Positions 1 through 64,000 of a stretch of DNA of 64,000 bases are shown piece by piece. The stretch lies in the NCBI GenBank assembly GCA_016207515.1, contig JACQPN010000009.1, forward strand, positions 62,001 to 126,000. Reading direction: 5' to 3'. The DNA is from Euryarchaeota archaeon (GTDB lineage: Archaea; Thermoplasmatota; SW-10-69-26; JACQPN01). A program made the translations under genes and the position numbers. Under the pieces are notes generated by a model that saw only the letters and a list, made by a program, of their open reading frames with translations, was not told where the DNA came from and made no database searches. Numbering within the stretch: position 1 is the first letter of the stretch; each line of letters opens with the position of its first letter.

Positions 1-338
1 CCAAGAAGCTCGCCCATGGAGGCGTAGATGTAAGTGTAAGCGCTTCCCGACGTCGGGACCATGGCGGCGATCTCGGCGTAGCACAGAGCGACTAGCGCGC
101 ACGTGATGCCGGAGACGACGAAGGAAAGGGACACGGCGGGTCCGGCCCGGGCGGAAGCGACGCCAGGTAGCGTGAATATCCCGGCGCCGATGATCGCTCC
201 GACGCCTAGGAACATCAGGTCCGTGCCAGAAAGCGACTTCTTGAGCTTCGAATCGCGGGCGTCCTTCGCCAACGCGTCGACGCTCTTACGCGCGAAGTAC
301 CGGCTCTTTGCGTCACGGAAAGCGTCGCCCTGTGCCAT
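1..338 (-). CDS. APC-family amino acid permease, N-terminal part (runs off the window)
   Basis: The reverse strand from the ATG at 336-338 reads as a cytosolic N-terminus of about 35 residues, then a hydrophobic stretch containing GVGAIIGAGIF. That glycine-rich motif marks transmembrane helix 1 of APC-superfamily cationic amino acid and polyamine permeases. A second helix (VVSGITCALVALCYAEIA) and the family-typical PTSGSAYTY follow. Only about 112 residues are present and the rest lies left of position 1. By family the protein sits in the cytoplasmic membrane and imports amino acids by proton symport or exchange; the substrate cannot be told. The upstream region carries a quasi-palindromic motif (394-415) that recurs upstream of the RNase Z gene. 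Confidence 0.85.
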   Translation of the reverse strand, partial: MAQGDAFRDAKSRYFARKSVDALAKDARDSKLKKSLSGTDLMFLGVGAIIGAGIFTLPGVASARAGPAVSLSFVVSGITCALVALCYAEIAAMVPTSGSAYTYIYASMGELL

Positions 339-393
339 GGGTTCCCTTGCGGTTACCGCGTACCCGTATGAAAGCCTTTTTGGAGACGGAAAC

Positions 394-415
394 GAAGTAT
401 GTACTTATACGTATA
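394..415. promoter_or_regulatory. Quasi-palindromic motif upstream of the permease, shared with 42457-42477
   Basis: GAAGTATGTACTTAT followed by ACGTATA. The core is nearly self-complementary and the tail CGTATACG (410-417) is a perfect palindrome. The same 21-nt pattern with only transitions occurs at 42457-42477. It lies 55 nt before the permease start. It could be an operator or a pair of overlapping promoters; no binding protein can be named. Confidence 0.45.
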
Positions 416-519
416 CGAAAGCCGGGCCAACGCCGCTTCGCGAAACGTCGGTGTGGACGGTCAGCGACTCCGGGGCCCCGCACGCGGAGCGCGGATGCCT
501 GACGCGGTCGCTACGGGAC

Positions 520-530
520 AAACTTTTAAG
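520..530 (+). promoter_or_regulatory. TATA box of the nop5-fibrillarin operon
   Basis: AAACTTTTAAG lies 24-34 nt before the GTG start at 554. This is the expected distance for transcription to begin at or next to the start codon, so the mRNA is probably leaderless. Confidence 0.55.
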
Positions 531-553
531 GACGCACCGTCACTCGTCGAAGC

Positions 554-1645
554 GTGCACCTCACGACCGAGTGGTTCGCTGTCTTCCTCACCGACAAAGG
601 GCGGACGGTAAGATCCATCTCCTTCCCCAAGTCTCCGGAAGAGATCGCGTCACGGCTCCTTGAGATGGAGGACGGCCACGTGCTCAAGGAGGAACGCGAA
701 CTCGGCGAAGGACTCGGCGACCTGCAGGTCATCGAGGCACGCCTGCTTTCTCTACCCGGCACCACGCTCTCGAAATCAGGGCCATCGCACCGCGCCGAAG
801 CGGCGCGCTTCGGGTTCGACGCTGAGATCTTCCGCGAGGCGAGCATCATCCTCGCCCGGCGAAAGACCCGACGCGCCCTAGCAGGACGCGACAAGCACAT
901 CGTCCAGGCGGTGACGACCTTAGACGAGCTCGCGAACATCGCGAACCTGGCGGCAGAACGGCTACGCGAATGGTACGGCCTCCACGCGCCGGAACTCGTC
1001 GAACGCGTGGAGCGCCACGAAGAACTCGCTACTTTGATTTCGACGCTTGGCAACCGCGAGAAGATCGGCGCAAAAGAGACGCGCTACGCGGTCCCCGAGA
1101 GCATGGGGGCAGACCTGGGCGAACGGGAAGAGTCGGTCCTGCGCACGTATGCGAAGCTCCTTTCCTCCCTCTATTCCACGCGAGCGGAGATCGAGAAGTA
1201 CCTGAACGACAACGTGCCCGCGATCGCCCCGAACGTGAGCGCTCTCGTCGGACCGTCGATCGCCGCGAGGCTTCTCAAACAGGCGGGCGGCCTCGACAAG
1301 CTTGCCCGTTTGCCCTCGGGGACGATACAGACACTCGGCGCCGAAAAAGCGCTCTTTCGCCATTTGAAGGAGGGCGCGCCGCCGCCGAAGCACGGGGCGA
1401 TCTACCAGCACCCCTTGATCTACAAGAGCAGCAAGTATGCGCGCGGCCGCATCGCTCGGGCGCTCTCGGCGAAGCTCGCGCTCGCGGCCCGTGCCGACGC
1501 GCACACAAGGCAGGACATCTCGAAGGAACTAGTCTTCACCTTCGAACGGAAAGCGTTGCTCCTTCGGGATCGCTATTCCGGCCCGCCAAGCCCGCGCCCA
1601 GGGGCACGTGAGATGCGGACGGGCCGCCAAAGACCGGGGCGATGA
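554..1645 (+). CDS. Nop5 (Nop56/58 homologue), C/D-box sRNP core protein
   Basis: 363 residues from a GTG start. Nop5 scaffolds the archaeal C/D-box small ribonucleoprotein that 2'-O-methylates rRNA and tRNA: it binds L7Ae-kink-turn RNA through its Nop domain and recruits fibrillarin through its N-terminal domain. The NOSIC/Nop signature APNVSALVGPSIAARLL is at 225-241, GAEKALFRHLK at 262-272 and GAIYQHPLIY at 281-290; a helical coiled-coil segment precedes them (about 125-215). Length matches archaeal Nop5. The end overlaps the head of the fibrillarin reading frame and the pair is a conserved archaeal operon. A TATA box 24-34 nt before the GTG supports this start over in-frame alternatives. 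Confidence 0.95.
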   Translation: MHLTTEWFAVFLTDKGRTVRSISFPKSPEEIASRLLEMEDGHVLKEERELGEGLGDLQVIEARLLSLPGTTLSKSGPSHRAEAARFGFDAEIFREASIILARRKTRRALAGRDKHIVQAVTTLDELANIANLAAERLREWYGLHAPELVERVERHEELATLISTLGNREKIGAKETRYAVPESMGADLGEREESVLRTYAKLLSSLYSTRAEIEKYLNDNVPAIAPNVSALVGPSIAARLLKQAGGLDKLARLPSGTIQTLGAEKALFRHLKEGAPPPKHGAIYQHPLIYKSSKYARGRIARALSAKLALAARADAHTRQDISKELVFTFERKALLLRDRYSGPPSPRPGAREMRTGRQRPGR

Positions 1646-1691
1646 GACCGATGGTGTTCTACGAGACAGGCGAAACCCAAGGGGCCGCCTG

Positions 1692-2348
1692 ATGCGCGAG
1701 CGCTTCGATGGCGTGTTCGAGTTCGAGGACCGACGCCTCGCGACGCGAAACCTCGTTCCAGGCGTCGCCGTCTACGGGGAGCGCCTCGTGCGGCGCGACG
1801 GCGCGGAGTTTCGCGAGTGGAACCCACAGCGGAGCAAACCCGCGGCGATGATCCTGAAGGGCGCTTCGTTCTTCCCTATCCGTGAGAACTCACGCATCCT
1901 CTACCTGGGAGCTTCGTACGGCACGACTCCGAGCCATTTCTCCGACATCGCGGCCAAGGGGATAGTCTACGCCTTGGAGTTCTCGACGCGCTCGTTTCGC
2001 GATCTCCTGATGATGAGCCAGCGTAGACGAAACCTCATACCCATCCTTGCGGACGCCATGCGGCCCGAGGCCTATGCTCGCCTCGTGGGCGAAGTGGATA
2101 TCCTGTACCAGGACATCAGTCAAAGAAACCAAGTGGGGATATTCCTAAAGAACGCACAACACTTCAGGCCGCGCTTTGGCGTCCTCATGGTGAAGGCGCG
2201 TAGCGTCGACGTCGCACGCGAGCCAAAGGAGATCTTCAAAGAGACTGAGGATTCCTTGCAACAGGGTGGGGCGAAACTCATCGAGGCGGTGAACCTCGCC
2301 CCGTTCGAGGACGACCACGCATCGGTGGCCGTCGAGTTCAAGCCCTGA
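1692..2348 (+). CDS. flpA: Fibrillarin-like rRNA/tRNA 2'-O-methyltransferase
   Basis: 218 residues from ATG 1692. The frame is open from a GTG at 1608, but homology to fibrillarin begins only after 1692. This is the catalytic subunit of the C/D-box sRNP, methylating guide-selected ribose 2'-hydroxyls with S-adenosylmethionine. The AdoMet pocket is visible as YLGASYGTT (71-79), YALEFS (93-98) and DILYQDIS (136-143). It lies 46 nt after nop5, with which it is surely co-transcribed. Archaeal fibrillarins are about 210-230 residues and lack the GAR domain of eukaryotes, as here. Confidence 0.95.
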   Translation: MRERFDGVFEFEDRRLATRNLVPGVAVYGERLVRRDGAEFREWNPQRSKPAAMILKGASFFPIRENSRILYLGASYGTTPSHFSDIAAKGIVYALEFSTRSFRDLLMMSQRRRNLIPILADAMRPEAYARLVGEVDILYQDISQRNQVGIFLKNAQHFRPRFGVLMVKARSVDVAREPKEIFKETEDSLQQGGAKLIEAVNLAPFEDDHASVAVEFKP

Positions 2349-2421
2349 AAGGCGGCGTCAAGATGAGCTATCCGACCCGGGGCGCGAGGATGGCCGGGGT
2401 TTCGCGTGCCTCGAATCCACC

Positions 2422-2431
2422 AACTTAATTA
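2422..2431 (+). promoter_or_regulatory. TATA box of the sugar epimerase gene
   Basis: AACTTAATTA, centred about 27 nt before the GTG at 2454. It argues that the gene starts at 2454 as a leaderless message rather than at the upstream in-frame GTG (2406). Confidence 0.5.
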
Positions 2432-2453
2432 CCGCCGCCCCCATCTTGCGCAC

Positions 2454-3431
2454 GTGATCGCCCACTTCAACTATCAGGGCGCAAAGGTCCTCGTCACTGG
2501 CGGGGCCGGCTTCATCGGAAGCCATCTAGTCGAGGCGCTCCTGGCGCGCGGCGCCCGCGTCGTCGTCTACGATGACCTGTCCTCTGGGCGCAAGGAGAAC
2601 CTCTCGAGCGCGGCAAAGGACCGCGGTTATTCATTCTTGGAAGGCGACGTCTTCGACAAGGCAAGACTCGGGAAGGCGCTCGCCGACGTGGACGGGGTCT
2701 TCCATCTCGCGGCAAACCCGGAGGTCCGCGTCGGGTCCCAACAACCGACGGTGCACACGCGGGCGAACATCGAAGCCACAATCGCAGTCCTCGAAGCGAT
2801 GCGGAACACCGCATGCCGTCACCTCGCCTTCACGTCGACGAGCACGGTATATGGCGATGCGAGCGTCATACCCACGCCCGAAGAATACGGCCCATGCAAC
2901 CCCATCTCCATCTACGGGGCCTCAAAACTCGCCTCCGAGGCCATCATCTCGTCCTACTGTCATTCCTTCGGCTTTAACGCCGTGACTTACCGTTTTGCGA
3001 ACGTCGTCGGTGCGCGCTCGACGCACGGCGTGACGTACGATTTCGTGGAGAAACTCCGCAACGACCCAACCACGCTCGAGATACTCGGCAACGGCAAGCA
3101 GAACAAGTCCTACGTCCACATCAGCGACTGCACGGAAGCAATGCTCGTTGCGTTCGAAACGCATCGTGGTGGCTTCGACGCGTATAACATCGGCAGCGAG
3201 GACCGCATCGATGTCGTGAAGATCGCCGACATCGTCACTAGCGAAATGGGCCTGCGGGGCGTCAAATACGCTTTCACGGGCGGGATCGACGGCGGCCGCG
3301 GGTGGGTCGGCGACGTGAAGGACATGCTCCTCTCTGTGGACAAGATCAAGAAGCTGGGATGGGCGCCGAAGCACGGGAGCGCCGACGCCATCCGAAAAGC
3401 CACTCAAGAACAGATGATGACGAAGAAGTGA
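2454..3431 (+). CDS. NAD-dependent nucleotide-sugar epimerase/dehydratase (GalE-like)
   Basis: 325 residues. Extended short-chain dehydrogenase with the Rossmann motif VTGGAGFIGSH near residue 14, the acidic end of beta-2 (VVYDDLS), and the catalytic Tyr-x3-Lys (YGASK, about Y154/K158) preceded by STSTVYG. Family members interconvert UDP- or other NDP-hexoses for surface glycans and glycolipids; UDP-glucose 4-epimerase is the closest general type, but the exact substrate is not readable. The start is set by the TATA box at 2422-2431. It stands alone between the fibrillarin gene and tRNA-Asp. Confidence 0.9.
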   Translation: MIAHFNYQGAKVLVTGGAGFIGSHLVEALLARGARVVVYDDLSSGRKENLSSAAKDRGYSFLEGDVFDKARLGKALADVDGVFHLAANPEVRVGSQQPTVHTRANIEATIAVLEAMRNTACRHLAFTSTSTVYGDASVIPTPEEYGPCNPISIYGASKLASEAIISSYCHSFGFNAVTYRFANVVGARSTHGVTYDFVEKLRNDPTTLEILGNGKQNKSYVHISDCTEAMLVAFETHRGGFDAYNIGSEDRIDVVKIADIVTSEMGLRGVKYAFTGGIDGGRGWVGDVKDMLLSVDKIKKLGWAPKHGSADAIRKATQEQMMTKK

Positions 3432-3550
3432 CAACTACGGGTCACGAAACCGTCCGAGGCCTCGGCACGATTTGATTCGATGGACTCACTTCGTTCGTTC
3501 TTCTCTCAACGCCCTCCCATGGCGTTGGACAAGAACGTAGGAAAAACGCA

Positions 3551-3570
3551 GCGCCCCGGTCGGGATTTGA
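3551..3570 (-). repeat. 20-nt duplicate of the tRNA-Asp 3' end
   Basis: GCGCCCCGGTCGGGATTTGA is identical to 3651-3670, the 3' end of tRNA-Asp (acceptor strand plus part of the T arm, reverse strand). The copies are exactly 100 nt apart. A shorter piece, GATTTGATTCG, occurs at 3564-3574 and again at 3470-3480. Duplicated tRNA 3' ends are what tyrosine-integrase elements leave at attachment sites, but the spacing is far too short for an intact element. A deletion scar or slippage duplication is equally possible. Confidence 0.5.
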
Positions 3571-3651
3571 TTCGCCGGACTTCGGGCTGCAGCCCTCGTC
3601 CGTCTCTCAAACCCGACCGTGTCGCTCGGAAGAGACACGTTGGGACCCGAG

Positions 3652-3724
3652 CGCCCCGGTCGGGATTTGAACCCGAGGCAGAGCCTCGACAGGGCTCTAT
3701 GTTAGACCACTACACTACCGGGGC
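3652..3724 (-). tRNA. tRNA-Asp (anticodon GTC)
   Basis: The reverse strand folds as a complete 73-nt tRNA. The acceptor GCCCCGG pairs with CCGGGGC and the discriminator is G. The D loop has AGTGGTCTA, the anticodon stem is GAGCC/GGCTC with loop CTGTCGA (anticodon GTC), and the T arm is TCGGG-TTCAAAT-CCCGA. CCA is not encoded. A 20-nt copy of its 3' end lies 100 nt beyond. Confidence 0.95.
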
Positions 3725-4178
3725 AATTGTTGACCTGTTCCGGGAGTCACCGCGAATGTCTCGCGAGCGCGGACGTCTCGAGCACGCGAAAAGGCGCGCT
3801 TGAAACGCCGGGTCATCTCCCGACCCTCGTGGGGATGTGGCAATTACAGCGTCTCTATATAACGATTTGCGCCACGTCCGACAGAGGCCTTCCCTTCATT
3901 GCGGCTGAACCAAAGGTAACGCCCGCGCGGGACGGCCCTTTTGCCCTTTGAGGCAACCGGCGGACCTACCGAAATGCTCCCGGGGCCCGCGCGAATGGTA
4001 AATGAAGAAGGCGCACCAAGATGGAATCAGAAGCCCCGCGATGCCATCCTGCCTTGGCCCGTGGGGTTTGCTATCTTTACCGCCTCCGTGGGGGGCGCCA
4101 AACGGCGCTCCCCCGCTCCCTCTTCCTTCTCCCGCACAACGCATCTATGTCCGGGCATCCCCCCGCCGGATCGTCAGA
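3725..4178. other. Intergenic region with an unassigned promoter and a strong hairpin
   Basis: No convincing gene. CTCTATATAACG at about 3851-3862 is a good TATA-like element in both orientations; read leftward it would place a start about 100 nt before tRNA-Asp. A GC-rich inverted repeat (GGCGCC-AAAC-GGCGC core, 4091-4114) sits upstream of the decayed glyoxalase and could end transcription. Nothing else is recognised. Confidence 0.4.
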
Positions 4179-4617
4179 ATGTCTCCGCCTTTCGACGTCC
4201 TGAAGTACCTCTACGTGACGTCGGCGAGGTTCCACGAGGATCTCGCATACTATCGGGATGTGCTGAAGGCGGAGCTCGTCTGGAACTACCATGAGTCCGA
4301 CCGTCTCGATGCGACCGACGGCGAGCGGACGGAGCCGAGCGGAGCCGGCGAAGTCGGGGCGAACGTCGCCGCGTTCAAAGTCTGGGAAGGCCCGATGATC
4401 CTCATCGCAGACACCACCAAAAGGCCCCCAGCGTCATGCCGGCGTTCATCGTGAAGGACCTGAAGGCGACGGTCGAGGAACTCAAGAAGCGCGGTTGGAA
4501 GCGGACTCCGGCCCGTTTGAGATCCCCGACTGACTCTGCTACACGTTTTCAGGCCCGAGCGCGAACCAATTCGCGATATTCGAGAACGTGGGGCCGGATG
4601 TGCTCACACGGCACTAG
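4179..4617 (+). pseudogene. Decayed VOC-family (glyoxalase/bleomycin-resistance-like) protein
   Basis: The first frame starts MSPPFDVLKYLYVTS and runs through a typical VOC beta-strand (ANVAAFKVWEGPMILIAD) to about 4430. Homology then shifts frame at the AAAAGGCCCCC run (MPAFIVKDLKATVEELKKRGW), shifts again near 4495 (EADSGPFEIPD), meets a TGA, and continues in the same frame as LCYTFSGPSANQFAIFENVGPD to a final stop at 4615-4617. Two frameshifts plus one stop make loss of function likely; sequencing error could explain one lesion but hardly three. The stretch ATDGERTEPSGAGEVG interrupts the domain as an apparent insertion. Confidence 0.75.
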
Positions 4618-4629
4618 CCAGGGAATCGA

Positions 4630-5217
4630 TCACCTGGCCAATGTGAACCCGATTCCCGGGCCCATCTTCATCCCATAGCCAAGTTGGATGTTCAGAACGC
4701 CAAAGGCCTCAAGGAGGCCCGCGTTCGCCAAGGGTCCTGCATCAATGGCGTCAAACCCGATATCGCGTCCCATCGCGATGACGTGGGCCTTCGCGCCTGT
4801 GTCGTCGCCGGCCACGGGAAGAACGAGCTTCTCGCCCTTGATCTCGCCAGTCGCCATGTTCTGCGCGAAGACCGTGTTGAACGCCTTCACTACTTTCGAT
4901 TCCCGCGCCATGCGTTGTAACTCCTGCGCGCCACTCTTGGAGACCTCCATTGCGTAACCCATCGTCGGCGAGATGGCGTTGGTCGCGTCGACCAGCGTCT
5001 TGCCGTGGATCGCGTTCCCTGTCGTCTCGACGACCTGGCGTCGCGCAGAGAACGGCACGGCGAGGACCACGATGTCGGCCCACGCGGCGGTCTCCTGCAC
5101 GTTCCCCGCTTCGTTTCCCACGGCGCGGACGTCGCGGCCGACCCGTCGCAGTCCGGACGAGAGGGCGCTTCCAACGTTTCCGTCCCCGATGATGCCGATC
5201 TTTTCCTTGGAGGACAT
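4630..5217 (-). CDS. NADPH:F420 reductase-like oxidoreductase
   Basis: 195 residues. A Rossmann GIIGDGNVGSAL motif lies at 8-19 and a second conserved block, VKAFNTVFAQNM, in the middle. Both are characteristic of the F420-dependent NADP reductase family, which transfers hydride between NADPH and the deazaflavin F420 in the cytosol. Length fits (about 200-220). If correct, the cell makes or uses F420. Relatives with other roles exist in the same family (NADP-binding, ProC-like), so the F420 assignment is family-level. The ATG at 5215-5217 has AATATTTATC (about 5250-5259) upstream, at normal promoter distance. Confidence 0.8.
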   Translation of the reverse strand: MSSKEKIGIIGDGNVGSALSSGLRRVGRDVRAVGNEAGNVQETAAWADIVVLAVPFSARRQVVETTGNAIHGKTLVDATNAISPTMGYAMEVSKSGAQELQRMARESKVVKAFNTVFAQNMATGEIKGEKLVLPVAGDDTGAKAHVIAMGRDIGFDAIDAGPLANAGLLEAFGVLNIQLGYGMKMGPGIGFTLAR

Positions 5218-5435
5218 GGCGGATTCCTCAACGGGAGAAGCAGCGTCGCGATAAATATTGCCGGGTTACGCTGGGGACACTTATCATCGCGTGGCGCCAC
5301 CTTCGCTGGCTTGGCCTGCGACGGTCGGCCCCAAGGATGCCAATGATGGATCTACTCGGATTCTTGGATGACTGGCACGGCTCGCCAGCCATCGGTCGCT
5401 TCCACGAAGCGCCCGATGAACCGAGGTCCGACCAA

Positions 5436-5508
5436 TGGGTCTGCTCGGATTTGAACCGAGGTCTAAGGCTCCCAAAGCCCCAAGGATACCAGGCTACCCC
5501 ACAGACCC
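5436..5508 (-). tRNA. tRNA-Pro (anticodon TGG)
   Basis: The reverse strand gives GGGTCTG paired with CAGACCC, discriminator A, anticodon stem GGGGC/GCCTT with loop TTTGGGA (anticodon TGG), and T arm CTCGG-TTCAAAT-CCGAG. It is 73 nt with no encoded CCA. It is the last and only complete member of a tandem array of tRNA-half copies lying upstream of it in its own direction of transcription. Confidence 0.93.
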
Positions 5509-5815
5509 GTGGATGGGTTTCACAACAATCCAAGATACTTGAAAGCTCCCAAAGGCTCGGCGGCTGGAGCGCAGCGACAGCCGACGACGCGGCGGACGAG
5601 CCTATGGCGAGTCCGCAAGCGCCAAGGATACCAGGCTACCCCACAGACCCGAATCGCCGCAAAGAGAACAAGCGACACGTATTCTTGAAGGCTCCCAAAG
5701 GCTCCGAGCGTGGGCCCGGAGGGACACACGAGGATGAGTGGAAGCCGAGGGCTTCCAAGAAACCAAGGATACCGGGCTACCCCACGGACCCGTGGATGGG
5801 TTTCACATCAATCGA
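5509..5815 (-). repeat. Tandem array of two tRNA-Pro 5'-half copies with hairpin inserts
   Basis: The 29-nt 5' part of tRNA-Pro (5480-5508) recurs exactly at 5622-5650 and with two differences at 5763-5791, a period of 141-142 nt. Each extra copy keeps acceptor 5' strand and D arm, then has a ~58-62-nt insert, then an anticodon-arm remnant (AGCCTTTGGGAGC on the reverse strand, 5545-5559 and 5690-5704). No T arm or acceptor 3' strand follows. The spacer TGTGAAACCCATCCAC before the first copy (about 5792-5810) is repeated before the real tRNA. The inserts contain strong hairpins (5561-5583, 5592-5616, 5740-5756). These cannot form normal tRNAs. Whether they are transcribed is unknown. Confidence 0.75.
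5561..5616. repeat. Two adjacent mini-hairpins of the GA-GC-NNN-GC-GA type
   Basis: CGGCTG-GAGCGCAGCGA-CAGCCG (5561-5583) and GCGGAC-GAGCCTATGGCGA-GTCCGC (5592-5616). The stems are unrelated but both loops begin GAGC and end GCGA, so each can close with tandem G·A pairs on a GC-NNN-GC cap. They make up most of the insert inside the middle tRNA-Pro half copy. Confidence 0.6.
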
Positions 5816-5856
5816 AGGTACTTGAAGCCACCACTCTGGTTTCTTGGTCACCTGAC

Positions 5857-6435
5857 CTAATCCGGCACATGCTTGGCTTCCGACTTGAAGAAGTCCTTGC
5901 CTATGATGGCGTCCACGGCCTCGGCCAGGTCCTTCGCGACGTGGTCTACGCCTAGTCTTTCCCCGCGAAGCCGGATCCGATCGCCGTGAGTGGTCGTGAG
6001 CAGGATGGTCCTGCACCCGGCCGCACGTCCGGCGGCTACGTCCGTCAGGTTGTCCCCGACCATCCACGAGCGGCCGAGGTCGATCCCATGCTCCTTCGCG
6101 GCACGGAGGATCATCCCGGGCTTCGGTTTACGGCAGTCGCACCCGAACACCGGAAGCGGAACGTGCGGGCAATGGTATATCGCATCGATCCGACCGCCAG
6201 CGCGGCGGATGGTGTCGAGTAGCGCGTTGTGCATAAGGGCCAAGGCTGCTTCCGAGAGAAGCCCGACGCCGATAGAGCCCTTGTTGGTGACTAGTATTAT
6301 CTTGTACTCGGACTTCGCCAGCCTCGCCAGGCCCTCAAGCGCGCCGTCGAATATTCTCATTTCCTTGAAAGAGCGGACCACGAACTTGTCGTGGTTGATG
6401 ACGCCGTCGCGATCCAGGAAAACGGCTTTCGTCAA
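5857..6435 (-). CDS. HAD-superfamily phosphatase, GmhB-like (histidinol-phosphate / heptose bisphosphate phosphatase type)
   Basis: 192 residues. The HAD nucleophile motif DRDGVIN is at 8-14, the motif II Thr in ILVTNKGS, and motif IV in VGDNLTDVAAGRAAG. The zinc-binding loop CPHVPLPVFGCDCRKPKPGM is diagnostic of the GmhB subgroup, which removes phosphate from sugar bisphosphates or histidinol phosphate in the cytosol. The substrate here is not determinable. The start is TTG (6433-6435), overlapping the TGA of the upstream Nudix gene, so the two are translationally coupled. The nearby sugar epimerase suggests, but does not prove, a nucleotide-sugar role. Confidence 0.88.
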   Translation of the reverse strand: MTKAVFLDRDGVINHDKFVVRSFKEMRIFDGALEGLARLAKSEYKIILVTNKGSIGVGLLSEAALALMHNALLDTIRRAGGRIDAIYHCPHVPLPVFGCDCRKPKPGMILRAAKEHGIDLGRSWMVGDNLTDVAAGRAAGCRTILLTTTHGDRIRLRGERLGVDHVAKDLAEAVDAIIGKDFFKSEAKHVPD

Positions 6436-7118
6436 GCCCTTGTCCTCTTGCGACTTTCACCGATAACGCGCTCGAGCGCCCGTTTGGCGTAAGGGGCGTT
6501 GACCATCCCAGCGGCTTTCTCCGGACTGAACCAACCGCCATCGGAAAGTTCGGTCTCGTCGAGCTTGATGCCGGTGCTTTTGGGCGTAAGTTGGTAGACC
6601 ACGCTCAGGAAGTGATATGGAGCCGCGAACTTGCTAACGTACGCGCCGATGAGGCGCGTGACGGTGGCGCGTATCCTCGTCTCTTCGTAGAGTTCGCGTA
6701 ACACGCAGGTCTCGGGGTCCTCGCCCGTCTCCATGTAACCGCCTGGAAGGCCCCAGAGCCCTTCGGTTCCACCCATCGAGGACCTTACGAGCAGTACTTT
6801 CCCCCTGTGCAGCACCACGGCATGGGCGACGGTGCGTGACAAGGACGAACTCAGCGCGCGTCTCACGTTTGCGTCCACGTCGTCGCGCCACATGAGGCCG
6901 TCCTTGTATTCCCAACCGTCGGGGTGTCGCAGATTCGAAGGCTTCACCCGTCGCACGGAAACGTCGCCGTAATCCGTCTCGTGGAGCACGACGAAATCGA
7001 AGGGCAGGCTTTTTTGTGCCGCCGGGAACCTCAACAGGCCCCGTCGTCTTTCGAGATAGACGCGGCCGTCGATCTCGGCGTAGATGAGGGTCTCGTGTCG
7101 TTTCCTGGGCCGCGCCAC
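6432..7118 (-). CDS. Nudix hydrolase with an N-terminal extension
   Basis: 228 residues. The Nudix box is clear in the second half: GGYMETGEDPET followed by RELYEET, giving the metal-binding Glu set. Nudix enzymes hydrolyse nucleoside diphosphates linked to another group; the target is not visible. The first ~95 residues form a separate basic region (FDFVVLHETDYGDVSVRRVK) not typical of the minimal 140-residue Nudix fold, perhaps a substrate or RNA-binding module. It overlaps the HAD phosphatase gene by 4 nt, forming a two-gene operon. Confidence 0.88.
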   Translation of the reverse strand: MARPRKRHETLIYAEIDGRVYLERRRGLLRFPAAQKSLPFDFVVLHETDYGDVSVRRVKPSNLRHPDGWEYKDGLMWRDDVDANVRRALSSSLSRTVAHAVVLHRGKVLLVRSSMGGTEGLWGLPGGYMETGEDPETCVLRELYEETRIRATVTRLIGAYVSKFAAPYHFLSVVYQLTPKSTGIKLDETELSDGGWFSPEKAAGMVNAPYAKRALERVIGESRKRTRA

Positions 7119-7162
7119 GGGCGTTGAAAAGCGAGGTCACTATAAATGGGATGGCGCCGCCC

Positions 7163-8125
7163 CTACTTTCCCGCCGTCATGGAGCCCGGATCAAGCGTCT
7201 TGACCGCCCGCTCTCGCGAAAATGCGTTCCACCCGAGCCACAAAGCGCCACCCATGAGGAGTGTACCCGCGCCAACCTGGGCGGCGTTCAGTGTCTCTCC
7301 GAGGAATATCATCGAGGCGGCGACACCCCAAAACGCCTGTGTCGTCATGACGAGGCCCGTGAGGGCGGCGCCGATGCGGCCTACCGCGTAGAAGAAGAGG
7401 AAGAGGGACAGCCCCAAGGTCCCGACACCGACCGCAAGGAGGAGCGGCACGGCGCTCGAAGGGACGTCCACGGGAACGCCCAGGACGGTGACCCCGATCA
7501 TGGCGAGCGTCCCCCCGATCAGGGCTTTCATCGCGACGAGTTTGCGCGGGTCCGACACCTGTGCGGCCTCGGCGCTGAGGTTGTTGTCGATCGACCACGC
7601 GAGGCATGCGACGAGGATCGCGGCTACCCCTACGAACGTGTCCGCTCCGCCTGCCGCGGCCGACGCCTGCGAGAGCCACACTGTGCCGACGAGGATCAAA
7701 GCCGCCGGCACGTAATCGGATGCGTGCAACCTTTCGCCCCGCAGCCTCACCGCGATGAGGATCGTCAGCATGTACTCCACGTTGATGAGTAGCGCCGCCG
7801 TCGACGCGGACGTGTGGCCGATGCCGTAGAACACTGCAAAGGGCGCGAGGAAACCGCCGAGGATGGCGATCGGTAGGATGAGACGCATCGGCGGCGCCCG
7901 CGTCTTCGCCCGTAGCGCAGGAAGGAAAGTGGCGCCCGCGATGAGGTAGATCACGCCGACGAAGACCAAAGGGTGGACCGTTTGCGTCACGGTCTTCGCG
8001 GCAGGTGTGAAAACGCCCCAAAGTACCGCGCCGACAAGGGCCGCTAGGACTCCGCTCTTCACGAGCCCCCTGGCGCCGTCCATGCCGACCGGCGGAGGAT
8101 CCACGCGACCTGGTGACCCGCTCAC
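7163..8125 (-). CDS. EamA/DMT-superfamily transporter
   Basis: 320 residues, almost entirely hydrophobic, with about ten transmembrane helices in two EamA-like halves (first half beginning GVLAALVGAVLWGVFTPAAKT, second beginning FVGVAAILVACLAWSIDNN). Members export amino acids, metabolites or drugs across the cytoplasmic membrane. No substrate can be inferred. It is monocistronic, lying 44 nt upstream of (and facing away from) the Nudix start. A later Met (residue 15) is an alternative start. Confidence 0.85.
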   Translation of the reverse strand: MSGSPGRVDPPPVGMDGARGLVKSGVLAALVGAVLWGVFTPAAKTVTQTVHPLVFVGVIYLIAGATFLPALRAKTRAPPMRLILPIAILGGFLAPFAVFYGIGHTSASTAALLINVEYMLTILIAVRLRGERLHASDYVPAALILVGTVWLSQASAAAGGADTFVGVAAILVACLAWSIDNNLSAEAAQVSDPRKLVAMKALIGGTLAMIGVTVLGVPVDVPSSAVPLLLAVGVGTLGLSLFLFFYAVGRIGAALTGLVMTTQAFWGVAASMIFLGETLNAAQVGAGTLLMGGALWLGWNAFSRERAVKTLDPGSMTAGK

Positions 8126-8195
8126 AGGGTCGGAATGCCCTCATTTAGATAAGAATGGTCGCCGGCGGCCGTCCGGGCGGACGGGCACGAGTTTC

Positions 8196-9449
8196 CTAGG
8201 CGGAGGCGAGGAGCGCTGCTGCGTCGAGCTTTCCATGGCCGAATTCTTCGTCCCAGCCGGCAGGCCCCATGTCGGTGGCGCTTGATTCAAGGGCCTCCTT
8301 GAGCGCCGTCGCGGTCATGCCGGGTTCCATGGCAAGGCGAAGGGCCGCGGCCCCGGCGACGAATGGTGCTGCGTACGAGGTCCCCGACGCGTAACCGTAG
8401 AAAACGCCCATCGACGAATCGGCGGTGGTGAGCGTCGTGTAGATCGCGTCGGCTGGTGCTGCGATGTCGACCTCGGACCCGAAGTTGCTCGACGACCAGC
8501 GTTCTTCGAGGATATCGGCCGGCAGCCCCGGGTCGGCCACATGCGGGAGCGGTTCCGGGACGGCCCGCTGCAGCCCTGAGACCGCCATCACGAGCGGCGA
8601 GTTCGCTGGGTAAAGGACTTCACGGTCGTCATTGCCCGCGGCGGCGATCATGAGGACGCTGTTGTTCGCCGCGTAGTCGAGCGCCTGGTCCACGATTGCG
8701 TCCGATCCCACGTACGCCCCGAGGCTCATTGAGATTATCCTGGCGCCGTTGTCGACCGCCCAGACTATTCCATCGCGTAGCGTCGTGCTGTTACTGGAAC
8801 ACCCTGTCGCGCTGTCGGCGGTCTTCACTATCATGAGGCTGGTCTTCGCCGCACCCGCTATTCCTTCCAAATTGTTCGAAACAGCGCCTAAGACCCCGGC
8901 GACCCGCGTTCCATGACCGCAATTGTCCGTAACGTCCGAATTGTTCCCTACGATGTTACGGCCGTGTTCGCCGCTTTGGCCGGTCCAGAGGTTGCCGGCG
9001 ATGTCAGGGTGCGTCGTCTCGACGCCGCTGTCGATTATCGCGACGACGATGGTGCTTGCGTCGGAGTTCACGTCCCATGCTTGCGTCGCATGGATGGATT
9101 GAAGGCCCCATTGCCTGACCATGAACGGGTCGTTTGTCAGGGGCGCACCCTGGAGGGCGTACGAGGTTTCTCGGGCGACGAAACGTGCCCCGGTGAGGCG
9201 CGCGATCTCCGAGTCCATGAGAGTGATTGGAACCGCGGCAGAGAGGGTCTTGGTGGCAGTTGAAATCTTCCCTACCCTGCCGCCGTGTTCCAAAATCACA
9301 TTGATGGTCTGCGAGAGTCCCGTCTCGCCGTAACCCATGACCAGGTCCCGCGTCGGAGCTGGCGGGACCAACGCCGCGGCGGCGGACGCGGCGATGATGC
9401 CGGTCGCTACGACGACGGCGATGAATGCGGTCGATAGGCTACGCTTCAT
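8196..9449 (-). CDS. Secreted subtilisin-like serine protease (S8)
   Basis: 417 residues from ATG 9447-9449. A signal peptide (residues 1 to about 27, ending ASAAAALV) is followed by an I9-like propeptide (about 40-100) and an S8 catalytic domain. The triad is Asp140 (IIDSGVE), His179 (CGHGTRVAG) and Ser358 (SGTSYAAPF); Asn273 of AAGND is the oxyanion residue. The protein should be exported and self-processed. TATTAATA at about 9481-9488 lies 32-39 nt before the start, supporting this Met over the longer open frame. No C-terminal anchor is seen, so it may be released. Confidence 0.92.
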   Translation of the reverse strand: MKRSLSTAFIAVVVATGIIAASAAAALVPPAPTRDLVMGYGETGLSQTINVILEHGGRVGKISTATKTLSAAVPITLMDSEIARLTGARFVARETSYALQGAPLTNDPFMVRQWGLQSIHATQAWDVNSDASTIVVAIIDSGVETTHPDIAGNLWTGQSGEHGRNIVGNNSDVTDNCGHGTRVAGVLGAVSNNLEGIAGAAKTSLMIVKTADSATGCSSNSTTLRDGIVWAVDNGARIISMSLGAYVGSDAIVDQALDYAANNSVLMIAAAGNDDREVLYPANSPLVMAVSGLQRAVPEPLPHVADPGLPADILEERWSSSNFGSEVDIAAPADAIYTTLTTADSSMGVFYGYASGTSYAAPFVAGAAALRLAMEPGMTATALKEALESSATDMGPAGWDEEFGHGKLDAAALLASA

Positions 9450-9664
9450 TACTGCCACCAGCCTCCATCTTTCAAAGCGGCTATTAATACCGCTTAGCGA
9501 ACAAGTGACGTCCAATGCGCTTAAATCGGTTATCGTGAAACCTTGGTGAATACTTGTGCAAGAGGGGAGACTGCGGCGGCAGGATGGCACCTGCGACCGA
9601 CGAAGTGCGCCCCTTCCACCGGCCTCGGGGAAAGACTCTTTGACCGCCCGGCGTTTTCACGCCC

Positions 9665-9883
9665 ATGACATCAAAGGCACGCGCAGTAACCGTCCCGACG
9701 ATCCTGAAGGTGGCTCTCGCTAAGGATTCCGTGGCAAAGACCTACTTCGACGGCCTTCCGCCGTCGCACCGGCGCGCCTATGTCGAATACGTGACCGAGG
9801 CAAAGCAGGACGAGACCCGTGCGCGCCGGACCGTGAAGACCGTCGAGACATTGAGGAAGGAAGCCGCGAAGGCGCGGAAATAG
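9665..9883 (+). CDS. YdeI/OmdA-type small protein
   Basis: 72 residues. The pattern AKTYFDGLPPSHRRAYVEYVTEAK and then TRARRTVKTVETLRKEAAK matches the C-terminal helical domain of the YdeI/OmpD-associated family (bacteriocin-protection type in bacteria). The usual N-terminal DUF1905 or DUF1801 domain is missing, so this is a stand-alone domain of unknown function. It lies 36 nt before tyrS, which has its own TATA box between them. Confidence 0.7.
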   Translation: MTSKARAVTVPTILKVALAKDSVAKTYFDGLPPSHRRAYVEYVTEAKQDETRARRTVKTVETLRKEAAKARK

Positions 9884-9889
9884 CGTCCC

Positions 9890-9899
9890 TTTTTTAAGG
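9890..9899 (+). promoter_or_regulatory. TATA box of tyrS
   Basis: TTTTTTAAGG centred about 26 nt before the start codon at 9920, consistent with a leaderless tyrS message. Confidence 0.5.
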
Positions 9900-9919
9900 C
9901 GTCGGCGCTCTTTCCGGCC

Positions 9920-11308
9920 GTGGAACTCGAAGCGCGCGTCGCGCTCGTAAAGGAAGTCGGGGAGGAGATCGTCACCGAGGGGGAACTCCGCGCACTTTTG
10001 GCTGAAAAAGCCCACCCCATCGCCTACGACGGGTTCGAACCCTCCGGCACCGCCCACATCGCGCAAGGCGTCATGAGGGCGATAAACGTCAACAAGATGA
10101 CCCGCGCGGGCTGCAAGTTCAAGATGTTCGTCGCCGACTGGCACGCGTGGGCCAACAACAAGATGGGCGGCGATCTTGAGAAGATCAAGACGACTGGCGA
10201 GTACTTGATCGAGATCTGGAGAGCCTGCGGGATGGACCTCTCCAAGGTGGAGTTCGTCTGGGCGAGCGAACTCGTGAAGGACGAAGAGTACTGGAAAACA
10301 GTCATGAACATCGCGCGAGACTCAAGTCTTGACCGAATCCTGCGGACGACGCAGATAATGGGCCGAAGCGAGAAGGACAAGTTGAGCGCGGCGCAGATCC
10401 TATACCCGTGCATGCAGGCGGCGGACATCTTCCACCTGAAGGCCGACCTCACCCAACTTGGAATGGACCAGAGGAAAGTCAACATGCTCGCGAGAGAGGT
10501 CGGGCCGAAGCTGGGGTTTTGGAAGCCGGTGGTGGTGAGCCATCATATGTTGATGGGGTTGCAAAAGCCTCCGATTGAACTCTTCGACTGGCTCGATGCG
10601 TCCAAAACAATCACATCACCTCTCAGACACTGTGAGGAATTCTTCGGCCCGCAGCTGCCGACCGGAGGGCTTACAACCATACGCCGCGCCGTCGAGAAAA
10701 TCAGTCTGGCGAGCGACTGGCAGGTTATCATCAAAGAGACGGATCGCGTCGTAGAGAACGCTGAATTTTTCAGAGATTCTTTAGCGAGAGATCCGGCGAC
10801 TGCGCCTCAGAAACTCCAGGCAATTCAGGAATATGTCGAAGCGGCCAAGGAAGCGGTCCGACTTGCCGACAGGGAAGAGGACAACTATTGGAACTTTGTC
10901 GGCACCGAAATGAAAATGAGCAAATCCAACCCGGACTCCGCAATCTTCATGACCGACACGCCGGAGCAGGTCGCGTCGAAGATCAAGAGAGCCTTCTGCC
11001 CCGATAAGCAAGCGACCGAGAACCCGATCCTCGAATACTACGGCCACATCATCTTCGAGCGGTTCCCGAGCGTGAAGATCGAGCGACCGGCGAAGTTCGG
11101 TGGGGACCTCGAATTTCCTGGAACGCGGGAAGGCTGGCTGGATTTCGAGCGCGCCTTCGTCGAAGGGAAGTTACACCCCGCCGACGCGAAGGCCGGCGCA
11201 ACCAAGCACATCAATCTACTCCTCGATCCCGTGCGCGAGCATTTCGAGAAGAACGAGAAGGCGCGGGAGTTGAAGGCGCAGGTGGAGAGTTTTAGGGTGA
11301 CGAGATGA
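9920..11308 (+). CDS. tyrS: Tyrosyl-tRNA synthetase with a ~110-residue internal insertion
   Basis: 462 residues; archaeal TyrRS is normally about 300-375. The enzyme charges tRNA-Tyr with tyrosine in the cytosol. Class I signatures: YDGFEPSGTAHIAQG (36-50, HIGH-like), MDQRK (182-186), KMSKS (332-336), and the C-terminal KFGGDL block (392-397). In the Methanocaldococcus enzyme only a few residues separate the helix matching HHMLMGL (208-214) from KMSKS. Here 117 residues intervene (about 216-330, nt 10565-10909), of unrecognised fold and from DNA visibly richer in A/T than the flanks. The start is fixed by the upstream TATA box. The end overlaps a GIY-YIG ORF by 4 nt, and copies of its 3' end lie downstream. 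Confidence 0.9.
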   Translation: MELEARVALVKEVGEEIVTEGELRALLAEKAHPIAYDGFEPSGTAHIAQGVMRAINVNKMTRAGCKFKMFVADWHAWANNKMGGDLEKIKTTGEYLIEIWRACGMDLSKVEFVWASELVKDEEYWKTVMNIARDSSLDRILRTTQIMGRSEKDKLSAAQILYPCMQAADIFHLKADLTQLGMDQRKVNMLAREVGPKLGFWKPVVVSHHMLMGLQKPPIELFDWLDASKTITSPLRHCEEFFGPQLPTGGLTTIRRAVEKISLASDWQVIIKETDRVVENAEFFRDSLARDPATAPQKLQAIQEYVEAAKEAVRLADREEDNYWNFVGTEMKMSKSNPDSAIFMTDTPEQVASKIKRAFCPDKQATENPILEYYGHIIFERFPSVKIERPAKFGGDLEFPGTREGWLDFERAFVEGKLHPADAKAGATKHINLLLDPVREHFEKNEKARELKAQVESFRVTR

Positions 11309-11748
11309 AACGGATCGAAGCTTGGATCGGCGTGAACGAAGCCGGCATTGAGACGGTTCCTAGGGATGCGGCGGGGGTTTACCGTGTTTACGCGCAAAAT
11401 CCCATAGCGCGGTTACGCGGCAAAGATTCGCGCGGCCTTCTACTGGTGGGCGAGTCGAACTACCTACGGAGTCGTCTCATGGGTTTCATCTATGCTGTAT
11501 CCGGCAAGAAAGAATCGCACAGAGGGGGAGAGAGGTTTCACCAGCTCCATCTTAGCCGCCAATTCCCAATTGCACGGTTGCGAATCAGGTATACCACAAC
11601 TGGTTCAGGCAAGGCCGGCAAGGCGGCAGCGAGGTCGCTCCAAGACAAGGAGCTTATCCGCTACCAAGACAAGTTCGGCGAACTTCCGCCGTTGAACAAC
11701 AACGGAGGCGTCTCATGGAAAAACAGGCCCTTGCGAAAATCCGGGTGA
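11305..11748 (+). CDS. GIY-YIG nuclease-like protein
   Basis: 147 residues, starting in an ATGA overlap with tyrS. The N-terminal half carries the GIY-YIG pattern: AGVYRVYA, then GLLLVGESNYLRSRL about 20 residues later, with the conserved Arg. The C-terminal YQDKFGELPPLN resembles small stand-alone GIY-YIG proteins of bacterial genomes. The fold cuts DNA with a single metal ion; roles include homing and restriction. Middle segments are less GC-rich than the surroundings, suggesting recent acquisition. It stands between tyrS and a duplicated tyrS 3' fragment, as a mobile module would. Confidence 0.65.
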   Translation: MKRIEAWIGVNEAGIETVPRDAAGVYRVYAQNPIARLRGKDSRGLLLVGESNYLRSRLMGFIYAVSGKKESHRGGERFHQLHLSRQFPIARLRIRYTTTGSGKAGKAAARSLQDKELIRYQDKFGELPPLNNNGGVSWKNRPLRKSG

Positions 11749-11784
11749 GGGGGGCCGCGAGCTTGCGTTCGCGGGCTTCCGCCG

Positions 11785-11951
11785 ATTTGGAGCGCACCTT
11801 TGTATATGGGAAGTTACACCACGCCGACCCAAAAGCAGGCGCCGCGAAGCACATCAACCTCCTCCTCGACCCCGTGCGGGAGCACTTCGAGAAGAACGAG
11901 AAGGTGAGGGAGTTGAAGGCGCAGGTGGAGAGTTTCAACGTGACGAGGTAG
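11785..11951 (+). pseudogene. Duplicated tyrS 3'-end fragment, copy B
   Basis: Encodes ADLERTFVYGKLHHADPKAG, then the tail ending ESFNVTR, about 55 residues matching TyrRS residues from about 408 to its C-terminus, with its own TAG. It lacks every catalytic part. An open frame joins it to an ATG at 11715 inside the GIY-YIG gene. An inverted repeat (CCGCGA/TCGCGG) lies at the junction just before it. Confidence 0.8.
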
Positions 11952-11973
11952 ACCGTTTTCTGTATCCGCCTAT

Positions 11974-12333
11974 TCACCGGTCATTGAACCGCCTCCGGTG
12001 AAGGTCCGGAAGTTTTGGGTACGTCGCGTCCGTTCGCCGAGCGATCGCCGTAACGAGAACAAGTTTTTCGCTTGGCAGCAGGGCCAGACTCAACCGGTAT
12101 TTTCCCACCCGTAGCCGGTACGAGCCTGGGATCCCCGTGCCCGCAAGGGGGACGAGGTCCGGGACCGGGGTGAGTGTTCCCGACGCGAAGACCCTCCTGG
12201 GATCCACGGAAGCGATGCGGTCGAGTTGAGCCGTGATACGCGCGAGGGCGTCCCGCACCCGATCCGCGTCGTCAACGACGAGGTTCGAGAACTCGCGTTG
12301 GAACCCTACGTGGGCGGAGATCCTCCACGACAC
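11974..12333 (-). CDS. RelE/ParE-like toxin of a type II toxin-antitoxin pair
   Basis: 119 residues from GTG 12331-12333. The sequence has the compact RelE layout: an N-terminal helical region (ADRVRDALARITAQLDRIA), then the beta-strands SYRLRVGKYRLSLALLPSEKLVLVTAIARR. The GxYRLRVGxYRL core is typical of RelE/HigB-type mRNA interferases and ParE gyrase poisons. It begins 1 nt after the stop of the antitoxin-like gene on the same strand. It lies antisense to the surrounding tyrS fragments, between copies B and C. Confidence 0.72.
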   Translation of the reverse strand: MSWRISAHVGFQREFSNLVVDDADRVRDALARITAQLDRIASVDPRRVFASGTLTPVPDLVPLAGTGIPGSYRLRVGKYRLSLALLPSEKLVLVTAIARRTDATYPKLPDLHRRRFNDR

Positions 12334-12334
12334 G

Positions 12335-12541
12335 CTAGGCCGGGAAGTCGCCCCACTTCTTGCTCTTTCGGATTTCTTTCGCGACCCGCGCCTGCCATTC
12401 CTTGTAAAGGGCCTGGAATTCATCGGGTTCGATTAGCTGCATCATGCGCGTGATGACGTCCTCGTAGGTCATGCCGTCGATCTTGTAGCGCTTTAGCTTG
12501 AGGCGCGTCTCTTCGGAGAGTTGGACACTCGAAAGCGCCAT
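12335..12541 (-). CDS. Antitoxin-like small protein
   Basis: 68 residues from the ATG at 12539-12541: MALSSVQLSEETRLKLKRYK, then GMTYEDVITRMMQLIEP. The start resembles ribbon-helix-helix antitoxins (a beta-strand with Ser/Gln, then a Glu-rich helix, then TYEDVI), found in archaeal pairs with RelE-like partners. The basic C-terminal tail (KEIRKSKKWGDFPA) would bind the toxin. An AT-rich stretch upstream (12545-12595) probably holds the promoter. Immediate adjacency to the toxin supports the pair. Confidence 0.72.
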   Translation of the reverse strand: MALSSVQLSEETRLKLKRYKIDGMTYEDVITRMMQLIEPDEFQALYKEWQARVAKEIRKSKKWGDFPA

Positions 12542-12629
12542 GGAGACACTATAGAACCTATTGTTTGTCCATGGTATTTGATGTTTTCGATGCCGGTCAA
12601 GTGGGACGACGGAGAGTAGGTCCAGCCTC

Positions 12630-13052
12630 GACCCCGCCATCTTCATGACCGGCACGCCCGAACAGGTCGCAGCCAAGATCAAGAAGACCTTCTGCTCCGA
12701 AAAGCAGGCCGCCGAGAACCCGATCCTCGAATACCACCGCCACATCATCTTCGAGCGCTTCCCGAGCGTGAAGATCGAGAGACCGGCCAAGTTCGGTGGG
12801 GACCTCGAGTTCAAGTCTTACACAGAGCTCGAAGCCGCTTTCGTCGAAGGGAAGCTACATCCCGCCGACGCGAAGGCCGGCGCGGCCAAGCACATCAACC
12901 TCCTCCTCGACCCCGTGCGCCGGCACTTCGAGAAGAACGAGACGGCGTGGATTCGCGATGCTCGTCCCCTTCGCCTCGGCGAGACACCGGTCTCGCCTTC
13001 GGCGGCGCGGGAGTTGAAGGCGCAGGTGGAGAGTTTCAAGGTGACCCGTTAG
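12630..13052 (+). pseudogene. Duplicated tyrS 3'-end fragment, copy C
   Basis: Encodes DPAIFMTGTPEQVAAKIKK through ESFKVTR, matching TyrRS from about residue 339 to the C-terminus with conservative changes and the native-looking FKSYTELEAAF in place of the divergent segment in TyrRS. The HIGH half and KMSKS are absent. It carries a 20-residue net in-frame insertion near the end (TAWIRDARPLRLGETPVSPSA replacing one Lys), rich in inverted repeats. It may be the displaced original 3' end of tyrS. Confidence 0.82.
12949..12967 (-). repeat. Mini-hairpin inside the insertion of tyrS copy C
   Basis: Reverse strand: GGAC-GAGCATCGCGA-ATCC, three base pairs plus a C/A mismatch next to a GAGC-NNN-GCGA loop. 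A second, perfect inverted repeat GGCGAGAC-ACCG-GTCTCGCC follows at 12978-12997. Both belong to the ~60-nt insertion. Confidence 0.45.
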
Positions 13053-13091
13053 TTTCGGCGCGGACCCCTAGCCACCCTCCGATACAATTAA

Positions 13092-13178
13092 GCGCCCGGG
13101 GGGAGATTTGAACTCCCGACCCCACTGGACATGGGTGCCCGCTCTGGAGGCGGGCGCCCAACCACTAGGCGCCCGGTG
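13092..13178 (-). tRNA. tRNA-like gene, anticodon loop CTCCAGA (CCA, Trp-type), long variable arm, imperfect acceptor
   Basis: The reverse strand has a clean T arm (GGGAG-TTCAAAT-CTCCC), an anticodon arm CCCGC-CTCCAGA-GCGGG (anticodon would be CCA), a D arm GCC-TAGTGGTTG-GGC, and a Ser/Leu-like long variable arm (CCCA-TGTCCAG-TGGG). The 3' acceptor strand CCCGGGC finds only partial pairing with CACCGGG at the 5' side. A class II shape with a Trp anticodon is not a standard tRNA. It may be a decayed or rearranged tRNA, or a tRNA-Trp with an intron-like insertion in the variable region. A mini-hairpin abuts its 5' end. Confidence 0.45.
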
Positions 13179-13197
13179 GCTCGCTTTGCTCGCCACC
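13175..13197 (-). repeat. Mini-hairpin abutting the 5' side of the tRNA-like gene
   Basis: Reverse strand GGTGGC-GAGCAAAGCGA-GCCACC: a perfect 6-bp stem with the GAGC-NNN-GCGA loop seen at 5561, 5592 and 26101. It overlaps the expected acceptor 5' strand of the tRNA-like gene, so its arrival may have damaged that tRNA. Confidence 0.6.
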
Positions 13198-13339
13198 CGC
13201 GGCCCCGGCCGCTTCGCGTCCTGTGACGACCCGGGCCTTCTTCATTCGCGTGCCGACTCTTCGTTCTGAATAATTGGGGGGGTCGCCGAATGGTTCAGGC
13301 TGCCTGCAAAGGACACCGAATTTTCCGATGTAAGGCTAG

Positions 13340-16300
13340 CTATGCCCGACCGCCGGGCGTCCCATCCTTCGCCTTCGCCGGCCGCCTCTCCATCTCGTCC
13401 ACAAGCGCCTTGACGACCACCCACGGGCGGACCGCGGGCGAAACCTCGGACTGATCGGAGACGTCGCCCTGCTCCGGGCTATGTGGCGCGACGTTCTCTG
13501 CTACCGCGAACGTTTCGTTCTTCGGCTCGAAGACGACGGCGAACCCTTCGCGATACATGGATTCGGACGTCATCGCCGCGGTTTCCGCCGGTTCGTCTTC
13601 GAAAGGTGCGCGCGAAGCGACGCCTTTCATTTCAGCAGCGCTTCGTGCCGTCACGACGGCGTTCTCCGGCATCTTTTCGGCAAGACGTTCGCCGACGCGG
13701 GTCGCGACGGCCTCGGACGAGCGTAGCCTCGAGGATAGGAGGATGTCGCCGCTCGATCGCGCGGTGGTCACATGCGTGAACCCGGCGTCCTCCAGCCAGC
13801 GACGTAGGTCGGTGGGCGAGAACCTGCTGGTCTCTTCCACGTATGGACCGCGAAGGAACACGACGTACCGGCCTTCGCGTCGCCAGACGAGGGCGAGGAT
13901 CAAGAAACCGACGGCCGGGATGAGAAGGAGCAGGAACCCGCCCTCCTGAAGAGACCATGGGCTTGGGGGAACGGTGGTTCCGCCGCCGCCCGAAGAGGAG
14001 GTCGCGAAGGTGAAGAACGTCGTCAGGTGATCGCTCCACACGACGAGGCCGTTTCCCACGTCGATCTTGCATTCCTTGCCTGCGGGGATGTTGGTGGGGG
14101 CCGTCGCGGAATCGCAGACGAGAAAGATCTCAGTGGGGCTTCCCCCCGCCGTCCTGAAGCCGACCCGTCGTCCGGCTTCAGCCGGAAGCAGTATGCGGAC
14201 CGGGTGGTCGAAAGTCAACGTCGCCCCCGGCTCTCCGACCTCAATCGCGAGTAGTGTGGTGCCGCCATCGGGGGCCACGACCGCGGAGTTCGGCAGAAGC
14301 ATGGGCAGGATCATCTTTCCGTCCCATTGAGGATTGGAACTACCGATCGTCGTCTTCGCGGAGATATTCACCTCGAACGCGTTCGACGCGTTGTCCGAAT
14401 CCCGAAGGAGTCCGACCTTCTCGACCACCTTCACGGTGTGTGACGAGGCGGCCTGGTCGACAAGCAATCCCATGTCGAGGGTAAGCGCAGCATCGTCGGG
14501 CACGGATGCATCGATGACCACGTCTCGCAGGATGTTCGTGCCCGTCTCCGGCCGGCCACAGACAAGGATAAGTCGGACCGATCCTGCGGCGGTGGCGTAA
14601 GACGTGATGTTGACGTCCACCGCAGGCCGATTCTGGGAATCACAAAGTGCGCCCGGAACACCGACCGGACCCTCGGGTGTTGTGACCTCAAGGACCGTGA
14701 TGTCGACGACCAGTACTGATGAGCCGCCACGGCCGTCCTCGGCCTTGAAGGAGACGGCGTAGGCTTGCGGCCTCGCATCGTCGTACGTCGGCGTCCATTG
14801 GAGGACGTTGTCGAAGGGCTTGAAGTTCGCCGAATTCCCGGGAGGTAGTGCTTGAAGGTCCGCGGCGACGGTGACGTTGTCCATGTCGGGGTCGATCGCG
14901 GCCACGCCGAGTATCAAGGGCTGTCCCTCGTAGATCGTTATCTTGGTGAGGCGTGACTTGAAAACGGGATCGTGGTTTGTGTCGTTGCCTTCGAGTATCG
15001 TGACGGCCGCTGCACTTGGCGAACCGATGATGTAAGGGCCGGGCGCGAGCGTCAAGATCACGGTCTCGCCGGGATCCGTCACAGCGTCATCCACAGGCTT
15101 GACATTCACGTCGACGAAACCGAAGCCGTCCGGGATCGAGGCGGTCGCAGCACCGCTCGTGCCTTCGAAGAGGTAATCGCCGCCTTGGGCGGCCGTGCCT
15201 CCCACCACGAATGCGACCGAGAGGACGCCCGTCGTCCCGCCGCCCGTCCGCACTATCCTGAACGTGCCCGGCGAGCCGTCGTCCTCGAGCGCAAAGCCAT
15301 CCGTTGTTGTCACGTTCACGGTTGCGTTCCCGGTGCCCCCGGTCCCTGAGAAAGGCCCGGCCGCGTCTTCGTCGACTATGGTGGCGGCGACTTTTTGGAC
15401 GCCGGCCTCCACGGCGTTCGTGACGCTCTTGATGTCTATGACGACCGTCTCGTCGGGCTCGAACACCGAATCAAGGTGCCCTGTTAGCGTGATCGTCCCC
15501 GTCTTTGAGCCTGCCGGGATGACGATGACGGCGCCGCTTCGTCCGTAATCGCCGGAGAACGACGCGGTTCCCGTGAAGGTGAGGTTTACGGTTACCGATT
15601 TTGAGGCGAGGTTTGAGAGCGTCGCTGTGACGATGGCCGAGCCGCCGTCTTCTTTCATGGGGCTTCCACTGAGACTGAGAGTCACACTGGGCCCCACGCT
15701 TACGTCGTCGTCGGTGATCACGGCAGTGCCTTGCTGTGTGCCGGATTCGAGGGCGTTCGTGACGCTACTGATGTCCACCACTATCGTCTCCGTCCCCTCG
15801 ACGTTGGAATCCTGGATCGCGGTGAGGGTGATGGCGCCCGACGTGGCGCCCGCGAAGATCACGACCGAGGTTCCGCTAGGCGTGTAATCCGTGGTGGCGA
15901 ACGCCGTCCCCGTGAAGGCGAGGTAGACCGTGACGGTCTGGTTCGTAGGCGCGGAGAGGGTGAGGGCCAAGTAGGCGACCCCGGCGTTTTCCGAAATGGG
16001 GCTACCCGTAAGATCCAGGGTTACAGTTGGCAACGAGTCGCCGCCACCTACGCCGGTGGAAGGCTCGTCGTCATCCGTGATGACGGCAGTGACCTGCTGT
16101 GTCCCCGCTTCGATGGCGTTCGTGACGCTGCTGATGTCGACGATGACGGTCTCATCCGCCTCGTCCACGGAATCCGAGGCCGCCCAGATCATGATGGTGC
16201 TCGTGAGCCCCGTGGGACCGATTACGATTGTCGTATCGCTTGGGGTGTAGTCACCCGTAAGATTCGCCGTCCCTGTGAACGCCAGGAAAACCGTGACGGT

Positions 16301-19213
16301 CTGGTTGGTCGTTTTCGACAGTGTGGCCGTCACGTAGGCTATTCCGCCTGTTTCCGGCATCGGGCTGTCCGTCAGGCTCAAAGTCACGGTCGGGGTGATG
16401 CCATCATCGTCCGTGATCGTGGCGGTCACTTGTTGTGTGCCGACTTCGACCGCGTTGGTGACGTTGCTTATGTCCACGACGATGGTCTCGCCGGGATCGA
16501 CTACCGTATCTTGGACCGCTCCGAGCGAGACGGTGCCTGTCGTCGTCCCGATGCTGATAACGATCGAGGTCGCGCTTCGAGTGTAATCACTCGTGAGGAG
16601 GGCCGTCCCGGAGAACGTCAGGTCGACAGTGACGGTCTGCGTCGTCGCCGCCGATAAGGTCGCCCAGACGGTGGCCACGCCTGCGGCTTCCGCCATCGGG
16701 CTTCCGACGAGACTCAACGTTACGTTCGGCAACGCCCCATCGCCGTCTCCATCGTCGTCTATGATGGTGGCCGTGACCTGTTGGGTCCCGGCCTCTACAT
16801 CGCCGGAGACGCTGACGATATCGACGATGATAGTCTCGTCGCCCTCGATGAGCGAGTCTTGGATGGCGGTCAGCGTCGCGGTCCCAGAACTTTGACCGGG
16901 ATTGATGGTGATGGATGCGCTGCTACGCGAATAATCGGTCGAAAAGATCGCGACCCCTGTGAATCCGAGGTTTACGGTGACCGTGTGGGTCGTGGCCCCC
17001 GGCAGGCTTGCAGTGAGTGTGGCCATCCCGGCGGCCTCTGCCATGGGGCTCCCGGCAAGGCTCAACGTCACGCCAGACACGTCGTTGTCCGCGATGGTGA
17101 CGGTAGCCGCACTTGGCGAGCCCAGCGTGTAGGCGCCGAAGGGGGAGCCTTGCAGCGTCATGATCGACGTCTCGGCGGCTTCGATCGAGGCGTCGTCCAC
17201 CGGCGTCACGGTCACGTTGGCCGCGAGCGCCCCCGCGGGGATCGTGACCGTTGAGGAACTCGCATTGCCACTGAGAGCGTAATCGACGACATTAGTGGCG
17301 GTGCCCGTGATCGCGAAACCGACGGTGAGGGCGCTTGTGGTCGCCCCGGTGCGCGCCACCATGAACGTCCCCGTACCGGGACCGGTCTCGGAAGCGCTGG
17401 CATCCGACGCCGTGACAGTGACGACAGGCCCGTCGTTGTCCGCTATTGTGACGGTGTCATTATCGGGCGAGCCGATCGTGTACGAGCCCGTCCCGAGTGT
17501 CAAGACCACAGTTTCGGCTGGCTCGAACGCCGAATCATCCACAGGAGTGACCGTGACGTTCACAGAACTCGCGCCAATGGGGATGATGGCGGTCGTCAAG
17601 GTCGCGTTGCCCGAAAGGATGTAGTCGGCCGGATTCGAGGCCGAACCGCCGAGCGTGAAATTTATGGTCAGGGCCGTCGCAGTCGTCCCGTTACGTGTGA
17701 TCGTGAGCTTGCCTGGGTCTGGTCCGGACTCGGAGGCGTTCCCATCGGTCGCGCTCACGGACACCGTCGGGGCCGTTGCCCCGAACTGGTAGCACGGACC
17801 GAATTCGGACGTGCTTCCGCCGGGGGCCGTGGCCGTGGCGGTAAGGAACCTTCCCTGGGGGATCGGGCCGCTATTAGTGTAATTGAATGGCGCTATCCCG
17901 CTCGGGTCGCCCACGAAAAGATCCATGGAACCCAAGTATGTCTCGCCTTCGCCGTAACCGCTCGTGTCGCACGCAGGATTGGAAAAGAAGTCCAAACGGT
18001 AGGGCATCGGCGCCATGGTGCTGAGGTTGCCCACGATGGTGTTCCCGCCCGTCACGGCGGAAATGCTCGGGAAATTCTGGAGACCGTTCGGGCCCGTGTC
18101 GGGGTCGGTAGCATCGTTTTGCGTGACACCATTGTCGGCGAGGTCGATGCCGAGGCCAGAGTTGTTGTGGATGCTGTTGCCCCGGATGGTTATGCGGGTG
18201 GAGGTCCCCGTGACCGCTACGCCGTCATGCGTGCCCTTCGTGAACGCGATGACGTTCCCTTCGCCGGGCAGAGTCCCGCCCACGGTTGCGTCAGGCACGT
18301 TCACGAAGACGATGGCTTCCGTGTTGCCCATGTTCGCGCCCGAGTGCATCGCTACGCCGATCCTGTTCCCTTGGGTCCGCGATCCAGTGGATCCTGAGCC
18401 CGTGATCTCGATCGCGAATCCGTTGTCGCCGATGACGTTTCCCTCGCCGGCGATGCTCCCACCGATGATGGCGTCCGGCGTGTCTTCGATGACGATGCCG
18501 TGGGACTGGCCATTGGAGAGGCGGCTGTCGCCCGTGGCGGAAAGGCCGATGATGTTCCCTTTGATTACGGGCGCAGATGCGACCTCGACGCTGATACCGT
18601 AACTGTTCCCACTGATCAAATTGCCCTCCCCGGTGCCCGCGCCCCCGATGGTAACGTTCGAAGAACCGTTGATCCTGACGCCATAGTCGATCGGGACGGC
18701 GTTCATTCCCGTTGAATCGGTGCCGATGAAGTTGCCTTGGATCACGTGTCCGTTACCGCGCACGATGCGGATACCAGCGTTTCCGGGGTTCGGCTGGTCG
18801 TGGATGATGAGCCCTTTGATTGTGGACCCCGCTCCGTCATGGTCGATCTTTAGGATGCTGATGCCCGCGCCCGAGGTGCCTTGTATCTGGATGACCGGTG
18901 CCCCGACCGCCCAACCCGGCTGCGTCGTGCCGTCGATCGTAACGGGTGCCGTTATCACCGGCAACCCGCCGCTTGGGCTTACGATCCAGTGGACGCCGCT
19001 ACCGGGTATGTTGAAGCAGATGAACGACGAGTCGGGATTGGCGTTCGCATCGAGCATGGCCTGCTTGAGGCTACCCGTACCCGATTGGTTCGTGTTCGTG
19101 ACGCAATCTCCGATCGCTGCAGTGGCCAGCATGCCCCCGGGGCCAGTCACACCGAGAAGAAGGATACCCGCGACGAGTGCGATACGCCGATCCGTCGTGC
19201 GGCTACCGTTCAT
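13340..19213 (-). CDS. Giant Calx-beta repeat surface protein with beta-helix and C-terminal membrane anchor
   Basis: About 1,957 residues from ATG 19211-19213, which gives a signal peptide (RRIALVAGILLLGV); upstream in-frame starts add up to 55 non-signal residues. Order: right-handed beta-helix region (about 60-400, repeats such as GEGNLISGNSYGI and VIQGNFIG); eight Calx-beta domains (about 480-1410), the middle five close tandem paralogues of about 115 residues each ending in a DDD or DND calcium-site motif; a cadherin/Ig-like domain (DPDMDNVTVAAD); a stalk; one transmembrane helix (LLLLIPAVGFLILALVW, about 1755-1775); and a ~180-residue charged tail. By family it should be a calcium-binding cell-surface adhesin. 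The M14 carboxypeptidase gene lies upstream on the same strand. Confidence 0.88.
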   Translation of the reverse strand: MNGSRTTDRRIALVAGILLLGVTGPGGMLATAAIGDCVTNTNQSGTGSLKQAMLDANANPDSSFICFNIPGSGVHWIVSPSGGLPVITAPVTIDGTTQPGWAVGAPVIQIQGTSGAGISILKIDHDGAGSTIKGLIIHDQPNPGNAGIRIVRGNGHVIQGNFIGTDSTGMNAVPIDYGVRINGSSNVTIGGAGTGEGNLISGNSYGISVEVASAPVIKGNIIGLSATGDSRLSNGQSHGIVIEDTPDAIIGGSIAGEGNVIGDNGFAIEITGSGSTGSRTQGNRIGVAMHSGANMGNTEAIVFVNVPDATVGGTLPGEGNVIAFTKGTHDGVAVTGTSTRITIRGNSIHNNSGLGIDLADNGVTQNDATDPDTGPNGLQNFPSISAVTGGNTIVGNLSTMAPMPYRLDFFSNPACDTSGYGEGETYLGSMDLFVGDPSGIAPFNYTNSGPIPQGRFLTATATAPGGSTSEFGPCYQFGATAPTVSVSATDGNASESGPDPGKLTITRNGTTATALTINFTLGGSASNPADYILSGNATLTTAIIPIGASSVNVTVTPVDDSAFEPAETVVLTLGTGSYTIGSPDNDTVTIADNDGPVVTVTASDASASETGPGTGTFMVARTGATTSALTVGFAITGTATNVVDYALSGNASSSTVTIPAGALAANVTVTPVDDASIEAAETSIMTLQGSPFGAYTLGSPSAATVTIADNDVSGVTLSLAGSPMAEAAGMATLTASLPGATTHTVTVNLGFTGVAIFSTDYSRSSASITINPGQSSGTATLTAIQDSLIEGDETIIVDIVSVSGDVEAGTQQVTATIIDDDGDGDGALPNVTLSLVGSPMAEAAGVATVWATLSAATTQTVTVDLTFSGTALLTSDYTRSATSIVISIGTTTGTVSLGAVQDTVVDPGETIVVDISNVTNAVEVGTQQVTATITDDDGITPTVTLSLTDSPMPETGGIAYVTATLSKTTNQTVTVFLAFTGTANLTGDYTPSDTTIVIGPTGLTSTIMIWAASDSVDEADETVIVDISSVTNAIEAGTQQVTAVITDDDEPSTGVGGGDSLPTVTLDLTGSPISENAGVAYLALTLSAPTNQTVTVYLAFTGTAFATTDYTPSGTSVVIFAGATSGAITLTAIQDSNVEGTETIVVDISSVTNALESGTQQGTAVITDDDVSVGPSVTLSLSGSPMKEDGGSAIVTATLSNLASKSVTVNLTFTGTASFSGDYGRSGAVIVIPAGSKTGTITLTGHLDSVFEPDETVVIDIKSVTNAVEAGVQKVAATIVDEDAAGPFSGTGGTGNATVNVTTTDGFALEDDGSPGTFRIVRTGGGTTGVLSVAFVVGGTAAQGGDYLFEGTSGAATASIPDGFGFVDVNVKPVDDAVTDPGETVILTLAPGPYIIGSPSAAAVTILEGNDTNHDPVFKSRLTKITIYEGQPLILGVAAIDPDMDNVTVAADLQALPPGNSANFKPFDNVLQWTPTYDDARPQAYAVSFKAEDGRGGSSVLVVDITVLEVTTPEGPVGVPGALCDSQNRPAVDVNITSYATAAGSVRLILVCGRPETGTNILRDVVIDASVPDDAALTLDMGLLVDQAASSHTVKVVEKVGLLRDSDNASNAFEVNISAKTTIGSSNPQWDGKMILPMLLPNSAVVAPDGGTTLLAIEVGEPGATLTFDHPVRILLPAEAGRRVGFRTAGGSPTEIFLVCDSATAPTNIPAGKECKIDVGNGLVVWSDHLTTFFTFATSSSGGGGTTVPPSPWSLQEGGFLLLLIPAVGFLILALVWRREGRYVVFLRGPYVEETSRFSPTDLRRWLEDAGFTHVTTARSSGDILLSSRLRSSEAVATRVGERLAEKMPENAVVTARSAAEMKGVASRAPFEDEPAETAAMTSESMYREGFAVVFEPKNETFAVAENVAPHSPEQGDVSDQSEVSPAVRPWVVVKALVDEMERRPAKAKDGTPGGRA

Positions 19214-19441
19214 TGGGAAGCTTTCCGCGCGGGACCCGGCATCGGTATCATGCGGCTCGGCCATGGTTGGTCCCACTACATGAACCTGCGCGTCACTTCT
19301 TCCGAGGGCCGACCCTGGCTCATGGGCGTCACGGCGGAATCGTGGTGGCAGGACGTATGACACGGCAACGGCCTGCAACGTTTTCCCTCAGGAATCGACG
19401 CGCATGCGTTCGGGGGAACGTCGCCGCGGCGGCACGGGTCG

Positions 19442-20830
19442 TCAGCGGGCGCGCGGACGGCGTAGGACGAGGGCGAGGGCAATCGTCGCGAAGAGCACCG
19501 TTTCTACGGACGGCCCGGGCGTCCTCGCCGGTCCCAAGAGGTCTTGCTTGACGATGGGCGCTTCGACGTCTTCGCCTAGTTTGGCCGTGACGACGTCGCC
19601 GACGGTCTCGACGGTGAATGGGATGGTCACCGTGCGGTGCCGTTCCATCTGCACGCGTTTCATCCACCGTAGTTCCAGGTCGTAGCTTCCGGGGGCGAAA
19701 TTGCCCTGGACGCGCGCGGAGGATGCGTCCCCGGGCGATATGAACGGGATGTAGGCGGTCTGGTTGACGCCGGTCGAATCGGGGATGGTCACCGTCACGT
19801 TCGTGGCGTTTCCCCATCCCTTGTTCTCGACGCGGAAGATCACTTGGTCGGTGGAGATGGAAAGGAGCGACAACTCCGGGTAGCCCGCGTAAAGGTGGAC
19901 GTTCTTCATCGCGTGGACGATGCCTTGCCAGAGGACGCGATCAATATGCGCCGGGTCTTCGGTCGCGTAACCGTAGCTGTCCTGCAGTTCGAAGCCCCAC
20001 GAAACGGCCCCGGTCCAGTCGTATGCCGTGTCGACGGTCGAACCCGATGCCGGGTATATCGTGCTCCAGATCGGCCCGCAGCGTTTTCGCTCCCACTCGG
20101 TATAGACCTCGTTGCAGATCCTCTCGTAGATCTCCTTGTCCGGCGGGTCGCGGCCTTCGATGCCGTACGGGTAGAGGAGCAGGTTGCCACAGCAGTGGAT
20201 CGAACCGTAGTAGTCGGGTTGCAACTCTAGCCACTTTGCGACCATGGCCTTCGTCTCTGACTCCGACATGGCCGAAGGGCCCGGGTTGTTGAAGAGCGGA
20301 TCCTCATCGATGCCCGCCCATCCCACGGGGAAGTTGCGGTTGAGGTTGACGAGGTTCCCGTTGAGCCGCTGCGTTCCCATGGAGCCATCGGGGTTGGCAA
20401 GCGGCATGATGAAGGTGTGGCGGTTCTCTATTATCCACTTCGCGTCCGCATCGGACGGGTAGCCTTCGGCTAGCCACTCGACGAAACGCTTGCCGATTAT
20501 CTCACCTGAGTATTCGCCGGCGTGGATCCCGCCGTCGACCCACACGACCTCCCTTTCTTCGAGGGGTCGCATTTTGGGGTTGGTGAAATCGGCGAATTCC
20601 ATGAGCCAAAGGTCCATTCCTTTGCTTGAGAGGCCGATCGAGTGCATCTTGACGATGTCAGGGTGCGCTGCCGCGATGTCCTGGAGGCTCTTCGTGATGA
20701 CGGGCCAAGGCTCGTACGTGCGGACCTCGTTCGGGTCGGGCACGTCCTGGGCACGTGCGAGCGGGACAATGGAGGTGAGTAGGATCGCCAACGCAAGAAA
20801 CGCGAGGGCCCCCTTCCGCCTGGACATCAC
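19442..20830 (-). CDS. Secreted M14 zinc carboxypeptidase with C-terminal anchor
   Basis: 462 residues. A signal peptide (1 to about 27, ending ARAQD) is followed by the M14 domain. Zinc ligands are His103 and Glu106 (GGIHAGEYSGE) and His212 (GSIHCCGN), the substrate-binding motif is NLNRNFP (162-168), and the catalytic Glu is 281 (WGFELQDS). It would remove C-terminal amino acids from peptides outside the cell. A beta-sandwich domain follows (about 325-425). The end TPGPSVETVLFATIALALVL plus an Arg-rich tail looks like an archaeosortase-type PGF-CTERM signal. CGCTTAAATGG (about 20851-20861) is a TATA box for a leaderless start; ATG 20825-20827 is an alternative. Confidence 0.9.
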   Translation of the reverse strand: MMSRRKGALAFLALAILLTSIVPLARAQDVPDPNEVRTYEPWPVITKSLQDIAAAHPDIVKMHSIGLSSKGMDLWLMEFADFTNPKMRPLEEREVVWVDGGIHAGEYSGEIIGKRFVEWLAEGYPSDADAKWIIENRHTFIMPLANPDGSMGTQRLNGNLVNLNRNFPVGWAGIDEDPLFNNPGPSAMSESETKAMVAKWLELQPDYYGSIHCCGNLLLYPYGIEGRDPPDKEIYERICNEVYTEWERKRCGPIWSTIYPASGSTVDTAYDWTGAVSWGFELQDSYGYATEDPAHIDRVLWQGIVHAMKNVHLYAGYPELSLLSISTDQVIFRVENKGWGNATNVTVTIPDSTGVNQTAYIPFISPGDASSARVQGNFAPGSYDLELRWMKRVQMERHRTVTIPFTVETVGDVVTAKLGEDVEAPIVKQDLLGPARTPGPSVETVLFATIALALVLRRPRAR

Positions 20831-20932
20831 AGGTAGAGCCGGGTTGAGGCCATTTAAGCGTAGTGGTAGAACTAGTGTCCATGCGCGGAATCCAGATGGA
20901 ACGCTTATATCCAGGGTGCAGAATCGACGCGC

Positions 20933-21256
20933 ATGGCCTTTCCAGCCTGTGTCACGAACCTCCCCGAGGGGGCGCTTCTCCCGGGGCTACGCTGCAATGT
21001 CCATCAGGGCGAGAAAAGCCAGGTCATATTCATCGAGGCGCTGGCGGACGTCACTGTTCCGCCCCACACGCACTCCGAGGAATGGGGGATAATCGTTTCC
21101 GGCGAGATAGAGACAACAATCAACGGCAAGAAGGAGACGCGCCGGACGGGAATGGAACATCACATCCCGGCAAACGTGGTCCATTCCTTCACGTGGAGGA
21201 AGGGTGCACGGGCCGTCTTGATCTTTGACGAGCCCCAACGGGTGAAGATGAAGTGA
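20933..21256 (+). CDS. Small cupin-domain protein
   Basis: 107 residues. Single conserved-barrel cupin: motif 1 PPHTHSEEWGIIVSGEIE (His45, His47, Glu50 as metal ligands) and motif 2 IPANVVHSFTW (His84). Such proteins bind a metal ion and act as sensors or small isomerases or dioxygenases; no reaction can be assigned. CGCTTATATCC (about 20901-20911) is a TATA box placing transcription at the ATG. The stop codon overlaps the start of a tiny zinc-finger ORF. Confidence 0.85.
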   Translation: MAFPACVTNLPEGALLPGLRCNVHQGEKSQVIFIEALADVTVPPHTHSEEWGIIVSGEIETTINGKKETRRTGMEHHIPANVVHSFTWRKGARAVLIFDEPQRVKMK

Positions 21257-21408
21257 GAAAGCCCCAACGCTTCGAGTGCCTCTTCTGCAACGAACCGCTC
21301 TCCGATTTTTTCATCGCATTCTACGAGCATGTGGGCCGGCGGGGCGGCTGCAAGGAGGCGTGGTACGATTGGATGGGGAACGTCCGGCGGGAAGCAGGCG
21401 GGAACTAG
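21253..21408 (+). CDS. Small C2HC zinc-finger-like protein
   Basis: 51 residues, starting at a GTG that overlaps the cupin stop (GTGA). The order is FECLFCNEPLSD, then YEHVGRRGGC, giving Cys-x2-Cys-x13-His-x6-Cys, a plausible zinc knuckle, followed by a Trp-rich end (AWYDWMG). Too short to match a named family by eye. Translational coupling and clean cysteine spacing argue that it is real. The role is unknown; a nucleic-acid- or protein-binding partner of the cupin is a guess. Confidence 0.55.
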   Translation: MRKPQRFECLFCNEPLSDFFIAFYEHVGRRGGCKEAWYDWMGNVRREAGGN

Positions 21409-21691
21409 GACACGCCCGGCTTGATCGCCCCACGCGAGCGAATGGCGGTCCGTTTCACGTTTCGACCACCCTGGCCAAAGAGGGGCGACTTCGATGAAGT
21501 GCGCGAGTGATCTCCTCGGACACGGCTTCGATCTTGGCGCTCAAGGGCTCGACAGACGAGGCGCGATCCGCGGGCGTCGATGGACACAAGCAGATCCCGT
21601 TTTGGAGCGTCCCCCAAGAGATCGAGGAAGGAAGGAAAGGGCCCGACCGTAAGACGCCTCCTTCATTACGAATGGAACGCATCGGGCCGTC

Positions 21692-22264
21692 GTGAAGCCG
21701 GATTCCCGCGTCCTCGGGATCGACGATGCCCCGTTCAGCTTCTCGGACCCCTCGGTGCCGATAGTAGGCGTCGTGATGCGCGGCGGCGGCTACATCGATG
21801 CCGTCCTCAAGTCCAGCGTCACGGTCGATGGCACGGATTCCACGGAGCGCCTCATCGACATGATAGGCAAGTCCCGCTACAAGGAGCAACCGAAGGCCGT
21901 CTTCCTCGACGGAGCGGCGCTCGGAGGCTTCAACGTCGTCGACGTGGAGGCGCTCCACGATGCAATAGATGTTCCCGTCGTGACGGTCACGCGCGACGAG
22001 CCGGACATCGCGGCGATGGAGAAGGCGCTGAAGACCCGGTTTCCGGATTGGAAGGAACGGCTTGAAAAACTGGGGACCGAGGGGCTCGAGCCCTTTTCGA
22101 CGGCCCATTCGCCAATCCATGTCCGGAGGGTGGGAATCGAACGCGCGGAGACCGAGGAACTCTTGAAGCTGTTCACATTCCAAGGCGTCGTTCCGGAGCC
22201 GCTTCGAGTAGCGCATCTCATCGCGACCGCGATGGTGGAAGGGGAATCGAGGGGCCGCGCCTAG
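21692..22264 (+). CDS. DUF99 family protein (predicted endonuclease V-like fold)
   Basis: 190 residues from GTG 21692. It carries the archaeal DUF99 landmarks: VLGIDDAPF near the start (an acidic residue on beta-1, as in endonuclease V), GVVMRGGGYIDAVL, VFLDGAALGGFNVVD and, near the end, PEPLRVAHLIATAM. DUF99 has been linked to the endonuclease V / RNase H fold, which suggests nucleic-acid repair; a biochemical role here is inference. Its 3' end overlaps the convergent isomerase gene by 4 nt. The 280 nt before it contain nothing recognisable. Confidence 0.85.
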   Translation: MKPDSRVLGIDDAPFSFSDPSVPIVGVVMRGGGYIDAVLKSSVTVDGTDSTERLIDMIGKSRYKEQPKAVFLDGAALGGFNVVDVEALHDAIDVPVVTVTRDEPDIAAMEKALKTRFPDWKERLEKLGTEGLEPFSTAHSPIHVRRVGIERAETEELLKLFTFQGVVPEPLRVAHLIATAMVEGESRGRA

Positions 22265-23331
22265 TTGGCGCCCGCGTCCTTCTTGCGCGCGGCTTCCGCG
22301 AGACCGCTCTTCAACTCGCCGATCACATCGACCGGTGTCGGATCGATGCCGCGTTGGAGCGCGACGTAGACGCTCGCGAAGTCGCCGACGTGTGTCGCGG
22401 AGAGTATCTTGGACAGGAGGCGCCTTCCCTCGGGCTTGATCTCCAGCACCTTGGCTCGCTTACCGATGAGCCGTCGCGTCATTTCGAGGCGCGCCTTCAT
22501 CTGGGAGCCCTCGGTGCCGTCCGTGATGAACGTGGCTGAGAAATGGCGGGCCTTGTCCTCGCCGGACCAACCGACGAGATCGTTGTGGTCCATCTCGGGA
22601 AGCGCTCCGGCAAACGCCATCACCTTCGCGTTCTCGCTCATCTGGTTGGCGATCCGCCGCGCGACCGACGTGTATGGTCCTACGCCGTAGATGACCGGTG
22701 TCGTGCCTTGTATCTCGGCGGCGAGTTTCTTCGATTCGTTCCTTTCTTTCGGGACATCAGGCCTGATCCTCGTGCTCACGTCGGAGACGACCTTGATGGC
22801 GTCGCGAACGCGGTCATCGGCTTTCATGAGACCGAATTTCTCGAGCGCGTAGAGCGGCGGGATGGTGAGAAGCCCGAGCGCTGCACGCGGTTGGAGCCCA
22901 TCGGGGACGATTATCGCGTCGCCCTTGCCCCTCTTCACGACCTGGGCCAGGGTCCCGCCCGAACAGACGGCGACGACTCTCGACCCACGCTTCAAGGCCT
23001 CTTTCGCGGCTGCTATGGTCTCCTCCGTCTCGCCCGAGTAGGAGATCGCGATGACGAGCGACCTGCTCCCGATCCACGTGGGGACCGTGTAATTGCGATT
23101 GACGGTCACCGGGACGTCGGAAACGGACTTGAGCAGGGACGACGCCATGTGGCCGCCGATGGCGGACCCGCCCATCCCCGTGAAGAGTATCCAATCGAAC
23201 TTGCCTTTGAAGGTCGGCTGGTACGAACGCCCAATCTCGCGCGCCTTCTCCAACTGGTGCGGGAAATCGGAGAGGACTTTGAGCATCCCCGACCTGTCAA
23301 TGGAGGTCATCGGCGCTTGGTCATCTTGCAT
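22261..23331 (-). CDS. Bifunctional phosphoglucose/phosphomannose isomerase
   Basis: 356 residues. SIS-domain isomerase: FTGMGGSAIGGHMASS in the first SIS half, SYSGETEETIAAA as the phosphate-binding Ser/Thr loop, then NQMSENAK and EMDHNDLVGW with the catalytic Glu/His region. Archaeal enzymes of this type interconvert fructose 6-phosphate with glucose 6- and mannose 6-phosphate, feeding glycolysis and surface-sugar synthesis. Length and motif order fit the family. CTAAATAGC (about 23365-23374, reverse strand) is a TATA-like box 34 nt upstream. Confidence 0.93.
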   Translation of the reverse strand: MQDDQAPMTSIDRSGMLKVLSDFPHQLEKAREIGRSYQPTFKGKFDWILFTGMGGSAIGGHMASSLLKSVSDVPVTVNRNYTVPTWIGSRSLVIAISYSGETEETIAAAKEALKRGSRVVAVCSGGTLAQVVKRGKGDAIIVPDGLQPRAALGLLTIPPLYALEKFGLMKADDRVRDAIKVVSDVSTRIRPDVPKERNESKKLAAEIQGTTPVIYGVGPYTSVARRIANQMSENAKVMAFAGALPEMDHNDLVGWSGEDKARHFSATFITDGTEGSQMKARLEMTRRLIGKRAKVLEIKPEGRRLLSKILSATHVGDFASVYVALQRGIDPTPVDVIGELKSGLAEAARKKDAGAN

Positions 23332-23590
23332 GCTGCATCCAAGAACGAGGTCGCTAGACCATCTCGCTATTTAGGGGCTTTGGGGAGGTCGGCTCCGCGT
23401 TCCATCGCGGCCTTGCGAGAGTCCCCTCCACATGGCGGCATCTGCCCCGGCGTGAAAATCGTGCAAGGGAAAGCTTCAAGCGTTGCCTGCCTTGCCCGTT
23501 TTGGAGGTTTCGTCGAAAATACGACCTTCACAAAGTAAACTATTTGTCGCGTTGGAAGCTCATGTGGCAGAGACAAGAGAGCGTGACCTC

Positions 23591-24175
23591 ATGCCGAAGA
23601 TCGATTTCCGCACACACCCCGCCGCTCGCGGCGCCGTTGAAGAGTTGGAGAAGGAGTTCGAGCCCGTCTTGAAAAGCAGCGGCCGCTTCTCCATCCACGT
23701 TGGCCGCGTCTTCAGCAATCTCGCCCGTGAGAACCTTGGAGATGCGCTGGCCGGGATAACCACGGCGGCGCAACCGATATTCCAGAAATGGACGCTCGAG
23801 ATGGTCTACTTGCTTGCGCTGTCGGAAAGCGTACGGTTCAAGGACTTCAAGAACGGCCTCAAAGGCATCTCGTCTCGCACGCTGTCCCTGAAACTGTTCC
23901 AACTAGAGCGCTTGGGGATAGTCACGCGCGAACTCCACGATGAAAGACCGGTTCGCGTCGAATATAGATTGACGGACAAGGGAAGGCATCTCGCCGCGCT
24001 CACCGTGCCCGTCGTCTTCTACGTCTACATGCAGTTCCCCGAGGCCGCAAACCTCGCGAGCGAACGTGCACGTCCGAGCAAGACGGACGACGCGGCGATC
24101 GAAGGCGACGCGGCGGGCGACCCGGGACCCGGCCCGACGCCGGCCAGACGTAATAGTGCCATCGGTGACCGGTGA
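23591..24175 (+). CDS. HxlR-like winged-helix transcription regulator
   Basis: 194 residues from ATG 23591; an open frame extends to 23483 but no homology is seen there. The core FQKWTLEMVYLLALSESVRF, then GISSRTLSLKLFQLERLGIV and a wing VEYRLTDKGRHLA match HxlR-type DNA-binding domains. There is an N-terminal extension (about 75 residues) and a Pro/Asp-rich tail. It overlaps the DUF531 gene by 4 nt and so heads an operon with DUF531 and a Nudix gene, with TFS 6 nt further on. Target genes and any ligand are unknown. Confidence 0.8.
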   Translation: MPKIDFRTHPAARGAVEELEKEFEPVLKSSGRFSIHVGRVFSNLARENLGDALAGITTAAQPIFQKWTLEMVYLLALSESVRFKDFKNGLKGISSRTLSLKLFQLERLGIVTRELHDERPVRVEYRLTDKGRHLAALTVPVVFYVYMQFPEAANLASERARPSKTDDAAIEGDAAGDPGPGPTPARRNSAIGDR

Positions 24176-24753
24176 TGACCGGGCGGCTCACAATCGGCCT
24201 CTTCAACAGCTACGACCCGCGCAGGTTCCATGAGGCGCACCGTAGGGCGCTTGCACGCGCTGCCCCCTTGGCGCTAGCTTTTGACGCAAACCTCGCCGCG
24301 TTCGGCTTCCCCTTCGACGAGGGCCGCAAGCGCGAACGCCCCGGTGCGCCGGATCTACGGACCCCCATCGATGTGGCGAAGTTCGTGGCAGAGTCGACGA
24401 GCATCGGCGAAGGCGGCGCTTACTTCATAGAACTGGCGGAGAAGGGACGGTTCGCGCATTATCCGTTTCCGGACCCAGGATATCCGCCGCAACTCGGCGA
24501 AATCGTGCTCACGACTTCGAAGCCGCACGCGGGAAAAGCACGAACCCCCGCCCAGATCGCCGCGACTCTCGCCTCCAGAAAAAGCGTTTGCCTCGTCTTC
24601 GGACTCGGGCCCCACGGGATGCCGGAGAAGGAGAAAACGCGATTCAGTGGACACTTGGACGCGACGGGCGGGGGTTACTCTTTGGAGACGTGCACGGCGC
24701 TCGGCGTCGTCGTGGGCTCGGTGATGGCGAGGGTGGAAGGGGCGAAGCGATGA
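24172..24753 (+). CDS. DUF531 family archaeal protein
   Basis: 193 residues. It has the DUF531 landmarks TIGLFNSYDPRRFHEAHRRA at the start and CLVFGLGPHGMP, HLDATGGGYSLETCTALG near the end. The glycine-rich loops around a predicted deep knot resemble SPOUT RNA methyltransferases, so an RNA-modification role is plausible but unproven. It is sandwiched by ATGA overlaps on both sides (regulator upstream, Nudix downstream), showing tight translational coupling. Confidence 0.82.
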   Translation: MMTGRLTIGLFNSYDPRRFHEAHRRALARAAPLALAFDANLAAFGFPFDEGRKRERPGAPDLRTPIDVAKFVAESTSIGEGGAYFIELAEKGRFAHYPFPDPGYPPQLGEIVLTTSKPHAGKARTPAQIAATLASRKSVCLVFGLGPHGMPEKEKTRFSGHLDATGGGYSLETCTALGVVVGSVMARVEGAKR

Positions 24754-25208
24754 ATCATCACACGACGCCTGCGGAAAACGAGGAGGACGAGGTCTGGGGG
24801 AGAAAAGTCACGGTCGATGCGCTGGCCATCGTGGGCGACGGGTTGGTGCTGGTGCTACGCGACCGGCCGCCGTTTGAAGGCCATTGGGCCCTTCCCGGCG
24901 GCTTCGTGGACCGGCACGAGACGTGCGAAGCCGCCGTGGTCCGTGAACTTGCCGAGGAGACGGGCCTACGCGGGAGCGTGAGGCGGCTCCTCGGCGTCTA
25001 TTCGAAACCGTCGCGCGACGAAGCGAGGCGGACCGTGGCGCTTGCTTACGAGATCGACGTGGTGGGCGGGACGCTCCAAGGCGGGGATGATGCCCGGGAA
25101 GCCAGAGTGTTCCCCCTCGACGCCCTCCCACCGCTCGCGTTCGATCATGGAGAGATGGTGGCGGATCTAAAGAGCGGACTCAGGGAAGGGAAGTCAAAGC
25201 CCCGATAA
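24750..25208 (+). CDS. Nudix hydrolase (ADP-ribose pyrophosphatase-like)
   Basis: 152 residues from the ATG overlapping the DUF531 stop. The Nudix box reads GGFVDRHETCEAA followed by RELAEETGL, complete with metal-binding glutamates. WALPGGFVDRHE is typical of ADP-ribose / NDP-sugar pyrophosphatases of about 140-150 residues. It likely clears ADP-ribose or related nucleotides in the cytosol; substrate unproven. It is followed 6 nt later by the TFS frame. Confidence 0.9.
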   Translation: MNHHTTPAENEEDEVWGRKVTVDALAIVGDGLVLVLRDRPPFEGHWALPGGFVDRHETCEAAVVRELAEETGLRGSVRRLLGVYSKPSRDEARRTVALAYEIDVVGGTLQGGDDAREARVFPLDALPPLAFDHGEMVADLKSGLREGKSKPR

Positions 25209-25241
25209 GTTGAAGTGGCCCGGCGCTCTGGCAAGCATCCC

Positions 25242-25541
25242 ATGTTCTGTCCCACTCACAAAAGCATCCTCTCTCGCAAGGACGGCAAACCCTATTGCGG
25301 GAAGTGCGAGAAATTCTACCCTGCGGGCGGGTCCCTCATAGTCAGCGAGAAAGCGCACGACAAGGAGATCACGGTCATCGAGAAGATGCCGGACATCCTT
25401 CCCATCACGAAGGACGTGGAATGCCCGAACTGCGGCAACTACGAAGCCACTTGGATGTTGCGGCAGACGCGTAAGTCAGATGAGGCGGAGACGATGTTCC
25501 TCGAATGCGTCAAATGCCGACATCGGTGGAGAAGGTACTGA
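25242..25541 (+). CDS. tfs: Transcription factor S (TFS; TFIIS/RPB9-like)
   Basis: 99 residues from ATG 25242; a GTG at 25215 is the alternative but adds an atypical basic leader. TFS enters the RNA polymerase funnel and stimulates cleavage of backtracked RNA. N-terminal zinc ribbon ligands: Cys3, His6, Cys19, Cys22. C-terminal ribbon: Cys61, Cys64, Cys89, Cys92. The catalytic acidic pair sits on the hairpin at Asp80-Glu81 (TRKSDEAETMF). The CxxH first knuckle departs from the usual CxxC. In many archaea tfs sits beside pcn, as here (850 nt away). Confidence 0.93.
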   Translation: MFCPTHKSILSRKDGKPYCGKCEKFYPAGGSLIVSEKAHDKEITVIEKMPDILPITKDVECPNCGNYEATWMLRQTRKSDEAETMFLECVKCRHRWRRY

Positions 25542-26044
25542 CGAAGCGCAGCCGGTCACGGAACCTCCCATAACCCTTTCTGCAATCCCTTATCGCGGGG
25601 GAGCGACCACCTTCTATTGGCGGTCAAATCCGCTTGCAGGCGCGGGCGTGGCTCGACGAGTCCCGCCCGAAGACAGTGATAGTGTCCGCGGCTTGGTGAT
25701 AAGTGGTGGTCGTGGATCTGGAAGCGCCCGCGCGAAGGGCGCCGTAGCAGTAGTTGCCTGCGATACGCACCAGACCGGCCGAATGTGCCGGACACGAGAG
25801 ACCAGCGCCGACGAAGCGTCCGGTCCGAACCGAAGGACTGGAAGACGCCCCCGCGAAGCCGTAGGAAATCGGGAACGAACCAGTCGAACAAGACGCGGGT
25901 GATCGGCGCCGGAAACGAGCGGGCCAATCTTGCGGCCTCGACATCAAGCCGCAATCGCCATAAGGAGAACCGACCCGAGGCGGGACCAAACCCCGCTGGG
26001 GATGGCTTCGAGCCGTCCTCGAAAGACGGCGGTTCCCGCGAGGT

Positions 26045-26240
26045 GGCGTGGCCCGCTTTCTCCCGCGATTCTTTTTTCGACCTTTCCGGGCCACGGCATA
26101 GGAGGACGAGCGAAGCAAGTCCTCCGGCTGGCGTGGCCCGCTTTCTCCCGCGATTCTTTTTTCGACCTTTCCGGGCCACGGCATAGGAGGACGAGCGAAG
26201 CAAGTCCTCCGGCTGGCGTGGCCCGCTTTCTCCCGCGGTT
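26045..26240. repeat. 85-bp direct tandem repeat, about 2.3 copies
   Basis: Units begin GGCGTGGCCCGCTTTCTCCC at 26045, 26130 and 26215; the first two are identical along their length and the third is partial. Each full unit contains the long inverted repeat GTGGCCCG / CGGGCCAC around a T-rich run (CTTTTTT), and a mini-hairpin GGAGGAC-GAGCGAAGCAA-GTCCTCC (26101-26125 and 26186-26210). The T-run after a hairpin could act as a terminator between tfs and pcn. Confidence 0.85.
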
Positions 26241-26354
26241 TCTATTCCTCTCTCCTTGTCTTCGTTCTTAATCCATTCACTGTGACGGGTTTTCATCCCG
26301 CGTCCCCGATTCATCTGAGACGGCGCGAGGCGTTCCACTTCCCCGGCATTAAGT

Positions 26355-26363
26355 CCTTATAAG
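26355..26363 (+). promoter_or_regulatory. TATA box of pcn
   Basis: CCTTATAAG, 29-37 nt before the pcn ATG at 26392; a normal archaeal spacing with a very short leader. Confidence 0.6.
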
Positions 26364-26391
26364 CGGTGCTCGATTATGGTGCGGCCCATTC

Positions 26392-27129
26392 ATGTTCCAA
26401 GCCAAGTGCAAAGCGGAAGTCCTCCGCAACATCATCGAATCCATCTCCAGCCTCGTCGACGAAGTCAAGTTCCACATCACGCCGGAAGGCCTCTCCCTTA
26501 AGGCCGTGGATCCGGCCCACGTCGCGATGGTCGAACTCACGCTCAAGAAGGCCGCCTTCGAGGACTACAAAGCCGACGAGATGGACATCGGCGTCGACAT
26601 GGAGAAACTCCGCGACGTCTTGAAGCTCGCCGGTGCGGAGGACGAGATAACCTTGAGCCACGAGGACGCCTCGAACCGCCTCGTCATCAAGATCGGCAAC
26701 CTCACCCGCAGCATGAGCCTCGTCGACACCAACGGCATGACGGACCCCAAGGTCCCAAAGCTCGACCTCCCGGCAAGCGTCATGATCGCGGCGTCCGAAC
26801 TGGAACGCGGCATCAAGGCGTCGGAAGCGGTCTCCGACCATATCGCGTTCATCATTACACCCGACCACTTCGAGCTCCAGGCCCAAGGCGACACAGACGT
26901 CGTCAACATGAGACTCGAAAAGGACAGCCTCTCTCACCTAAGGTGCAAGGACAAGGTCAAGTCTCTCTTCTCGCTGGATTACCTCGCGAACATGATCAAG
27001 GCCGCGAAGGGCTCGGCGGGGATCGACATGAACCTCGGCTCGGATTATCCGGTCCGCATGGAGTTCGACATTGCCGGCGGGAACGGGCATGTGACGTACT
27101 TGCTGGCGCCGCGTATCGAATCCGAATGA
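26392..27129 (+). CDS. pcn: DNA polymerase sliding clamp PCNA
   Basis: 245 residues, the standard length. PCNA trimers encircle DNA and tether polymerases, FEN1, ligase and RFC. Family landmarks are the N-terminal MFQAKCKAEVLRNIIESIS, the DPAHVAMVEL strand (about 40-49), the interdomain connector around LVDTNGMTDPKVPKLDLPAS, and the C-terminal MEFDIAGGNGHVTYLLAPRI. It is followed 97 nt later by the primase large subunit gene, so replication genes cluster here. Confidence 0.97.
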   Translation: MFQAKCKAEVLRNIIESISSLVDEVKFHITPEGLSLKAVDPAHVAMVELTLKKAAFEDYKADEMDIGVDMEKLRDVLKLAGAEDEITLSHEDASNRLVIKIGNLTRSMSLVDTNGMTDPKVPKLDLPASVMIAASELERGIKASEAVSDHIAFIITPDHFELQAQGDTDVVNMRLEKDSLSHLRCKDKVKSLFSLDYLANMIKAAKGSAGIDMNLGSDYPVRMEFDIAGGNGHVTYLLAPRIESE

Positions 27130-27226
27130 GCGCACGAGACCGTGATTTTCGGGCGGGGGCCATAGGACGATTGCGTGATCCCCTCCCCTAAACCCTCTTC
27201 TATCCCATCCAACATAGGGAAGCTTC

Positions 27227-28333
27227 GTGGACCCCGACCTTTCCTTGTTCGCTCGCTACCCCTTCATGCGGGGCGCTTCCCAGAGGGTGAAGGACGGTGG
27301 CCCGTCGGTCGACGATCTCCTGTTCGACCTTGCGTACGAGCGGGCGCGCACTCGTGGGGCGGAACGCGCGCGTAGCGCCGTCGTGGCGGGCGATATCCCG
27401 GGCGCGGACCCCGCGACCCCTTCCGAGGCATTGATCGAGATCCTTTCCTACGTCGTCGCGCGGATGATCGTTTCCTGTACTGGCGACAAGTATGGTGCCC
27501 GGCGTCTGGCCCTTGCAGAGTCGAAGGCCTTGAGCACGCGCCTTCACAAGGACGATGCGACCGCCGCCAAACGGGTGGCCGAGGAGCTCGGGATCGAGGT
27601 GTCGGGGAACGGTCAGTTGGATGTCCACTTCACGACCTACGTCCAGTACGCGTCGCGTTTCAAGGACCCGACGTGGAAGCTCGTGAACCAACGGTTATCC
27701 GGTGGATTCGTTTCGATCGAGCCGGAAAAGCTTGCCAGGCTCTGCGAGGAGGCGTTGCGGCTGAAGATCGAGTCCGAACTCCCGATCGAGCCTTCCGACG
27801 ACATCGTCAGGGCGTTTCATGCGCCCGTGGCGGAATTGAAATCGATCCTCGAAGGCCGTCGCCTGAAGTTCGAGGGAAGCGGCCTCAAACGCGTGGAACT
27901 TTCGGCGCTGCCACCGTGCATGAAGCGGATACTCGGGCAACTCCAAGCGGGCGAGAACGCCCCGCACATGGCCCGCTTCGCGATCACGAGTTTTCTCCAT
28001 ACGGCCGGCATGGACACGGAGGAGATCATGCGCCTCTTCTCGACGGCCCCCGACTTCAAGGAGGACAAGACGCGCTACCAGGTGGAGCACATCACTGGAA
28101 AATCCAGCGGCACCGAATATTCACCGCCGACTTGCGCTACGATGCAGACGTGGGGCATCTGCCCGTTGGAGGAGATGGATGCAAGATGCAACCACCCGAC
28201 GGTGACGAGCCCGATGGGATACTACAGGTGGGCGGCTAGGGATGTTACCCGTAAACAGGTTGCCGTCCAACCCGACGAAAAACCCCTCGCGGCCACGGCA
28301 GAAGCCCCCGCGGTCACCCAATCGAAGGAATAA
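27227..28333 (+). CDS. priL: DNA primase large subunit PriL
   Basis: 368 residues from GTG 27227. PriL binds PriS and shapes primer synthesis through a 4Fe-4S domain. The four cluster cysteines are present: Cys231 (LPPCMKRIL), Cys303 and Cys312 (PPTCATMQTWGICP), and Cys321 (ARCNHP). The N-terminal helical region begins LSLFARYPFMRGA. A low-complexity tail follows residue 345. It is downstream of pcn on the same strand; PriS is encoded separately at 33.1 kb. Confidence 0.95.
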   Translation: MDPDLSLFARYPFMRGASQRVKDGGPSVDDLLFDLAYERARTRGAERARSAVVAGDIPGADPATPSEALIEILSYVVARMIVSCTGDKYGARRLALAESKALSTRLHKDDATAAKRVAEELGIEVSGNGQLDVHFTTYVQYASRFKDPTWKLVNQRLSGGFVSIEPEKLARLCEEALRLKIESELPIEPSDDIVRAFHAPVAELKSILEGRRLKFEGSGLKRVELSALPPCMKRILGQLQAGENAPHMARFAITSFLHTAGMDTEEIMRLFSTAPDFKEDKTRYQVEHITGKSSGTEYSPPTCATMQTWGICPLEEMDARCNHPTVTSPMGYYRWAARDVTRKQVAVQPDEKPLAATAEAPAVTQSKE

Positions 28334-28336
28334 TCC

Positions 28337-29338
28337 TCATTCTGCATCGGTCGATTCCAGGAAGGCGCGGACCTTTTCCGCTATGAGCCTTGCCGTCAAG
28401 GGCGGCACCGCTTCGCCTACTTCGTCGTATTGCGTGTTCCTTCCCCCCGAGAAGACGTGGTCGTCCGGGAACGTCATCAAGCGGGCATGCTCTCGCACCG
28501 TCAGATACCGGTTTTGCAACGGGTGGATGAACCGGCTGCTTCCCATCACCGTCGGCGCGATATCATCTGGTCGGATCCGCGTCTTGTGACCATAGACCTT
28601 TCCCGTCGCCGATTTGTAATGGTATATGGAGTGACCTTCGTCCAACTCCTCTATACGACCGCGTTCGCGGCGCGTCGGCGGAAGCTCCTGATGGTTCGCG
28701 ACGTCGACCTCAAGGCTTTCAAGGTCCTTGATCGCCTCAAGGACGGTCGGGGGCTCCTGAAGCGGCAGTTCGAGCTTCACGTTGGAAGCGAACAGTCGCG
28801 TCCTGTGGCTTGGGAGCCCATGCTCCTCGCAGCGCACGATGTTGAAGTTCACGTCGGGAAAGCCGGAGCCGCGTAGCATCCGTCCTATCTCATAGCGAAG
28901 CTCGCCGTCGATCATCTGGGGCACGTTCTCCATGACGAACGCCTTGGGTTCCAGTACCTTCAAGGCCTGCGCGAAGTAGTAGACGAGGCCGCCGATCTTG
29001 TCCTTGTACAACCTGTCGAGCGGGTCCTTATACCGGTCCCTGTTGGCCGCCGTGAACGGTTCGCACGGTGGACTCCCGATGACCACGTCCGGTTTCGGGA
29101 CCTTCGTGAAATCCACGCGCTTGATGTCGTCGACGATCACCTGGACGTCGGGGAAATTCTCGGAGTACGCGGCGGCGACGGGGCGAAAGCCCTCGACGGC
29201 GGCGATGGTCTTGAATCCCGCGTCGTGGAAGCCACGCGAGAAGCCGCCGGCTCCGGCGAAGAGGTCTACGACCGTGAACTTCTTCCCGCGCGCCGGCACG
29301 GCGGCGTCATGCATCGTCCCGTTCTTCAAGTATTGCAA
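28337..29338 (-). CDS. DNA (cytosine-5) methyltransferase
   Basis: 333 residues. C5-MTase motifs in order: I VVDLFAGAGGFSRGF (23-37), IV GSPPCEPF with catalytic Cys92, VI ENVP (137-140), VIII HRTRLFA (Arg179-x-Arg181), then a short target-recognition region (about 190-290) and the motif X-like end (QYDEVGEAVPPLTARLIAE). It methylates cytosine in a short DNA site that cannot be read from sequence. No restriction enzyme, specificity subunit or helicase is adjacent, so it is solitary. It sits 12 nt downstream of pit and may be co-transcribed with it. Met9 is an alternative start. Confidence 0.93.
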   Translation of the reverse strand: MQYLKNGTMHDAAVPARGKKFTVVDLFAGAGGFSRGFHDAGFKTIAAVEGFRPVAAAYSENFPDVQVIVDDIKRVDFTKVPKPDVVIGSPPCEPFTAANRDRYKDPLDRLYKDKIGGLVYYFAQALKVLEPKAFVMENVPQMIDGELRYEIGRMLRGSGFPDVNFNIVRCEEHGLPSHRTRLFASNVKLELPLQEPPTVLEAIKDLESLEVDVANHQELPPTRRERGRIEELDEGHSIYHYKSATGKVYGHKTRIRPDDIAPTVMGSSRFIHPLQNRYLTVREHARLMTFPDDHVFSGGRNTQYDEVGEAVPPLTARLIAEKVRAFLESTDAE

Positions 29339-29350
29339 GGGCGGCGCCCC

Positions 29351-30532
29351 TTATGCGATGCCAGCGGCGTTGACGATGACGTACGAAACGAAGCTGATGA
29401 ACGCCGCCGCGGGAATCGTGAGTATCCACGCGCCGACGATGCGCCTCCCGACGCCCCATCGGACGGCGGACAGCCGGTGCGTGGCGCCAACGCCCATGAT
29501 GCTGGCACTTATCGCGTGCGTCGTCGACACGGGAATCCCCTGCGCGGCCATCAACGTGAGGACCACACCGCCTCCGGTCTCCGCCGCAAACCCCTGATAG
29601 GGCCTAAGGTGCGTGATCCTCGTCGCCATCGTCTTCACGATGCGCCAGCCGCCGAAGAGCGTCCCGAGCGCGATGGCGCCGGCGCACGAAAGGATCACCC
29701 AATCGGGCACGTAGAAGTGGTCGATGTCACCGCTCGCGAAGAGCAACACGGCGATGATGCCCATGACCTTCTGCGCGTCGTTCGCCCCGTGATTGAGAGC
29801 GAAGAAGGCCGATGAAATCAATTGGAGGCGCTTGAAGAGCGAATTCGCCTTCTCCGAATGTATAGGAGACGCGAGGCGGATCACGAGTATACAGAGCACG
29901 AAGCCGGCCGCGAGCCCCAGGACAGGTGAGACCACCATGAAGACCACGGTCTTGGTCACCCCTCCCATCTTCACCCCGCCCCAAAGCAACGCGATAGGGA
30001 CGCCCAAGAGGCCTCCGAACGCGGCTGCAAGGAGCCCCGTCCGGAGTCTCAAAACGTCTTTTGTGTAGAGGGCGAGACCCACGTAGCCACCGACCGTGCC
30101 AATCGCCCCGGCAAGGACTAACGGCACGAGTCCTGTGAACTCGGACGCGACCGGGAGGAACACCGGGCCCCATCCAGCTGCGGCGACGGCAGCACCGATG
30201 AGGCCTCCGACGAGAGCGTGACTACTCGACGTGGGCAGTCCCCACCACCACGTGATGAGATCCCAGACTATCGCCCCTATGAGGGCGGCAAGGACAAGAG
30301 TCACCGTCACGGCGTTCGTATCGACGATCCCTTTTCCCACCGTCGTCGCGACCGCGACGCCGAGGACGAACGGACCGATGAGGTTGAAAAACGCGGCCAT
30401 GGACACGGCCTGCACGGGAGACAGGACCCTCGTCCCCACAACGGTCGCGATCGCGTTCGCAGAATCGTGGAAACCGTTCACGAAATCGAAGACGAGCGCG
30501 GCGATTATCACGCCGATTATCAATGGTTCCAT
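29351..30532 (-). CDS. pit: Low-affinity inorganic phosphate transporter, PiT family
   Basis: 393 residues, about ten transmembrane helices. Both PiT signature repeats are present: GFHDSANAIATVVGTRVL near the N-terminus and ALNHGANDAQKVMG in the second half. PiT proteins take up phosphate (and arsenate) using the ion gradient. It lies 6 nt after the DUF47 partner gene, the usual arrangement, so the two are an operon. The divergent AbrB-PhoU regulator probably responds to phosphate. Confidence 0.95.
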   Translation of the reverse strand: MEPLIIGVIIAALVFDFVNGFHDSANAIATVVGTRVLSPVQAVSMAAFFNLIGPFVLGVAVATTVGKGIVDTNAVTVTLVLAALIGAIVWDLITWWWGLPTSSSHALVGGLIGAAVAAAGWGPVFLPVASEFTGLVPLVLAGAIGTVGGYVGLALYTKDVLRLRTGLLAAAFGGLLGVPIALLWGGVKMGGVTKTVVFMVVSPVLGLAAGFVLCILVIRLASPIHSEKANSLFKRLQLISSAFFALNHGANDAQKVMGIIAVLLFASGDIDHFYVPDWVILSCAGAIALGTLFGGWRIVKTMATRITHLRPYQGFAAETGGGVVLTLMAAQGIPVSTTHAISASIMGVGATHRLSAVRWGVGRRIVGAWILTIPAAAFISFVSYVIVNAAGIA

Positions 30533-30538
30533 GGCGGT

Positions 30539-31168
30539 TCACGCGTTCTTCACGAGAAGGTCGCTTATCACGTCGGCCGCGTCCTCGCACTTGTCCGTGG
30601 CCTGCTCGAGGTACTCGTAGATCGTACGCATCTTGATTATGTGTTTCACGTCGTCGTGGCGGAAAAGGTCGGCGATGGCCTCATTGGTCACCTCATCGGC
30701 GTCGTTTTCCAGCCGATTGATCTCAATGAGCGCCTTCCTGATGGTCCCGCGGTTTTTGATGTTCCTGATCTCTTTGACGGCGGTCGCCAGGTGACGGCTT
30801 TGCGCGGCCAGGATCTCGGCGAGCTTCACGAGCCTCGGGTTCGATTCCTTGATCTCGAAGAGATAGAGGTGGTTCGCCGTCGCGTACGTGAAGTCAAGCA
30901 CATCGTCGACGGACGACGCGATGCGTGTGATGTCCTCCCGGTCGATAGGCGTGATGAACGTCCGGTTCAGTTCCTCGTAGATGTCGTGGACGATCTGATC
31001 GCCCTTGTGTTCGATATCCTTGAGGCTTCGTCTCGCTTCGCCGACGTCCTTGTAATCGTGGAGAAGCGCCACCAACGCATCAGCGCCGACGACGGCGTTG
31101 TCCGCCTCGGCCGACAGGAGATCGAAAAACGCCCTGTCCTGCGGCACCAAGAATTCCTTTATCCCCAT
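30539..31168 (-). CDS. DUF47/PhoU-like Pit accessory protein
   Basis: 209 residues, all-helical. The DUF47 pattern is visible in DRAFFDLLSAEADNAVVGA at the start, DIEHKGDQIVHDIYEEL, the metal-site helix FITPIDREDITRIASSVDDVLD, and EINRLENDADEV. These proteins pair with PiT transporters and are thought to tune phosphate flux. It is first in an operon with pit. TATA-like AACAATATAGG (about 31196-31206, reverse strand) lies about 30 nt upstream. Confidence 0.9.
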   Translation of the reverse strand: MGIKEFLVPQDRAFFDLLSAEADNAVVGADALVALLHDYKDVGEARRSLKDIEHKGDQIVHDIYEELNRTFITPIDREDITRIASSVDDVLDFTYATANHLYLFEIKESNPRLVKLAEILAAQSRHLATAVKEIRNIKNRGTIRKALIEINRLENDADEVTNEAIADLFRHDDVKHIIKMRTIYEYLEQATDKCEDAADVISDLLVKNA

Positions 31169-31195
31169 CTCACACCGCCGCTGGATGGCCGAGAT

Positions 31196-31249
31196 GTCCT
31201 ATATTGTTTCTGTCTTTAGTTATAGAGTGACCAGAGAACTATATAGTTC
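31196..31249. promoter_or_regulatory. Divergent promoter region with a perfect 14-nt palindrome
   Basis: Between the DUF47-pit operon and the AbrB-PhoU gene. GAACTATATAGTTC (31236-31249) is perfectly self-complementary and contains the TATA core for the rightward gene, so a dimeric regulator bound there would block TBP. CCTATATTG (31197-31205) is the leftward TATA. The AbrB-like domain of the neighbouring protein is the obvious candidate ligand (inference). Confidence 0.6.
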
Positions 31250-31267
31250 ATGATGGGTGGCGCCCAC

Positions 31268-32296
31268 ATGGTGGAATCGAGAGCGTTGCAATTCACTGGA
31301 GGCGCGACTTACGCCTTGTCATTGCCGAAGGATTGGGTCACAGGCAGCGGACTCGGCAAGGGCGATCGCATAGTGATCTCAAGGCAACCGGACGGGTCGC
31401 TGGTCCTACGCGCGGACTCGCAGACACGGACCGCACGAACGCCGAAGGTGATCGAATCGGCCGGCGAGCCGGGAGCGCACCTGTTGAGAAGGCTCATCGG
31501 CGCATACGTCGCTGGCCACGGGACGATCGAGGTGCGCTTCAAAGGGAAGATGGATCCCGGCCTGAAACGGGTGACGCGCGACTTTGCGAAGACGGCCATC
31601 GGACCCGAGATCGTGGAGGAGACCACCAATAAGGTCGTGCTCCAGGATCTATCCGACCCGACCGAGCTGAGCCCGGAGAAGTGCCTTCGCAGGATGTCGC
31701 TCATCGTGCGCTCCATGCACGAGGACGCGATCAAAGCGCTCCTCGAGTCTGATGAAGAGTTGGCAGAGGACGTGACGAGACGCGACTCCGAGATCGACCG
31801 GCTCTGTTGGCTCATGATGAAACAATACAATATGATGGCGGCAGACCCACGCCTCGCGGAGAAACTGGGAGTAACGCCCGAAAAGGCGCTTGCGTTCCTT
31901 CTCGCGGCAAGGATGGTGGAACGGATCGGCGACCACGCGGAACGAATCTCGCTCACGATCAAGACGCTGCCACGGGACAAAGCCCCCATCGACATCCGAA
32001 ACCGCATCTTGAGCGAAAGCGCCACGGCCCTCGCCATCTTCGACCGGTCGTTGGCCGCCCTTTTCTCCGAAGACCTTGCCGGTGCGAACGGGGCCATCGA
32101 CATGCGCGACAAACTTTCCAAGGCCCACGATTCCCTGATGCACAGCATCCAGGCGATGCGGGGAACGCGCGCCGTCACCTTCGCGACCGTGGTCGAATCC
32201 ATCGCGCGCACCGGATTCTATGCCACCGACATCTCGGAGTTTGCGATAAACCTCATTGAGGGAAGGACGACACCGGGCATCGTCGCGGAAGGCTAG
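31268..32296 (+). CDS. AbrB-PhoU phosphate-uptake regulator
   Basis: 342 residues from ATG 31268. An in-frame ATG at 31250 directly abuts the promoter palindrome and is less likely. The N-terminal SpoVT/AbrB DNA-binding domain (VESRALQFTGGATYALSLPKDWV, about 2-45) is followed by two PhoU helical bundles (about 110-335), with metal-site helices such as RDSEIDRLCWLMMKQYN and MVERIGDHAERI. This fusion is common in archaea and regulates phosphate transport genes. It is divergent from DUF47-pit and 4 nt upstream of an ArsC-type gene. Confidence 0.92.
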   Translation: MVESRALQFTGGATYALSLPKDWVTGSGLGKGDRIVISRQPDGSLVLRADSQTRTARTPKVIESAGEPGAHLLRRLIGAYVAGHGTIEVRFKGKMDPGLKRVTRDFAKTAIGPEIVEETTNKVVLQDLSDPTELSPEKCLRRMSLIVRSMHEDAIKALLESDEELAEDVTRRDSEIDRLCWLMMKQYNMMAADPRLAEKLGVTPEKALAFLLAARMVERIGDHAERISLTIKTLPRDKAPIDIRNRILSESATALAIFDRSLAALFSEDLAGANGAIDMRDKLSKAHDSLMHSIQAMRGTRAVTFATVVESIARTGFYATDISEFAINLIEGRTTPGIVAEG

Positions 32297-32300
32297 ACCG

Positions 32301-32762
32301 TTGGAGCGGCCGAGGATACTCTTCGCTTGCGTCGGGAACCGTTGCCGGAGCCAGATGGCCGAGGCCCTCTGTCGCTCCCTTGCGGGGGACAATGTGGATT
32401 GTAAGAGCGGCGGAAGTGCCCCCGCCCAAAGCGTCGCGCCGCATTCGGTCGAGGTCCTCCGGGAGCGTGGAGTCGCCCTGGTGGGAGCCCGACCCAAGGC
32501 GATTGATGAGCCCTTCGCTAGGCGCGCGAACATCATCGTCACCATGGGGTGCGGCGCGGACTCGTTCGGCTCGTCCACTTCGTCCTCGGCCGCCCCAGCG
32601 GCCTCCGGCGGCGAGGACGCCTGTCCCGCTTTCGCAGGAAAGCGGATAGTGGATTGGGGCCTTGAAGACCCTATCGGTGGACCTTTGGAGACTTACCGAA
32701 GGGTGCGCGATGAGATCGAAAAACGCTTGGTCCATCTTCTAAAGGTCGAAAACATCCTTTGA
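32301..32762 (+). CDS. ArsC-type arsenate reductase / low-molecular-weight protein tyrosine phosphatase, with a 20-residue insertion
   Basis: 153 residues from TTG 32301, 4 nt after the PhoU stop. The P-loop is FACVGNRCRSQMAEA (Cys10-x5-Arg16), the general-acid Asp is in GLEDPIGG, and VTMGCG / DACPAFAGKR / DWGLEDP match thioredoxin-type arsenate reductase. Arsenate enters through phosphate carriers, which fits the neighbours. Residues 86-105 (Ser/Ala/Gly-rich) interrupt the conserved MGCGDxCP motif as an in-frame 60-nt insertion with a small hairpin at 32558-32576. The insertion sits on a loop, so activity may persist. Confidence 0.88.
   Translation: MERPRILFACVGNRCRSQMAEALCRSLAGDNVDCKSGGSAPAQSVAPHSVEVLRERGVALVGARPKAIDEPFARRANIIVTMGCGADSFGSSTSSSAAPAASGGEDACPAFAGKRIVDWGLEDPIGGPLETYRRVRDEIEKRLVHLLKVENIL
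32558..32576 (-). repeat. Small hairpin inside the arsC insertion
   Basis: Reverse strand GGAC-GAGCCGAACGA-GTCC: 4-bp stem, 11-nt loop starting GAGC and ending CGA. It is a weaker member of the mini-hairpin family (cap is GC-CGA-AC). Confidence 0.35.
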
Positions 32763-32986
32763 GAACCCCCTCGCGAAGAAACCGGGTGATGCCGGGTCGT
32801 GACCTGCGCCTCTCTTAGCGCGGCCTCTTGCTCCGGATCGGGTGGTTCGCGTTCCACGGGACAGTTTGGGCCAAGAAGGACCGTTCGCTGGATGCCGCCA
32901 TCGCCGTCTGAGATCACGTGGACCGGGGTCGAGCACCCGGCGGACGCGACGAGAGCGGCGAGAACGGGGGCAAGCGCGGCCTTCAT
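32693..32986 (-). CDS. Possible small lipoprotein
   Basis: 97 residues. The start MKAALAPVLAALVASAGCS looks like a lipoprotein signal with a lipobox (ASAGC), followed by a polar, Glu-rich segment. Its 3' third overlaps the end of the arsC frame on the other strand by 70 nt, and that part is basic and Ser-rich, so the true end may be doubtful. No family is recognised. It fills the otherwise empty space between arsC and priS. Confidence 0.4.
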   Translation of the reverse strand: MKAALAPVLAALVASAGCSTPVHVISDGDGGIQRTVLLGPNCPVEREPPDPEQEAALREAQVTTRHHPVSSRGGSQRMFSTFRRWTKRFSISSRTLR

Positions 32987-33125
32987 TGTTGGCGACTCAC
33001 CGGCAAGACCCGGTTCCTCGGTTTTGAGGACACGGCTCCTGCACCCGCCGTCAATGCCGATTTTTTGGCGATTTGGTCGCACGGAGGCCGCGCAAACCCT
33101 TTTCCCGTCCGCCCCATACGATGCC

Positions 33126-34409
33126 GTGGCCGCCGATCAAAGCCCCTCCGAGGCACCTCCCAAGGCGGGCCCGCCGAAAGAGCAGGTCGAGGCCACCGTG
33201 GACTTCATCAACCGCGTGTTCTCGGAGTACTACGAGACGGCAGAGATCCACATGCCGTCCCGCTTCGGCCGGCGCGAGTTCGGGTTCATGTTCCTTGCGA
33301 AGGATTTCGTCGTGCGCCACATCGGCTTCAAGTCGCAAGACGAACTCAGGCGCTTCCTCGTCGAAAGCGCCCCTTCGCACGCCTATTACTCGACCGCTTA
33401 CTATGAGAAGCCCGACGCGCCGACGATGAACGAGAAGGGCTGGCTCGGCGCCGACCTCATCTTCGACCTTGACGCCGACCACCTGGAAGGCGCCAAGGAG
33501 ATGACTTACGAGAAGATGCTCGCACAGGTGAAGGTCGAGACCTTGAAGCTCGTCGAGGATTTCCTCCCCGACTTCGGATTCGACCCCGGATCGATCCACA
33601 TCGTGTTCTCGGGCGGACGCGGCTACCACATCCACGTCGCCGACCCGAAGGTGTGGCAATTGAAAAGCGGCGAGAGGCGCGAGATCGTGGACTACGTGAC
33701 GGGAAATGGCGTGGATGTCGAAGGCGTCATACGGAAAACTGCCTACGCAAAGGACGATTTTGGAGGGACGAAGAAGACCCTTCGCATGCCGTCGGTCGAC
33801 GAACCGGCATGGCGAGGGCGGCTCGCGCGTAACGTCGCGGCCTTCCTTGAACGCCTGCGAGGCATGGAACGGGAGGATGCCGTGAAGCTCCTCACAGCAG
33901 TAGAAGGCATCGGGAAGAAGAAGGCCGGCGAGATCTACGACCGGCTCCGAAACGACATCGCGGACAGGGCGGGCACCACCAAGATGGAAAGGCTCCGGAG
34001 CGGTGTGTACGACCAGTTCGAGGCGTTGGCGACCAAAGATTTCGTCGCGTTCATCAAGGATCGTGCGGCCGTCTTTGCAGCCGGCGAGACGGACGAGCCC
34101 GTGACGTCCGACATCAAGAGGCTCATCAGGCTTCCAGGATCGCTCCATGGAAAATCCGGGTTGACGGTGACGCCGCTCACGATCGACGAGCTTCGCAGGT
34201 TCGAGCCCCTTCGCGACGCGGCGCATCTACCGGACGACGAGGTGCACGTGAAAGTGAGCGGCGAGATGAGTTTCCCGTTGCAAGGAAAGAAGTGGGACGT
34301 GAAACCGGGCGAAACGTCTCTTCCCCTTTACGCCGCAGCGTTCCTCATGCTCCGACGGAAGGCTCTCATCAGCCTTGAGAACGGCCCGCTTGCAAAGAAA
34401 CCGGCCTAG
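33126..34409 (+). CDS. priS: DNA primase small (catalytic) subunit PriS
   Basis: 427 residues if started at GTG 33126; in-frame ATG 33054 is the alternative. A weak TATA-like GCAAACCCTTTT about 25 nt before 33126 favours the shorter form. Catalytic metal site DLDADH (114-119), nucleotide motif SGGRGYHIH (162-170) and basic RLPGSLHGKSG (335-345) identify PriS. Between them, at about 255-275, LLTAVEGIGKKKAGEIYDRL looks like a helix-hairpin-helix, unusual for primase. The enzyme makes RNA/DNA primers with PriL. Confidence 0.93.
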   Translation: MAADQSPSEAPPKAGPPKEQVEATVDFINRVFSEYYETAEIHMPSRFGRREFGFMFLAKDFVVRHIGFKSQDELRRFLVESAPSHAYYSTAYYEKPDAPTMNEKGWLGADLIFDLDADHLEGAKEMTYEKMLAQVKVETLKLVEDFLPDFGFDPGSIHIVFSGGRGYHIHVADPKVWQLKSGERREIVDYVTGNGVDVEGVIRKTAYAKDDFGGTKKTLRMPSVDEPAWRGRLARNVAAFLERLRGMEREDAVKLLTAVEGIGKKKAGEIYDRLRNDIADRAGTTKMERLRSGVYDQFEALATKDFVAFIKDRAAVFAAGETDEPVTSDIKRLIRLPGSLHGKSGLTVTPLTIDELRRFEPLRDAAHLPDDEVHVKVSGEMSFPLQGKKWDVKPGETSLPLYAAAFLMLRRKALISLENGPLAKKPA

Positions 34410-34808
34410 TGGGGTGCGCCCCCTAGCGGCGTTGGCCGAAGCGAGCCCGTGCGAAGAATGGGTGACCGGTCGGGTTCAACCCAACCGGCCCGCCTCCCCT
34501 CTTTTCGCCTCCAACGAGAGTCGGACCCGGATGGTCCTGGGATACTTCATCGCCCGTGGGGGCTTCGTTGCCGGATACGATCGGCCGAGGCCTTCGGGCA
34601 AGTTGTGGGGCGCTCGTCTCTCTATATACTTTTTCACGAAATCCTGTTCAAATAGCGGACGTTTGCGCCGGCGCCGAGACGGCCCATGGAGGCAAGCGCT
34701 TCCAAACGCCGGCCGCCCGCGATCTGGTTCCGGTGCCACGGACGCCCAAAGGCGCCCACGCCAGCTCTTTCTAGCAACGGATAAGGGGAGAACCGGGTTT
34801 GGCGGCTC
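34410..34808. other. Intergenic region with an unassigned strong promoter
   Basis: CTCTATATACTTTTTCACG (34619-34637) is a strong TATA element. Read leftward it is GAAAAAGTATATAG, a near-ideal BRE plus TATA. Rightward transcription would start about 34650, leaving a 33-codon frame at 34685 (MEASASKRRPPAIWFRCHGR...) before the hydrolase gene. Leftward nothing codes. GGTCGGGTTCAACCCAACC (about 34470) is a small inverted repeat after priS, possibly its terminator. Confidence 0.4.
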
Positions 34809-35480
34809 GTGGCAAGCGTCAAGACCACCGACGGGGCGCGCGTCCGCGTGGGGAAGATCGTGGCCGTGGGCCAGAACTACGCCGACCATGCCCGCGAGAT
34901 GGGGTCCTCGCCAGGGCAGGAACTCACCTATTTCCTGAAACCGTCCACGTCGATCCTCCACGACGGCGGCGTGATCAAGATCGCGAAAGGCATCGGCGAA
35001 GTGCACCACGAGGTCGAACTCGCGGTGGTCATCGGCCGCCGTTCGAGGGACGTCCATGTGGACGCAAGCTTGGGACACGTGCTTGGGTACTGCGTCGCCG
35101 TAGATGTCACCGCGCGGGACTTGCAGCGTAAGGCCAAACTCGACGGGAGGCCTTGGACGATCTCCAAGGGTTACGACACGTTCTTCCCCGTGAGCGACTG
35201 CGTCCCAAGGGAAAACGTCCCCGACCTTTCGACCCTTGAACTGCGCTTACGCGTCAACGGACAGGTGCGCCAGCACGCACACGCGGCCGACATGACTCGC
35301 GCGGTCCCCGAGTTGATCTCGAAGATAAGCAGCGTCATGACGCTTGAGCGGGGCGACATCGTCTCGACGGGAACACCGGGCGGCGTGGGCCCGCTAAAGC
35401 CAGGCGACACGGTGGTCGCGGAACTCGTCGGCCTTGCGAGCCTCACTTGCAAGGTGAAGACGCGCCCGGAGAGAAAGTAA
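34809..35480 (+). CDS. Fumarylacetoacetate hydrolase (FAH)-family protein
   Basis: 223 residues from GTG 34809. It has the FAH fold landmarks GKIVAVGQNYADHAREMG, FLKPSTSIL, the metal-binding glutamates in EVHHEVELAVVIG, GYCVAVDVTARDLQ, SKGYDTFFPVSDCV and STGTPGGVGPLKPGD. Enzymes of this size hydrolyse acylpyruvates or decarboxylate oxaloacetate; which applies is not decidable. Monocistronic. Confidence 0.93.
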   Translation: MASVKTTDGARVRVGKIVAVGQNYADHAREMGSSPGQELTYFLKPSTSILHDGGVIKIAKGIGEVHHEVELAVVIGRRSRDVHVDASLGHVLGYCVAVDVTARDLQRKAKLDGRPWTISKGYDTFFPVSDCVPRENVPDLSTLELRLRVNGQVRQHAHAADMTRAVPELISKISSVMTLERGDIVSTGTPGGVGPLKPGDTVVAELVGLASLTCKVKTRPERK

Positions 35481-35604
35481 GCGAACGGGGAGACGGCACA
35501 ACGTCGGAGGGGGATGTCCCGTCTTCGGTGATGTGCACGCGTCCACTCGGTGGCCTGGGAGTTAACCTCCCGGTTGCAGACAATCCTTAAGGGGCCAGGC
35601 CCCG

Positions 35605-37458
35605 ATGGTCGAGCGGGCGAAAGGCGGGCTCCTCGTGGCGAAGCTGGGTCAAACCTCACTGGCGATCTTCATCGTTGCCGTGCTCACCGCCGGGTTCTTG
35701 CCTGCCGGCGCCGCGCCGCAGGCGGACTGCGACGGGACCGATTCGAAAGAGTGGCAGCCACAGACGTTGACGCCCGGGCGCACTTGCTTCGCGGCCCACA
35801 ACAATTGCGACGACAAGTACGACTATTACAGGTTCACCGCCACCCCGGACGACGGCGTGAAGCTCACCGTGAGCTACAACGGGGCCAACGGCATCTGGAT
35901 CTCGGGCGGCGGCTATTACTACTACCGCGTCCCCGGCTACGGTCCAGACGGGTGGTCTTTCGTGGTGCCGGCGTCGGGCTACGGGAACACCGTCACCTAC
36001 ACGGTGGAAGTCGGGTACACGGGGAACTCCTACTACTACAACGACGCCTGCACCCAATGCGACGATTGGTCCGGCTACTGCTACGACATCGAGCAGGTAT
36101 ACGATTACGACATCCGCGTCGACGTCACGGCGAACACCCGGCCGTACCCCTACTTCATCGGGACCCTCCCGTCCTTCGCCATCTACGGCGAACCCACGCC
36201 GTTCCCGATGTACGCGACCGACAGCGACTCGAACGGCCAGAAGGTCGGGGCGAGCTTCACGGACCGCGGAACGTCCATCGATTGGGTCACAAAACCCGTC
36301 TGGGGCTACGCGGCCCACACCTTCAGCCGCAACTTCACGTCGAGTGCGCGCGTCGACATCTACGCCAAGGACGCCATAGGCGCACAGGACAAAGTCTCCC
36401 ACAACCTGACGGTCGGTGAGAACGACTGCGGCCTCATGCGGGACGTGACGGTGGAAGCGCGGCCGATGCCGTTCTCCTGCCACGCGACCCTTTGGGCGCC
36501 CATCGCCGATCACGGGGACGCGTACACGTTCGACGTGGCAGCGGGGACCGAGCGCCTCTACGCCGGGTTCTCGCCGTTCGTGAGCTTCGCATACTCCGAC
36601 GCGCGCGTCAAACTGACGGCACCCGATGGAGGTGTCTCAGAGGGCGTCGACGCGAGCCTTTTCGTTCCCGGCCCGCAAGAGGGGAGTTGGCGCCTCGACG
36701 TGGATCGGCTCGTGGGCTCGGGTTCCTATGACCTGGATGTACACGGGATCGGCGCCGCAGCGCCGCCGCAGGTCGTGTCCGCGCTTTCCCCGGCCTCGCC
36801 GCACCAGGGCGAGACCGTGACCCTTTCTCTCACCGCGAGCGACCCGAACGGCCTGCAATCGTTCTTCGAGATCTATTGGGGAGACGGCGTCGAGGAACGG
36901 TATCCGGCGATAGGCACGATCTCCAATGGTTCCTCGGTGACGCGCACGCACGTCTACAACACGCCTGTGCTCGATCCGGAACTGAAGATCCGGAGCACGA
37001 ACGACGAAGGGCTCTTCGAGGTCTTGTTGACCCCTGTCCCCGTCGTTTGGCACCACGATTGTGGATTCTCGACGATCGGGTACGACGCCCCGAGTTCAAA
37101 GGCCGGCCCGGGCCTGAAGACGATCCCCGACAGCTGCGTTGGCGACCTGGGATTCAACCTCCCAAGCGGCAGCGTCGACTCGAAGGACACCTACAACTTC
37201 ACCGTGCCGAACGGAGACGCGCGGACACGGACGCTGACGCTCACCACATTCGACGGCCTTGACGCCCGCGTGTACGTCGAGTGGTGGTTCCTCGGCGGCG
37301 GCCCGTTCGCGAGCCTTCAATCAAGCGGAGGAGACTCCGAGACCATCGAGATGCCGATCCTCCCGCCCGGGAACTACTACGTCTACGTGGAACGTCTCTC
37401 GGGGCAAGGCCAATACCTGCTGCAATACGCCGCGGACTCGCCGGCCCCGGCTCAATGA
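35605..37458 (+). CDS. Secreted Tyr/Asp-rich multidomain protein
   Basis: 617 residues. A signal peptide (SLAIFIVAVLTAGFLPAGAA, ends near residue 37) is followed by a mature protein of beta-sandwich-like modules. The first (about 40-170) is rich in Tyr, Cys and Asp (GGGYYYYRVPGYGP, YNDACTQCDDWSGYCYDI) and resembles pre-peptidase C-terminal type domains that bind calcium or polymer. The middle has a PKD/cadherin-like region (LTASDPNGLQSFFEIYWGDG). A last domain (about 480-610) resembles the first in layout. No catalytic site or anchor is seen. GTG 35635 is an alternative start; the TATA-like CCTTAAGG (35585-35592) fits neither start perfectly. Confidence 0.7.
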   Translation: MVERAKGGLLVAKLGQTSLAIFIVAVLTAGFLPAGAAPQADCDGTDSKEWQPQTLTPGRTCFAAHNNCDDKYDYYRFTATPDDGVKLTVSYNGANGIWISGGGYYYYRVPGYGPDGWSFVVPASGYGNTVTYTVEVGYTGNSYYYNDACTQCDDWSGYCYDIEQVYDYDIRVDVTANTRPYPYFIGTLPSFAIYGEPTPFPMYATDSDSNGQKVGASFTDRGTSIDWVTKPVWGYAAHTFSRNFTSSARVDIYAKDAIGAQDKVSHNLTVGENDCGLMRDVTVEARPMPFSCHATLWAPIADHGDAYTFDVAAGTERLYAGFSPFVSFAYSDARVKLTAPDGGVSEGVDASLFVPGPQEGSWRLDVDRLVGSGSYDLDVHGIGAAAPPQVVSALSPASPHQGETVTLSLTASDPNGLQSFFEIYWGDGVEERYPAIGTISNGSSVTRTHVYNTPVLDPELKIRSTNDEGLFEVLLTPVPVVWHHDCGFSTIGYDAPSSKAGPGLKTIPDSCVGDLGFNLPSGSVDSKDTYNFTVPNGDARTRTLTLTTFDGLDARVYVEWWFLGGGPFASLQSSGGDSETIEMPILPPGNYYVYVERLSGQGQYLLQYAADSPAPAQ

Positions 37459-37569
37459 CAAAGGCGATCGCCGGGTAAGTCTCTACGACGGACGAGATTT
37501 GTCGGACCCTTCATGGCGGGCCTAACATGGTCGCCGGATCTCCCTTGCGCGGATATCGCCTTTGTCATT
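37454..37569. repeat. 15-nt inverted repeat bracketing a 116-nt segment
   Basis: AATGACAAAGGCGAT (37454-37468) and its exact complement ATCGCCTTTGTCATT (37555-37569). The left arm includes the stop codon of the secreted-protein gene. A related GACAAAGGTAATG follows at about 37590. The enclosed 86 nt have no gene. It could be a tiny non-autonomous element or a long-range transcript end structure. Confidence 0.6.
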
Positions 37570-37627
37570 AGCGACCGGCCGCAGGTAAGACAAAGGTAAT
37601 GAACGCTCACCGCCATCAGGCGCGCGA

Positions 37628-38356
37628 ATGGCGCCGCCTTCGGAGGTGAACCGCGACTTCGTCGGGAACCGTTGTAAGCTCGAGTCCACAAGCGGCAAGC
37701 TCACGAAGCTCGAGCCCTCGTTCTACCAGGACGTGGAACGCTACATGCGGCGTCTTCAGGAGGAGTTCCAGTCGGAACAGGCGGCAAACCCCGGCTCCTC
37801 CAAGTCGGCCCTTCTCCTCGACGACATCAATTCGACGCGCGCCCTCTTCGAAGACATCTACGAAAGGCGAGAACGTAAGATCGTTTCGGCGGCGTTGTCC
37901 GCCGCACGCGGGACGTCGCCGGACGTCTCGAACATGTTGTCCCGCGAGAAGGAATTCTTTGACCTGCAAGTGCAGATCCTGCGCGACGCGAAGCGGTCGG
38001 TAATCAAGGGCGAGCCTATCGCCCGACCCGCGGCACCGGTGAAGGAAACTGCGCCGGTCCAACCCGTAGCAGTGCCGCCGCGTCCCGTGCCGGAGGCCGC
38101 ACCCGCCGCGTCTCCCAAACCGCCGGCGGTAAGCGCCCAGCCACAGCCCGTCCAAGACGCCCGTGCGAACTCGTCACCGGGCATCGACAACCGGATCGTC
38201 GTCCGCGTCCTCGCCGACGTCCCGCGGTTCACCGCGTCGGACATGCGGACCTACAAGCTCGCAAAGGAGGACGTCGTGTCGCTTCCCCGAGACGCCGCGC
38301 GCGCCTTGTCGATGCGGGGCCTTGTGCAGTTCGTGTCCGGCGCTGCGACGGCTTGA
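37628..38356 (+). CDS. GINS complex subunit (archaeal Gins51 type)
   Basis: 242 residues. The helical A domain KLTKLEPSFYQDVERYMRRLQ, then ARALFEDIYERRERKIVSAAL with SREKEFFDLQVQILRDAK, and a C-terminal B domain RIVVRVLADVPRFTASDMRTYKLAKEDVVSLPRDAARAL match archaeal GINS. The two are joined by a Pro/Ala linker (about 135-190). This order (A then B) is that of Sld5/Psf1-type Gins51. GINS with MCM and Cdc45/GAN drives the replicative helicase. One subunit can form homotetramers in several archaea. The downstream gene is a regulator 103 nt on. Confidence 0.88.
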   Translation: MAPPSEVNRDFVGNRCKLESTSGKLTKLEPSFYQDVERYMRRLQEEFQSEQAANPGSSKSALLLDDINSTRALFEDIYERRERKIVSAALSAARGTSPDVSNMLSREKEFFDLQVQILRDAKRSVIKGEPIARPAAPVKETAPVQPVAVPPRPVPEAAPAASPKPPAVSAQPQPVQDARANSSPGIDNRIVVRVLADVPRFTASDMRTYKLAKEDVVSLPRDAARALSMRGLVQFVSGAATA

Positions 38357-38459
38357 TCCATCTGTGTGAGCCGGTGCATGACCATCCGGTCACGCGGCCT
38401 GGGTTTCCAGCCCGTAACGAGGGGCTTCATAATGTAGCACGGGCCATCATGTACGCGAG

Positions 38460-39089
38460 ATGGCGAGCGATTCAGCGAAACTTGACGCGCAACTGCACCA
38501 CGAAGAACCATTGGAAGACCGGGCCGTGGCAGTCCTTAGCGAACTTGCGAGGGAGAGCGACGCCAAGATCGCGTTCCAAGGACTGAGGCGCCGCCTCGAA
38601 CTCCACCCCGAAGCGTTGAGCCGGACGCTGCGCCGCCTCGAGGCCGCAGGGCTTGTGGAGCGCGACGATTCCGGGTATCGGCTCACCGAATCCGGGTCAA
38701 CGAAGCTCACCGGCCGCACCGTGCAAGGCCCGCAGCGCGAGATCCTCACGCTCATGCAAGCGCTCCTTCCGCCTCACGCCGACCCGGAGGCGCTCGCAGC
38801 GCAACTCGGCCGGCGATGGTTCAGGGGACTACGATGGTACGGCCAATCGAGCGGCCCCGGCGAGAGTGTCCTGACGTGGCTTGCCGAGCCGGGGAACTCG
38901 ATGGTGCGGCTCCGGCTTACGGGCGACGTCGTCCTCCTCGAGGTCGAAGTCAGGCCCGGCGAAGAGAGGCGAAGCTTCTCGGCCGCGAAATCGGTCCTTG
39001 AAGCGCTCGCCGAGGTCTACGGCCTTGTCCCCGACGGGCCCGAAGACGCTGGACTCGCGTACACGACTTCCAAGGTCTTCGCCGCCTGA
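38460..39089 (+). CDS. Winged-helix transcription regulator
   Basis: 209 residues. The N-terminal MarR/ArsR-like winged helix has recognition helix ALSRTLRRLEAAGLVERDD and wing SGYRLTESGSTKL (about 20-85). The C-terminal domain (about 110-205; RWFRGLRWYGQSSGPGESVLTWL) is unrecognised and may bind a ligand or mediate dimers. TTCATAATG (about 38427-38435) is a TATA box 25-33 nt before the ATG, suggesting a leaderless message. Confidence 0.75.
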   Translation: MASDSAKLDAQLHHEEPLEDRAVAVLSELARESDAKIAFQGLRRRLELHPEALSRTLRRLEAAGLVERDDSGYRLTESGSTKLTGRTVQGPQREILTLMQALLPPHADPEALAAQLGRRWFRGLRWYGQSSGPGESVLTWLAEPGNSMVRLRLTGDVVLLEVEVRPGEERRSFSAAKSVLEALAEVYGLVPDGPEDAGLAYTTSKVFAA

Positions 39090-39200
39090 ATACTTCGCGT
39101 GACGCGGCCGCGCGGTGACCCGGTCACATCCCCTCTTTCTCAATATCATGTCGTGCGGCCATCGTGTTCTTGCGGCTCTCTTGCCGCAGGAAAGAAAAAG

Positions 39201-39347
39201 ATGTGCTATGGAAGCGGCTCCGGTTTCTCCGGACGAAGATACTACACGAAGGAAGAGAAGAGCGAATGGCTCCGAGAATACGCGGACAACCTGGAGAACG
39301 AACTCAAGGCGGTGAAGGAACGGATCGAGGAACTGAAAGCGGAATGA
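39201..39347 (+). CDS. DUF5320-like small protein
   Basis: 48 residues from ATG 39201. MCYGSGSGFSGRRYYTKEE, then a helix WLREYADNLENELKAVKERI: the Gly-rich head plus coiled-coil tail is the DUF5320 layout seen in archaea and anaerobic bacteria. Function unknown. Its stop overlaps the ATG of a second short frame. Confidence 0.65.
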   Translation: MCYGSGSGFSGRRYYTKEEKSEWLREYADNLENELKAVKERIEELKAE

Positions 39348-39487
39348 TGGAGGGGCCAGGACATCCCCCGGCTCCACAGGGGCGGGGGATCAAGTGGACG
39401 AGCGTTGCCAGTCCACGCGAGCCGCCCCAACCGAATCATCCATTGGAACCGCCAGGCGGCGGACCAGGCGGACCGTTCTCGCCCTAG
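39344..39487 (+). CDS. Pro/Gly-rich micro-ORF coupled to the DUF5320 gene
   Basis: 47 residues, starting at the ATG that overlaps the DUF5320 stop (ATGATG). MMEGPGHPPAPQGRGIKW, then PPGGGPGGPFSP. It is low complexity and matches nothing I recognise. The overlap is typical of translationally coupled partners, but chance in GC-rich DNA cannot be excluded. Confidence 0.3.
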   Translation: MMEGPGHPPAPQGRGIKWTSVASPREPPQPNHPLEPPGGGPGGPFSP

Positions 39488-39526
39488 GAAGATGTGGCCG
39501 GGTCTCTCGGTGAGCGGCGGACGCCT

Positions 39527-40690
39527 CTACCGGCGCATCACTTCGCGGTAGACGCTTTCGATCCTTTCCACGATTGTATCCCACGAATAGTCGGCGAGGG
39601 CCTTCTTCTTCCCGGCGTCTCCCATTTGTGCCGAAAGGTTTGGATCCAAGACCAATCGGTCTATCCGTGCTGCCATCGCCTCGTGGTCGCCGAACGGCAC
39701 GAGAAAACCGTCCACTCCATCCGAGACCACATCGGGAACCCCGCCTACTCGTGTGGCGACGACCGGCTTTCCACGCGCCATCGCTTCGAGGAGCACTATC
39801 CCGAACGCCTCGTACTGGCTTGGCAGGACGAACATCCGCGCGCCCGCCATGGCGCTTCTGTAGGTCGCGGCGTCCTCGATGAAGCCGACGAACCTCACAC
39901 GGGCCCCGAGTCCAAGTCGCTTGACCTCGGCTTCGAGCGCAGCCTTCACGCCCCAATCCCCGCCCGCAAGGACGAGCGTGAGATCAGTGGCCTTGATGCG
40001 GGAGAAGGCGCGTAAGAGGACCTCTAGTCCTTTGTTGTCCGCGAGGCGTCCGCTGTAAAGCACGTACTCGCCCTCGACGTGGAACCTGTCACGGAAGAGC
40101 CGACCGTCCGCGTCCTCCCCCCACCATTTTGCGTCGATACCGTTGGGGATGGTGACGCATTTCTCGCGCGGGACGAAGTGCGAGATGAAGTCCTTCTCCG
40201 ATTCCGTGACCGTGATGACTTTAGCCGCGTGCTTGTAGATGCTTTCCGCCTGGCGCTTGTCGGAGAGCCACATCAGTGACTTGCTCCAACCGGGAAGGCT
40301 CGCCTCCGGAGGGTGGAAATGCGGCGTCACGACCAACGGCCTGCCGGTGCGCTCCGCCGCGCGCGCTGCTGCCCACACTTGATAGTACCGATGGGAATGG
40401 GCGTGGTAGAGGTCTGCATCGGCCGTCACGAGCGCGTCGACGAGGCCCGGGATGACGGGATAACGACGGAAAGGCATAGTGTCGCGTAACACCTCGAAAC
40501 GGCGGACATCAAGGCCCGCAGGTTCCAAGGGCCGGGCGGAGAATTTCTTCCATGGGATCTCCGTCTCAAGATCCGTTGAGAAGACTGTGACCGCGTGCCC
40601 GCGGCGCGCGAGGCCGAGGCTGATGGCCTTCACGTGGGCCTCGGCGCCCCCGGGCGCGTTGAAACGGATGCAGGCTTGCGCGATCTTCAA
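39527..40690 (-). CDS. GT4-family glycosyltransferase
   Basis: 387 residues from TTG 40688-40690; the frame is open to a GTG at 40783 but homology starts at KIAQACIRFNAPGGAEAHV. GT-B fold: N-terminal acceptor domain with GGAEAHVKAISLGLARRGH, C-terminal donor domain with YSGRLADNKGLEVLLRAF and PSQYEAFGIVLLEAMARGKP, containing the E-x7-E nucleotide-sugar motif. It transfers a sugar to a lipid or glycan at the inner membrane face, probably for S-layer glycans or glycolipids. No pathway genes adjoin it. Confidence 0.9.
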   Translation of the reverse strand: MKIAQACIRFNAPGGAEAHVKAISLGLARRGHAVTVFSTDLETEIPWKKFSARPLEPAGLDVRRFEVLRDTMPFRRYPVIPGLVDALVTADADLYHAHSHRYYQVWAAARAAERTGRPLVVTPHFHPPEASLPGWSKSLMWLSDKRQAESIYKHAAKVITVTESEKDFISHFVPREKCVTIPNGIDAKWWGEDADGRLFRDRFHVEGEYVLYSGRLADNKGLEVLLRAFSRIKATDLTLVLAGGDWGVKAALEAEVKRLGLGARVRFVGFIEDAATYRSAMAGARMFVLPSQYEAFGIVLLEAMARGKPVVATRVGGVPDVVSDGVDGFLVPFGDHEAMAARIDRLVLDPNLSAQMGDAGKKKALADYSWDTIVERIESVYREVMRR

Positions 40691-40818
40691 AGTGACGCCC
40701 CGTAAGATGGATAGGCCCGAATCAATTGTCCGGTCCCACGGTCTCGAAGCCGCGCGCTCACGTATAATCGTATTCGGGATCACGCACGCGTCCCAAGCCC
40801 GCCGTCACCGTGAAGGCG

Positions 40819-41217
40819 CTACCTGCTCACGCCGAGCTTACCCGGGTCCTTGAAGCGCGGGTCGAACTCCACCCTCGCAACGCCCTCGTCGGCGTACGTA
40901 GCGCAGGTGTGGCCCTCGATGCCCATGAAGCAGACGTCGCCGAGTTCGTTCTCTTCGACGATGACGAAGAGCTTCTCCTCGCCCGCCTCGAACCAGACGC
41001 GCACGAAGTACATGTACTTAGAGCCGGGGGTCTCAAGCCACACTATGTGTTCCGTCTCGAGGCCTTTCTCCTCCGCCTCGTAGGTCGACTGCTCGGCGAA
41101 CTGACGGATGATCTTCATCACCGTCTTGTCGCGAAGCGCTTTCTGGACCTCCCGCTTGATCCGCGGTTCGCCCTCAAAATCAGGGTTCCAATCAAGTGTG
41201 TGGCCGGACAAATCCAT
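40819..41217 (-). CDS. Conserved-looking hypothetical protein
   Basis: 132 residues from ATG 41215-41217. The sequence is acidic and protein-like (GLETEHIVWLETPGSKYMYF, then VRVWFEAGEEKLFVIVEENE), with alternating strands suggesting a single alpha/beta domain. No motif recognised. CATTAAAGG (about 41245-41253, reverse strand) is a TATA box about 30 nt upstream, which sets this start against the longer open frame. It shares a ~210-nt divergent region with the methyltransferase gene. Confidence 0.65.
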   Translation of the reverse strand: MDLSGHTLDWNPDFEGEPRIKREVQKALRDKTVMKIIRQFAEQSTYEAEEKGLETEHIVWLETPGSKYMYFVRVWFEAGEEKLFVIVEENELGDVCFMGIEGHTCATYADEGVARVEFDPRFKDPGKLGVSR

Positions 41218-41427
41218 GCGTCCCGTTACCCATTGTGGGCGGCTACCTTTAATGGTTTTGCTGTTATGCGCGCCGCTGCACTCGAAAACTTTAAGGGCAA
41301 GTCGACATAGGTGGCGCGGCCCGCCCTTCCACCTCGCCACAGGAGGGAAAAGGGTCACCGGTCGGCGACGCGTCGGCGGCCCCAAGGCGGGCGCCAAGCC
41401 TTTTACGGCCGGGCCGGTTGGCGCCTC

Positions 41428-42420
41428 GTGAGGTTCCTCATCGAACTGTCGATGGAACACCCGACGATCCCCCGCTCGGAAGCGCTCGCCGCGTCGCACG
41501 GGGCGGAGACGTTCTCCGATGACGGGGTCGTGGTCCTGGATTCCGACGCTTCCGCCGAGACCTTAGCGTCACGCCTCGGGATGAGCCACGCCATCGACGC
41601 TTACGCGTTCTCGGAGGACGGCGACCCGGAATCTCTCATCGCCCGCTTTCGCCAAGTCGAGCCGCTTCTCGGCGAGACGTGGGCCGTGCGCGTGAGGGCG
41701 AAGGGCGAGAGGTGGGCGCGCTACGATTCCGCCGCGTTGGAAAAGAGGCTCGGCGCTTCCATCAAGCGCGCTGGAGTCAATCTTCGGACGCCAAAGACCG
41801 AGGTGCGCGTCGTGTTATCGGGGCGGATACATGTAGGAATAAAGCTCGAAGAGATCGACCGGGCGCCGTTCGACGCACGGAAAGTCCAGCACCGCCCGTT
41901 CTTCTCTCCGATAAGTCTTCATCCCCGCCTTGCCCGCGCGTTCGTGAACCTCGCGGCGCCGCGCGCCGGGGAGCGTCTCCTGGACCCCTTCTGCGGGACG
42001 GGCGGCATTCTCCTCGAGGCCGCGCTTTGCGGTCTCCACGTCATCGGCGGCGACATCGACGGCTCGAAAGTGGAAGGCACGAAGGCCGTGCTCCATCACT
42101 ATGTCGGCCCTTCGGCGTACGAATTCCACGTCGGCGATGTCGGCGACATCGGAAAGCACGTGTCGGACGTCGATTGCGTCGTGACGGACCCGCCTTATGG
42201 GCGAGCGGCGACGACGACCGGGGAAGAGGTCCGCAGCCTCTACAAGCGGGCCCTCGAGACCGCGCGCGGCCTTCTACGCGACGGTGGTCGCTTGGTGATC
42301 GCGTTCCCGGACCCAAGACACGCAGACCTCGCGGCCGGTCTCTTCACGTTACGCGAGCGGCATGCGATCTTTGTGCACCGGTCCCTCACCCGGCACGTCC
42401 ACGTTTTCGAAAAGGCCTGA
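41428..42420 (+). CDS. Trm-G10-type tRNA (guanine-N2) methyltransferase
   Basis: 330 residues from GTG 41428 (RFLIELSMEHPTIPRSEALAA); the frame is open further left without homology. The N-terminal THUMP-like RNA-binding region (about 60-150) leads to RPFFSPISLHPRLARAFVNLA, AdoMet motif I LLDPFCGTGGILLEA, and catalytic motif IV TDPPYGRAA. This arrangement is that of archaeal TrmG10, which makes N2-methyl- and dimethylguanosine at position 10 of tRNA. It is followed by rnz, another tRNA-maturation gene. Confidence 0.92.
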   Translation: MRFLIELSMEHPTIPRSEALAASHGAETFSDDGVVVLDSDASAETLASRLGMSHAIDAYAFSEDGDPESLIARFRQVEPLLGETWAVRVRAKGERWARYDSAALEKRLGASIKRAGVNLRTPKTEVRVVLSGRIHVGIKLEEIDRAPFDARKVQHRPFFSPISLHPRLARAFVNLAAPRAGERLLDPFCGTGGILLEAALCGLHVIGGDIDGSKVEGTKAVLHHYVGPSAYEFHVGDVGDIGKHVSDVDCVVTDPPYGRAATTTGEEVRSLYKRALETARGLLRDGGRLVIAFPDPRHADLAAGLFTLRERHAIFVHRSLTRHVHVFEKA

Positions 42421-42456
42421 TTTCGGCCCACGGCGGGAAGGGTCCGGCCAACGACG

Positions 42457-42477
42457 GAAGTACGTACTTATGCATAC
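42457..42477. promoter_or_regulatory. Palindromic motif upstream of rnz, shared with 394-415
   Basis: GAAGTACGTACTT (AAGTACGTACTT is a perfect 12-nt palindrome) followed by ATGCATAC. Differs only by transitions from the copy upstream of the permease. It lies 57 nt before the in-frame ATG at 42535 and 111 nt before the likely rnz start at 42589. Confidence 0.45.
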
Positions 42478-42588
42478 ATTCTCGGCGAGCCCCAGCGAAA
42501 GCCTAAGAATGAGGGTCGGCATGACGCGCAACATATGCCACGGCCCAAAGGACCGGCAGCCCAACCACGGCCGGGCATCCACGAGCAG

Positions 42589-43500
42589 ATGGACATCGTG
42601 TTCCTAGGGACAAGCGCCAGCTGGCCATCGGCGGATCGTAACGTCGCCTCGATAGCGCTACACCGGGGCGGCGAGGTCATCCTCTTCGACTGCGGCGAGG
42701 GCACCCAGCGCCAGTTCCAGCGCTCCGGCCTCTCTTACATGGACGTCTCGAAGATCTTCATCACGCATCTTCACGGCGACCATTTCCTCGGTCTCATCGG
42801 CCTCATCCAGACGATGTACCTCAACGAACGCCAGGCGCCGCTTCACATCTACGGCCCCGACGGCATCCGCGACAACGTCATGAACCTGCTTTCACTCGGC
42901 TATTTCAAACCCGATTACAACATCGTGATCGAGGAGCTTGAGGACAAGGACGTCGTGGACTTCGGGTCCTACTCGGTCGCCGCGCGCGCAGTCAAGCACA
43001 ACGTCCACAACCTCGGATACGCGCTCGTCGAAAGACCGCGCCCCGGTCGCTTCAACAAGGAGCGGGCGTTGGAACTCGGCGTCCCCGAGGGGCCGTCTTT
43101 CAGCAAACTCCAAGCGGGCGAACAGGTCGAGACGCCGGCTGGAAAGATCATCAAGCCGGAACAGGTGCTTGGACCCTCGAGGCCGGGAAGGAAAGTCGCG
43201 TACTCGGGCGACGCCCTCCCGTCCGAATCCATGGTGGAACTCGCCCATGGCGCAGACGTCTTGATCCACGATTCCACCTTCCATTCCGACTACAAGGAGG
43301 CCAACGAGTACGGGCACTCGACCTCAGCGCAGGCAGCATTCATCGCGAAGAAGGCCCAAGTGCGTAAGCTCATCCTGACGCATTTCAGTGCGCGCTACAA
43401 GGACGTGAGGCCGCTAGTAGAGGACGCGCGGAAGGTATTCCCCGGGACCGAGGCGGCGCACGATTTCTACAAGGTCAATGTGGAGTTCCGGGACGGCTGA
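42589..43500 (+). CDS. rnz: Ribonuclease Z (tRNA 3'-processing endonuclease)
   Basis: 303 residues from ATG 42589; 18 further residues are possible from 42535. Metallo-beta-lactamase fold with THLHGDH (59-65) binding two zinc ions, the start FLGTSASWPSADRNVASIAL typical of RNase Z, AYSGDALPSESM supplying a further ligand, and the HST motif (GHSTSAQAA). It cuts the 3' trailer from tRNA precursors, needed here because the two well-formed tRNA genes encode no CCA. Length is typical of the short form. Confidence 0.95.
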   Translation: MDIVFLGTSASWPSADRNVASIALHRGGEVILFDCGEGTQRQFQRSGLSYMDVSKIFITHLHGDHFLGLIGLIQTMYLNERQAPLHIYGPDGIRDNVMNLLSLGYFKPDYNIVIEELEDKDVVDFGSYSVAARAVKHNVHNLGYALVERPRPGRFNKERALELGVPEGPSFSKLQAGEQVETPAGKIIKPEQVLGPSRPGRKVAYSGDALPSESMVELAHGADVLIHDSTFHSDYKEANEYGHSTSAQAAFIAKKAQVRKLILTHFSARYKDVRPLVEDARKVFPGTEAAHDFYKVNVEFRDG

Positions 43501-43599
43501 AACGCCTCGATTGCAGATTCATGTACATTCGGAGGGGACCACTCACCGGACGTCCACTCAAGTTTGAAATAGCCCGAGACGGATGAAGCGGACGGGGGC

Positions 43600-46209
43600 A
43601 TGGAGTTGAACAGCCGGACCCAGGCCATCGTCATCGCGTCTGCATTGTTGACAGCCAGCGCCACGGGCGTCCTTGCGACGCTCTTGGAGCCACAGGCGCC
43701 GGCGGGCGTCTCGCCCGAACTTGCCGAAAAGCTATCGAGCTCATCGCAGGCCGACCGCCTTCCGATCGTCATCCAGTTCAAGGACTCGGTGCGCCCCTCG
43801 GACGCCCTTCTCCTTCAGGATCTTGGGTTCACGGGCCTCATCCAGTACGAGATGATCCCGGCGGTGTATGGCGTTGGCGATGTCGGGGCGATCGAGACGC
43901 TCCGTCAAAGCCCGCGCGTCGAATACATCGAGTACGACACCGAACTCGAATACTACCTCGACACAGCGACGACGACAGGCCGCGCCAAACAAGTCTGGGA
44001 CGCCGCTTTCAACACCTACCTCGGGGGCGTGCGGGAAGCCCACGAAGGCGGGTTCACAGGGTCTGGCGTGAACATCGCTATAATAGACACCGGCGTCGAC
44101 GCGACGCATCAGGACCTGCTCTATGCGCCGCTGGCGACCGCCGCCGGGCTTCCGGGCAAGACCTCGATCAACCTGAAGCTCTTGGGCCGCGACTCTGTGA
44201 GCGGCGACGTCTTCAACCCCAATGACCCCAACGGCATGATCCTCGACGGCGCCGTGGAGGACACCCATGAGATCGTCAAGGCGAATGCCCTGGCGGTTCC
44301 CACCCCGAACAGCGACAACACGGGTTCCCACGGCACGCATGTGGCAGGGATCGCCGGTGGTTCCGGTGCCGCGAGCGGAGGAGTCTACAAGGGAGCGGCC
44401 CCTGGCGCGAACATCGTGGGCCTTGGTTGCGGCGAGACGATCGTGATACACCTCGGCCTCGCGGGATTCGATTGGGTCTACGCGAACGCCGACGCCGAGA
44501 ACATCCGCATTGTCAGCAACTCGTGGGGAGGTGCTGGCGACTGGAACCCCGACTCCGCGCTGACGAAGGCGATACAGAAGCTAGCGCAGGACAAGGGGAC
44601 CATCATCCTTTTCGCGGCCGGCAACGACGGCGGCGATGGCAGCCTCATCAGGACGAACCTCTGGGCGAACATCCCGGAAGTGACGCTTTCGGTCGCGAAC
44701 TACAACGAGGCGTGGGGTTTCGCAAACAACGGTTCCTCAAGAGGCAAGATCGACCTCGAAAGGACGTGGCCCGATCTCATGGCCACGGGGACGCGCGTGC
44801 GTTCCACAGCCGCGATCCTTGCCCCACTCGCCTATTCCTCGGACGAAAGCCCACCGACACCCGTCGTCGACCCCTACACGACCTTCACGGGCACTTCGAT
44901 GGCCACTCCCTTCGTGGCGGGCGTCGTGGCGCTCATGCTCGAAGCAAACCCTGCACTCACCGCGGCCGACGTGAAGGAGATACTGCGCGACACATCGAAG
45001 CCCGTGACGTACCTGAACGCGACCGGTGTCTCCATCGTGACGTCGTACGCGACCCATGGGTACGCGATGGGGAAGGGGCTCTCCGACGCATCCGCCGCGG
45101 TGGCCGCGGCGTTGAGGATGGCCGATGGCCATGGGCGCTCGACCGCGATACGCCTCGCTGACGTGGACAGCTCCGTGTCACCGTGGGTCCTCAACCCACC
45201 TCGCCCAATAGCCGACGTGACGTCGCCCTCCAGCGGCTCGATCCTTGCAGGGACGGCAGCGAGCGTCGCCGGGACCGCGACGACCTACGGCGACCCCGTG
45301 ACGCTCGTGGAGGTCTCCGTGGATTCGGGGCCATGGTCGGCGGCGACCGGCACCGGTTCGTGGTCGTTCACGCTGGATACCACGTCTTACTCGGACGGGG
45401 TCCACGCCATCGCTGCCCGCGCTTTCGATGGTTCGGTCTACTCCTTTGCCGACTCGGTGAACGTCATCATCAACAATGGGATCGATCCCCCGACCCCTGT
45501 CCTCATGGGTCCGACGGGCCCGGCCATTGCAGGGACGTCGGTGGGTTTCGACGGGAGCCTCTCGACTGCCGATCCAGGAAGGAGCATCGTTTCGTACGCG
45601 TGGGACTTCGGTGACGGCGGCACGGCCGCCGGGCCCGTCGCAAGCCACGCCTTCACCGCGCCGGGCACATACTCCGTGACGCTCACGGTGACGGACGACG
45701 GAAGCCTCTTCGGATCGGAGGCGATCGACGTCAAGGTCTTGGAGCGCCACGACCTCTTCCTGCACGCGGGCAACGCGATGGACCCGACGATGCCGACCGC
45801 GGGCGAGGACACCGTGGAGACGCACGCGTTCGGCGAATCCGTGGCGTTCATCAGCAGTGGATTCGGCGGGCAGACCCTCGCCTCGTTGCATGGAAGGATC
45901 TACCTGTCCACGTCCGGAGAGAACCCTGGCGTCCGATTGACGAACGCGCTCTTCAACGTGAGCTGGTATTCGACAGCGGACGGAGTCGACACCCAGATCG
46001 GCTTCAAGATCACGCAAGGCGCCTTCGTCCTCCCGACGGATGCGACGCTGCGAACGGTGGAGTTGAGCCTTTCCGGAGGTTTCGCGGTGCCTGCCGGTGC
46101 AGAACTGAGGGTCAAGGTCGAGGCGTGGCAGAACGTCAACACGGTTTGGCGCATATACTTCGACTCGGCGGCGCATGCGTCGGAGATCGTAGCGCTCACG
46201 GCGGATTGA
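43600..46209 (+). CDS. Secreted multidomain subtilisin-like protease (S8 with Ig-like and PKD domains)
   Basis: 869 residues. The signal peptide is about 1-27. An I9-type propeptide (about 45-118) precedes the S8 domain: Asp163 (IIDTGVDATH), His244 (SHGTHVAGIAGG), Asn342 (AAGND) and Ser433 (TGTSMATPF). After residue 535 come a Big/Ig-like domain (SPSSGSILAGTAASVAGTAT), a PKD domain (YAWDFGDGGTAAGPVASHAF) and a C-terminal beta-sandwich. It should act outside the cell on proteins; no membrane anchor is visible. TTGAAATAG (about 43564-43572) is a TATA box ~30 nt upstream. Confidence 0.93.
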   Translation: MELNSRTQAIVIASALLTASATGVLATLLEPQAPAGVSPELAEKLSSSSQADRLPIVIQFKDSVRPSDALLLQDLGFTGLIQYEMIPAVYGVGDVGAIETLRQSPRVEYIEYDTELEYYLDTATTTGRAKQVWDAAFNTYLGGVREAHEGGFTGSGVNIAIIDTGVDATHQDLLYAPLATAAGLPGKTSINLKLLGRDSVSGDVFNPNDPNGMILDGAVEDTHEIVKANALAVPTPNSDNTGSHGTHVAGIAGGSGAASGGVYKGAAPGANIVGLGCGETIVIHLGLAGFDWVYANADAENIRIVSNSWGGAGDWNPDSALTKAIQKLAQDKGTIILFAAGNDGGDGSLIRTNLWANIPEVTLSVANYNEAWGFANNGSSRGKIDLERTWPDLMATGTRVRSTAAILAPLAYSSDESPPTPVVDPYTTFTGTSMATPFVAGVVALMLEANPALTAADVKEILRDTSKPVTYLNATGVSIVTSYATHGYAMGKGLSDASAAVAAALRMADGHGRSTAIRLADVDSSVSPWVLNPPRPIADVTSPSSGSILAGTAASVAGTATTYGDPVTLVEVSVDSGPWSAATGTGSWSFTLDTTSYSDGVHAIAARAFDGSVYSFADSVNVIINNGIDPPTPVLMGPTGPAIAGTSVGFDGSLSTADPGRSIVSYAWDFGDGGTAAGPVASHAFTAPGTYSVTLTVTDDGSLFGSEAIDVKVLERHDLFLHAGNAMDPTMPTAGEDTVETHAFGESVAFISSGFGGQTLASLHGRIYLSTSGENPGVRLTNALFNVSWYSTADGVDTQIGFKITQGAFVLPTDATLRTVELSLSGGFAVPAGAELRVKVEAWQNVNTVWRIYFDSAAHASEIVALTAD

Positions 46210-46254
46210 GGCCGCTAGCAAGGCTCAAGCGGCGAAGGCGCCATAGCGACGGCC

Positions 46255-46572
46255 GTGGACCTGACAGGCATCCTTCCGGCGCTCTCGCCGACCGACCCCG
46301 GCCCGCCGCCGCTTCTTGAGTACATTGGCCCAGGTCTCCTGTTCTTTTTCTCGTCGTTGGCGATCGGCTTCTGGATAGCGATCGATGCCAACCTCAGGGG
46401 CCGTAGCGCGGCCAAATGGGTGCTCGCCGGGATTTTCCTGAATGTCTTCGGCCTGCTCCTATGGCTTGCCAAGCGGCCAAAGGAAAAAGTCGCCCCTGAA
46501 GCCCGGCTCAACACGAAGGAACAGATGCGCAAGGCCCGCACGGAAAGGCGGGGCGAGAAGCCCGGTCCCTAA
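46255..46572 (+). CDS. Small two-helix membrane protein
   Basis: 105 residues from GTG 46255. Two hydrophobic helices (LLFFFSSLAIGFWIAI and WVLAGIFLNVFGLLLWLA) are followed by a strongly basic tail (KRPKEKV...RKARTERRGEK). The second helix plus basic end resembles phospholipase D-nuclease N-terminal-type membrane domains. Function unknown. Confidence 0.6.
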   Translation: MDLTGILPALSPTDPGPPPLLEYIGPGLLFFFSSLAIGFWIAIDANLRGRSAAKWVLAGIFLNVFGLLLWLAKRPKEKVAPEARLNTKEQMRKARTERRGEKPGP

Positions 46573-46621
46573 GGCCCAGGGATGCAGGTGGCGGCATCGC
46601 CCACGAGGCACGCGCGTGGAT

Positions 46622-47386
46622 TCACTGTTTCCAACCCAACCTCGCCACCGCGTCACGGCTCTTTTCTGATTGACCTATCCCCCGGTTCTCCAATACCGTG
46701 TAACCGGTGTAGGCGCCCAGTTGGTGCGCGACCGCCTTCGCGTCGAGCGTCCCCTCGCCGACCGGCAGGTGCTCGTCCTTCTTGCCGCCATTGTCGTGGA
46801 AGTGGAGGTGCGTTATCGACGACTTGTGCTCCAGAAACGCGTCCGTGTTGCCGTTCGTGTTCGAATGGCCCGTGTCGAGGCAGAAGCCCATCCCGACCTC
46901 GGAAGCAAGCGGCAGGACCTCTTCCGGCGTCTTGCAAGTCGGCCAATCGAAGTTCGGCATGTTCTCGAGATGCGCCTTGACACCATGTTCCCTGCACGCG
47001 GCGGCGATCATCTTCAACGAATCCTTGTTCCTCGCCCGCACAGCGTCCCAGTCCCCGACCCCGATGGGGCTTGCATGGCCCGGGTGGATTACGATGGAGT
47101 CGAGGTCGGCCGCGCGCATCGATTTCACGACTTCCAGTATGCGGCCCACGGAGAACGCGCGGGTATCGTCGATGAGGGAGGCGATGTTTATGTCGGAGAG
47201 GGGGGCGTGGACCGTCACGTCGAGGTCCGTCGACCTTACGGCTTGCCTGAACTCGTCAAGATGCGCGGGGATGTAGTGGAGGCCGTCCGCGACCACCTCC
47301 CATTGATCGAAGGCCGAGGCGACCTTCGGGACGAAATCTCCCAACGGCACGTTGCAGAATATCGGGCTGCTCATCGAGATCCTCAT
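46622..47386 (-). CDS. Xylose isomerase-like TIM-barrel (sugar-phosphate isomerase / AP endonuclease 2 superfamily)
   Basis: 254 residues from ATG 47384-47386, which overlaps the UPF0201 stop (ATGA). TIM-barrel metal-site segments: VHAPLSD, IVIHPGHAS, AHLENMPN, GFCLDTGHSN and HLHFHDNGGKKDEHLPVG. The conserved His/Glu/Asp ligands match the AP endonuclease 2 family, covering endonuclease IV and sugar isomerases. The HDNGGKKDEHLP segment is more like the sugar-isomerase branch; the reaction is not assigned. Third gene of the UPF0200-UPF0201 operon. Met5 is an alternative start. Confidence 0.85.
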   Translation of the reverse strand: MRISMSSPIFCNVPLGDFVPKVASAFDQWEVVADGLHYIPAHLDEFRQAVRSTDLDVTVHAPLSDINIASLIDDTRAFSVGRILEVVKSMRAADLDSIVIHPGHASPIGVGDWDAVRARNKDSLKMIAAACREHGVKAHLENMPNFDWPTCKTPEEVLPLASEVGMGFCLDTGHSNTNGNTDAFLEHKSSITHLHFHDNGGKKDEHLPVGEGTLDAKAVAHQLGAYTGYTVLENRGIGQSEKSRDAVARLGWKQ

Positions 47387-47955
47387 TCGCCGCGCCTCCG
47401 CATCCTTTTGCGTTCCTTTTCTTCGTGCGTGCCGCCGCTTCGGTTCGGGAGGCGGCGCGCCTCGCCGGTGGAAGCATGGTCCTCGCTGTCCTTCGCGACG
47501 ATACCTTCGAGGAAGGCCTTGTGCTCTGCCCGAAGTCGCTCGTCCTCCTCGTCGCCCACGAAACTCGTCGCCGCCGTGTCGGGCGCCATGTCCATTATCA
47601 GGAGTTCCAGTTCCTCCGCGCTTCTTGCCTCGATCTCCACCACGATGTCGCCAAGCGGCCCGGGGGCGTCCACGAAGTTGACGCGGCCCATGAATGCGGC
47701 CTGCTTGTTCAATGCGAACCTCGTCACGCGCCCGTCTCCTTCCCTCCCGCGTAGCATCACGGAACGCGCGGGGTCGCGGATCCGTAGCGTTTTCAAGAGC
47801 TCGGCGAACTTCGCGAGGTCCGTGGTCTCGAAGACGTGCGTTCCCCCTTGCGTCGAGGCTTCTTTGACTTTCGGGAAGACGTTTGTTACCGCCTTGATGA
47901 CGCGCGCCGGCTCTTCCGTCGCGCGGATCTCGACGAGGATGCGGACACTGACCAC
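47383..47955 (-). CDS. UPF0201 family (archaeal RNA-binding-like protein)
   Basis: 190 residues from GTG 47953-47955. The typical N-terminus VRILVEIRATEEPARVIKAVTN, then FALNKQAAFMGRVNF and GPLGDIVVEIEA identify UPF0201/DUF54. The first ~140 residues match; a charged tail (about 145-190) is extra. Function unknown; adjacency to the UPF0200 kinase is conserved in many archaea. Confidence 0.85.
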   Translation of the reverse strand: MVSVRILVEIRATEEPARVIKAVTNVFPKVKEASTQGGTHVFETTDLAKFAELLKTLRIRDPARSVMLRGREGDGRVTRFALNKQAAFMGRVNFVDAPGPLGDIVVEIEARSAEELELLIMDMAPDTAATSFVGDEEDERLRAEHKAFLEGIVAKDSEDHASTGEARRLPNRSGGTHEEKERKRMRRRGE

Positions 47956-48028
47956 GCTGTCGCAAGGTTTGACCGGTTATTAAAACACGAGGCCGTGGCG
48001 GACCCGCCCCCTTGGCGCGGCGACCGAG

Positions 48029-48571
48029 TCAACGCCGTCCTTCGAGTATCGCCTTGAACCTTCGCTTGATCGAAGAGATGTCGCCGGCGTTCTCCAACGT
48101 CACCTCCGCGCCGGCGACGACGTCCGCGAGGCCCCACTGGAGCTCGCGTCGGTCGCGTGCCTCGAAACGGTCCCTGTCCTGCGCCTCGTCCGCCCTCCTG
48201 CGGGCGAGGACGCGTTTCATGCGTTGGTCGTCGGGCGCCGTTATCGCCACGAGCGTGAAGTCCGTTCCCAGGGTGGCCCGGAAGTATTCCACCTCTGCCA
48301 TCGACCGGATCCCGTCGATCACGACGACAGGGGCCGGGGACGCGGCCAGGCGTTCGCTCGTCCTCTCGGCCCATATGGCCGCGTGACGCTCTTTCCTCAT
48401 CGCGTCGGAGACGCTTGACACGTTCTCGTCGGTCACGGGGAGGCCGCGCCTTCGCACTTCTTCCCATACGGCATCCCCCATGCGCTCGACAGGGACGCCG
48501 GCTTCCTTCGCAACCTCGGCCGCGATGGATTTCCCGGCGCCTGGAAGACCGGTGATGCCGATGACGCGCAC
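48029..48571 (-). CDS. UPF0200 family P-loop nucleotide kinase
   Basis: 180 residues from GTG 48569-48571. Walker A GLPGAGKS (8-15), a DGIRSMAEVEYFR Walker B-like region and the lid RRRADEAQDRDRFEARD match archaeal UPF0200, a dephospho-CoA kinase-like family whose substrate is not settled. It is first in an operon with UPF0201 (73 nt on) and the TIM-barrel gene. Confidence 0.88.
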   Translation of the reverse strand: MRVIGITGLPGAGKSIAAEVAKEAGVPVERMGDAVWEEVRRRGLPVTDENVSSVSDAMRKERHAAIWAERTSERLAASPAPVVVIDGIRSMAEVEYFRATLGTDFTLVAITAPDDQRMKRVLARRRADEAQDRDRFEARDRRELQWGLADVVAGAEVTLENAGDISSIKRRFKAILEGRR

Positions 48572-48893
48572 GCGATGCGCTAGGCGCTTCCGGGGAAAAA
48601 CGTTGCCCTTGTGGCCTTACCTAGACATGTACGCTAAGACACCGGAACGGATGGGAACGGAGTTAGGGCCTCGAAGGTCTCGCTCTTCGTCTCTCCATGA
48701 GGGATCCCTCACGCTCGTGAGAAGAAACGAAGACAAAGAACCGGACGGGGATAGAGGGAACGCTGCTGCGGGCACGAAAGAGGAACCCCTTCGGTCGGGA
48801 CGGATGCAGTCCCGACCAAACGCGTCAGACTGAGTCGGGAAACGAAAGATCACCTTTGGTCTGTCAAAGAGTCGCTGCTGCCGTCGCCCGGCC
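48572..48893. other. Intergenic region with stable hairpins, no gene seen
   Basis: Short open frames here look random. GGTCGGGAC-GGATGCA-GTCCCGACC (48793-48817) is a perfect 9-bp hairpin, and GAGGGATCCCTC (about 48699-48710) is a perfect palindrome. These could end the leftward transcript of the small membrane gene. No RNA family is recognised. Confidence 0.45.
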
Positions 48894-49124
48894 CTAAGCC
48901 GATTCTTCCCCGTCGCCCGCCCACCACGCGCGAAGGTCAAGCCCCGAGGCCGACACCCAACCGACCACGAACGACAAGGCCAAGCCCATCGAACCGACGA
49001 GGATCGTCCAGATCGTCGTCCAATCGTCGATCGTGCCCGCCCTGACCGTAGCGAGCAGAGTGTTCACCGCCGAGAAACCGAGCACGACGCTCGCAACCAA
49101 CCCCAACCACTTCGGTTCCGACAT
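48894..49124 (-). CDS. Small two-helix membrane protein
   Basis: 76 residues. Two transmembrane helices (WLGLVASVVLGFSAVNTLL and ILVGSMGLALSFVVGWV) are separated by a short loop with TIDDWTTIW. No family recognised. TTATATTTAC (about 49153-49163, reverse strand) is a good TATA box ~30 nt upstream, which supports expression. Confidence 0.6.
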   Translation of the reverse strand: MSEPKWLGLVASVVLGFSAVNTLLATVRAGTIDDWTTIWTILVGSMGLALSFVVGWVSASGLDLRAWWAGDGEESA

Positions 49125-49361
49125 GATGCCACCGGCATCGTCTCAGGTTCAATGAGTAAATATAACAGTCGGCCGGTCACTTGGGCCGCTAGGTACCGGC
49201 GCCACTCATTGAAATACGACAAGAGCGCGCTCCGACAGTCTTCCAAGGGGCGATGGTGGACATGGAAACCTTACCCCGACACAGCCTTCAAGCCAAGCGG
49301 CGGGTCGCTCGGAGCGCGTGACTGACCGACTGAACTGTTTCTCTCTCCTCTCGGCGCCGAG

Positions 49362-50879
49362 ATGAAGATTCAACATGGAGTCCACAACCCTTATCGGGCC
49401 CCACGCGTAACGATCGGCGTGAAACGGCTCCTGCTCCTCACACTCGTCGGCAGCCTACTCGGCGGCTGTGTCGCTCCTCCAGCCCAAGAATCCGGCATCG
49501 GACTTGAGATGGAGACGGCATCGACGTTGGCATCCCCAGCGACCGACTTCCTGTACTCCTGCCCTTCCGGCCAGGCCTCCGCGACTCCATGCCTCACGAC
49601 GGTGGCCCGACCGGGGGCGCGTGTACTCGAACCATACGCCGCAGTACACCCCACAAACCCCAATGTGATGGCTGTCCAGGCGACCGAGTACCCATCTGTC
49701 GGCGACCCCGCGGCGAGGCTCGAGACGACCGACGCCAGGTACGTTACTCAAGCACTGTACATCACCGAAGACGGTGGAAAGTCCTGGCGCGTCACACAGC
49801 TCCCGCTACCGACGGGCCAAGGGACCGGTATCGATTCGACGTTTGCCCCCGAGGGGCAGGATCCGGCGATACTGTTCGGGCCCGACGCCAGACTGCACGT
49901 CACGGCTCTATGGAATCCCGGGACCGTCGAGGACGAGGTAAGCGGCATGGTCCTTGGCGGCCCGTTGGACTACAAGACCATCTACCAACACTCCGACGAC
50001 CTCGGAAGGTCGTGGTCGAAACCCCAAGTCCTCGACGGCACCTCCGGCTTCGAGGATAGGAACTGGCTCATCCGCGACCCCGAAACGGGCACCCTCTACG
50101 CCACGTGGCAGGTGGACACCTCCAAAGCGGTCCACGAGCGACGCACCGCGATCGTGTGGAGCCGCGACAACGGAGACACCTGGACGAAGCTCGACAAGAA
50201 CGTCTGGCCCGACTGCGCCCGCGGGGGCCGCGGCACCGTCGAGTCGGGCGCTCTCCTCGTCCCATGCAGGCACGAAGAGCCGACGGGCTCCGCGACGTTA
50301 CGCGTCTACCGGTTCGAACCCTCGGCCGGTCCGCCGGTGCTGCTCTCGGAGTTGAGGATGGGCGGCCAACTCCCCATCCTCACGCGCTCGTCGGACACAC
50401 GTCTCCTGATGACGTTCGATACCTGTTTCTGGGCGGCACCCGACTGCAACCTGGAGACACTGCTCGTCGAAAGCCGGGACGGGGGCCGCTCGTGGACGAA
50501 CCCGGTGAGCCTGCGGACGCTCATCGACGGCGAGTGGCCGGGATGGATCCGGGTGATGTGGGCGGAGGCGGACGGATCCGGTTCCACGCACCTGTTGGTG
50601 TGGACCACAAGGACCGGGACGGAAGTACCGCTGACCAGCACGCGGACGGTCGATTACGGGATCCAGCATCTCGTCATCGGACCGGGTGTCACCAAGTCAT
50701 CCGCGATCCAACTGATGGCTTGGAAGGATCAGGATTCACCGCATGACATGTTCGTGAGCGGCCACCGCGCCGTGGGGGACTTCCTCGGTCTCTCATGGGG
50801 CGGCGAGAGGGCCCTCATCGCTCTGACCGTCAAGGGCGACATGCACGTCGGCCTCATCGAACCGGTGCACGCCCAATAG
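49362..50879 (+). CDS. Secreted sialidase-like beta-propeller lipoprotein (Asp-box repeats)
   Basis: 505 residues. A basic N-terminus and signal (KRLLLLTLVGSLLGGC) have a lipobox Cys near residue 36, predicting a lipid anchor. Four Asp-box turns mark a six-bladed propeller: TEDGGKSW, SDDLGRSW, SRDNGDTW and SRDGGRSW. No full neuraminidase catalytic set (Arg triad, Tyr) is evident, so hydrolase activity is uncertain; many such archaeal proteins are binding propellers. A non-lipidated relative lies at 58862-60358. Confidence 0.82.
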   Translation: MKIQHGVHNPYRAPRVTIGVKRLLLLTLVGSLLGGCVAPPAQESGIGLEMETASTLASPATDFLYSCPSGQASATPCLTTVARPGARVLEPYAAVHPTNPNVMAVQATEYPSVGDPAARLETTDARYVTQALYITEDGGKSWRVTQLPLPTGQGTGIDSTFAPEGQDPAILFGPDARLHVTALWNPGTVEDEVSGMVLGGPLDYKTIYQHSDDLGRSWSKPQVLDGTSGFEDRNWLIRDPETGTLYATWQVDTSKAVHERRTAIVWSRDNGDTWTKLDKNVWPDCARGGRGTVESGALLVPCRHEEPTGSATLRVYRFEPSAGPPVLLSELRMGGQLPILTRSSDTRLLMTFDTCFWAAPDCNLETLLVESRDGGRSWTNPVSLRTLIDGEWPGWIRVMWAEADGSGSTHLLVWTTRTGTEVPLTSTRTVDYGIQHLVIGPGVTKSSAIQLMAWKDQDSPHDMFVSGHRAVGDFLGLSWGGERALIALTVKGDMHVGLIEPVHAQ

Positions 50880-50899
50880 AAAAGCAGACGGCGATGAGG

Positions 50900-52063
50900 C
50901 TACTTTTCCAAGGATAGCGCGTGCTCGGCGATGATCAACTTCTGGATCTCGTTCGTCCCCTCGTAGATGCCGCATATCTTGGCGTCCCGGAAGTATCGTT
51001 CCACGGGCATGTCCTGCGTGTAGCCGACGCCGCCGTGGAGCTGTACTGCGTTCTCGGTCACCCGCATCGCGGCCTCTGCGGTGAAGAGCTTCGCGATCGA
51101 AACGGCCTGCCGGTTGTCCAGCCCTGCGTCCTTCATCGCGGCCGCGTGATAGACGAGATGGCGCGACGCCTCGAGGTCGACGGTCATCTCGGCGATTAGT
51201 TCCTGGACGAGTTGGAAGCGACCTATGGCGCGGCCGAAGGTCTTCCGGTTCTTGACGTATTCGATCGACGCGTCAAGTGCCGCGGACATGATGCCCACGG
51301 CGCCGGCCGCCACCGAGAGGCGCCCGAAGTTCAGGATGGTCATCGCCACTTTCCAACCGTCTCCTTCCTTCCCGATCATGTGGTCCGCCGGGATCTCGCA
51401 ATCCTCGAACACCAGCTCGGCCGTGTGACTTGCCCTAAGCCCGAGCTTGTTCGTGGTCCAGACCGTGCCAGGCTGGAATCCCGGCGTCCCTTTCTCGACC
51501 ATGAAGACCGAGATCCCCTTGTGCCGATCGTCCTTCTCGACGGGGCTCGTGCGCGCGAAGAACACGACATAATCGGCGATGTCGCCGTCGGATATCCAGA
51601 TCTTTCGACCGTTCACGATCCACTTGTCCCCCTTTCTCACGGCGGTGGTCTGTTGGTTCGCGGCGTCCGAACCGGCTTCCGGCTCGGACAATGCCCAAGC
51701 GCCGCGCCGCTCGCCCGTCGCAATCGGTGTGAGCCACTTCTGCTTCTGCGCCTCGCTTGCGAAGTGCAATAACGTCATCCCGGCGAGGCTCGTGTTCACT
51801 GAAACCGTCGTTCGCAGAGACGAGCAGCCGCGTGCGACCTCCTCGGTGAGCATCGCATAACCGAGTGAATCGAGCCCGGCGCCCCCGTACTCTGGGGGGA
51901 TGGGTGCTCCTAGTATCCCGAGTTTTCCCATCTTGCGAAACACCTCATGCGGGATCTCGCCGGCCTCCTCCCATTGGTTCACAAAAGGCTTGACCTCCTT
52001 TTCTATGAATTCGCGGGCGGTCTTGCGCATCAACTCGTGTTCCGGGGTCGCCTTGATGAGCAT
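50900..52063 (-). CDS. Acyl-CoA dehydrogenase
   Basis: 387 residues, standard length. It oxidises acyl-CoA at the alpha-beta bond using FAD. Conserved FAD/substrate segments: WALSEPEAGSDAANQ, WISDGDIADYVVFFART, RKTFGRAIGRFQLVQ, LHGGVGYTQDMPVERYFRDAK; the catalytic Glu is at about 368 in IYEGTNEIQ. It likely serves short- or branched-chain fatty-acid or amino-acid breakdown. No other beta-oxidation gene is near, so it needs partners elsewhere. Confidence 0.96.
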   Translation of the reverse strand: MLIKATPEHELMRKTAREFIEKEVKPFVNQWEEAGEIPHEVFRKMGKLGILGAPIPPEYGGAGLDSLGYAMLTEEVARGCSSLRTTVSVNTSLAGMTLLHFASEAQKQKWLTPIATGERRGAWALSEPEAGSDAANQQTTAVRKGDKWIVNGRKIWISDGDIADYVVFFARTSPVEKDDRHKGISVFMVEKGTPGFQPGTVWTTNKLGLRASHTAELVFEDCEIPADHMIGKEGDGWKVAMTILNFGRLSVAAGAVGIMSAALDASIEYVKNRKTFGRAIGRFQLVQELIAEMTVDLEASRHLVYHAAAMKDAGLDNRQAVSIAKLFTAEAAMRVTENAVQLHGGVGYTQDMPVERYFRDAKICGIYEGTNEIQKLIIAEHALSLEK

Positions 52064-52126
52064 GATATCCTCTATCCGGGAAAGATAGGGCCGCGACGGA
52101 TGAAGGTTTTGCCCTTGGGCAGGGGG

Positions 52127-54634
52127 TCAAGCCTTCGTGGGTAGCGAGAAGGTGAAACTCGTCCCATGCCCTGGCCCTTCGCTTTCGACCCAGAGGCGGC
52201 CGCCGTGGAGGCCCACAAGGCCCTTGGAGATGTAGAGGCCGAGGCCGGTCCCCCCCTTTGGTCTTCCAGCGCCCTCATGGACCTGGCTGAAGGGCTGGAA
52301 GAGTTGCCTCATCTGCCCCTGCGTGAGCCCGACACCCGTATCCGAGACGTGGACGACCACTTCTTGCCCGTGCGCTTCGGCATCGACCACGACCTCGCCG
52401 CCGGCCGGCGTGAACTTTATCGCGTTGCTTAGAAGGTTTCCGAGCACCTGTGTAAGCCGCAGCGGGTCCGCTGTCACCGTGAGGCCCGCCGCGACGTGCG
52501 TCTCCAACTTGACGCCCGATGCCACGGCGAGGGGCCCGAACGAATCCACCGCCTCAGTGACGGCACCTCCGAGATCGAGTGGTTTGGGTTCGAGTTTCAT
52601 CCGTCCCCCTTCGAGTCGTGCGACGTCGAGCATCTCGCCGACGAGGGTCGCAAGCCGGTCGTTGTTCCGCACGACCATGTCCACGGCCCTTTTCTGTTCC
52701 GGCGTGAGCTCTCCGCGGTCGCCGTTCTGCAACAGGTGCAACTGCACCTTGATCGGTGTCAGCGGGGTGGCGAGTTCGTGCGCTGCCATGTTGATGAACT
52801 GCGACTTGTACCTGTTCATCTCATCGAGTCTTCGGGCGTCCGCGCGCGCCGCATCGGCATTCTCCCGCTCGGTGACGTCGCGCACGGCTGCTATCACCTG
52901 CATCCCCCCCTCCGTCTCTATCGGGTTCAGCCTTACCTCGACGGGGACTTCGCTCCCGTCTTTTCGCTGCGCCCTTAGTTCGAGCCCGCGGTCCATGGGC
53001 CGCGACTGCGGGACCTGGTTGAAGGAATCCAGATGGCCCTCGTAGGCCTCGCGGAACCGTTTCGGAAGAAGGATCTCGACCGGTCTTCCCACCACCTCTT
53101 CGTTCGTGAATCCGAATATCTTCTCGACCTCGGGACTCGCGTAGGCGATGTTCCCTTCTGTCCCGACAAGGAGCATGCCGTCGGGGGCGGATTCGAGGAC
53201 GACTTTGAACCGCTCTTCGGCAAGCCTCGTCGCGGTGATGTCCTGGGCGGTGCCGAACATGCGAACGGTCTTTCCGGCGCCGTCGACCTCCACCGTTCCA
53301 CGCGAACGGATCCAACGGATCTCGCTCCCGGAAAGCGTGGTGCGGTGTTCGAACGTGAAAGGGCGATGCGACTTGTACGCTTCCATGATGATCATGTCCA
53401 CGCGGTCGCGGTCCTCCGGATGGACGCGTTGGAGGAACAACTCGTAATTCACGTCGACGGCGCCGGGCCGGAGTCCGAAGATGCGGTAAAGCTCATCTGA
53501 CCATGCCACGTGATTTTGCGCGACGTTCCATTCCCAACTCCCGACATGCGCGATCCGCTGCGCGTCCGCGAGCTGCGTTTCACTGGCCCGAAGCCGTACT
53601 TCCGTGCGACGACGCTCGTCGACCTCGCGTTCGAGCGCTCTCATGGCATGCATGAGCGACGAGGTCCGCTCTGCGACCCGTTTTTCGAGGTTGTCGCGGC
53701 CCTCACGAAGCGCGTCCGAAACGGCGCGACGTTCGTTCACCGCGGCCGCGAAGGCGAGCGCCGTGGCCGACAGGACGCCGGTGCGGACCTGAAGCCAAAG
53801 CAGGGCCTCGTTCGGGTCGGGCGTCTGGAACGGGCCGAACCCGGACACGGTAGCGGACACGGCGACACCCGACATCAGCGTCGTGATGAGGGCCGCCCCG
53901 ATGGGGCCGAACCTGAAAGCCGCCCACGCGACGACCGGGAGGATGAGGAATTGGAACGACGAGTTCCCTCCGACGGGGACTCCTAGAGGCGCCACTACGA
54001 TGGCAGACGCGATAAAGGCCGAAGCCACAAGCCCGACGCTTTCCGCGATGCGCGTAACGGCGACGTCCCTCCACCGGTGGTTCGCCAATAGGACGAGGGG
54101 AGGGGCGAATATCAGGGCCCCGGTCGCGTCCCCGAGCCACCAGGTGAGAAAGACTTGGGAAGAGAGTCCAGGCGCGACGAGGCCCGAGAGGCCAAGTATC
54201 GTCACGCCGATCGTTGCGCTCACCGCCGTGCCTACTAGCCCGGCAAGGACAGCGAACGCAACCACGTCCCGCGCCCTCTCGAACGCGAAACGGCCCCTCG
54301 CGAAACGGTTCACTAGATAGGCGGCGGTCAAGGCTTCAAGAGCGTTTCCGGTCGCGATGCCCAGCGACGTCGTGACACCGCCGGCGGTGGTCACGTTCAC
54401 AAGGAACGCGCCGACAAAGACCGCGGGCCACGCCGCGTAGCCGAGAAGGAGCATCGCGGCGATGGCGATCCCCGTTGGTGGCCACACGGCCGTGGCGCTC
54501 GCGTTGACGATGGCAAGGGTGAGCCCGAACTTTCCGGCAAGAAAGTAAAGGGCGGCGACGCAGCCCAGGATCAAGAACCGCGCGGCGGCGCCTCGTGTCG
54601 CGAGCGCCCGACGCGGCCAGACCTCGTTTCGCAT
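52127..54634 (-). CDS. MASE1-PAS-PAS sensor histidine kinase
   Basis: 835 residues. An N-terminal MASE1-type membrane domain with about eight helices (20-300) is followed by a coiled coil (305-350), PAS 1 (about 355-470, GSWEWNVAQNHVAWSDELYR), PAS 2 (about 475-590, SAPDGMLLVGTEGNIAYAS), HisKA with phospho-acceptor His619 (NMAAHELATPLTPIK), and HATPase with SDTGVGL and GGTGLGLYIS. It would autophosphorylate in response to a membrane or cytosolic signal. No receiver protein is adjacent, so its partner is elsewhere. TTTATGAA (about 54656-54663, reverse strand) is a TATA box near -26. The type is bacterial in origin. Confidence 0.93.
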   Translation of the reverse strand: MRNEVWPRRALATRGAAARFLILGCVAALYFLAGKFGLTLAIVNASATAVWPPTGIAIAAMLLLGYAAWPAVFVGAFLVNVTTAGGVTTSLGIATGNALEALTAAYLVNRFARGRFAFERARDVVAFAVLAGLVGTAVSATIGVTILGLSGLVAPGLSSQVFLTWWLGDATGALIFAPPLVLLANHRWRDVAVTRIAESVGLVASAFIASAIVVAPLGVPVGGNSSFQFLILPVVAWAAFRFGPIGAALITTLMSGVAVSATVSGFGPFQTPDPNEALLWLQVRTGVLSATALAFAAAVNERRAVSDALREGRDNLEKRVAERTSSLMHAMRALEREVDERRRTEVRLRASETQLADAQRIAHVGSWEWNVAQNHVAWSDELYRIFGLRPGAVDVNYELFLQRVHPEDRDRVDMIIMEAYKSHRPFTFEHRTTLSGSEIRWIRSRGTVEVDGAGKTVRMFGTAQDITATRLAEERFKVVLESAPDGMLLVGTEGNIAYASPEVEKIFGFTNEEVVGRPVEILLPKRFREAYEGHLDSFNQVPQSRPMDRGLELRAQRKDGSEVPVEVRLNPIETEGGMQVIAAVRDVTERENADAARADARRLDEMNRYKSQFINMAAHELATPLTPIKVQLHLLQNGDRGELTPEQKRAVDMVVRNNDRLATLVGEMLDVARLEGGRMKLEPKPLDLGGAVTEAVDSFGPLAVASGVKLETHVAAGLTVTADPLRLTQVLGNLLSNAIKFTPAGGEVVVDAEAHGQEVVVHVSDTGVGLTQGQMRQLFQPFSQVHEGAGRPKGGTGLGLYISKGLVGLHGGRLWVESEGPGHGTSFTFSLPTKA

Positions 54635-54711
54635 CGGACTGAGTCTCGACCAACCTATTCATAAACCAAGAGGAAAAACGTCTTAAAGCGGTTCCGGCGC
54701 GCCGTTGAGCC

Positions 54712-55797
54712 CTATCCGCCGTTGACCCATGTCCTTACGTGGGACAGCGCAGAGAAGCGCGCGTCGGACACCAACACATCGTAGTTGCCTTCCACCAAGT
54801 CGACCGACCACAGGCCGCCGGGGCCGCATGGCTTCTCCGTGAGGTTCAACGGATCGCTGCAGTTGTCGGCGACGACGACGCGTCCCGGTGAGACTTCCTG
54901 AAGGCCCCACAAGGCACCGGCCACGCCGATGCGTGCGGCCACGCGCGACTCGCCCGTAGCTGGCTTCACGACGTGGATCAAACCGCCTGGGGCGTACTCG
55001 GAGATCGCGACCTCGCCGTTTCGAAGAATGGTCAACGCTTCGGGGTAACGGAAATCTTTTCCCGCCGTCACGAGGGTTGCTGCGCCGTTCGTCGCGTCGA
55101 TCTTCCACAACGCACCGGCGCCGGCGTCGTCGGAAGTGTCCGATGGCGTGACAGCCGTGTGGTTGGTGCTGCTCGTCACGAGGTAGACGTTTCCGGCCCT
55201 GTCCGCCTCGATGTCGAGCCAATTGAAGACACCGACGCCGAACCTGGGGTCGGAAGCCAGGAGGCTGACTTCGCCCGTCTCGACGTCGATGGCCAATACG
55301 CGTGTTTCCCAGCCCGGGGAGTTCTCGACGTCCACGGCGATGGGCGTGAGCCTCCCCGTATCGGCCACCAACAACCTTCCGTCCGGAAGGCCCGTGATCC
55401 CAAGCGGCCCTGTGATCAGGCCGCCCGCCGCGAGTGTCTTCATGGACATCGTACCGAAATCGAAGGACACGACGGAAGGCGAATCGCCGGCAAGCGTCCC
55501 ATAGAGGCGCTTGCCCGACCAGCGGATGGAGGAGATGTAGGACCCGTCCGGAATAGCCGGCGTGAACTCCAACGACGAAGCGGACCCGTCGGTAGCGTTT
55601 ATCCGGTAGAGGGTCCCACTCGTGTCGGCGGCGATGAGGTCGACCGGTAGACGAGGCATGCTCTCGTTCGCCGTCGTGTTACCTGCATCGACTCCACCAG
55701 CGGGGCCCGAGGGGGCCGTGTCGGCGCCACCGCCTGGCTCATCGGCCACGCAACCGGTGAGAATGAGAGCGATGGCGATTGCCGGCATGGCCTTCAT
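54712..55797 (-). CDS. Secreted NHL/SMP-30-like beta-propeller lipoprotein
   Basis: 361 residues from ATG 55795-55797 (MKAMPAIAIALILTGC, lipobox Cys16). A short polar linker with GAGNTTANES-like composition leads to a propeller with repeats such as GITGLPDGRLLVADTG, LDIEADRAGNVYLVT and LTILRNGEVAISEYA, as in NHL/SMP-30 sugar-lactonase-like folds. No metal-binding residues can be assigned safely. It would sit on the outer face of the membrane. GGGGAG before the ATG is a possible ribosome binding site, uncommon in this window. Confidence 0.8.
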   Translation of the reverse strand: MKAMPAIAIALILTGCVADEPGGGADTAPSGPAGGVDAGNTTANESMPRLPVDLIAADTSGTLYRINATDGSASSLEFTPAIPDGSYISSIRWSGKRLYGTLAGDSPSVVSFDFGTMSMKTLAAGGLITGPLGITGLPDGRLLVADTGRLTPIAVDVENSPGWETRVLAIDVETGEVSLLASDPRFGVGVFNWLDIEADRAGNVYLVTSSTNHTAVTPSDTSDDAGAGALWKIDATNGAATLVTAGKDFRYPEALTILRNGEVAISEYAPGGLIHVVKPATGESRVAARIGVAGALWGLQEVSPGRVVVADNCSDPLNLTEKPCGPGGLWSVDLVEGNYDVLVSDARFSALSHVRTWVNGG

Positions 55798-55960
55798 CGA
55801 CTCCCCTTTGGGGGTCGAGGGATTAACCATTGTCGCTACGGCACTGGAACGAGGAGCGGAACACGACGCGTCGCCCCGACGGGGATCAGCCGGTGGAAGA
55901 GGCCCGAACGTCGGCTGTTGTGGGCCGCGCCTCTGGCGGGCCACGTCAAGTCACGACGCA

Positions 55961-56419
55961 CTATTTCAGTTCGTAAAGGATCTCCACTTCCACCGGGACG
56001 CCCATCGGAAGTTCCGCCACACCGATCGTCGTCCTTGCGTGCTTCCCGTTCTCGCCCCAGACCTTCACGAGGAAATCCGAGGCACCGTTCGCCACCTTGT
56101 GGGCGTCGATGAAACCCGGCGCCGTGGCGACGAAGCAGTTGACGCGCACGATGCGAGCGACGTTGTCAAGGTCGCCCGTCGCGTCCTTCACGTAGGCGAG
56201 GCTATTGAGGACGCAAAGGACGGCGGCCTTCTGCGCCTCTTCCAAAGTCAGGTCCTTGCCGACCTTTCCCGTCCACTGGGGCTTCGCCTCGATCGTTGGA
56301 ATCGTCCCCGCGACGTGGAGAAGATTGCCGGTCCGCACCGTCGGGATGTATGAAGCGACTGGGCGCGTGGTCATGGGAAGGGTGTGGCCGAATTCTTTGA
56401 GTTTGTTTTCAATCATCAT
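55961..56419 (-). CDS. RidA (YjgF/YER057c/UK114) family protein
   Basis: 152 residues from ATG 56417-56419. The family core is LLHVAGTIPTIEAKPQWTGKVG, then LNSLAYVKDATGDLDNVARIVRVNCFV, GASDFLVKVWGENGKHARTTIGVAELPMGVPVEVE, with the conserved Arg of ARTTIGVAELP. RidA deaminates reactive enamine/imine intermediates from amino-acid metabolism. It is slightly longer than usual (about 128-130). CTTATTTGCGG (about 56447-56457, reverse strand) is the TATA box. Confidence 0.9.
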   Translation of the reverse strand: MMIENKLKEFGHTLPMTTRPVASYIPTVRTGNLLHVAGTIPTIEAKPQWTGKVGKDLTLEEAQKAAVLCVLNSLAYVKDATGDLDNVARIVRVNCFVATAPGFIDAHKVANGASDFLVKVWGENGKHARTTIGVAELPMGVPVEVEILYELK

Positions 56420-56662
56420 CTTATCAAAACCCCGCAGAGGGCCGCTCCGCAAATAAGAATTGTGGCTCCAAGTCCCGCCTTCGTGGCGCAACCGCCGACG
56501 CTCATGATCGGGTCCGTGTCCACGTCCTGACCGGCGCATGAGGGTGCGAACATGTGTCCGACGGAAACGTTCCGTCCGAGCGCTACGAGGCGAGGACGGC
56601 CTGGGCTGAGGTTGCGGCGATCGCCAAGGCGAGAATGAGAACGAGGGACGGTCGGCCCAAGC

Positions 56663-58411
56663 TCAGCACCCCCGCGCGAACGCGAACGCGTACCCGACCG
56701 TCGCGACCTCGTCGCCGTTCAGCGTCACGTGGACGCCCTTCGCGACAACGCCTTGGGAGGCGGTCGAGTGCTGCTCGTTCAACACGATGCGCACGCCCGC
56801 GGCATCGACGACGGTGTTGGGCGGGATGAGGCCCGCATCTTCCACGAGTGGAACGCCATCGAGGAGGAGGCGCGCGATCTTGAAGCCCGCACTGTTCCCC
56901 GCGCACGTGGAGCGCGCGTGCGTCGCGACGCCCAGCGCTTCGAGGACGCGCCCGTCGGGAAGCGGAACGACCGCGTGCGCGACGTTCGCGCTCGAATCGA
57001 TCCCACTCGCGTTGCCCTTGACGCGACCCTCAAGGATGCTGAGGCTTGCGCCGAGCGCCGCGGGCTCTTGCGCCGCGAGGCGGACGTCCGCCGTGGGCGC
57101 GGCGCGCACGAGGCCCGTGTCGGACGTCTTGCTATCGGCGAGGTCGAGCGCGTACGCGCGGCCCCAGCCGACGTCTTGAATCTCGTATTCGGCGACGAGA
57201 CCGTCGCCGTAGCCGACGCCGGGCGCGCCCGCGTAGAGGCGCTCGCCGCTCAGGGCGACGGACGCGCCAAGGTTCGCGAACCCCGGGGAGCTGTAGTCGA
57301 GGTTCCGCAGCCAATTCGTCGTGACCCATCCACCATCGGGAAGATGGTGGTAGACGTCGACTGCGCCGATGTTCATGCCCGCCGTGTTCGCGTTGTCGAA
57401 GGGAGAGCCGACAAGAAGGGTCGGCCCCGTGATCTGCATCGAAGTCCCGTAACCACCAAGGCCGTGAAGCCAGGGGGGGGTGGACGGCGTGATGACCTTC
57501 CCGGGACCCCACGCTCCGCTCGACTGGTCGAAGACCGTGACGCGTCGGATCCCGTCGTCGAACGAGGCGGACGAAACGATCGCGCCGTCGCCCATCGCGA
57601 GCGACACGCCCGTCCACGGTACGAGGCCCGGCACCTCGGGTGGCGCGAGGAGCCTCGCCGCATGCGCCCACGCGCCATTCCCTTGGCGCTCGAAGACGTG
57701 GATCGAGCCGTACCTGCCGTCCACGAGCTCACCAGGAGCCCCCAGGGCGACCTGGTCCCCGTGGAAGGCGACCGAATAACCCAGACCCGACCACACGGGC
57801 GGGTCGAGCGTGAGTTTCGCGACCTCCGTGAACGTTCCGTCGGGGTCGAGGTCGAACACGAAACCCGCGGCCTGTCCGGGCGGGTAGTATGCCCCCCACG
57901 GGGCGCCCACCACGAGGCGGTCGTCGTGGAACGCGAGGCCCCAGCCGAACCCGTGGACGCCGGCGGTGACCTGCGGCTTGAGGATCTGGACGAGCTCCCA
58001 GCCGGAGGGCCCTTCGTGGTAGACGTAGACGACGCTCGTCGTGCCGTCGTTCCCGGCATACATGCCCACGACGGCCGTGCTCCCTTGGATCCCCACGTGG
58101 TGGCCGAACCCGCCGGTGGGGTCGAGGCGAGGATCGACGATGCGGGCCTCCACGTTCCACGCGCCGTCCTCGCCGCGCGCGAGGATGAAGACCTCATCAG
58201 ATCGCGTCGGACCGTAGAACCGGTCCCAGCTTCCCGCGATCATGCGGTCCCCGTCGACGGCGAGCGACACGCCGAACATGCCGTGCGTCCCGGGCGCGGG
58301 GATCTTCTGGGACGGGAACGTCGCGTCCGAGGGCGACAATGCGACCGCGCCAATCGTGACGAGCCCGATCAGGACGAGCGCGCCCGGGATCGCGGCCCTT
58401 CGCGGGGCCAT
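56663..58411 (-). CDS. Secreted FG-GAP beta-propeller protein with C-terminal GYAFAFARGC
   Basis: 582 residues. A signal/anchor helix (GALVLIGLVTIGAVALS, about 10-26) is followed by a propeller (about 35-400) of FG-GAP-like blades: FGVSLAVDGDRMIAGSW, FGHHVGIQGSTAVVGMY, LGYSVAFHGDQVALGAP, LGASVALSGERLYAGAP. The C-terminal ~150 residues form another beta domain resembling choice-of-anchor proteins, ending GYAFAFARGC. The same decapeptide with one change ends the short frame immediately upstream. No enzyme motif is visible; adhesion or scaffolding is likely. Confidence 0.8.
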   Translation of the reverse strand: MAPRRAAIPGALVLIGLVTIGAVALSPSDATFPSQKIPAPGTHGMFGVSLAVDGDRMIAGSWDRFYGPTRSDEVFILARGEDGAWNVEARIVDPRLDPTGGFGHHVGIQGSTAVVGMYAGNDGTTSVVYVYHEGPSGWELVQILKPQVTAGVHGFGWGLAFHDDRLVVGAPWGAYYPPGQAAGFVFDLDPDGTFTEVAKLTLDPPVWSGLGYSVAFHGDQVALGAPGELVDGRYGSIHVFERQGNGAWAHAARLLAPPEVPGLVPWTGVSLAMGDGAIVSSASFDDGIRRVTVFDQSSGAWGPGKVITPSTPPWLHGLGGYGTSMQITGPTLLVGSPFDNANTAGMNIGAVDVYHHLPDGGWVTTNWLRNLDYSSPGFANLGASVALSGERLYAGAPGVGYGDGLVAEYEIQDVGWGRAYALDLADSKTSDTGLVRAAPTADVRLAAQEPAALGASLSILEGRVKGNASGIDSSANVAHAVVPLPDGRVLEALGVATHARSTCAGNSAGFKIARLLLDGVPLVEDAGLIPPNTVVDAAGVRIVLNEQHSTASQGVVAKGVHVTLNGDEVATVGYAFAFARGC

Positions 58412-58414
58412 ACT

Positions 58415-58600
58415 TCAGCACCCTCTCGTGAAGGCGAATGCGTAGCCGATGAAGGTCGTCGGATCCGCCCCGGATGGCTCGGGTGCGAGCCGAGGGCCGC
58501 TCGGCGGCATCGTGGGAAGCGCCATTGCGGGCGCCGCTCCGCCTCGCCCGCTGCGAGACGCAAAACCACGTGACCGACTCTGACTCCGAAGTAGTGCCAT
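58415..58600 (-). pseudogene. Short frame ending GYAFAFTRGC, probable remnant of a paralogue
   Basis: 61 codons from ATG 58598-58600, Arg/Ser/Pro-rich, then DPTTFIGYAFAFTRGC at the end, nearly the C-terminus of the FG-GAP protein that begins 3 nt downstream. The most economical reading is the 3' remnant of a deleted tandem duplicate. A genuine small protein cannot be ruled out. Confidence 0.45.
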
Positions 58601-58741
58601 TCTCAGCCTCCGCTCTGTAGCACCCCGGTGGCTACATAATGGTTCCCTCCGATTCTCGTAAAGGGTCGGTGGGTGTCGGCCGCCACCCGCGCCTTGGCGA
58701 CCTGGCTTCGTGATGCCGCCCCTTCGTTTCACAGCCGCTAT

Positions 58742-58815
58742 CACGACGATTCGACAGCCGCTTTCACTACGATCCAGCAGCCACTCTCACTACGATCCAG
58801 CAGCCACTCTCACGA
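58742..58815. repeat. 23-bp direct repeats upstream of the propeller gene
   Basis: CACTACGATCCAGCAGCCACTCT occurs at 58765-58787 and 58788-58810, preceded by a diverged copy (CACGACGATTCGACAGCCGCTTT, 58742-58764) and followed by CACGAATCT. They end 3 nt before the TATA box CTCTATATTAG (58818-58828) of the 58862 gene, where an activator would bind. Confidence 0.75.
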
Positions 58816-58861
58816 ATCTCTATATTAGCCGCGTGGGCGCACTTCCCCCGGAGGCCGTTCC

Positions 58862-60358
58862 ATGTCCACACAAACCACCGTGCTTTCGCTCCTACCCATC
58901 ATGTTCGTAACCGTCATGGTCGTCGGAGGCGCCGGTGGCTTGTGGCAAGGTCCGTTCGCTTCCGAAGGCATTGGAGCCCCGGTTCTGCAGTCGGCGAAGG
59001 ACGCAAACGACGTGGAGAAGAATGCCTCAAGCGGTTTTGACCGCGTCCTGTGCCCCTTTCCCATTCCTGTCCCAGAGCGCCCGCTCGAGCGGTGCAACGT
59101 CCGAGCGACCGCAAGAGTGGGTCCGGGGAACGAGATCGACCTCGCGATGGACCCTCAAGACCCGCACCACATGGTGGCCGTCGCTAAGGGGTGCAACCTC
59201 GAAAAGGTGGGCCGCCACCTGGGAACGGGCGGCGTCGTGACGCCCTACGCGACGACGTTCGACGGGGGCCTCACCTGGACGGAAGGGTTCCTCCAATCAT
59301 CGGTGCCCGTCGTCGATGGACTTCCCCTCGGAGAGAGCGACGGTTACGCGAGCGACCCCGTCGTGGAGTTCGCGCCCGACGGAAGCGTCCTGTCCATGGT
59401 ACTCCATGTCGACGAGGGAAGAAGCGGGCCCGACGGCCTCGACGTCTACAAGAGCGATGACGGGGGCCGTACGTTCGGGCCGCAGATTGTGGTGCTCCGT
59501 GAGTTCGTCGACAAGGAGTGGATGGTCGCCGATCCCGTGACCGGGAACCTTTACGCCGTGATGGACGGGCAGAACAAGGCGCTCGTGAGTTTCGACGGTG
59601 GGCTGACATGGGAGAAGCGCGGCGCCGTCGTCGGCGGGCCTCGCAAGAGCATCGACGTCGGCGCGGACGGAACGATTTACGTGGTCGCCCACTCGGGAAG
59701 CCACATCAGTTTCACCGAGAGCCACGACGAGGCCCGCACGTGGTCGTCGCCGAGAACAATAGCCGCGCACAATGGGATGCAGCTCAATCCCGCGAACCTC
59801 CGGCTCTATCGCACGCCGAATTTGCCACAACTAGCCGCCTCGCGCGTCGACGACACGCTCGTCGTCGCATGGGCGGACGACACTGGGCGCTTACAGCGCC
59901 CGCAGACATGCGCGGGCACCGGCTGTTTCGACCTCTACCGCCACGACATCTTCGTGACCCGGAGCCTCGATGGCGGTGCGACCTGGTCGGTCCCGTTGAA
60001 AGTGAATGAAGACCCGGTGGACGCGGCGTTCTCGTTCATGCCGGCGATCGCTTTGAGCCCGAACGGGAAGGACGTGCATGTCGCTTGGCTCGACCAACGG
60101 TTCGACCCCACCGGCGTCACGGCGGTCGTCTATTACGCGCATAGCGGCGACAAGGGGGAGACGTTCGATGCCAACCTCCTCGTCTCCGACCAGCCGTTCG
60201 TGACGACCCTGAGCCAGCACCAGATACTCGTCGGCCTCGGCCAGGGCGTCTTCATCGGCGACTACATCGGGCTCCAAGCGTCAAACGACAGGGCCGTCAT
60301 CGCTTTCCCGGACACGCGCTACGGTCGCGCGGACATCTTCATCGCGACGGTGACGTGA
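58862..60358 (+). CDS. Secreted sialidase-like beta-propeller protein (Asp-box repeats)
   Basis: 498 residues. The signal peptide SLLPIMFVTVMVVGGAGG (about 8-27) lacks a lipobox. Asp-box turns TFDGGLTW, SDDGGRTF, SFDGGLTW and SLDGGATW mark a sialidase-type propeller, as do DPVVEFAPDGSVLSMVL and FIGDYIGL. It is a paralogue of the 49362 gene without its lipid anchor. Catalytic residues of true sialidases are not clearly present. TATA box 34-44 nt upstream and 23-bp repeats before it suggest specific regulation. Confidence 0.82.
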   Translation: MSTQTTVLSLLPIMFVTVMVVGGAGGLWQGPFASEGIGAPVLQSAKDANDVEKNASSGFDRVLCPFPIPVPERPLERCNVRATARVGPGNEIDLAMDPQDPHHMVAVAKGCNLEKVGRHLGTGGVVTPYATTFDGGLTWTEGFLQSSVPVVDGLPLGESDGYASDPVVEFAPDGSVLSMVLHVDEGRSGPDGLDVYKSDDGGRTFGPQIVVLREFVDKEWMVADPVTGNLYAVMDGQNKALVSFDGGLTWEKRGAVVGGPRKSIDVGADGTIYVVAHSGSHISFTESHDEARTWSSPRTIAAHNGMQLNPANLRLYRTPNLPQLAASRVDDTLVVAWADDTGRLQRPQTCAGTGCFDLYRHDIFVTRSLDGGATWSVPLKVNEDPVDAAFSFMPAIALSPNGKDVHVAWLDQRFDPTGVTAVVYYAHSGDKGETFDANLLVSDQPFVTTLSQHQILVGLGQGVFIGDYIGLQASNDRAVIAFPDTRYGRADIFIATVT

Positions 60359-60654
60359 TCCCCCGCTCCGATGCCGCTTCCCGCGGGGTCCGACGCCCCG
60401 GAGGACGGGTCCGGGGAAAGAGCGCACGACGAGGCGCGCCGTGACCGGAGAGGGTTGGACTCGCCCGACGAAACATGAAACGGGTTCTCGCGCAGGCTTC
60501 GATAAGTCAACTGTGGTTACCCCGAAGAAGACACGTATTAGACCCTGGGCACGGTAACGTGCGAAAAGGGAACGGCTATGGTCGAAACCCATCTCCGGGC
60601 GCCCGCTTCCAGGCCGCCTCGAAAACCGGGTGAACCACGTCGCGGCTTCGATTT

Positions 60655-61617
60655 TCAGCGCGTCGTCCCATCGAGGCGAGCCTGATGGAACAACAATTGA
60701 TTGGCAAACCCCGCGTGCCTTCCCCAAAACCTCCAGGCGCGCCCCTTGATCTTCTCGTACGACTGGCGCCGGCCGCGGAAGTACATCCGTTCCATCACCC
60801 GTTTGATCCAACGGTCGACCGGGAACGCCTCCGGTTTGTCGAGGCTGAAGAGCGCTATGCAATCCGCGATCTTCTCCCCGATGCCGTCGTAAGACATGAG
60901 GTGCTCGATCGTCTCGTCGTACGAGCGCGTCCTGAAGTCGGAAAGTTCGATGTCATCGTCGACCATGCGCCGCGCCGCGCCGATCACGAATGGGGCGCGA
61001 AAACCCATGGAGGTGACCCTGCGCACCTCCTGCTCGTCCGCGTTCGCGAGAGCCTGCGGTGTCGGGAACGCCCTGAAACCGCCCTTGAACCACGGTTCAT
61101 CGATGGTGATGCGGCGACCGTACCTTTCGCATAGGCGTGAAACGACGCGTTCGATATTCGTGACCGAGTTGGCCGCCGAGATCGTGAAGCAGACCATCGT
61201 TTCCCACGGGTCTTGGCGCAGTATCCTTATGCCGCCGTATCGTTCGACCGCGCGCGCCGTGAAATCGTCGATGACGAACGCTTTCCGGTGGGCCTCCTGG
61301 TCGGCCGAGACCGCAAGGTATTGTTCGAGATAGGCGGTCTGCGACGGCTGCGACGAATGGAACTCCACGGCATCGCCGACTTGGCGCGCGTAGAACAGGC
61401 GGCCGCCGATGACGCCCGACATCCATGCATCGTGCCCGACGACCTGTGCCTTGATGCCGGCCCCGTCCACCTCGTATGCCGGCGGCGTCCCTTCCCTCCA
61501 ACGGAATGCCTGGCCGCTTTTCAACGATTCCCTAAGAAGGAACGGAGCTGAAGCATGGATGGTCTGCGGTGCGGGGCCGGACCCTTGGCTCGTGACCGCG
61601 CGGCCGCTTTTGCGCAC
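60655..61617 (-). CDS. ogg: 8-oxoguanine DNA glycosylase / AP lyase, OGG1-like
   Basis: 320 residues from GTG 61615-61617. N-terminal SGQAFRW (34-40) and the HhH-GPD core YDGIGEKIADCIALFSLDKPEAFPVD contain the catalytic Lys249 and Asp268, in the same order as in human OGG1 (GVGTKVADC...PVD). It excises 8-oxoguanine opposite cytosine and nicks the strand. AGGGTAATAGCG (about 61637-61648, reverse strand) is a TATA box near -28, selecting this start over the longer open frame. Divergent from the SDR gene with a very short shared promoter. Confidence 0.92.
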   Translation of the reverse strand: MRKSGRAVTSQGSGPAPQTIHASAPFLLRESLKSGQAFRWREGTPPAYEVDGAGIKAQVVGHDAWMSGVIGGRLFYARQVGDAVEFHSSQPSQTAYLEQYLAVSADQEAHRKAFVIDDFTARAVERYGGIRILRQDPWETMVCFTISAANSVTNIERVVSRLCERYGRRITIDEPWFKGGFRAFPTPQALANADEQEVRRVTSMGFRAPFVIGAARRMVDDDIELSDFRTRSYDETIEHLMSYDGIGEKIADCIALFSLDKPEAFPVDRWIKRVMERMYFRGRRQSYEKIKGRAWRFWGRHAGFANQLLFHQARLDGTTR

Positions 61618-61656
61618 GTCGAAGGAAAAGGGACAAACGCTATTACCCTTTCCCGC

Positions 61657-62541
61657 ATGAAACGTGACCAGATGGGCGACCAGATGACCGCGTCGGCCTC
61701 CGGCCGGAGGGTGGCGGTAGTAACCGGCGCCAACTCCGGCATCGGCAAGGAGGTCTCCCGGGGCCTCTTGCGCCACGGCTTCGCCGTCGTCATGGCCTGC
61801 CGCGACACAGAGCGGGGGGAGGCGTCGAGGGCCGAACTGATGGCGACGGTCCCCGACGCCGACGCGCGCGTCATGGCGCTGGATCTTTCAAGCCTAGAGT
61901 CCGTGAGGGCGTTTGCCGCCCGTTTTCAAGAGTCGTTCCCGGGATTGGATGTGCTCGTGAACAACGCGGGCGTCTACCTCGCGAGGCGCTCGACAACGGT
62001 GGAAGGGTTCGAAACGACCTTCGGCGTGAACCATCTCGGCCACTTCCTGTTGACCGGACTGCTCTTGGATCCCTTGAAGCGATCGGCGCCGAGCCGCGTC
62101 ATCACGGTCGCCTCCGAGGCGCATCGGGGAGGGTTCATCGATTTCGATGACCTTCAAGGCGAGAAGCGGTGGAACGGGCTCAAGGCGTACACCCAATCGA
62201 AGCTCGCGAACGTGCTCTTTTCCGCCGAACTAGGAAGACGCCTCGACGGCACGGGCGTCACGTCGAACTCCATGCATCCGGGCGCCGTGCGCACGCGTTG
62301 GGCGAAGGGCCAAGGTTGGCTGGGGGCGGTGATGATGCTCGGCGCGCCATTCATGACCTCGGCCGAACGGGGGGCGGACACGGCGACCTACCTTGCCGTG
62401 TCCTCGGACGTTCAGGGCGTCTCGGGGCGGTATTTCATCAAGCGCCGGCCGCGTGAGCCTTCCCTCCCGGGGCGCGATCCGGAAACGGGGAAGAGACTAT
62501 GGGCGGCGAGCGCGGAGCTCACGAAGCGCCCGACACCATGA
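61657..62541 (+). CDS. Short-chain dehydrogenase/reductase (retinol dehydrogenase-like)
   Basis: 294 residues from ATG 61657 (further in-frame ATGs at 61672 and 61684). Classical SDR: TGANSGIGKEV nucleotide loop, NNAGVY, catalytic Ser in ITVASEAH, and Tyr-x3-Lys in AYTQSKLANVLFS. The region after (SNSMHPGAVRT) is typical of the RDH/WWOX-like group. It is NAD(P)-dependent with an unknown substrate. Confidence 0.92.
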   Translation: MKRDQMGDQMTASASGRRVAVVTGANSGIGKEVSRGLLRHGFAVVMACRDTERGEASRAELMATVPDADARVMALDLSSLESVRAFAARFQESFPGLDVLVNNAGVYLARRSTTVEGFETTFGVNHLGHFLLTGLLLDPLKRSAPSRVITVASEAHRGGFIDFDDLQGEKRWNGLKAYTQSKLANVLFSAELGRRLDGTGVTSNSMHPGAVRTRWAKGQGWLGAVMMLGAPFMTSAERGADTATYLAVSSDVQGVSGRYFIKRRPREPSLPGRDPETGKRLWAASAELTKRPTP

Positions 62542-62650
62542 TCCTGCGCCCCCGGGCCCCCTTTCCGGGTCCTTCGCCTGGCGCCGAACGGCCCGACTTT
62601 GACACCCCCACTAGTCTTATATCCGACCTATCTCCCTCACGCGCCACGCC

Positions 62651-63154
62651 ATGGACGGGCACCCCTCTCGTAAGCCGCTTGGCCGTCGCACGTCGCCCCG
62701 ACTTCTGGCGCTGTCGCTCGTTGGCGTCACGCTCAAGGACAAGAAGAAACGCATGGAGCAGCGGCAGAAGCGACGCGACGAACGGGAGTCGTCGAAGTCA
62801 CCGGGCGAATCGACGGGCGAATACGAGTTCCCGATGCCTGTCTTCGACGAGGAGGCGTTCCACTTGCGGGAGAACGCGTCGGCCAAGATATCGATAGTCG
62901 GCGTCGGACTCGGCGCCGTCCTCGGCATCGTCGCCGCCTACGCCCAACCGCTTCTCACCCGCGGCGATCCCCGGTTGTGGTTCCTCGGTCTCGTCTTCTT
63001 CCTCGCCGGCGCCGCCGCGATACGCCCACTCGTGCACTTGATCGGCGTCGACACGGCGAAGATGAAGGGCAAGGACTGGCTCGGCCACATGGCGACCATC
63101 TTCTTCACGTTCCTTGCCGCGTGGATACTTTTCAGCAACCCACCCTTCGTGTGA
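62651..63154 (+). CDS. Membrane protein with three C-terminal helices
   Basis: 167 residues. A cytosolic, highly charged N-terminus (LKDKKKRMEQRQKRRDERES) precedes three hydrophobic helices (ISIVGVGLGAVLGIVAAYA; LWFLGLVFFLAGAAAI; MATIFFTFLAAWILFS). It resembles uncharacterised archaeal DUF-type membrane proteins; no function is assigned. GTCTTATATCC (about 62614-62624) is a TATA box ~30 nt upstream of the ATG. Confidence 0.75.
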   Translation: MDGHPSRKPLGRRTSPRLLALSLVGVTLKDKKKRMEQRQKRRDERESSKSPGESTGEYEFPMPVFDEEAFHLRENASAKISIVGVGLGAVLGIVAAYAQPLLTRGDPRLWFLGLVFFLAGAAAIRPLVHLIGVDTAKMKGKDWLGHMATIFFTFLAAWILFSNPPFV

Positions 63155-63252
63155 CGAGGGGTCGCGCCGCCTGATGGGACCAATTACCTTCCGTGTTCCC
63201 CAGTACTGCATGTGCGCAAGGCTATTCAACGGCGGCTACTCCTATCCGTCCG

Positions 63253-64000
63253 ATGCGCGTCGCACTCGCCGGGGGCACGGGTTTCGTGGGGAGGCACCTC
63301 GTGGAAGCGCTTGTTTCGCGTGGCCATGAGGTCGTGCTCTTGGCCCACGAGCGCGTCCCCGCTTCAGGCCGGGAGGTCACCGTCGTGCCAGACGCCTTCG
63401 GAAGCGACAAGACGATACGCCTGGCGGTGCGGGGCGCGGATTGCGTCATAGATCTCGTCGCCATACGGCGCGAACGGCCCTCGAAGGGACTCACCGCGGA
63501 AGCCAACATCCTCAAACCCGCGCTTCGCCTCATCGATGCGTCGCTCTCCGAGCACGTGGCCCAATTCGTCTTCATGAGCGCCAACGGCGTCGGCGCGGGC
63601 GTTGACACGCCGTATGTCGCCGCGAAGAGAGGGGCCGAGGACGCCGTCAGAGCCTCGGGGCTACGATGGACCGTCTTCCGACCGAGCTTCATCATCCATC
63701 CGGGTGGCGGAATCGTCGCCGAGTTACGCGACATGATGTTGAGAACACGCGTTTTCCCCCTCTTCATGACGGACGCGCGGGTCCAACCCGTGAACGTCGG
63801 GGACGTCGCATCCATGATCGCCTCGTCGGTCGGGAAGGCCGAGGCGGACGGGATGGTCTTCCACGTCGGTGGACCGGAGACCTTCAGGTACAAGGATCTC
63901 GTACGTCGGATCGCCCGCTCGACCGGAAAGACGATACTTCTCATTCCGCAACCGAAGTCGCTGGCTCTCGTTGGCGCGTCGATCCTTGGAGGTTTCGGAT
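63253..64000 (+). CDS. NAD(P)-binding NDUFA9-like / epimerase-like protein, 5' part
   Basis: About 249 residues before the window ends. MRVALAGGTGFVGRHLVEAL is the Rossmann nucleotide loop. FVFMSANGVGAG, PYVAAKRGAEDAVRASGLRWTVFRPSFI and VQPVNVGDVASMI match atypical SDRs related to complex I NDUFA9 and NmrA-like proteins. The catalytic Tyr-x3-Lys is present as YVAAK. It probably binds NADPH; the role is unknown. It continues beyond position 64000. Confidence 0.88.
   Translation, partial: MRVALAGGTGFVGRHLVEALVSRGHEVVLLAHERVPASGREVTVVPDAFGSDKTIRLAVRGADCVIDLVAIRRERPSKGLTAEANILKPALRLIDASLSEHVAQFVFMSANGVGAGVDTPYVAAKRGAEDAVRASGLRWTVFRPSFIIHPGGGIVAELRDMMLRTRVFPLFMTDARVQPVNVGDVASMIASSVGKAEADGMVFHVGGPETFRYKDLVRRIARSTGKTILLIPQPKSLALVGASILGGFG

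What the first reader, a model, noticed from the sequence alone, without database searches (positions are those of the whole stretch)
5436..5815. Tandem array of tRNA-Pro 5' halves feeding into a complete tRNA-Pro
Three 141-142-nt spaced copies share spacer, acceptor 5' strand, D arm and anticodon-arm remnant. Only the last has the 3' half. The other two replace the junction with hairpin inserts. They could be decay products of slippage, or a source of stable tRNA-half-like RNAs that read through into the real tRNA precursor.
Basis: seen in the sequence. Interest (0 to 1): 0.6.

Follow-up and report, generated by a model that had tools for sequence, protein, structure and literature searches.

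The report
Archaeal tRNA genes flanked by palindromes
The broken tRNA-proline copies are real, and they are one case of an apparently undescribed DNA repeat family that, across many lineages of one archaeal phylum, flanks tRNA genes with truncated tRNA ends folded into branched hairpins; they are probably not a source of functional tRNA halves.

Summary
A complete tRNA-Pro(TGG) (5508-5436, minus strand) is preceded by two 5' copies, 142 and 141 nt apart. Each has nt 1-29, a GC-rich hairpin insert and an anticodon-arm remnant.

It is not a local oddity. In this archaeal genome 20 of 46 tRNA genes carry direct copies of their own 3' end downstream and 6 carry copies upstream, against 0.7 and 0 expected. 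The same architecture occurs in many families of the phylum and is absent from others. Downstream, the unit is a closed three/four-way junction: an inverted copy of the T-arm/acceptor end, then hairpin arms, then a direct copy of the tRNA 3' end. Arms covary strongly between loci, no Rfam family matches, and nearly all model hits lie directly 3' of tRNAs.

Stem mismatches show no G-U preference (67 G.T to 52 A.C; tRNA stems 67 to 1). Hairpin orientation is mirrored on the two sides of the gene. Both argue for DNA palindromes rather than functional RNA halves. Copy limits match archaeal integrase attachment regions.

Best reading: tRNA-anchored palindromic DNA repeats maintained by recombination. 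How they move is open.

The parts
5436..5508 (-). complete tRNA-Pro(TGG)
   Evidence: ARAGORN; Rfam RF00005, 55.4 bits
5509..5545 (-). leader of the gene, with promoter-like CTTTCAAGTATCTT
   Evidence: sequence; repeated before the outer copy; promoter role inferred
5622..5650 (-). middle 5' copy, nt 1-29, 100% identical to the gene
5557..5621 (-). hairpin insert of the middle copy; GA/GA hairpins at 5592-5616 and 5561-5583 on the + strand
5544..5558 (-). anticodon-arm remnant of the middle copy (GAGCCTTTGGGAGC)
5763..5791 (-). outer 5' copy, nt 1-29, 2 substitutions
5700..5762 (-). hairpin insert of the outer copy; contains CCGGGCCCACG, complementary to the D-arm copy CGTGGGGTAGCCCGG apart from a bulge
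5690..5704 (-). anticodon-arm remnant of the outer copy (GAGCCTTTGGGAGCC)
5792..5828 (-). leader of the outer copy, similar to the gene's leader
5347..5428 (-). downstream 3' element: GACCTCGGTTCA, two arms, GAATCCGAGTAGATCCA; folds as a T-stem-closed three-way junction
   Evidence: MFE z = -2.2
3651..3724 (-). tRNA-Asp(GTC), second example in the window
3551..3650 (-). downstream element of tRNA-Asp: inverted T-arm copy, GA hairpin, 20-nt direct copy of the tRNA 3' end
   Evidence: MFE z = -2.6

Best explanation
The array is the upstream form of a family of palindromic DNA repeat elements anchored to tRNA genes. A downstream element is: spacer, inverted copy of the T-arm/acceptor end, one to three hairpin arms, direct copy of the tRNA 3' end (median 17 nt, the second half of the T loop to the discriminator). 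An upstream element is the mirror image: copy of the tRNA 5' end, with or without leader, arms, then a complementary strand or anticodon-arm remnant. Shown: the anatomy, the genome-wide rule, the spread over families, the complementarity and covariation, the mirrored orientation, and the lack of RNA-type wobble. Inferred: they arise and are kept alike as DNA, by recombination or template switching at the stem-loop-forming attachment regions of tRNA genes. The arms spread between loci, the tRNA-derived arms are homogenised against the neighbouring gene, and whole units expand by unequal crossing-over. The tRNA-Pro half copies are products of this process and are probably not functional RNAs.
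For: Own-flank against other-flank control: 20 to 0.7 downstream, 6 to 0 upstream. GA/GA hairpins: 32 of 40 strong ones lie within 450 nt of a tRNA, in 5.8% of the sequence; outward orientation 20:3 downstream and 17:2 upstream. Arms are shared between different tRNA loci, in inverted orientation between upstream and downstream flanks. 71 downstream copies were collected from 12 genomes. Aligned elements: 96.6% of cells paired, 49 double changes against 15.3 +/- 2.7 shuffled, almost no wobble intermediates in the arms. G.T:A.C is 67:52 in element stems and 67:1 in tRNA stems. The model built on family f28 finds 28 of 30 inspected hits beside a tRNA, and its best hit in this genome lies directly 3' of tRNA-Arg(TCG). 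Perfect or near-perfect duplications of whole units in G021 show ongoing expansion.
Against: No mobilising enzyme is identified: Y1 transposases and reverse transcriptases are absent from this genome, and integrases do not separate genomes with and without the elements. Strong covariation with conserved loops is also what a selected structure would show. The model's E-value in this genome is modest (0.0026), and its closing helix contains T-arm sequence, which favours places near tRNAs. The f28 sequences come from two genomes of one genus, so covariation cells are not independent events. Within the window, copies A and B do not fold better than shuffled sequence (z = -0.8 and 0.1).
Confidence: 0.55

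Rival explanations
1. Attachment-site scars or miniature integrative elements. Tyrosine recombinases acting on the T stem-loop/3' end (or on the 5' half) inserted short non-autonomous elements, each leaving a displaced tRNA piece.
For: Kilobase cassettes in the same genome end in exact copies of nt 58-76 of tRNA-Glu(CTC) and tRNA-Arg(CCG), the same limit as the short copies (median 17 nt). G032 tRNA-Thr 5' copies end exactly after the anticodon arm (nt 44). Integrase genes lie next to several tRNAs. A review of archaeal integrases states that they use the anticodon and T stem-loops and the 3' end, and that pTN3-like ones use the 5' half (PMC8371274).
Against: The cassette ends carry a linear motif (TTACGGGCAAA), not hairpins. 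Genomes with one integrase (G054, G083) carry elements at many different tRNAs. The inverted T-arm copy is not explained.
Confidence: 0.22
2. Functional structured RNA: the 5' copies, with their own promoter-like leaders, or the downstream junctions are transcribed and act as RNAs or in tRNA processing.
For: Leaders with promoter-like boxes are duplicated with some 5' copies. Strong compensatory change and conserved loops.
Against: No wobble preference. Hairpin polarity reverses upstream. Downstream elements often follow a T-rich stretch that looks like a terminator (inference). No Rfam match.
Confidence: 0.13
3. Ordinary tandem duplication by slippage or unequal crossing-over followed by decay, with hairpins arising by chance in GC-rich DNA.
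For: Some units are perfect tandem duplications that include the trailer (Phe, Gln, Tyr).
Against: Copies almost always keep the outward tRNA end, inverted partners are present, hairpin arms are shared between loci, and AT-rich genomes show the same architecture.
Confidence: 0.08
4. Assembly artefact of a metagenome-assembled genome.
For: The genomes are draft assemblies in many contigs.
Against: Copies are non-identical, and independent assemblies show the same structures at orthologous and other tRNAs.
Confidence: 0.02

Closest known systems
Double-hairpin elements and repetitive hairpin-forming elements of organelle genomes (Allomyces, sponges, cryptophytes; PMC2800124, PMC5910586)
   Same: Short dispersed hairpin or double-hairpin DNA repeats, some near tRNA genes, thought to be mobile.
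   Different: Here the outer arms are copies of the adjacent tRNA's own end and the unit is confined to tRNA flanks in archaeal chromosomes. Sponge hairpins are reported to vary in loops and keep stems; here stems change in a compensated way.
tRNA fragments left by integrated archaeal elements (SSV, pNOB8, pTN3 and pT26-2 types; PMC8371274, PMC3293823)
   Same: Direct repeats of the tRNA 5' or 3' part beside a complete tRNA, with the same limits.
   Different: Units of about 55-180 nt with branched palindromes and no genes, at a large share of all tRNAs, with an inverted T-arm copy.
REP sequences with REP-associated tyrosine transposases (from memory)
   Same: Dispersed imperfect palindromes with conserved tips.
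   Different: tRNA-anchored; no Y1 transposase in this genome.
E. coli tyrT rtT repeats (from memory)
   Same: Repeats that contain the 3' end of the upstream tRNA.
   Different: A single locus; no inverted T-arm junction recalled.
Split, permuted or multi-intron archaeal tRNAs (PMC3218864, title and abstract only)
   Same: tRNA halves and insertions at loop positions.
   Different: The intact gene lies next to the pieces, so no assembly from halves is needed.

Membership tests
Integrase attachment-site repeats | direct copy of a tRNA end beside the intact gene | tested here: met
Integrase attachment-site repeats | copy limits at T stem-loop/3' end or 5' half/anticodon stem-loop | tested here: met
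   median 17 nt; nt 1-44 in G032
Integrase attachment-site repeats | integrated genes or an integrase between the copies | tested here: not met
   units of 56-180 nt hold only hairpins
Integrase attachment-site repeats | recombination by an integrase | not testable with these tools
   needs a biochemical or genetic assay
REP/RAYT | palindromic repeats dispersed in the genome | tested here: met
REP/RAYT | Y1 transposase in the genome | tested here: not met
   PF01797: none in G000 and most carriers
Double-hairpin elements | two tandem hairpins as one unit | tested here: met
   in families f28, f12, f33, f8
Double-hairpin elements | mobility (presence/absence at orthologous sites) | tested here: inconclusive
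   elements present at some tRNA-Pro(TGG) genes and not others, too distant to show an empty site
Retron | reverse transcriptase next to a structured ncRNA | tested here: not met
   PF00078: none in G000
Split/trans-spliced tRNA | no intact gene for that anticodon, halves complementary | tested here: not met
   intact gene adjacent
Known structured RNA (Rfam) | match to a covariance model | tested here: not met
Functional RNA structure | G-U preferred over A.C in stems | tested here: not met
   67:52 against 67:1 in tRNA

The most novel reading that the evidence does not exclude
A previously undescribed class of genetic element, specialised on tRNA genes of one archaeal phylum, that carries or acquires the end sequence of its host tRNA as its closing stem, has a conserved branched fold, and is copied as DNA by a dedicated, still unknown mechanism.
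Probability: 0.25. Interest if true: 0.82.

Novelty: new variant of a known kind. Interest (0 to 1): 0.62.

Why it matters
tRNA genes are the favourite landing sites of mobile DNA, yet here a large share of them, in many families of one phylum, sit inside arrays of their own broken ends folded into palindromes. Such arrays would confuse tRNA annotation and offer decoy attachment sites. They also record how tRNA pieces are duplicated and interrupted at loop positions, a step proposed in the origin of intron-bearing and split archaeal tRNAs. The strand-symmetry test separates DNA palindromes from RNA structure and can be applied elsewhere.

Tried and rejected
Split or permuted tRNA: rejected, the intact gene is adjacent. 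Retron or reverse-transcriptase origin: no reverse transcriptase in this genome. REP/RAYT: no Y1 transposase. Guide RNA: the inverted T-arm copy suggested antisense to the T-arm, but no box motifs were seen by eye and the second strand is sense; dropped without a formal test. Exact GA-hairpin motif as a phylum marker: found almost only in this genome (23 matches; other genomes 0-3), so it marks the lineage, not the family. A search by the window's aminoacyl-tRNA synthetase returned distant, mixed taxa and did not name the organism. Nested insertion of a whole tRNA gene into an older one would explain the 5'-upstream, 3'-downstream rule, but few tRNAs carry both sides and the joint occurrence is not obviously enriched. 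'The inverted partner tracks the copy rather than the tRNA' (62 to 8) is biased by how the partner was found and is not used as proof. Paper searches found no description of the elements.

Full report
The observation. The window holds a complete tRNA-Pro(TGG) at 5508-5436 on the minus strand. Upstream of it, 142 and 283 nt away, are two copies of its first 29 nt (5650-5622 and 5791-5763). Each copy is followed by a GC-rich hairpin insert, then a remnant of the anticodon arm (TTTGGGAGC), then CTTCAAG of the next leader. The outer copy has a leader like that of the gene; the middle copy does not. The best match scores 31.5 against a maximum of 12.5 in 1000 resampled sequences. A 3' counterpart downstream was overlooked: GACCTCGGTTCA, two hairpin arms, GAATCCGAGTAGATCCA (5428-5347), which folds as a three-way junction closed by the T-stem.

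Not a local event. The window lies in a 2.67-Mb draft archaeal genome (phylum probably Thermoplasmatota, an inference from genome sizes and family structure, not tested). I fetched 0.8 Mb around its tRNAs and compared every tRNA with its own flanks and with the flanks of other tRNAs. Of 46 genes, 20 have a direct copy of their 3' end downstream (control 0.7) and 6 have a copy upstream, almost always of the 5' end (control 0; one of the six, Phe, may be chance). Copies obey a rule: 5' parts upstream, 3' parts downstream, same orientation as the gene. tRNA-Asp in the same window is another example.

Anatomy. Printed flanks show chains of hairpins. Downstream the order is: tRNA end, spacer, inverted partner of the T-arm/acceptor end, hairpin arm(s), direct copy of the tRNA 3' end. 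The hairpins of this genome carry tandem GA/GA mismatches near the tip. Of 40 strong ones, 32 lie within 450 nt of a tRNA, and the GA strand points outward on both sides: 20 of 23 on the tRNA strand downstream, 17 of 19 on the other strand upstream. The exact motif is nearly confined to this genome (23 matches; other genomes 0-3). Arms are shared between different tRNA loci, in inverted orientation between upstream and downstream flanks.

Relatives. Same-order genome G001 has a 5' copy at -144 of its tRNA-Pro(TGG), with the hairpin at another position and the same junction GCC-TTCAAG; its tRNA-Pro(CGG) copy bears the CGG anticodon, so copies follow their own gene. G024, another family, has one at -159 with an inverted partner. 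Other families show mainly the downstream form: G005, G010, G021 and G032 have it; G019 and G020 do not. A pattern for the tRNA T-arm followed by its inverted copy is found in 20 of 390 genomes of the phylum with zero control matches, although some of these are convergent tRNA pairs.

One structural family. In G054 and G083 the elements beside many tRNAs align over their whole length: closing helix, a 13-bp arm and a 9-10-bp arm. Of 34 pairs, 13 show double compensatory changes; 96.6% of cells pair, with 49 doubly changed cells against 15.3 +/- 2.7 in shuffles. A covariance model built from these two genomes finds elements in G032, G079, G021, G005, G105 and G278. In a whole-genome search, 28 of 30 inspected hits lie directly 3' of a tRNA, or are the second unit of such an array, and the other two are at contig edges; two genomes without the architecture give none; and the single hit in our genome lies directly 3' of tRNA-Arg(TCG). 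Caveats: the closing helix contains T-arm sequence, and the weakest scores are not significant on their own; one weak hit in the window, at 13.5 kb, looks like chance. Rfam has no such family.

DNA or RNA? In RNA stems, G-U is tolerated and A.C is not. In 186 tRNA genes from these loci the counts are 67 G.T and 1 A.C. In stems of the downstream flanks, found with a scoring that treats all mismatches alike, they are 67 and 52; upstream 68 and 58. The stems therefore look strand-symmetric, like palindromic DNA. The reversed polarity upstream points the same way. This does not exclude transcription, but it argues that the structure is kept or renewed as DNA.

Origin. The 3' copies are typically 17 nt long, from the second half of the T loop to the discriminator base. 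Kilobase cassettes in the same genome end in copies with the same limit, at tRNA-Glu(CTC) and tRNA-Arg(CCG). A review of archaeal tyrosine recombinases states that the anticodon and T stem-loops and the 3' end are used, and the 5' half by pTN3-like enzymes (PMC8371274). Integrase scars are therefore the main rival. Against it: the cassette ends have a linear motif rather than hairpins, and genomes with one integrase carry elements at many tRNAs. Y1 transposases and reverse transcriptases are missing from this genome. I favour recombination or template switching on palindrome-forming tRNA ends, with expansion by unequal crossing-over, for which near-perfect unit duplications in G021 are direct evidence.

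Verdict. The half-tRNA array is real and belongs to a broad family of tRNA-anchored palindromic repeats that I could not find described. A role as a source of tRNA halves is unsupported by sequence evidence and untested by transcription. What copies the elements, and whether the host benefits, remains open.

Noticed in passing
L062 (G000:C15), tRNA-Glu(CTC) 9929-9854 minus; copies at +2285, +4519, +6332: Tandem cassettes of about 2 kb bounded by exact 16-nt copies of the tRNA-Glu 3' end, each preceded by a conserved motif (GTTACGGGCAA...). They carry ORF pairs that look like AbiEi/AbiEii (name by eye, not searched) and no integrase was seen between them.
   Followed up: partly
L061 (G000:C5), tRNA-Arg(CCG); copies at +4659 and +5557: Similar cassette ends with GTTACGGGCAAATCCAAGCGAT before the 16-nt tRNA copy.
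   Followed up: partly
L065 9973-11142 minus; L060; L050; L059: Tyrosine integrase genes directly next to tRNA-Asn, Gln, Glu and Leu genes.
   Followed up: partly
L059 (G000:C13, 6.3 kb): tRNA-Leu(TAG) with encoded CCA and bacterial look beside an integrase; the contig may be contamination or a bacterial element.
   Followed up: no
window 26044-26237: Perfect 85-bp tandem repeat (2.3 copies) that contains a GA hairpin (GAGGACGAGCGAAGCAAGTCCTC) with no tRNA called nearby.
   Followed up: no
window 58731-58815: 23-bp tandem repeat, 3.7 copies.
   Followed up: no
L046 13281-13356: Second tRNA-Val(CAC) call whose first 20 nt differ: a duplicate of the 3' two thirds plus downstream element of the gene at 11687, 1.6 kb away.
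   Followed up: partly
L249 (G032), upstream of tRNA-Thr(GGT): Full-length tRNA-Thr copy with two insertions, after nt 28 and after nt 57, directly upstream of the intact gene.
   Followed up: partly
L067 10477-10356 minus: tRNA-Tyr(GTA) with a 46-nt intron; its 3' end plus trailer is duplicated downstream.
   Followed up: partly

What the first reader, a model, noticed from the sequence alone, without database searches (positions are those of the whole stretch)
9920..13052. tyrS locus with three 3' ends, a GIY-YIG gene and an antisense toxin-antitoxin pair
TyrRS is followed by a GIY-YIG-like ORF in ATGA overlap, then two extra in-frame copies of the tyrS 3' end (11785-11951 and 12630-13052), with a RelE-like/RHH-like pair between them on the other strand. 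Each module ends in a tyrS C-terminus (ESFRVTR, ESFNVTR, ESFKVTR). This is the layout expected if mobile modules inserted in the 3' part of an essential gene while carrying a replacement 3' end, displacing the old one downstream each time. Such target regeneration is known for integrases at tRNA genes. A nuclease-linked version at an aminoacyl-tRNA synthetase would be new to me.
Basis: partly seen in the sequence, partly recalled or inferred. Interest (0 to 1): 0.72.

Follow-up and report, generated by a model that had tools for sequence, protein, structure and literature searches.

The report
Stacked cargo inserts at tyrS end
In this archaeon the gene for the essential enzyme tyrosyl-tRNA synthetase has apparently been invaded twice at its far end by small gene packages, each time keeping a working gene and pushing an old, decaying gene end downstream, and a similar pattern, often with toxin-antitoxin genes, turns up at the same gene in very distantly related small bacteria.

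Summary
One intact tyrS (9920-11308) is followed by an unrelated ORF, a 168-nt tyrS end (c2), an antisense RelE-like/VapB-like pair and a 438-nt tyrS end (c3). The two places where this tyrS departs from order-level relatives, a 112-codon loop insert before KMSKS and a short scar, lie at the left edges of c3 and c2. This points to two nested insertions, each leaving a complete tyrS. c3 is decaying; c1 is constrained.

One Patescibacteria order shows the same layout: displaced tyrS ends in nine genomes, seven with cargo (VapBC-like, AbiE-like, metalloprotease-like, unknown), two bare footprints, plus empty-site relatives. Controls at other genes were negative apart from ordinary tandem copies.

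The nuclease link is not supported: the ORF is GIY-YIG-like by motif only, has no detected homologue, and the other units have no recognised nuclease or recombinase. Regenerating insertion at gene ends is known (e14/icd, CIME accretion, fungal mitochondrial mORFs). New, as far as I could find: tyrS as the target, tiny units without a recognised recombinase and often with toxin-antitoxin genes, and recurrence in Archaea and Patescibacteria. The exchange enzyme is unknown.

The parts
9920..11308 (+). tyrS, archaeal-type tyrosyl-tRNA synthetase, 462 aa, GTG start; its current 3' end is copy c1
   Evidence: Pfam PF00579 1e-48, NCBIfam PRK08560 2e-105; only full-length copy in the genome
10574..10909 (+). 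112-codon in-frame insert in the loop before KMSKS, GC3 0.60 against 0.82 for the tyrS N-terminal part; ends 9 nt before the KMSKS position at which c3 begins
   Evidence: absent in order-level relatives L005, L006, L034, L036; no other match in own genome; GC3
11117..11140 (+). scar PGTREGWL (8 residues where c3 and relatives have 4) at the position where c2's homology begins
   Evidence: protein-guided alignment
11305..11748 (+). P0002, 147-aa ORF, ATGA-coupled to tyrS; GIY-YIG-like by motif only; GC3 0.63
   Evidence: no family hit; weak profile match on LLLVGESNYLRSRL; no homologue in 390 phylum genomes, IMG/VR, phages or plasmids
11784..11951 (+). c2, displaced tyrS 3' end, 55 codons and stop (DLERTF..ESFNVTR)
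   Evidence: 84.8% nt identity to c1 over 55 codons
11974..12333 (-). RelE-like toxin gene
   Evidence: phrog_1213 RelE-like 6e-5; weak relatives in G004 and G015
12335..12541 (-). DUF7557/VapB-like antitoxin gene, 68 aa
   Evidence: PF24434 5e-7, above cut-off; VAPB_antitox 1e-3, below cut-off
12615..13052 (+). c3, displaced tyrS 3' end from KMSKS to stop, decaying, with an in-frame ~60-nt insert near 12943-13003
   Evidence: 83.7% nt identity to c1; changes unique to c3 evenly spread over codon positions

Best explanation
Small cargo units have entered the 3' part of tyrS at least twice. Each insertion is a reciprocal exchange between the chromosomal tyrS end and a tyrS end carried on the incoming DNA, as in Campbell-type integration. 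tyrS keeps an intact end, the cargo lies behind it, and the older end is displaced downstream, where it decays. In the window the toxin-antitoxin unit came first (displacing c3) and the ORF unit second (displacing c2), because a newer unit always lands nearest tyrS. Shown: the nested anatomy, coincidence of scars and boundaries, decay of c3, recurrence at tyrS in Patescibacteria with other cargo, and empty sites there. Inferred: the exchange step itself, its enzyme (host homologous recombination, or a recombinase acting in trans; none was recognised in the units), the order of events in the window, and that toxin-antitoxin cargo persists because its loss is punished.
For: Both departures of this tyrS from relatives lie at the left edges of c3 and c2. 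Four order-level relatives have one intact tyrS end, and among the listed matches of 380 phylum genomes only the own genome shows same-contig end copies (table truncated). Spacers are compact: one ORF, then one antisense pair, each followed by a tyrS end. GC3 of the loop insert and P0002 differs from the host while all ends are host-like. Polarised changes by codon position: c1 [5,2,13], c3 [7,7,5]. Patescibacteria cases L084, L110, L114, L115, L116, L124, L139 with cargo and L118, L125 as footprints. Sisters L110 and L114 carry different cargo; the tree needs 6 changes, at least 4 forced by well-supported branches. Empty-site relatives L119 and L120. 12 C-terminal-motif hits downstream on the tyrS strand against 0-2 in each control. 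565 other ORFs: hits only in L085 and L107, two spanning the whole query and one apparently antisense to the same tandem copy.
Against: No close relative of the window's genome with a true empty site is available; the nearest are order level, and synteny downstream of tyrS was not shown to be conserved. The replacement ends are not clearly foreign. No recombinase was recognised, and the window's boundaries (-168, -440) differ from those in Patescibacteria (often about -47), so the two groups may not share one mechanism. The origin of the 112-codon insert is not explained. The Patescibacteria cases were first noticed because of second hits, although most of the order was then scanned.
Confidence: 0.6

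Rival explanations
1. A more specific version: decayed integrative elements (CIME-like). An integrase-bearing element used the tyrS 3' end as attB, its attP carried the replacement end, the integrase was lost, and later elements accreted in tandem at the same site.
For: In Patescibacteria several displaced ends start at the same A-tract about 47 nt from the stop (L114, L115, L116, L124, L125, L139), and L084 has a perfect 86-nt repeat. Crenarchaeal att sites of 29-69 bp are reported. e14 in icd duplicates 165 bp with 12 changes, much like c2. CIME accretion is described.
Against: No integrase was recognised in any unit, by Pfam on the main ORFs and by reading. The cargo stretches are only about 0.5-2.1 kb. 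Displaced ends vary from about 16 to 438 nt overall.
Confidence: 0.25
2. Local partial tandem duplication of the tyrS end, followed by independent insertion of genes between the copies and decay, with no mobile unit.
For: All three ends have host-like GC3; c3 shows relaxed evolution only.
Against: The cargo is not duplicated with the ends. The tyrS scars coincide with the copy boundaries. In Patescibacteria cargo differs between sisters and empty sites exist. Partial end duplication was not seen at other genes.
Confidence: 0.1
3. Homing-nuclease-driven gene-end replacement as in fungal mitochondrial mORFs: P0002 cuts tyrS and repair installs the end linked to it.
For: The layout inserted end, ORF, displaced native end matches the atp6, atp9, cox2 and nad3 cases, one with a GIY-YIG ORF. 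P0002 has a GIY-YIG-like LVGES..LRSR motif.
Against: The nuclease identity is not confirmed. The toxin-antitoxin unit here and the Patescibacteria units have no recognised nuclease. The replacement ends are not foreign as they are in fungi.
Confidence: 0.05

Closest known systems
Prophage e14 in E. coli icd (Hill 1989, as described in PMC6379469 and PMC11148124)
   Same: Insertion inside the 3' part of a protein-coding gene; the element supplies a replacement 3' end; the old 165-bp end stays downstream with a few differences
   Different: e14 is a prophage with its own integrase; the units here are tiny, no recombinase was recognised, and they stack
CIMEs and tandem accretion at gene 3' ends (reviewed in PMC5704250)
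   Same: Elements without integrase flanked by copies of the target gene end, stacked at one site
   Different: CIMEs derive from ICEs or IMEs and retain att sites; here no parent element was found, the target is tyrS, and cargo is one gene or operon
Fungal mitochondrial mobile ORFs that replace gene C-termini (PMC3630166)
   Same: Inserted C-terminus, ORF, then displaced native C-terminus; one case has a GIY-YIG ORF
   Different: Those inserted ends are foreign and linked to endonucleases; here the ends are host-like and the nuclease is unconfirmed or absent
[quoted passage not shown]
   Same: Archaeal elements at protein-gene ends; tandem casposons occur
   Different: Those elements include proviruses and casposons with integration enzymes; the words tyrosyl and synthetase do not occur in that paper's main text

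Membership tests
Integrase-type integrative element (e14/CIME kind) | copies of the target gene end flank the insert as direct repeats | tested here: met
Integrase-type integrative element (e14/CIME kind) | target gene restored to full length | tested here: met
   tyrS open for 462 codons with conserved ESFxVTR end; c1 third-position bias
Integrase-type integrative element (e14/CIME kind) | recombinase gene in the element, or a related complete element with one (CIMEs may lack it) | tested here: not met
   none recognised in the window units or Patescibacteria cargo; no tyrS-bearing viral contig found
Integrase-type integrative element (e14/CIME kind) | fixed crossover core | tested here: inconclusive
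   shared -47 A-tract in six Patescibacteria ends, other lengths elsewhere, -168 and -440 in the window
Fungal mORF-type homing element | endonuclease ORF next to the inserted end | tested here: inconclusive
   P0002 GIY-YIG-like only by motif; single-sequence AlphaFold model unusable, pLDDT 32
Fungal mORF-type homing element | inserted end foreign, displaced end native | tested here: not met
   GC3 host-like for all ends; c1 and c3 equally distant from L034 in the KMSKS segment
Type II toxin-antitoxin (RelE/VapB-like pair) | adjacent antitoxin and toxin genes of known families | tested here: met
   toxin match is weak, antitoxin is above the Pfam cut-off only for DUF7557
Type II toxin-antitoxin (RelE/VapB-like pair) | toxicity neutralised by the partner | not testable with these tools
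   needs expression in a laboratory strain

The most novel reading that the evidence does not exclude
A class of minimal 'tail cassettes' (one gene or operon, often toxin-antitoxin, plus one tyrS 3' end) that excise and re-enter at tyrS through the tyrS end itself, without a recombinase of their own, in both Archaea and Patescibacteria, stacking like integron cassettes behind an essential gene.
Probability: 0.25. Interest if true: 0.8.

Novelty: new variant of a known kind. Interest (0 to 1): 0.58.

Why it matters
Toxin-antitoxin genes move between chromosomes by routes that are mostly unclear when no transposase or integrase is present. A single essential gene end that repeatedly receives them, in two domains, gives a concrete site at which to look for circles and for the enzyme involved. 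It also warns that tyrS 3' ends can be recombinant and should be treated with care in phylogenies.

Tried and rejected
P0002 homologues: none in 390 phylum genomes, IMG/VR, phages or plasmids; single-sequence AlphaFold gave pLDDT 32 and was not searched further; phmmer against PDB gave only E=1.4. tyrS relatives in viral contigs: none. The 60-nt insert in c3 is not a clear genome repeat. The 112-codon insert has no other match in the genome; inserts at the same loop in L033, L035, L037 and some phylum members look unrelated. A class-wide search of Patescibacteria gave no further clear cases with this query. The AbiE-like pair is often but not always next to a tyrS end: L126 has it 1.7 kb away without a displaced end. 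Failed calls with no result: 35, 43, 65, 84. Literature searches for tyrS as an insertion site found nothing; the library lacks most subscription journals.

Full report
What is there. The window lies in a 2.67-Mb archaeal genome bin (25 contigs, 98% complete). tyrS at 9920-11308 is the only full-length copy. Its stop overlaps the start of a 147-aa ORF (P0002) as ATGA. Then come a 168-nt tyrS end (c2, 11784-11951), an antisense pair (toxin 11974-12333, antitoxin 12335-12541), and a 438-nt tyrS end (c3, 12615-13052), followed by tRNA-Trp. The repeats are strong: 83.7% nt identity c1-c3 over 125 codons and 84.8% c1-c2 over 55.

What the relatives show. Four order-level relatives (L005, L006, L034, L036) have a TyrRS of usual length, with roughly 15 residues between GLQxPP and KMSKS. 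The window's TyrRS has 112 codons there, and c3 begins at KMSKS. Where c2 begins, c1 alone has PGTREGWL instead of four residues. So the two departures of the working gene sit at the edges of the two displaced ends, as expected for two insertions, the older one leaving c3 and the younger one c2. Among 380 phylum genomes the own genome was the only listed one with same-contig end copies; the printed table was truncated, so this is not exhaustive.

Which end is old. Changes polarised by L034 and L005 are [5,2,13] by codon position for c1 and [7,7,5] for c3: c1 evolved as a gene, c3 as a relic. c2 is ambiguous. GC3 is 0.82 for the N-terminal part, about 0.79-0.89 for the ends, 0.60 for the 112-codon insert and 0.63 for P0002. 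The ends therefore look host-like; only the loop insert and P0002 look foreign by composition. This is unlike the fungal mitochondrial cases, where the inserted end is foreign.

The same site elsewhere. Scanning the loci from the genome scan turned up two further tyrS genes with displaced ends, both in Patescibacteria: L110 (66 nt, 82% identical, with a MazE/AbrB-type antitoxin and a split PIN-domain ORF between) and L084 (86 nt, identical, with a 440-aa ORF between). A search of that order (83 genomes) and retrieval of most tyrS loci gave L114 (AbiE-like pair, two clear displaced ends and a possible third), L115 (metalloprotease-like ORF), L116 and L124 (AbiE-like pair whose toxin frame runs into the tyrS end), L139 (VapBC-like and AbiE-like pairs in series), and the cargo-free footprints L118 and L125. 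The AbiE-like toxin matches AbiEii (8.6e-5) and DUF6036.

Controls. A C-terminal motif was found 12 times downstream on the tyrS strand, twice on the other strand, and 0 and 1 times upstream; the 12 include two loci fetched twice and one likely chance hit. Among 565 other ORFs in these loci, hits occurred only in L085 and L107: two span the whole 150-nt query, as tandem gene copies do, and the third (114 nt) appears to be antisense to the same tandem copy. On a tyrS core tree the eight placeable positives need 6 changes, at least 4 forced by well-supported branches. L119 and L120 have the flank that follows the displaced ends of L110 and L114 starting 43-196 nt after their own tyrS stop, with no cargo: empty sites. 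For L084, L124, L115 and L139 synteny was too poor to test this.

How it may work. A reciprocal exchange between a tyrS end on incoming DNA and the chromosomal end gives exactly this product, and repeated exchange gives a stack with the youngest unit next to tyrS. The enzyme is not known. In Patescibacteria six displaced ends start at the same A-tract near -47, which hints at a fixed crossover and thus a recombinase acting in trans. In the window the boundaries are at -168 and -440, which fits homologous recombination better. The two groups share the target gene and the architecture; a shared mechanism is inference. Toxin-antitoxin cargo would resist loss by recombination between the ends, which may explain why it is common here; this too is inference.

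The nuclease idea. P0002 has GVY, then LLLVGESNYLRSRL, and a late E and N, as in GIY-YIG domains, but it scores only 3.4 bits to a local GIY-YIG profile, within the range of shuffled sequences, and has no hit in any family library. I therefore call it GIY-YIG-like. Since no nuclease of the homing kind was recognised in the other units, one is not needed for the pattern.

Comparison with what is known. Insertion with regeneration of a protein-coding gene end is known from e14/icd (165 bp, 12 changes), Thaumarchaeota elements, CIME accretion and fungal mitochondrial mORFs. I found no report of tyrS as such a site, within a library that lacks most subscription journals. The finding is best filed as a new variant of a known kind.

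Limits. Nearly all genomes are metagenome bins. The Patescibacteria cases were first noticed because of second hits, then extended to most of the order. The window's own case has no same-genus comparison. The 112-codon insert remains unexplained.

Noticed in passing
window 10574-10909: 112-codon in-frame insert of odd composition in TyrRS right before KMSKS; unrelated inserts of similar size sit at the same loop in L033, L035, L037 and some phylum members.
   Followed up: partly
L116 4057-5563: A unit flanked by two tyrS ends (about 42 and 15 residues) with an AbiE-like pair between, but no tyrS upstream and no other tyrS match found in that genome.
   Followed up: partly
L126 4510-5708: AbiE-like pair 1.7 kb downstream of tyrS without a displaced tyrS end, so the linkage is not strict.
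   Followed up: partly
window 13340-19378: 2012-aa ORF on the minus strand, apparently with Calx-beta-like repeats, probably a surface protein (read by eye, not searched).
   Followed up: no
window 8196-9590: Subtilisin-like serine protease ORF on the minus strand, upstream of tyrS (read by eye).
   Followed up: no
window 13279-13352: Sequence resembling a tRNA-Cys, not called by ARAGORN; unverified.
   Followed up: no
window 12943-13003: In-frame ~60-nt insert inside the displaced end c3; only weak partial matches elsewhere in the genome.
   Followed up: partly
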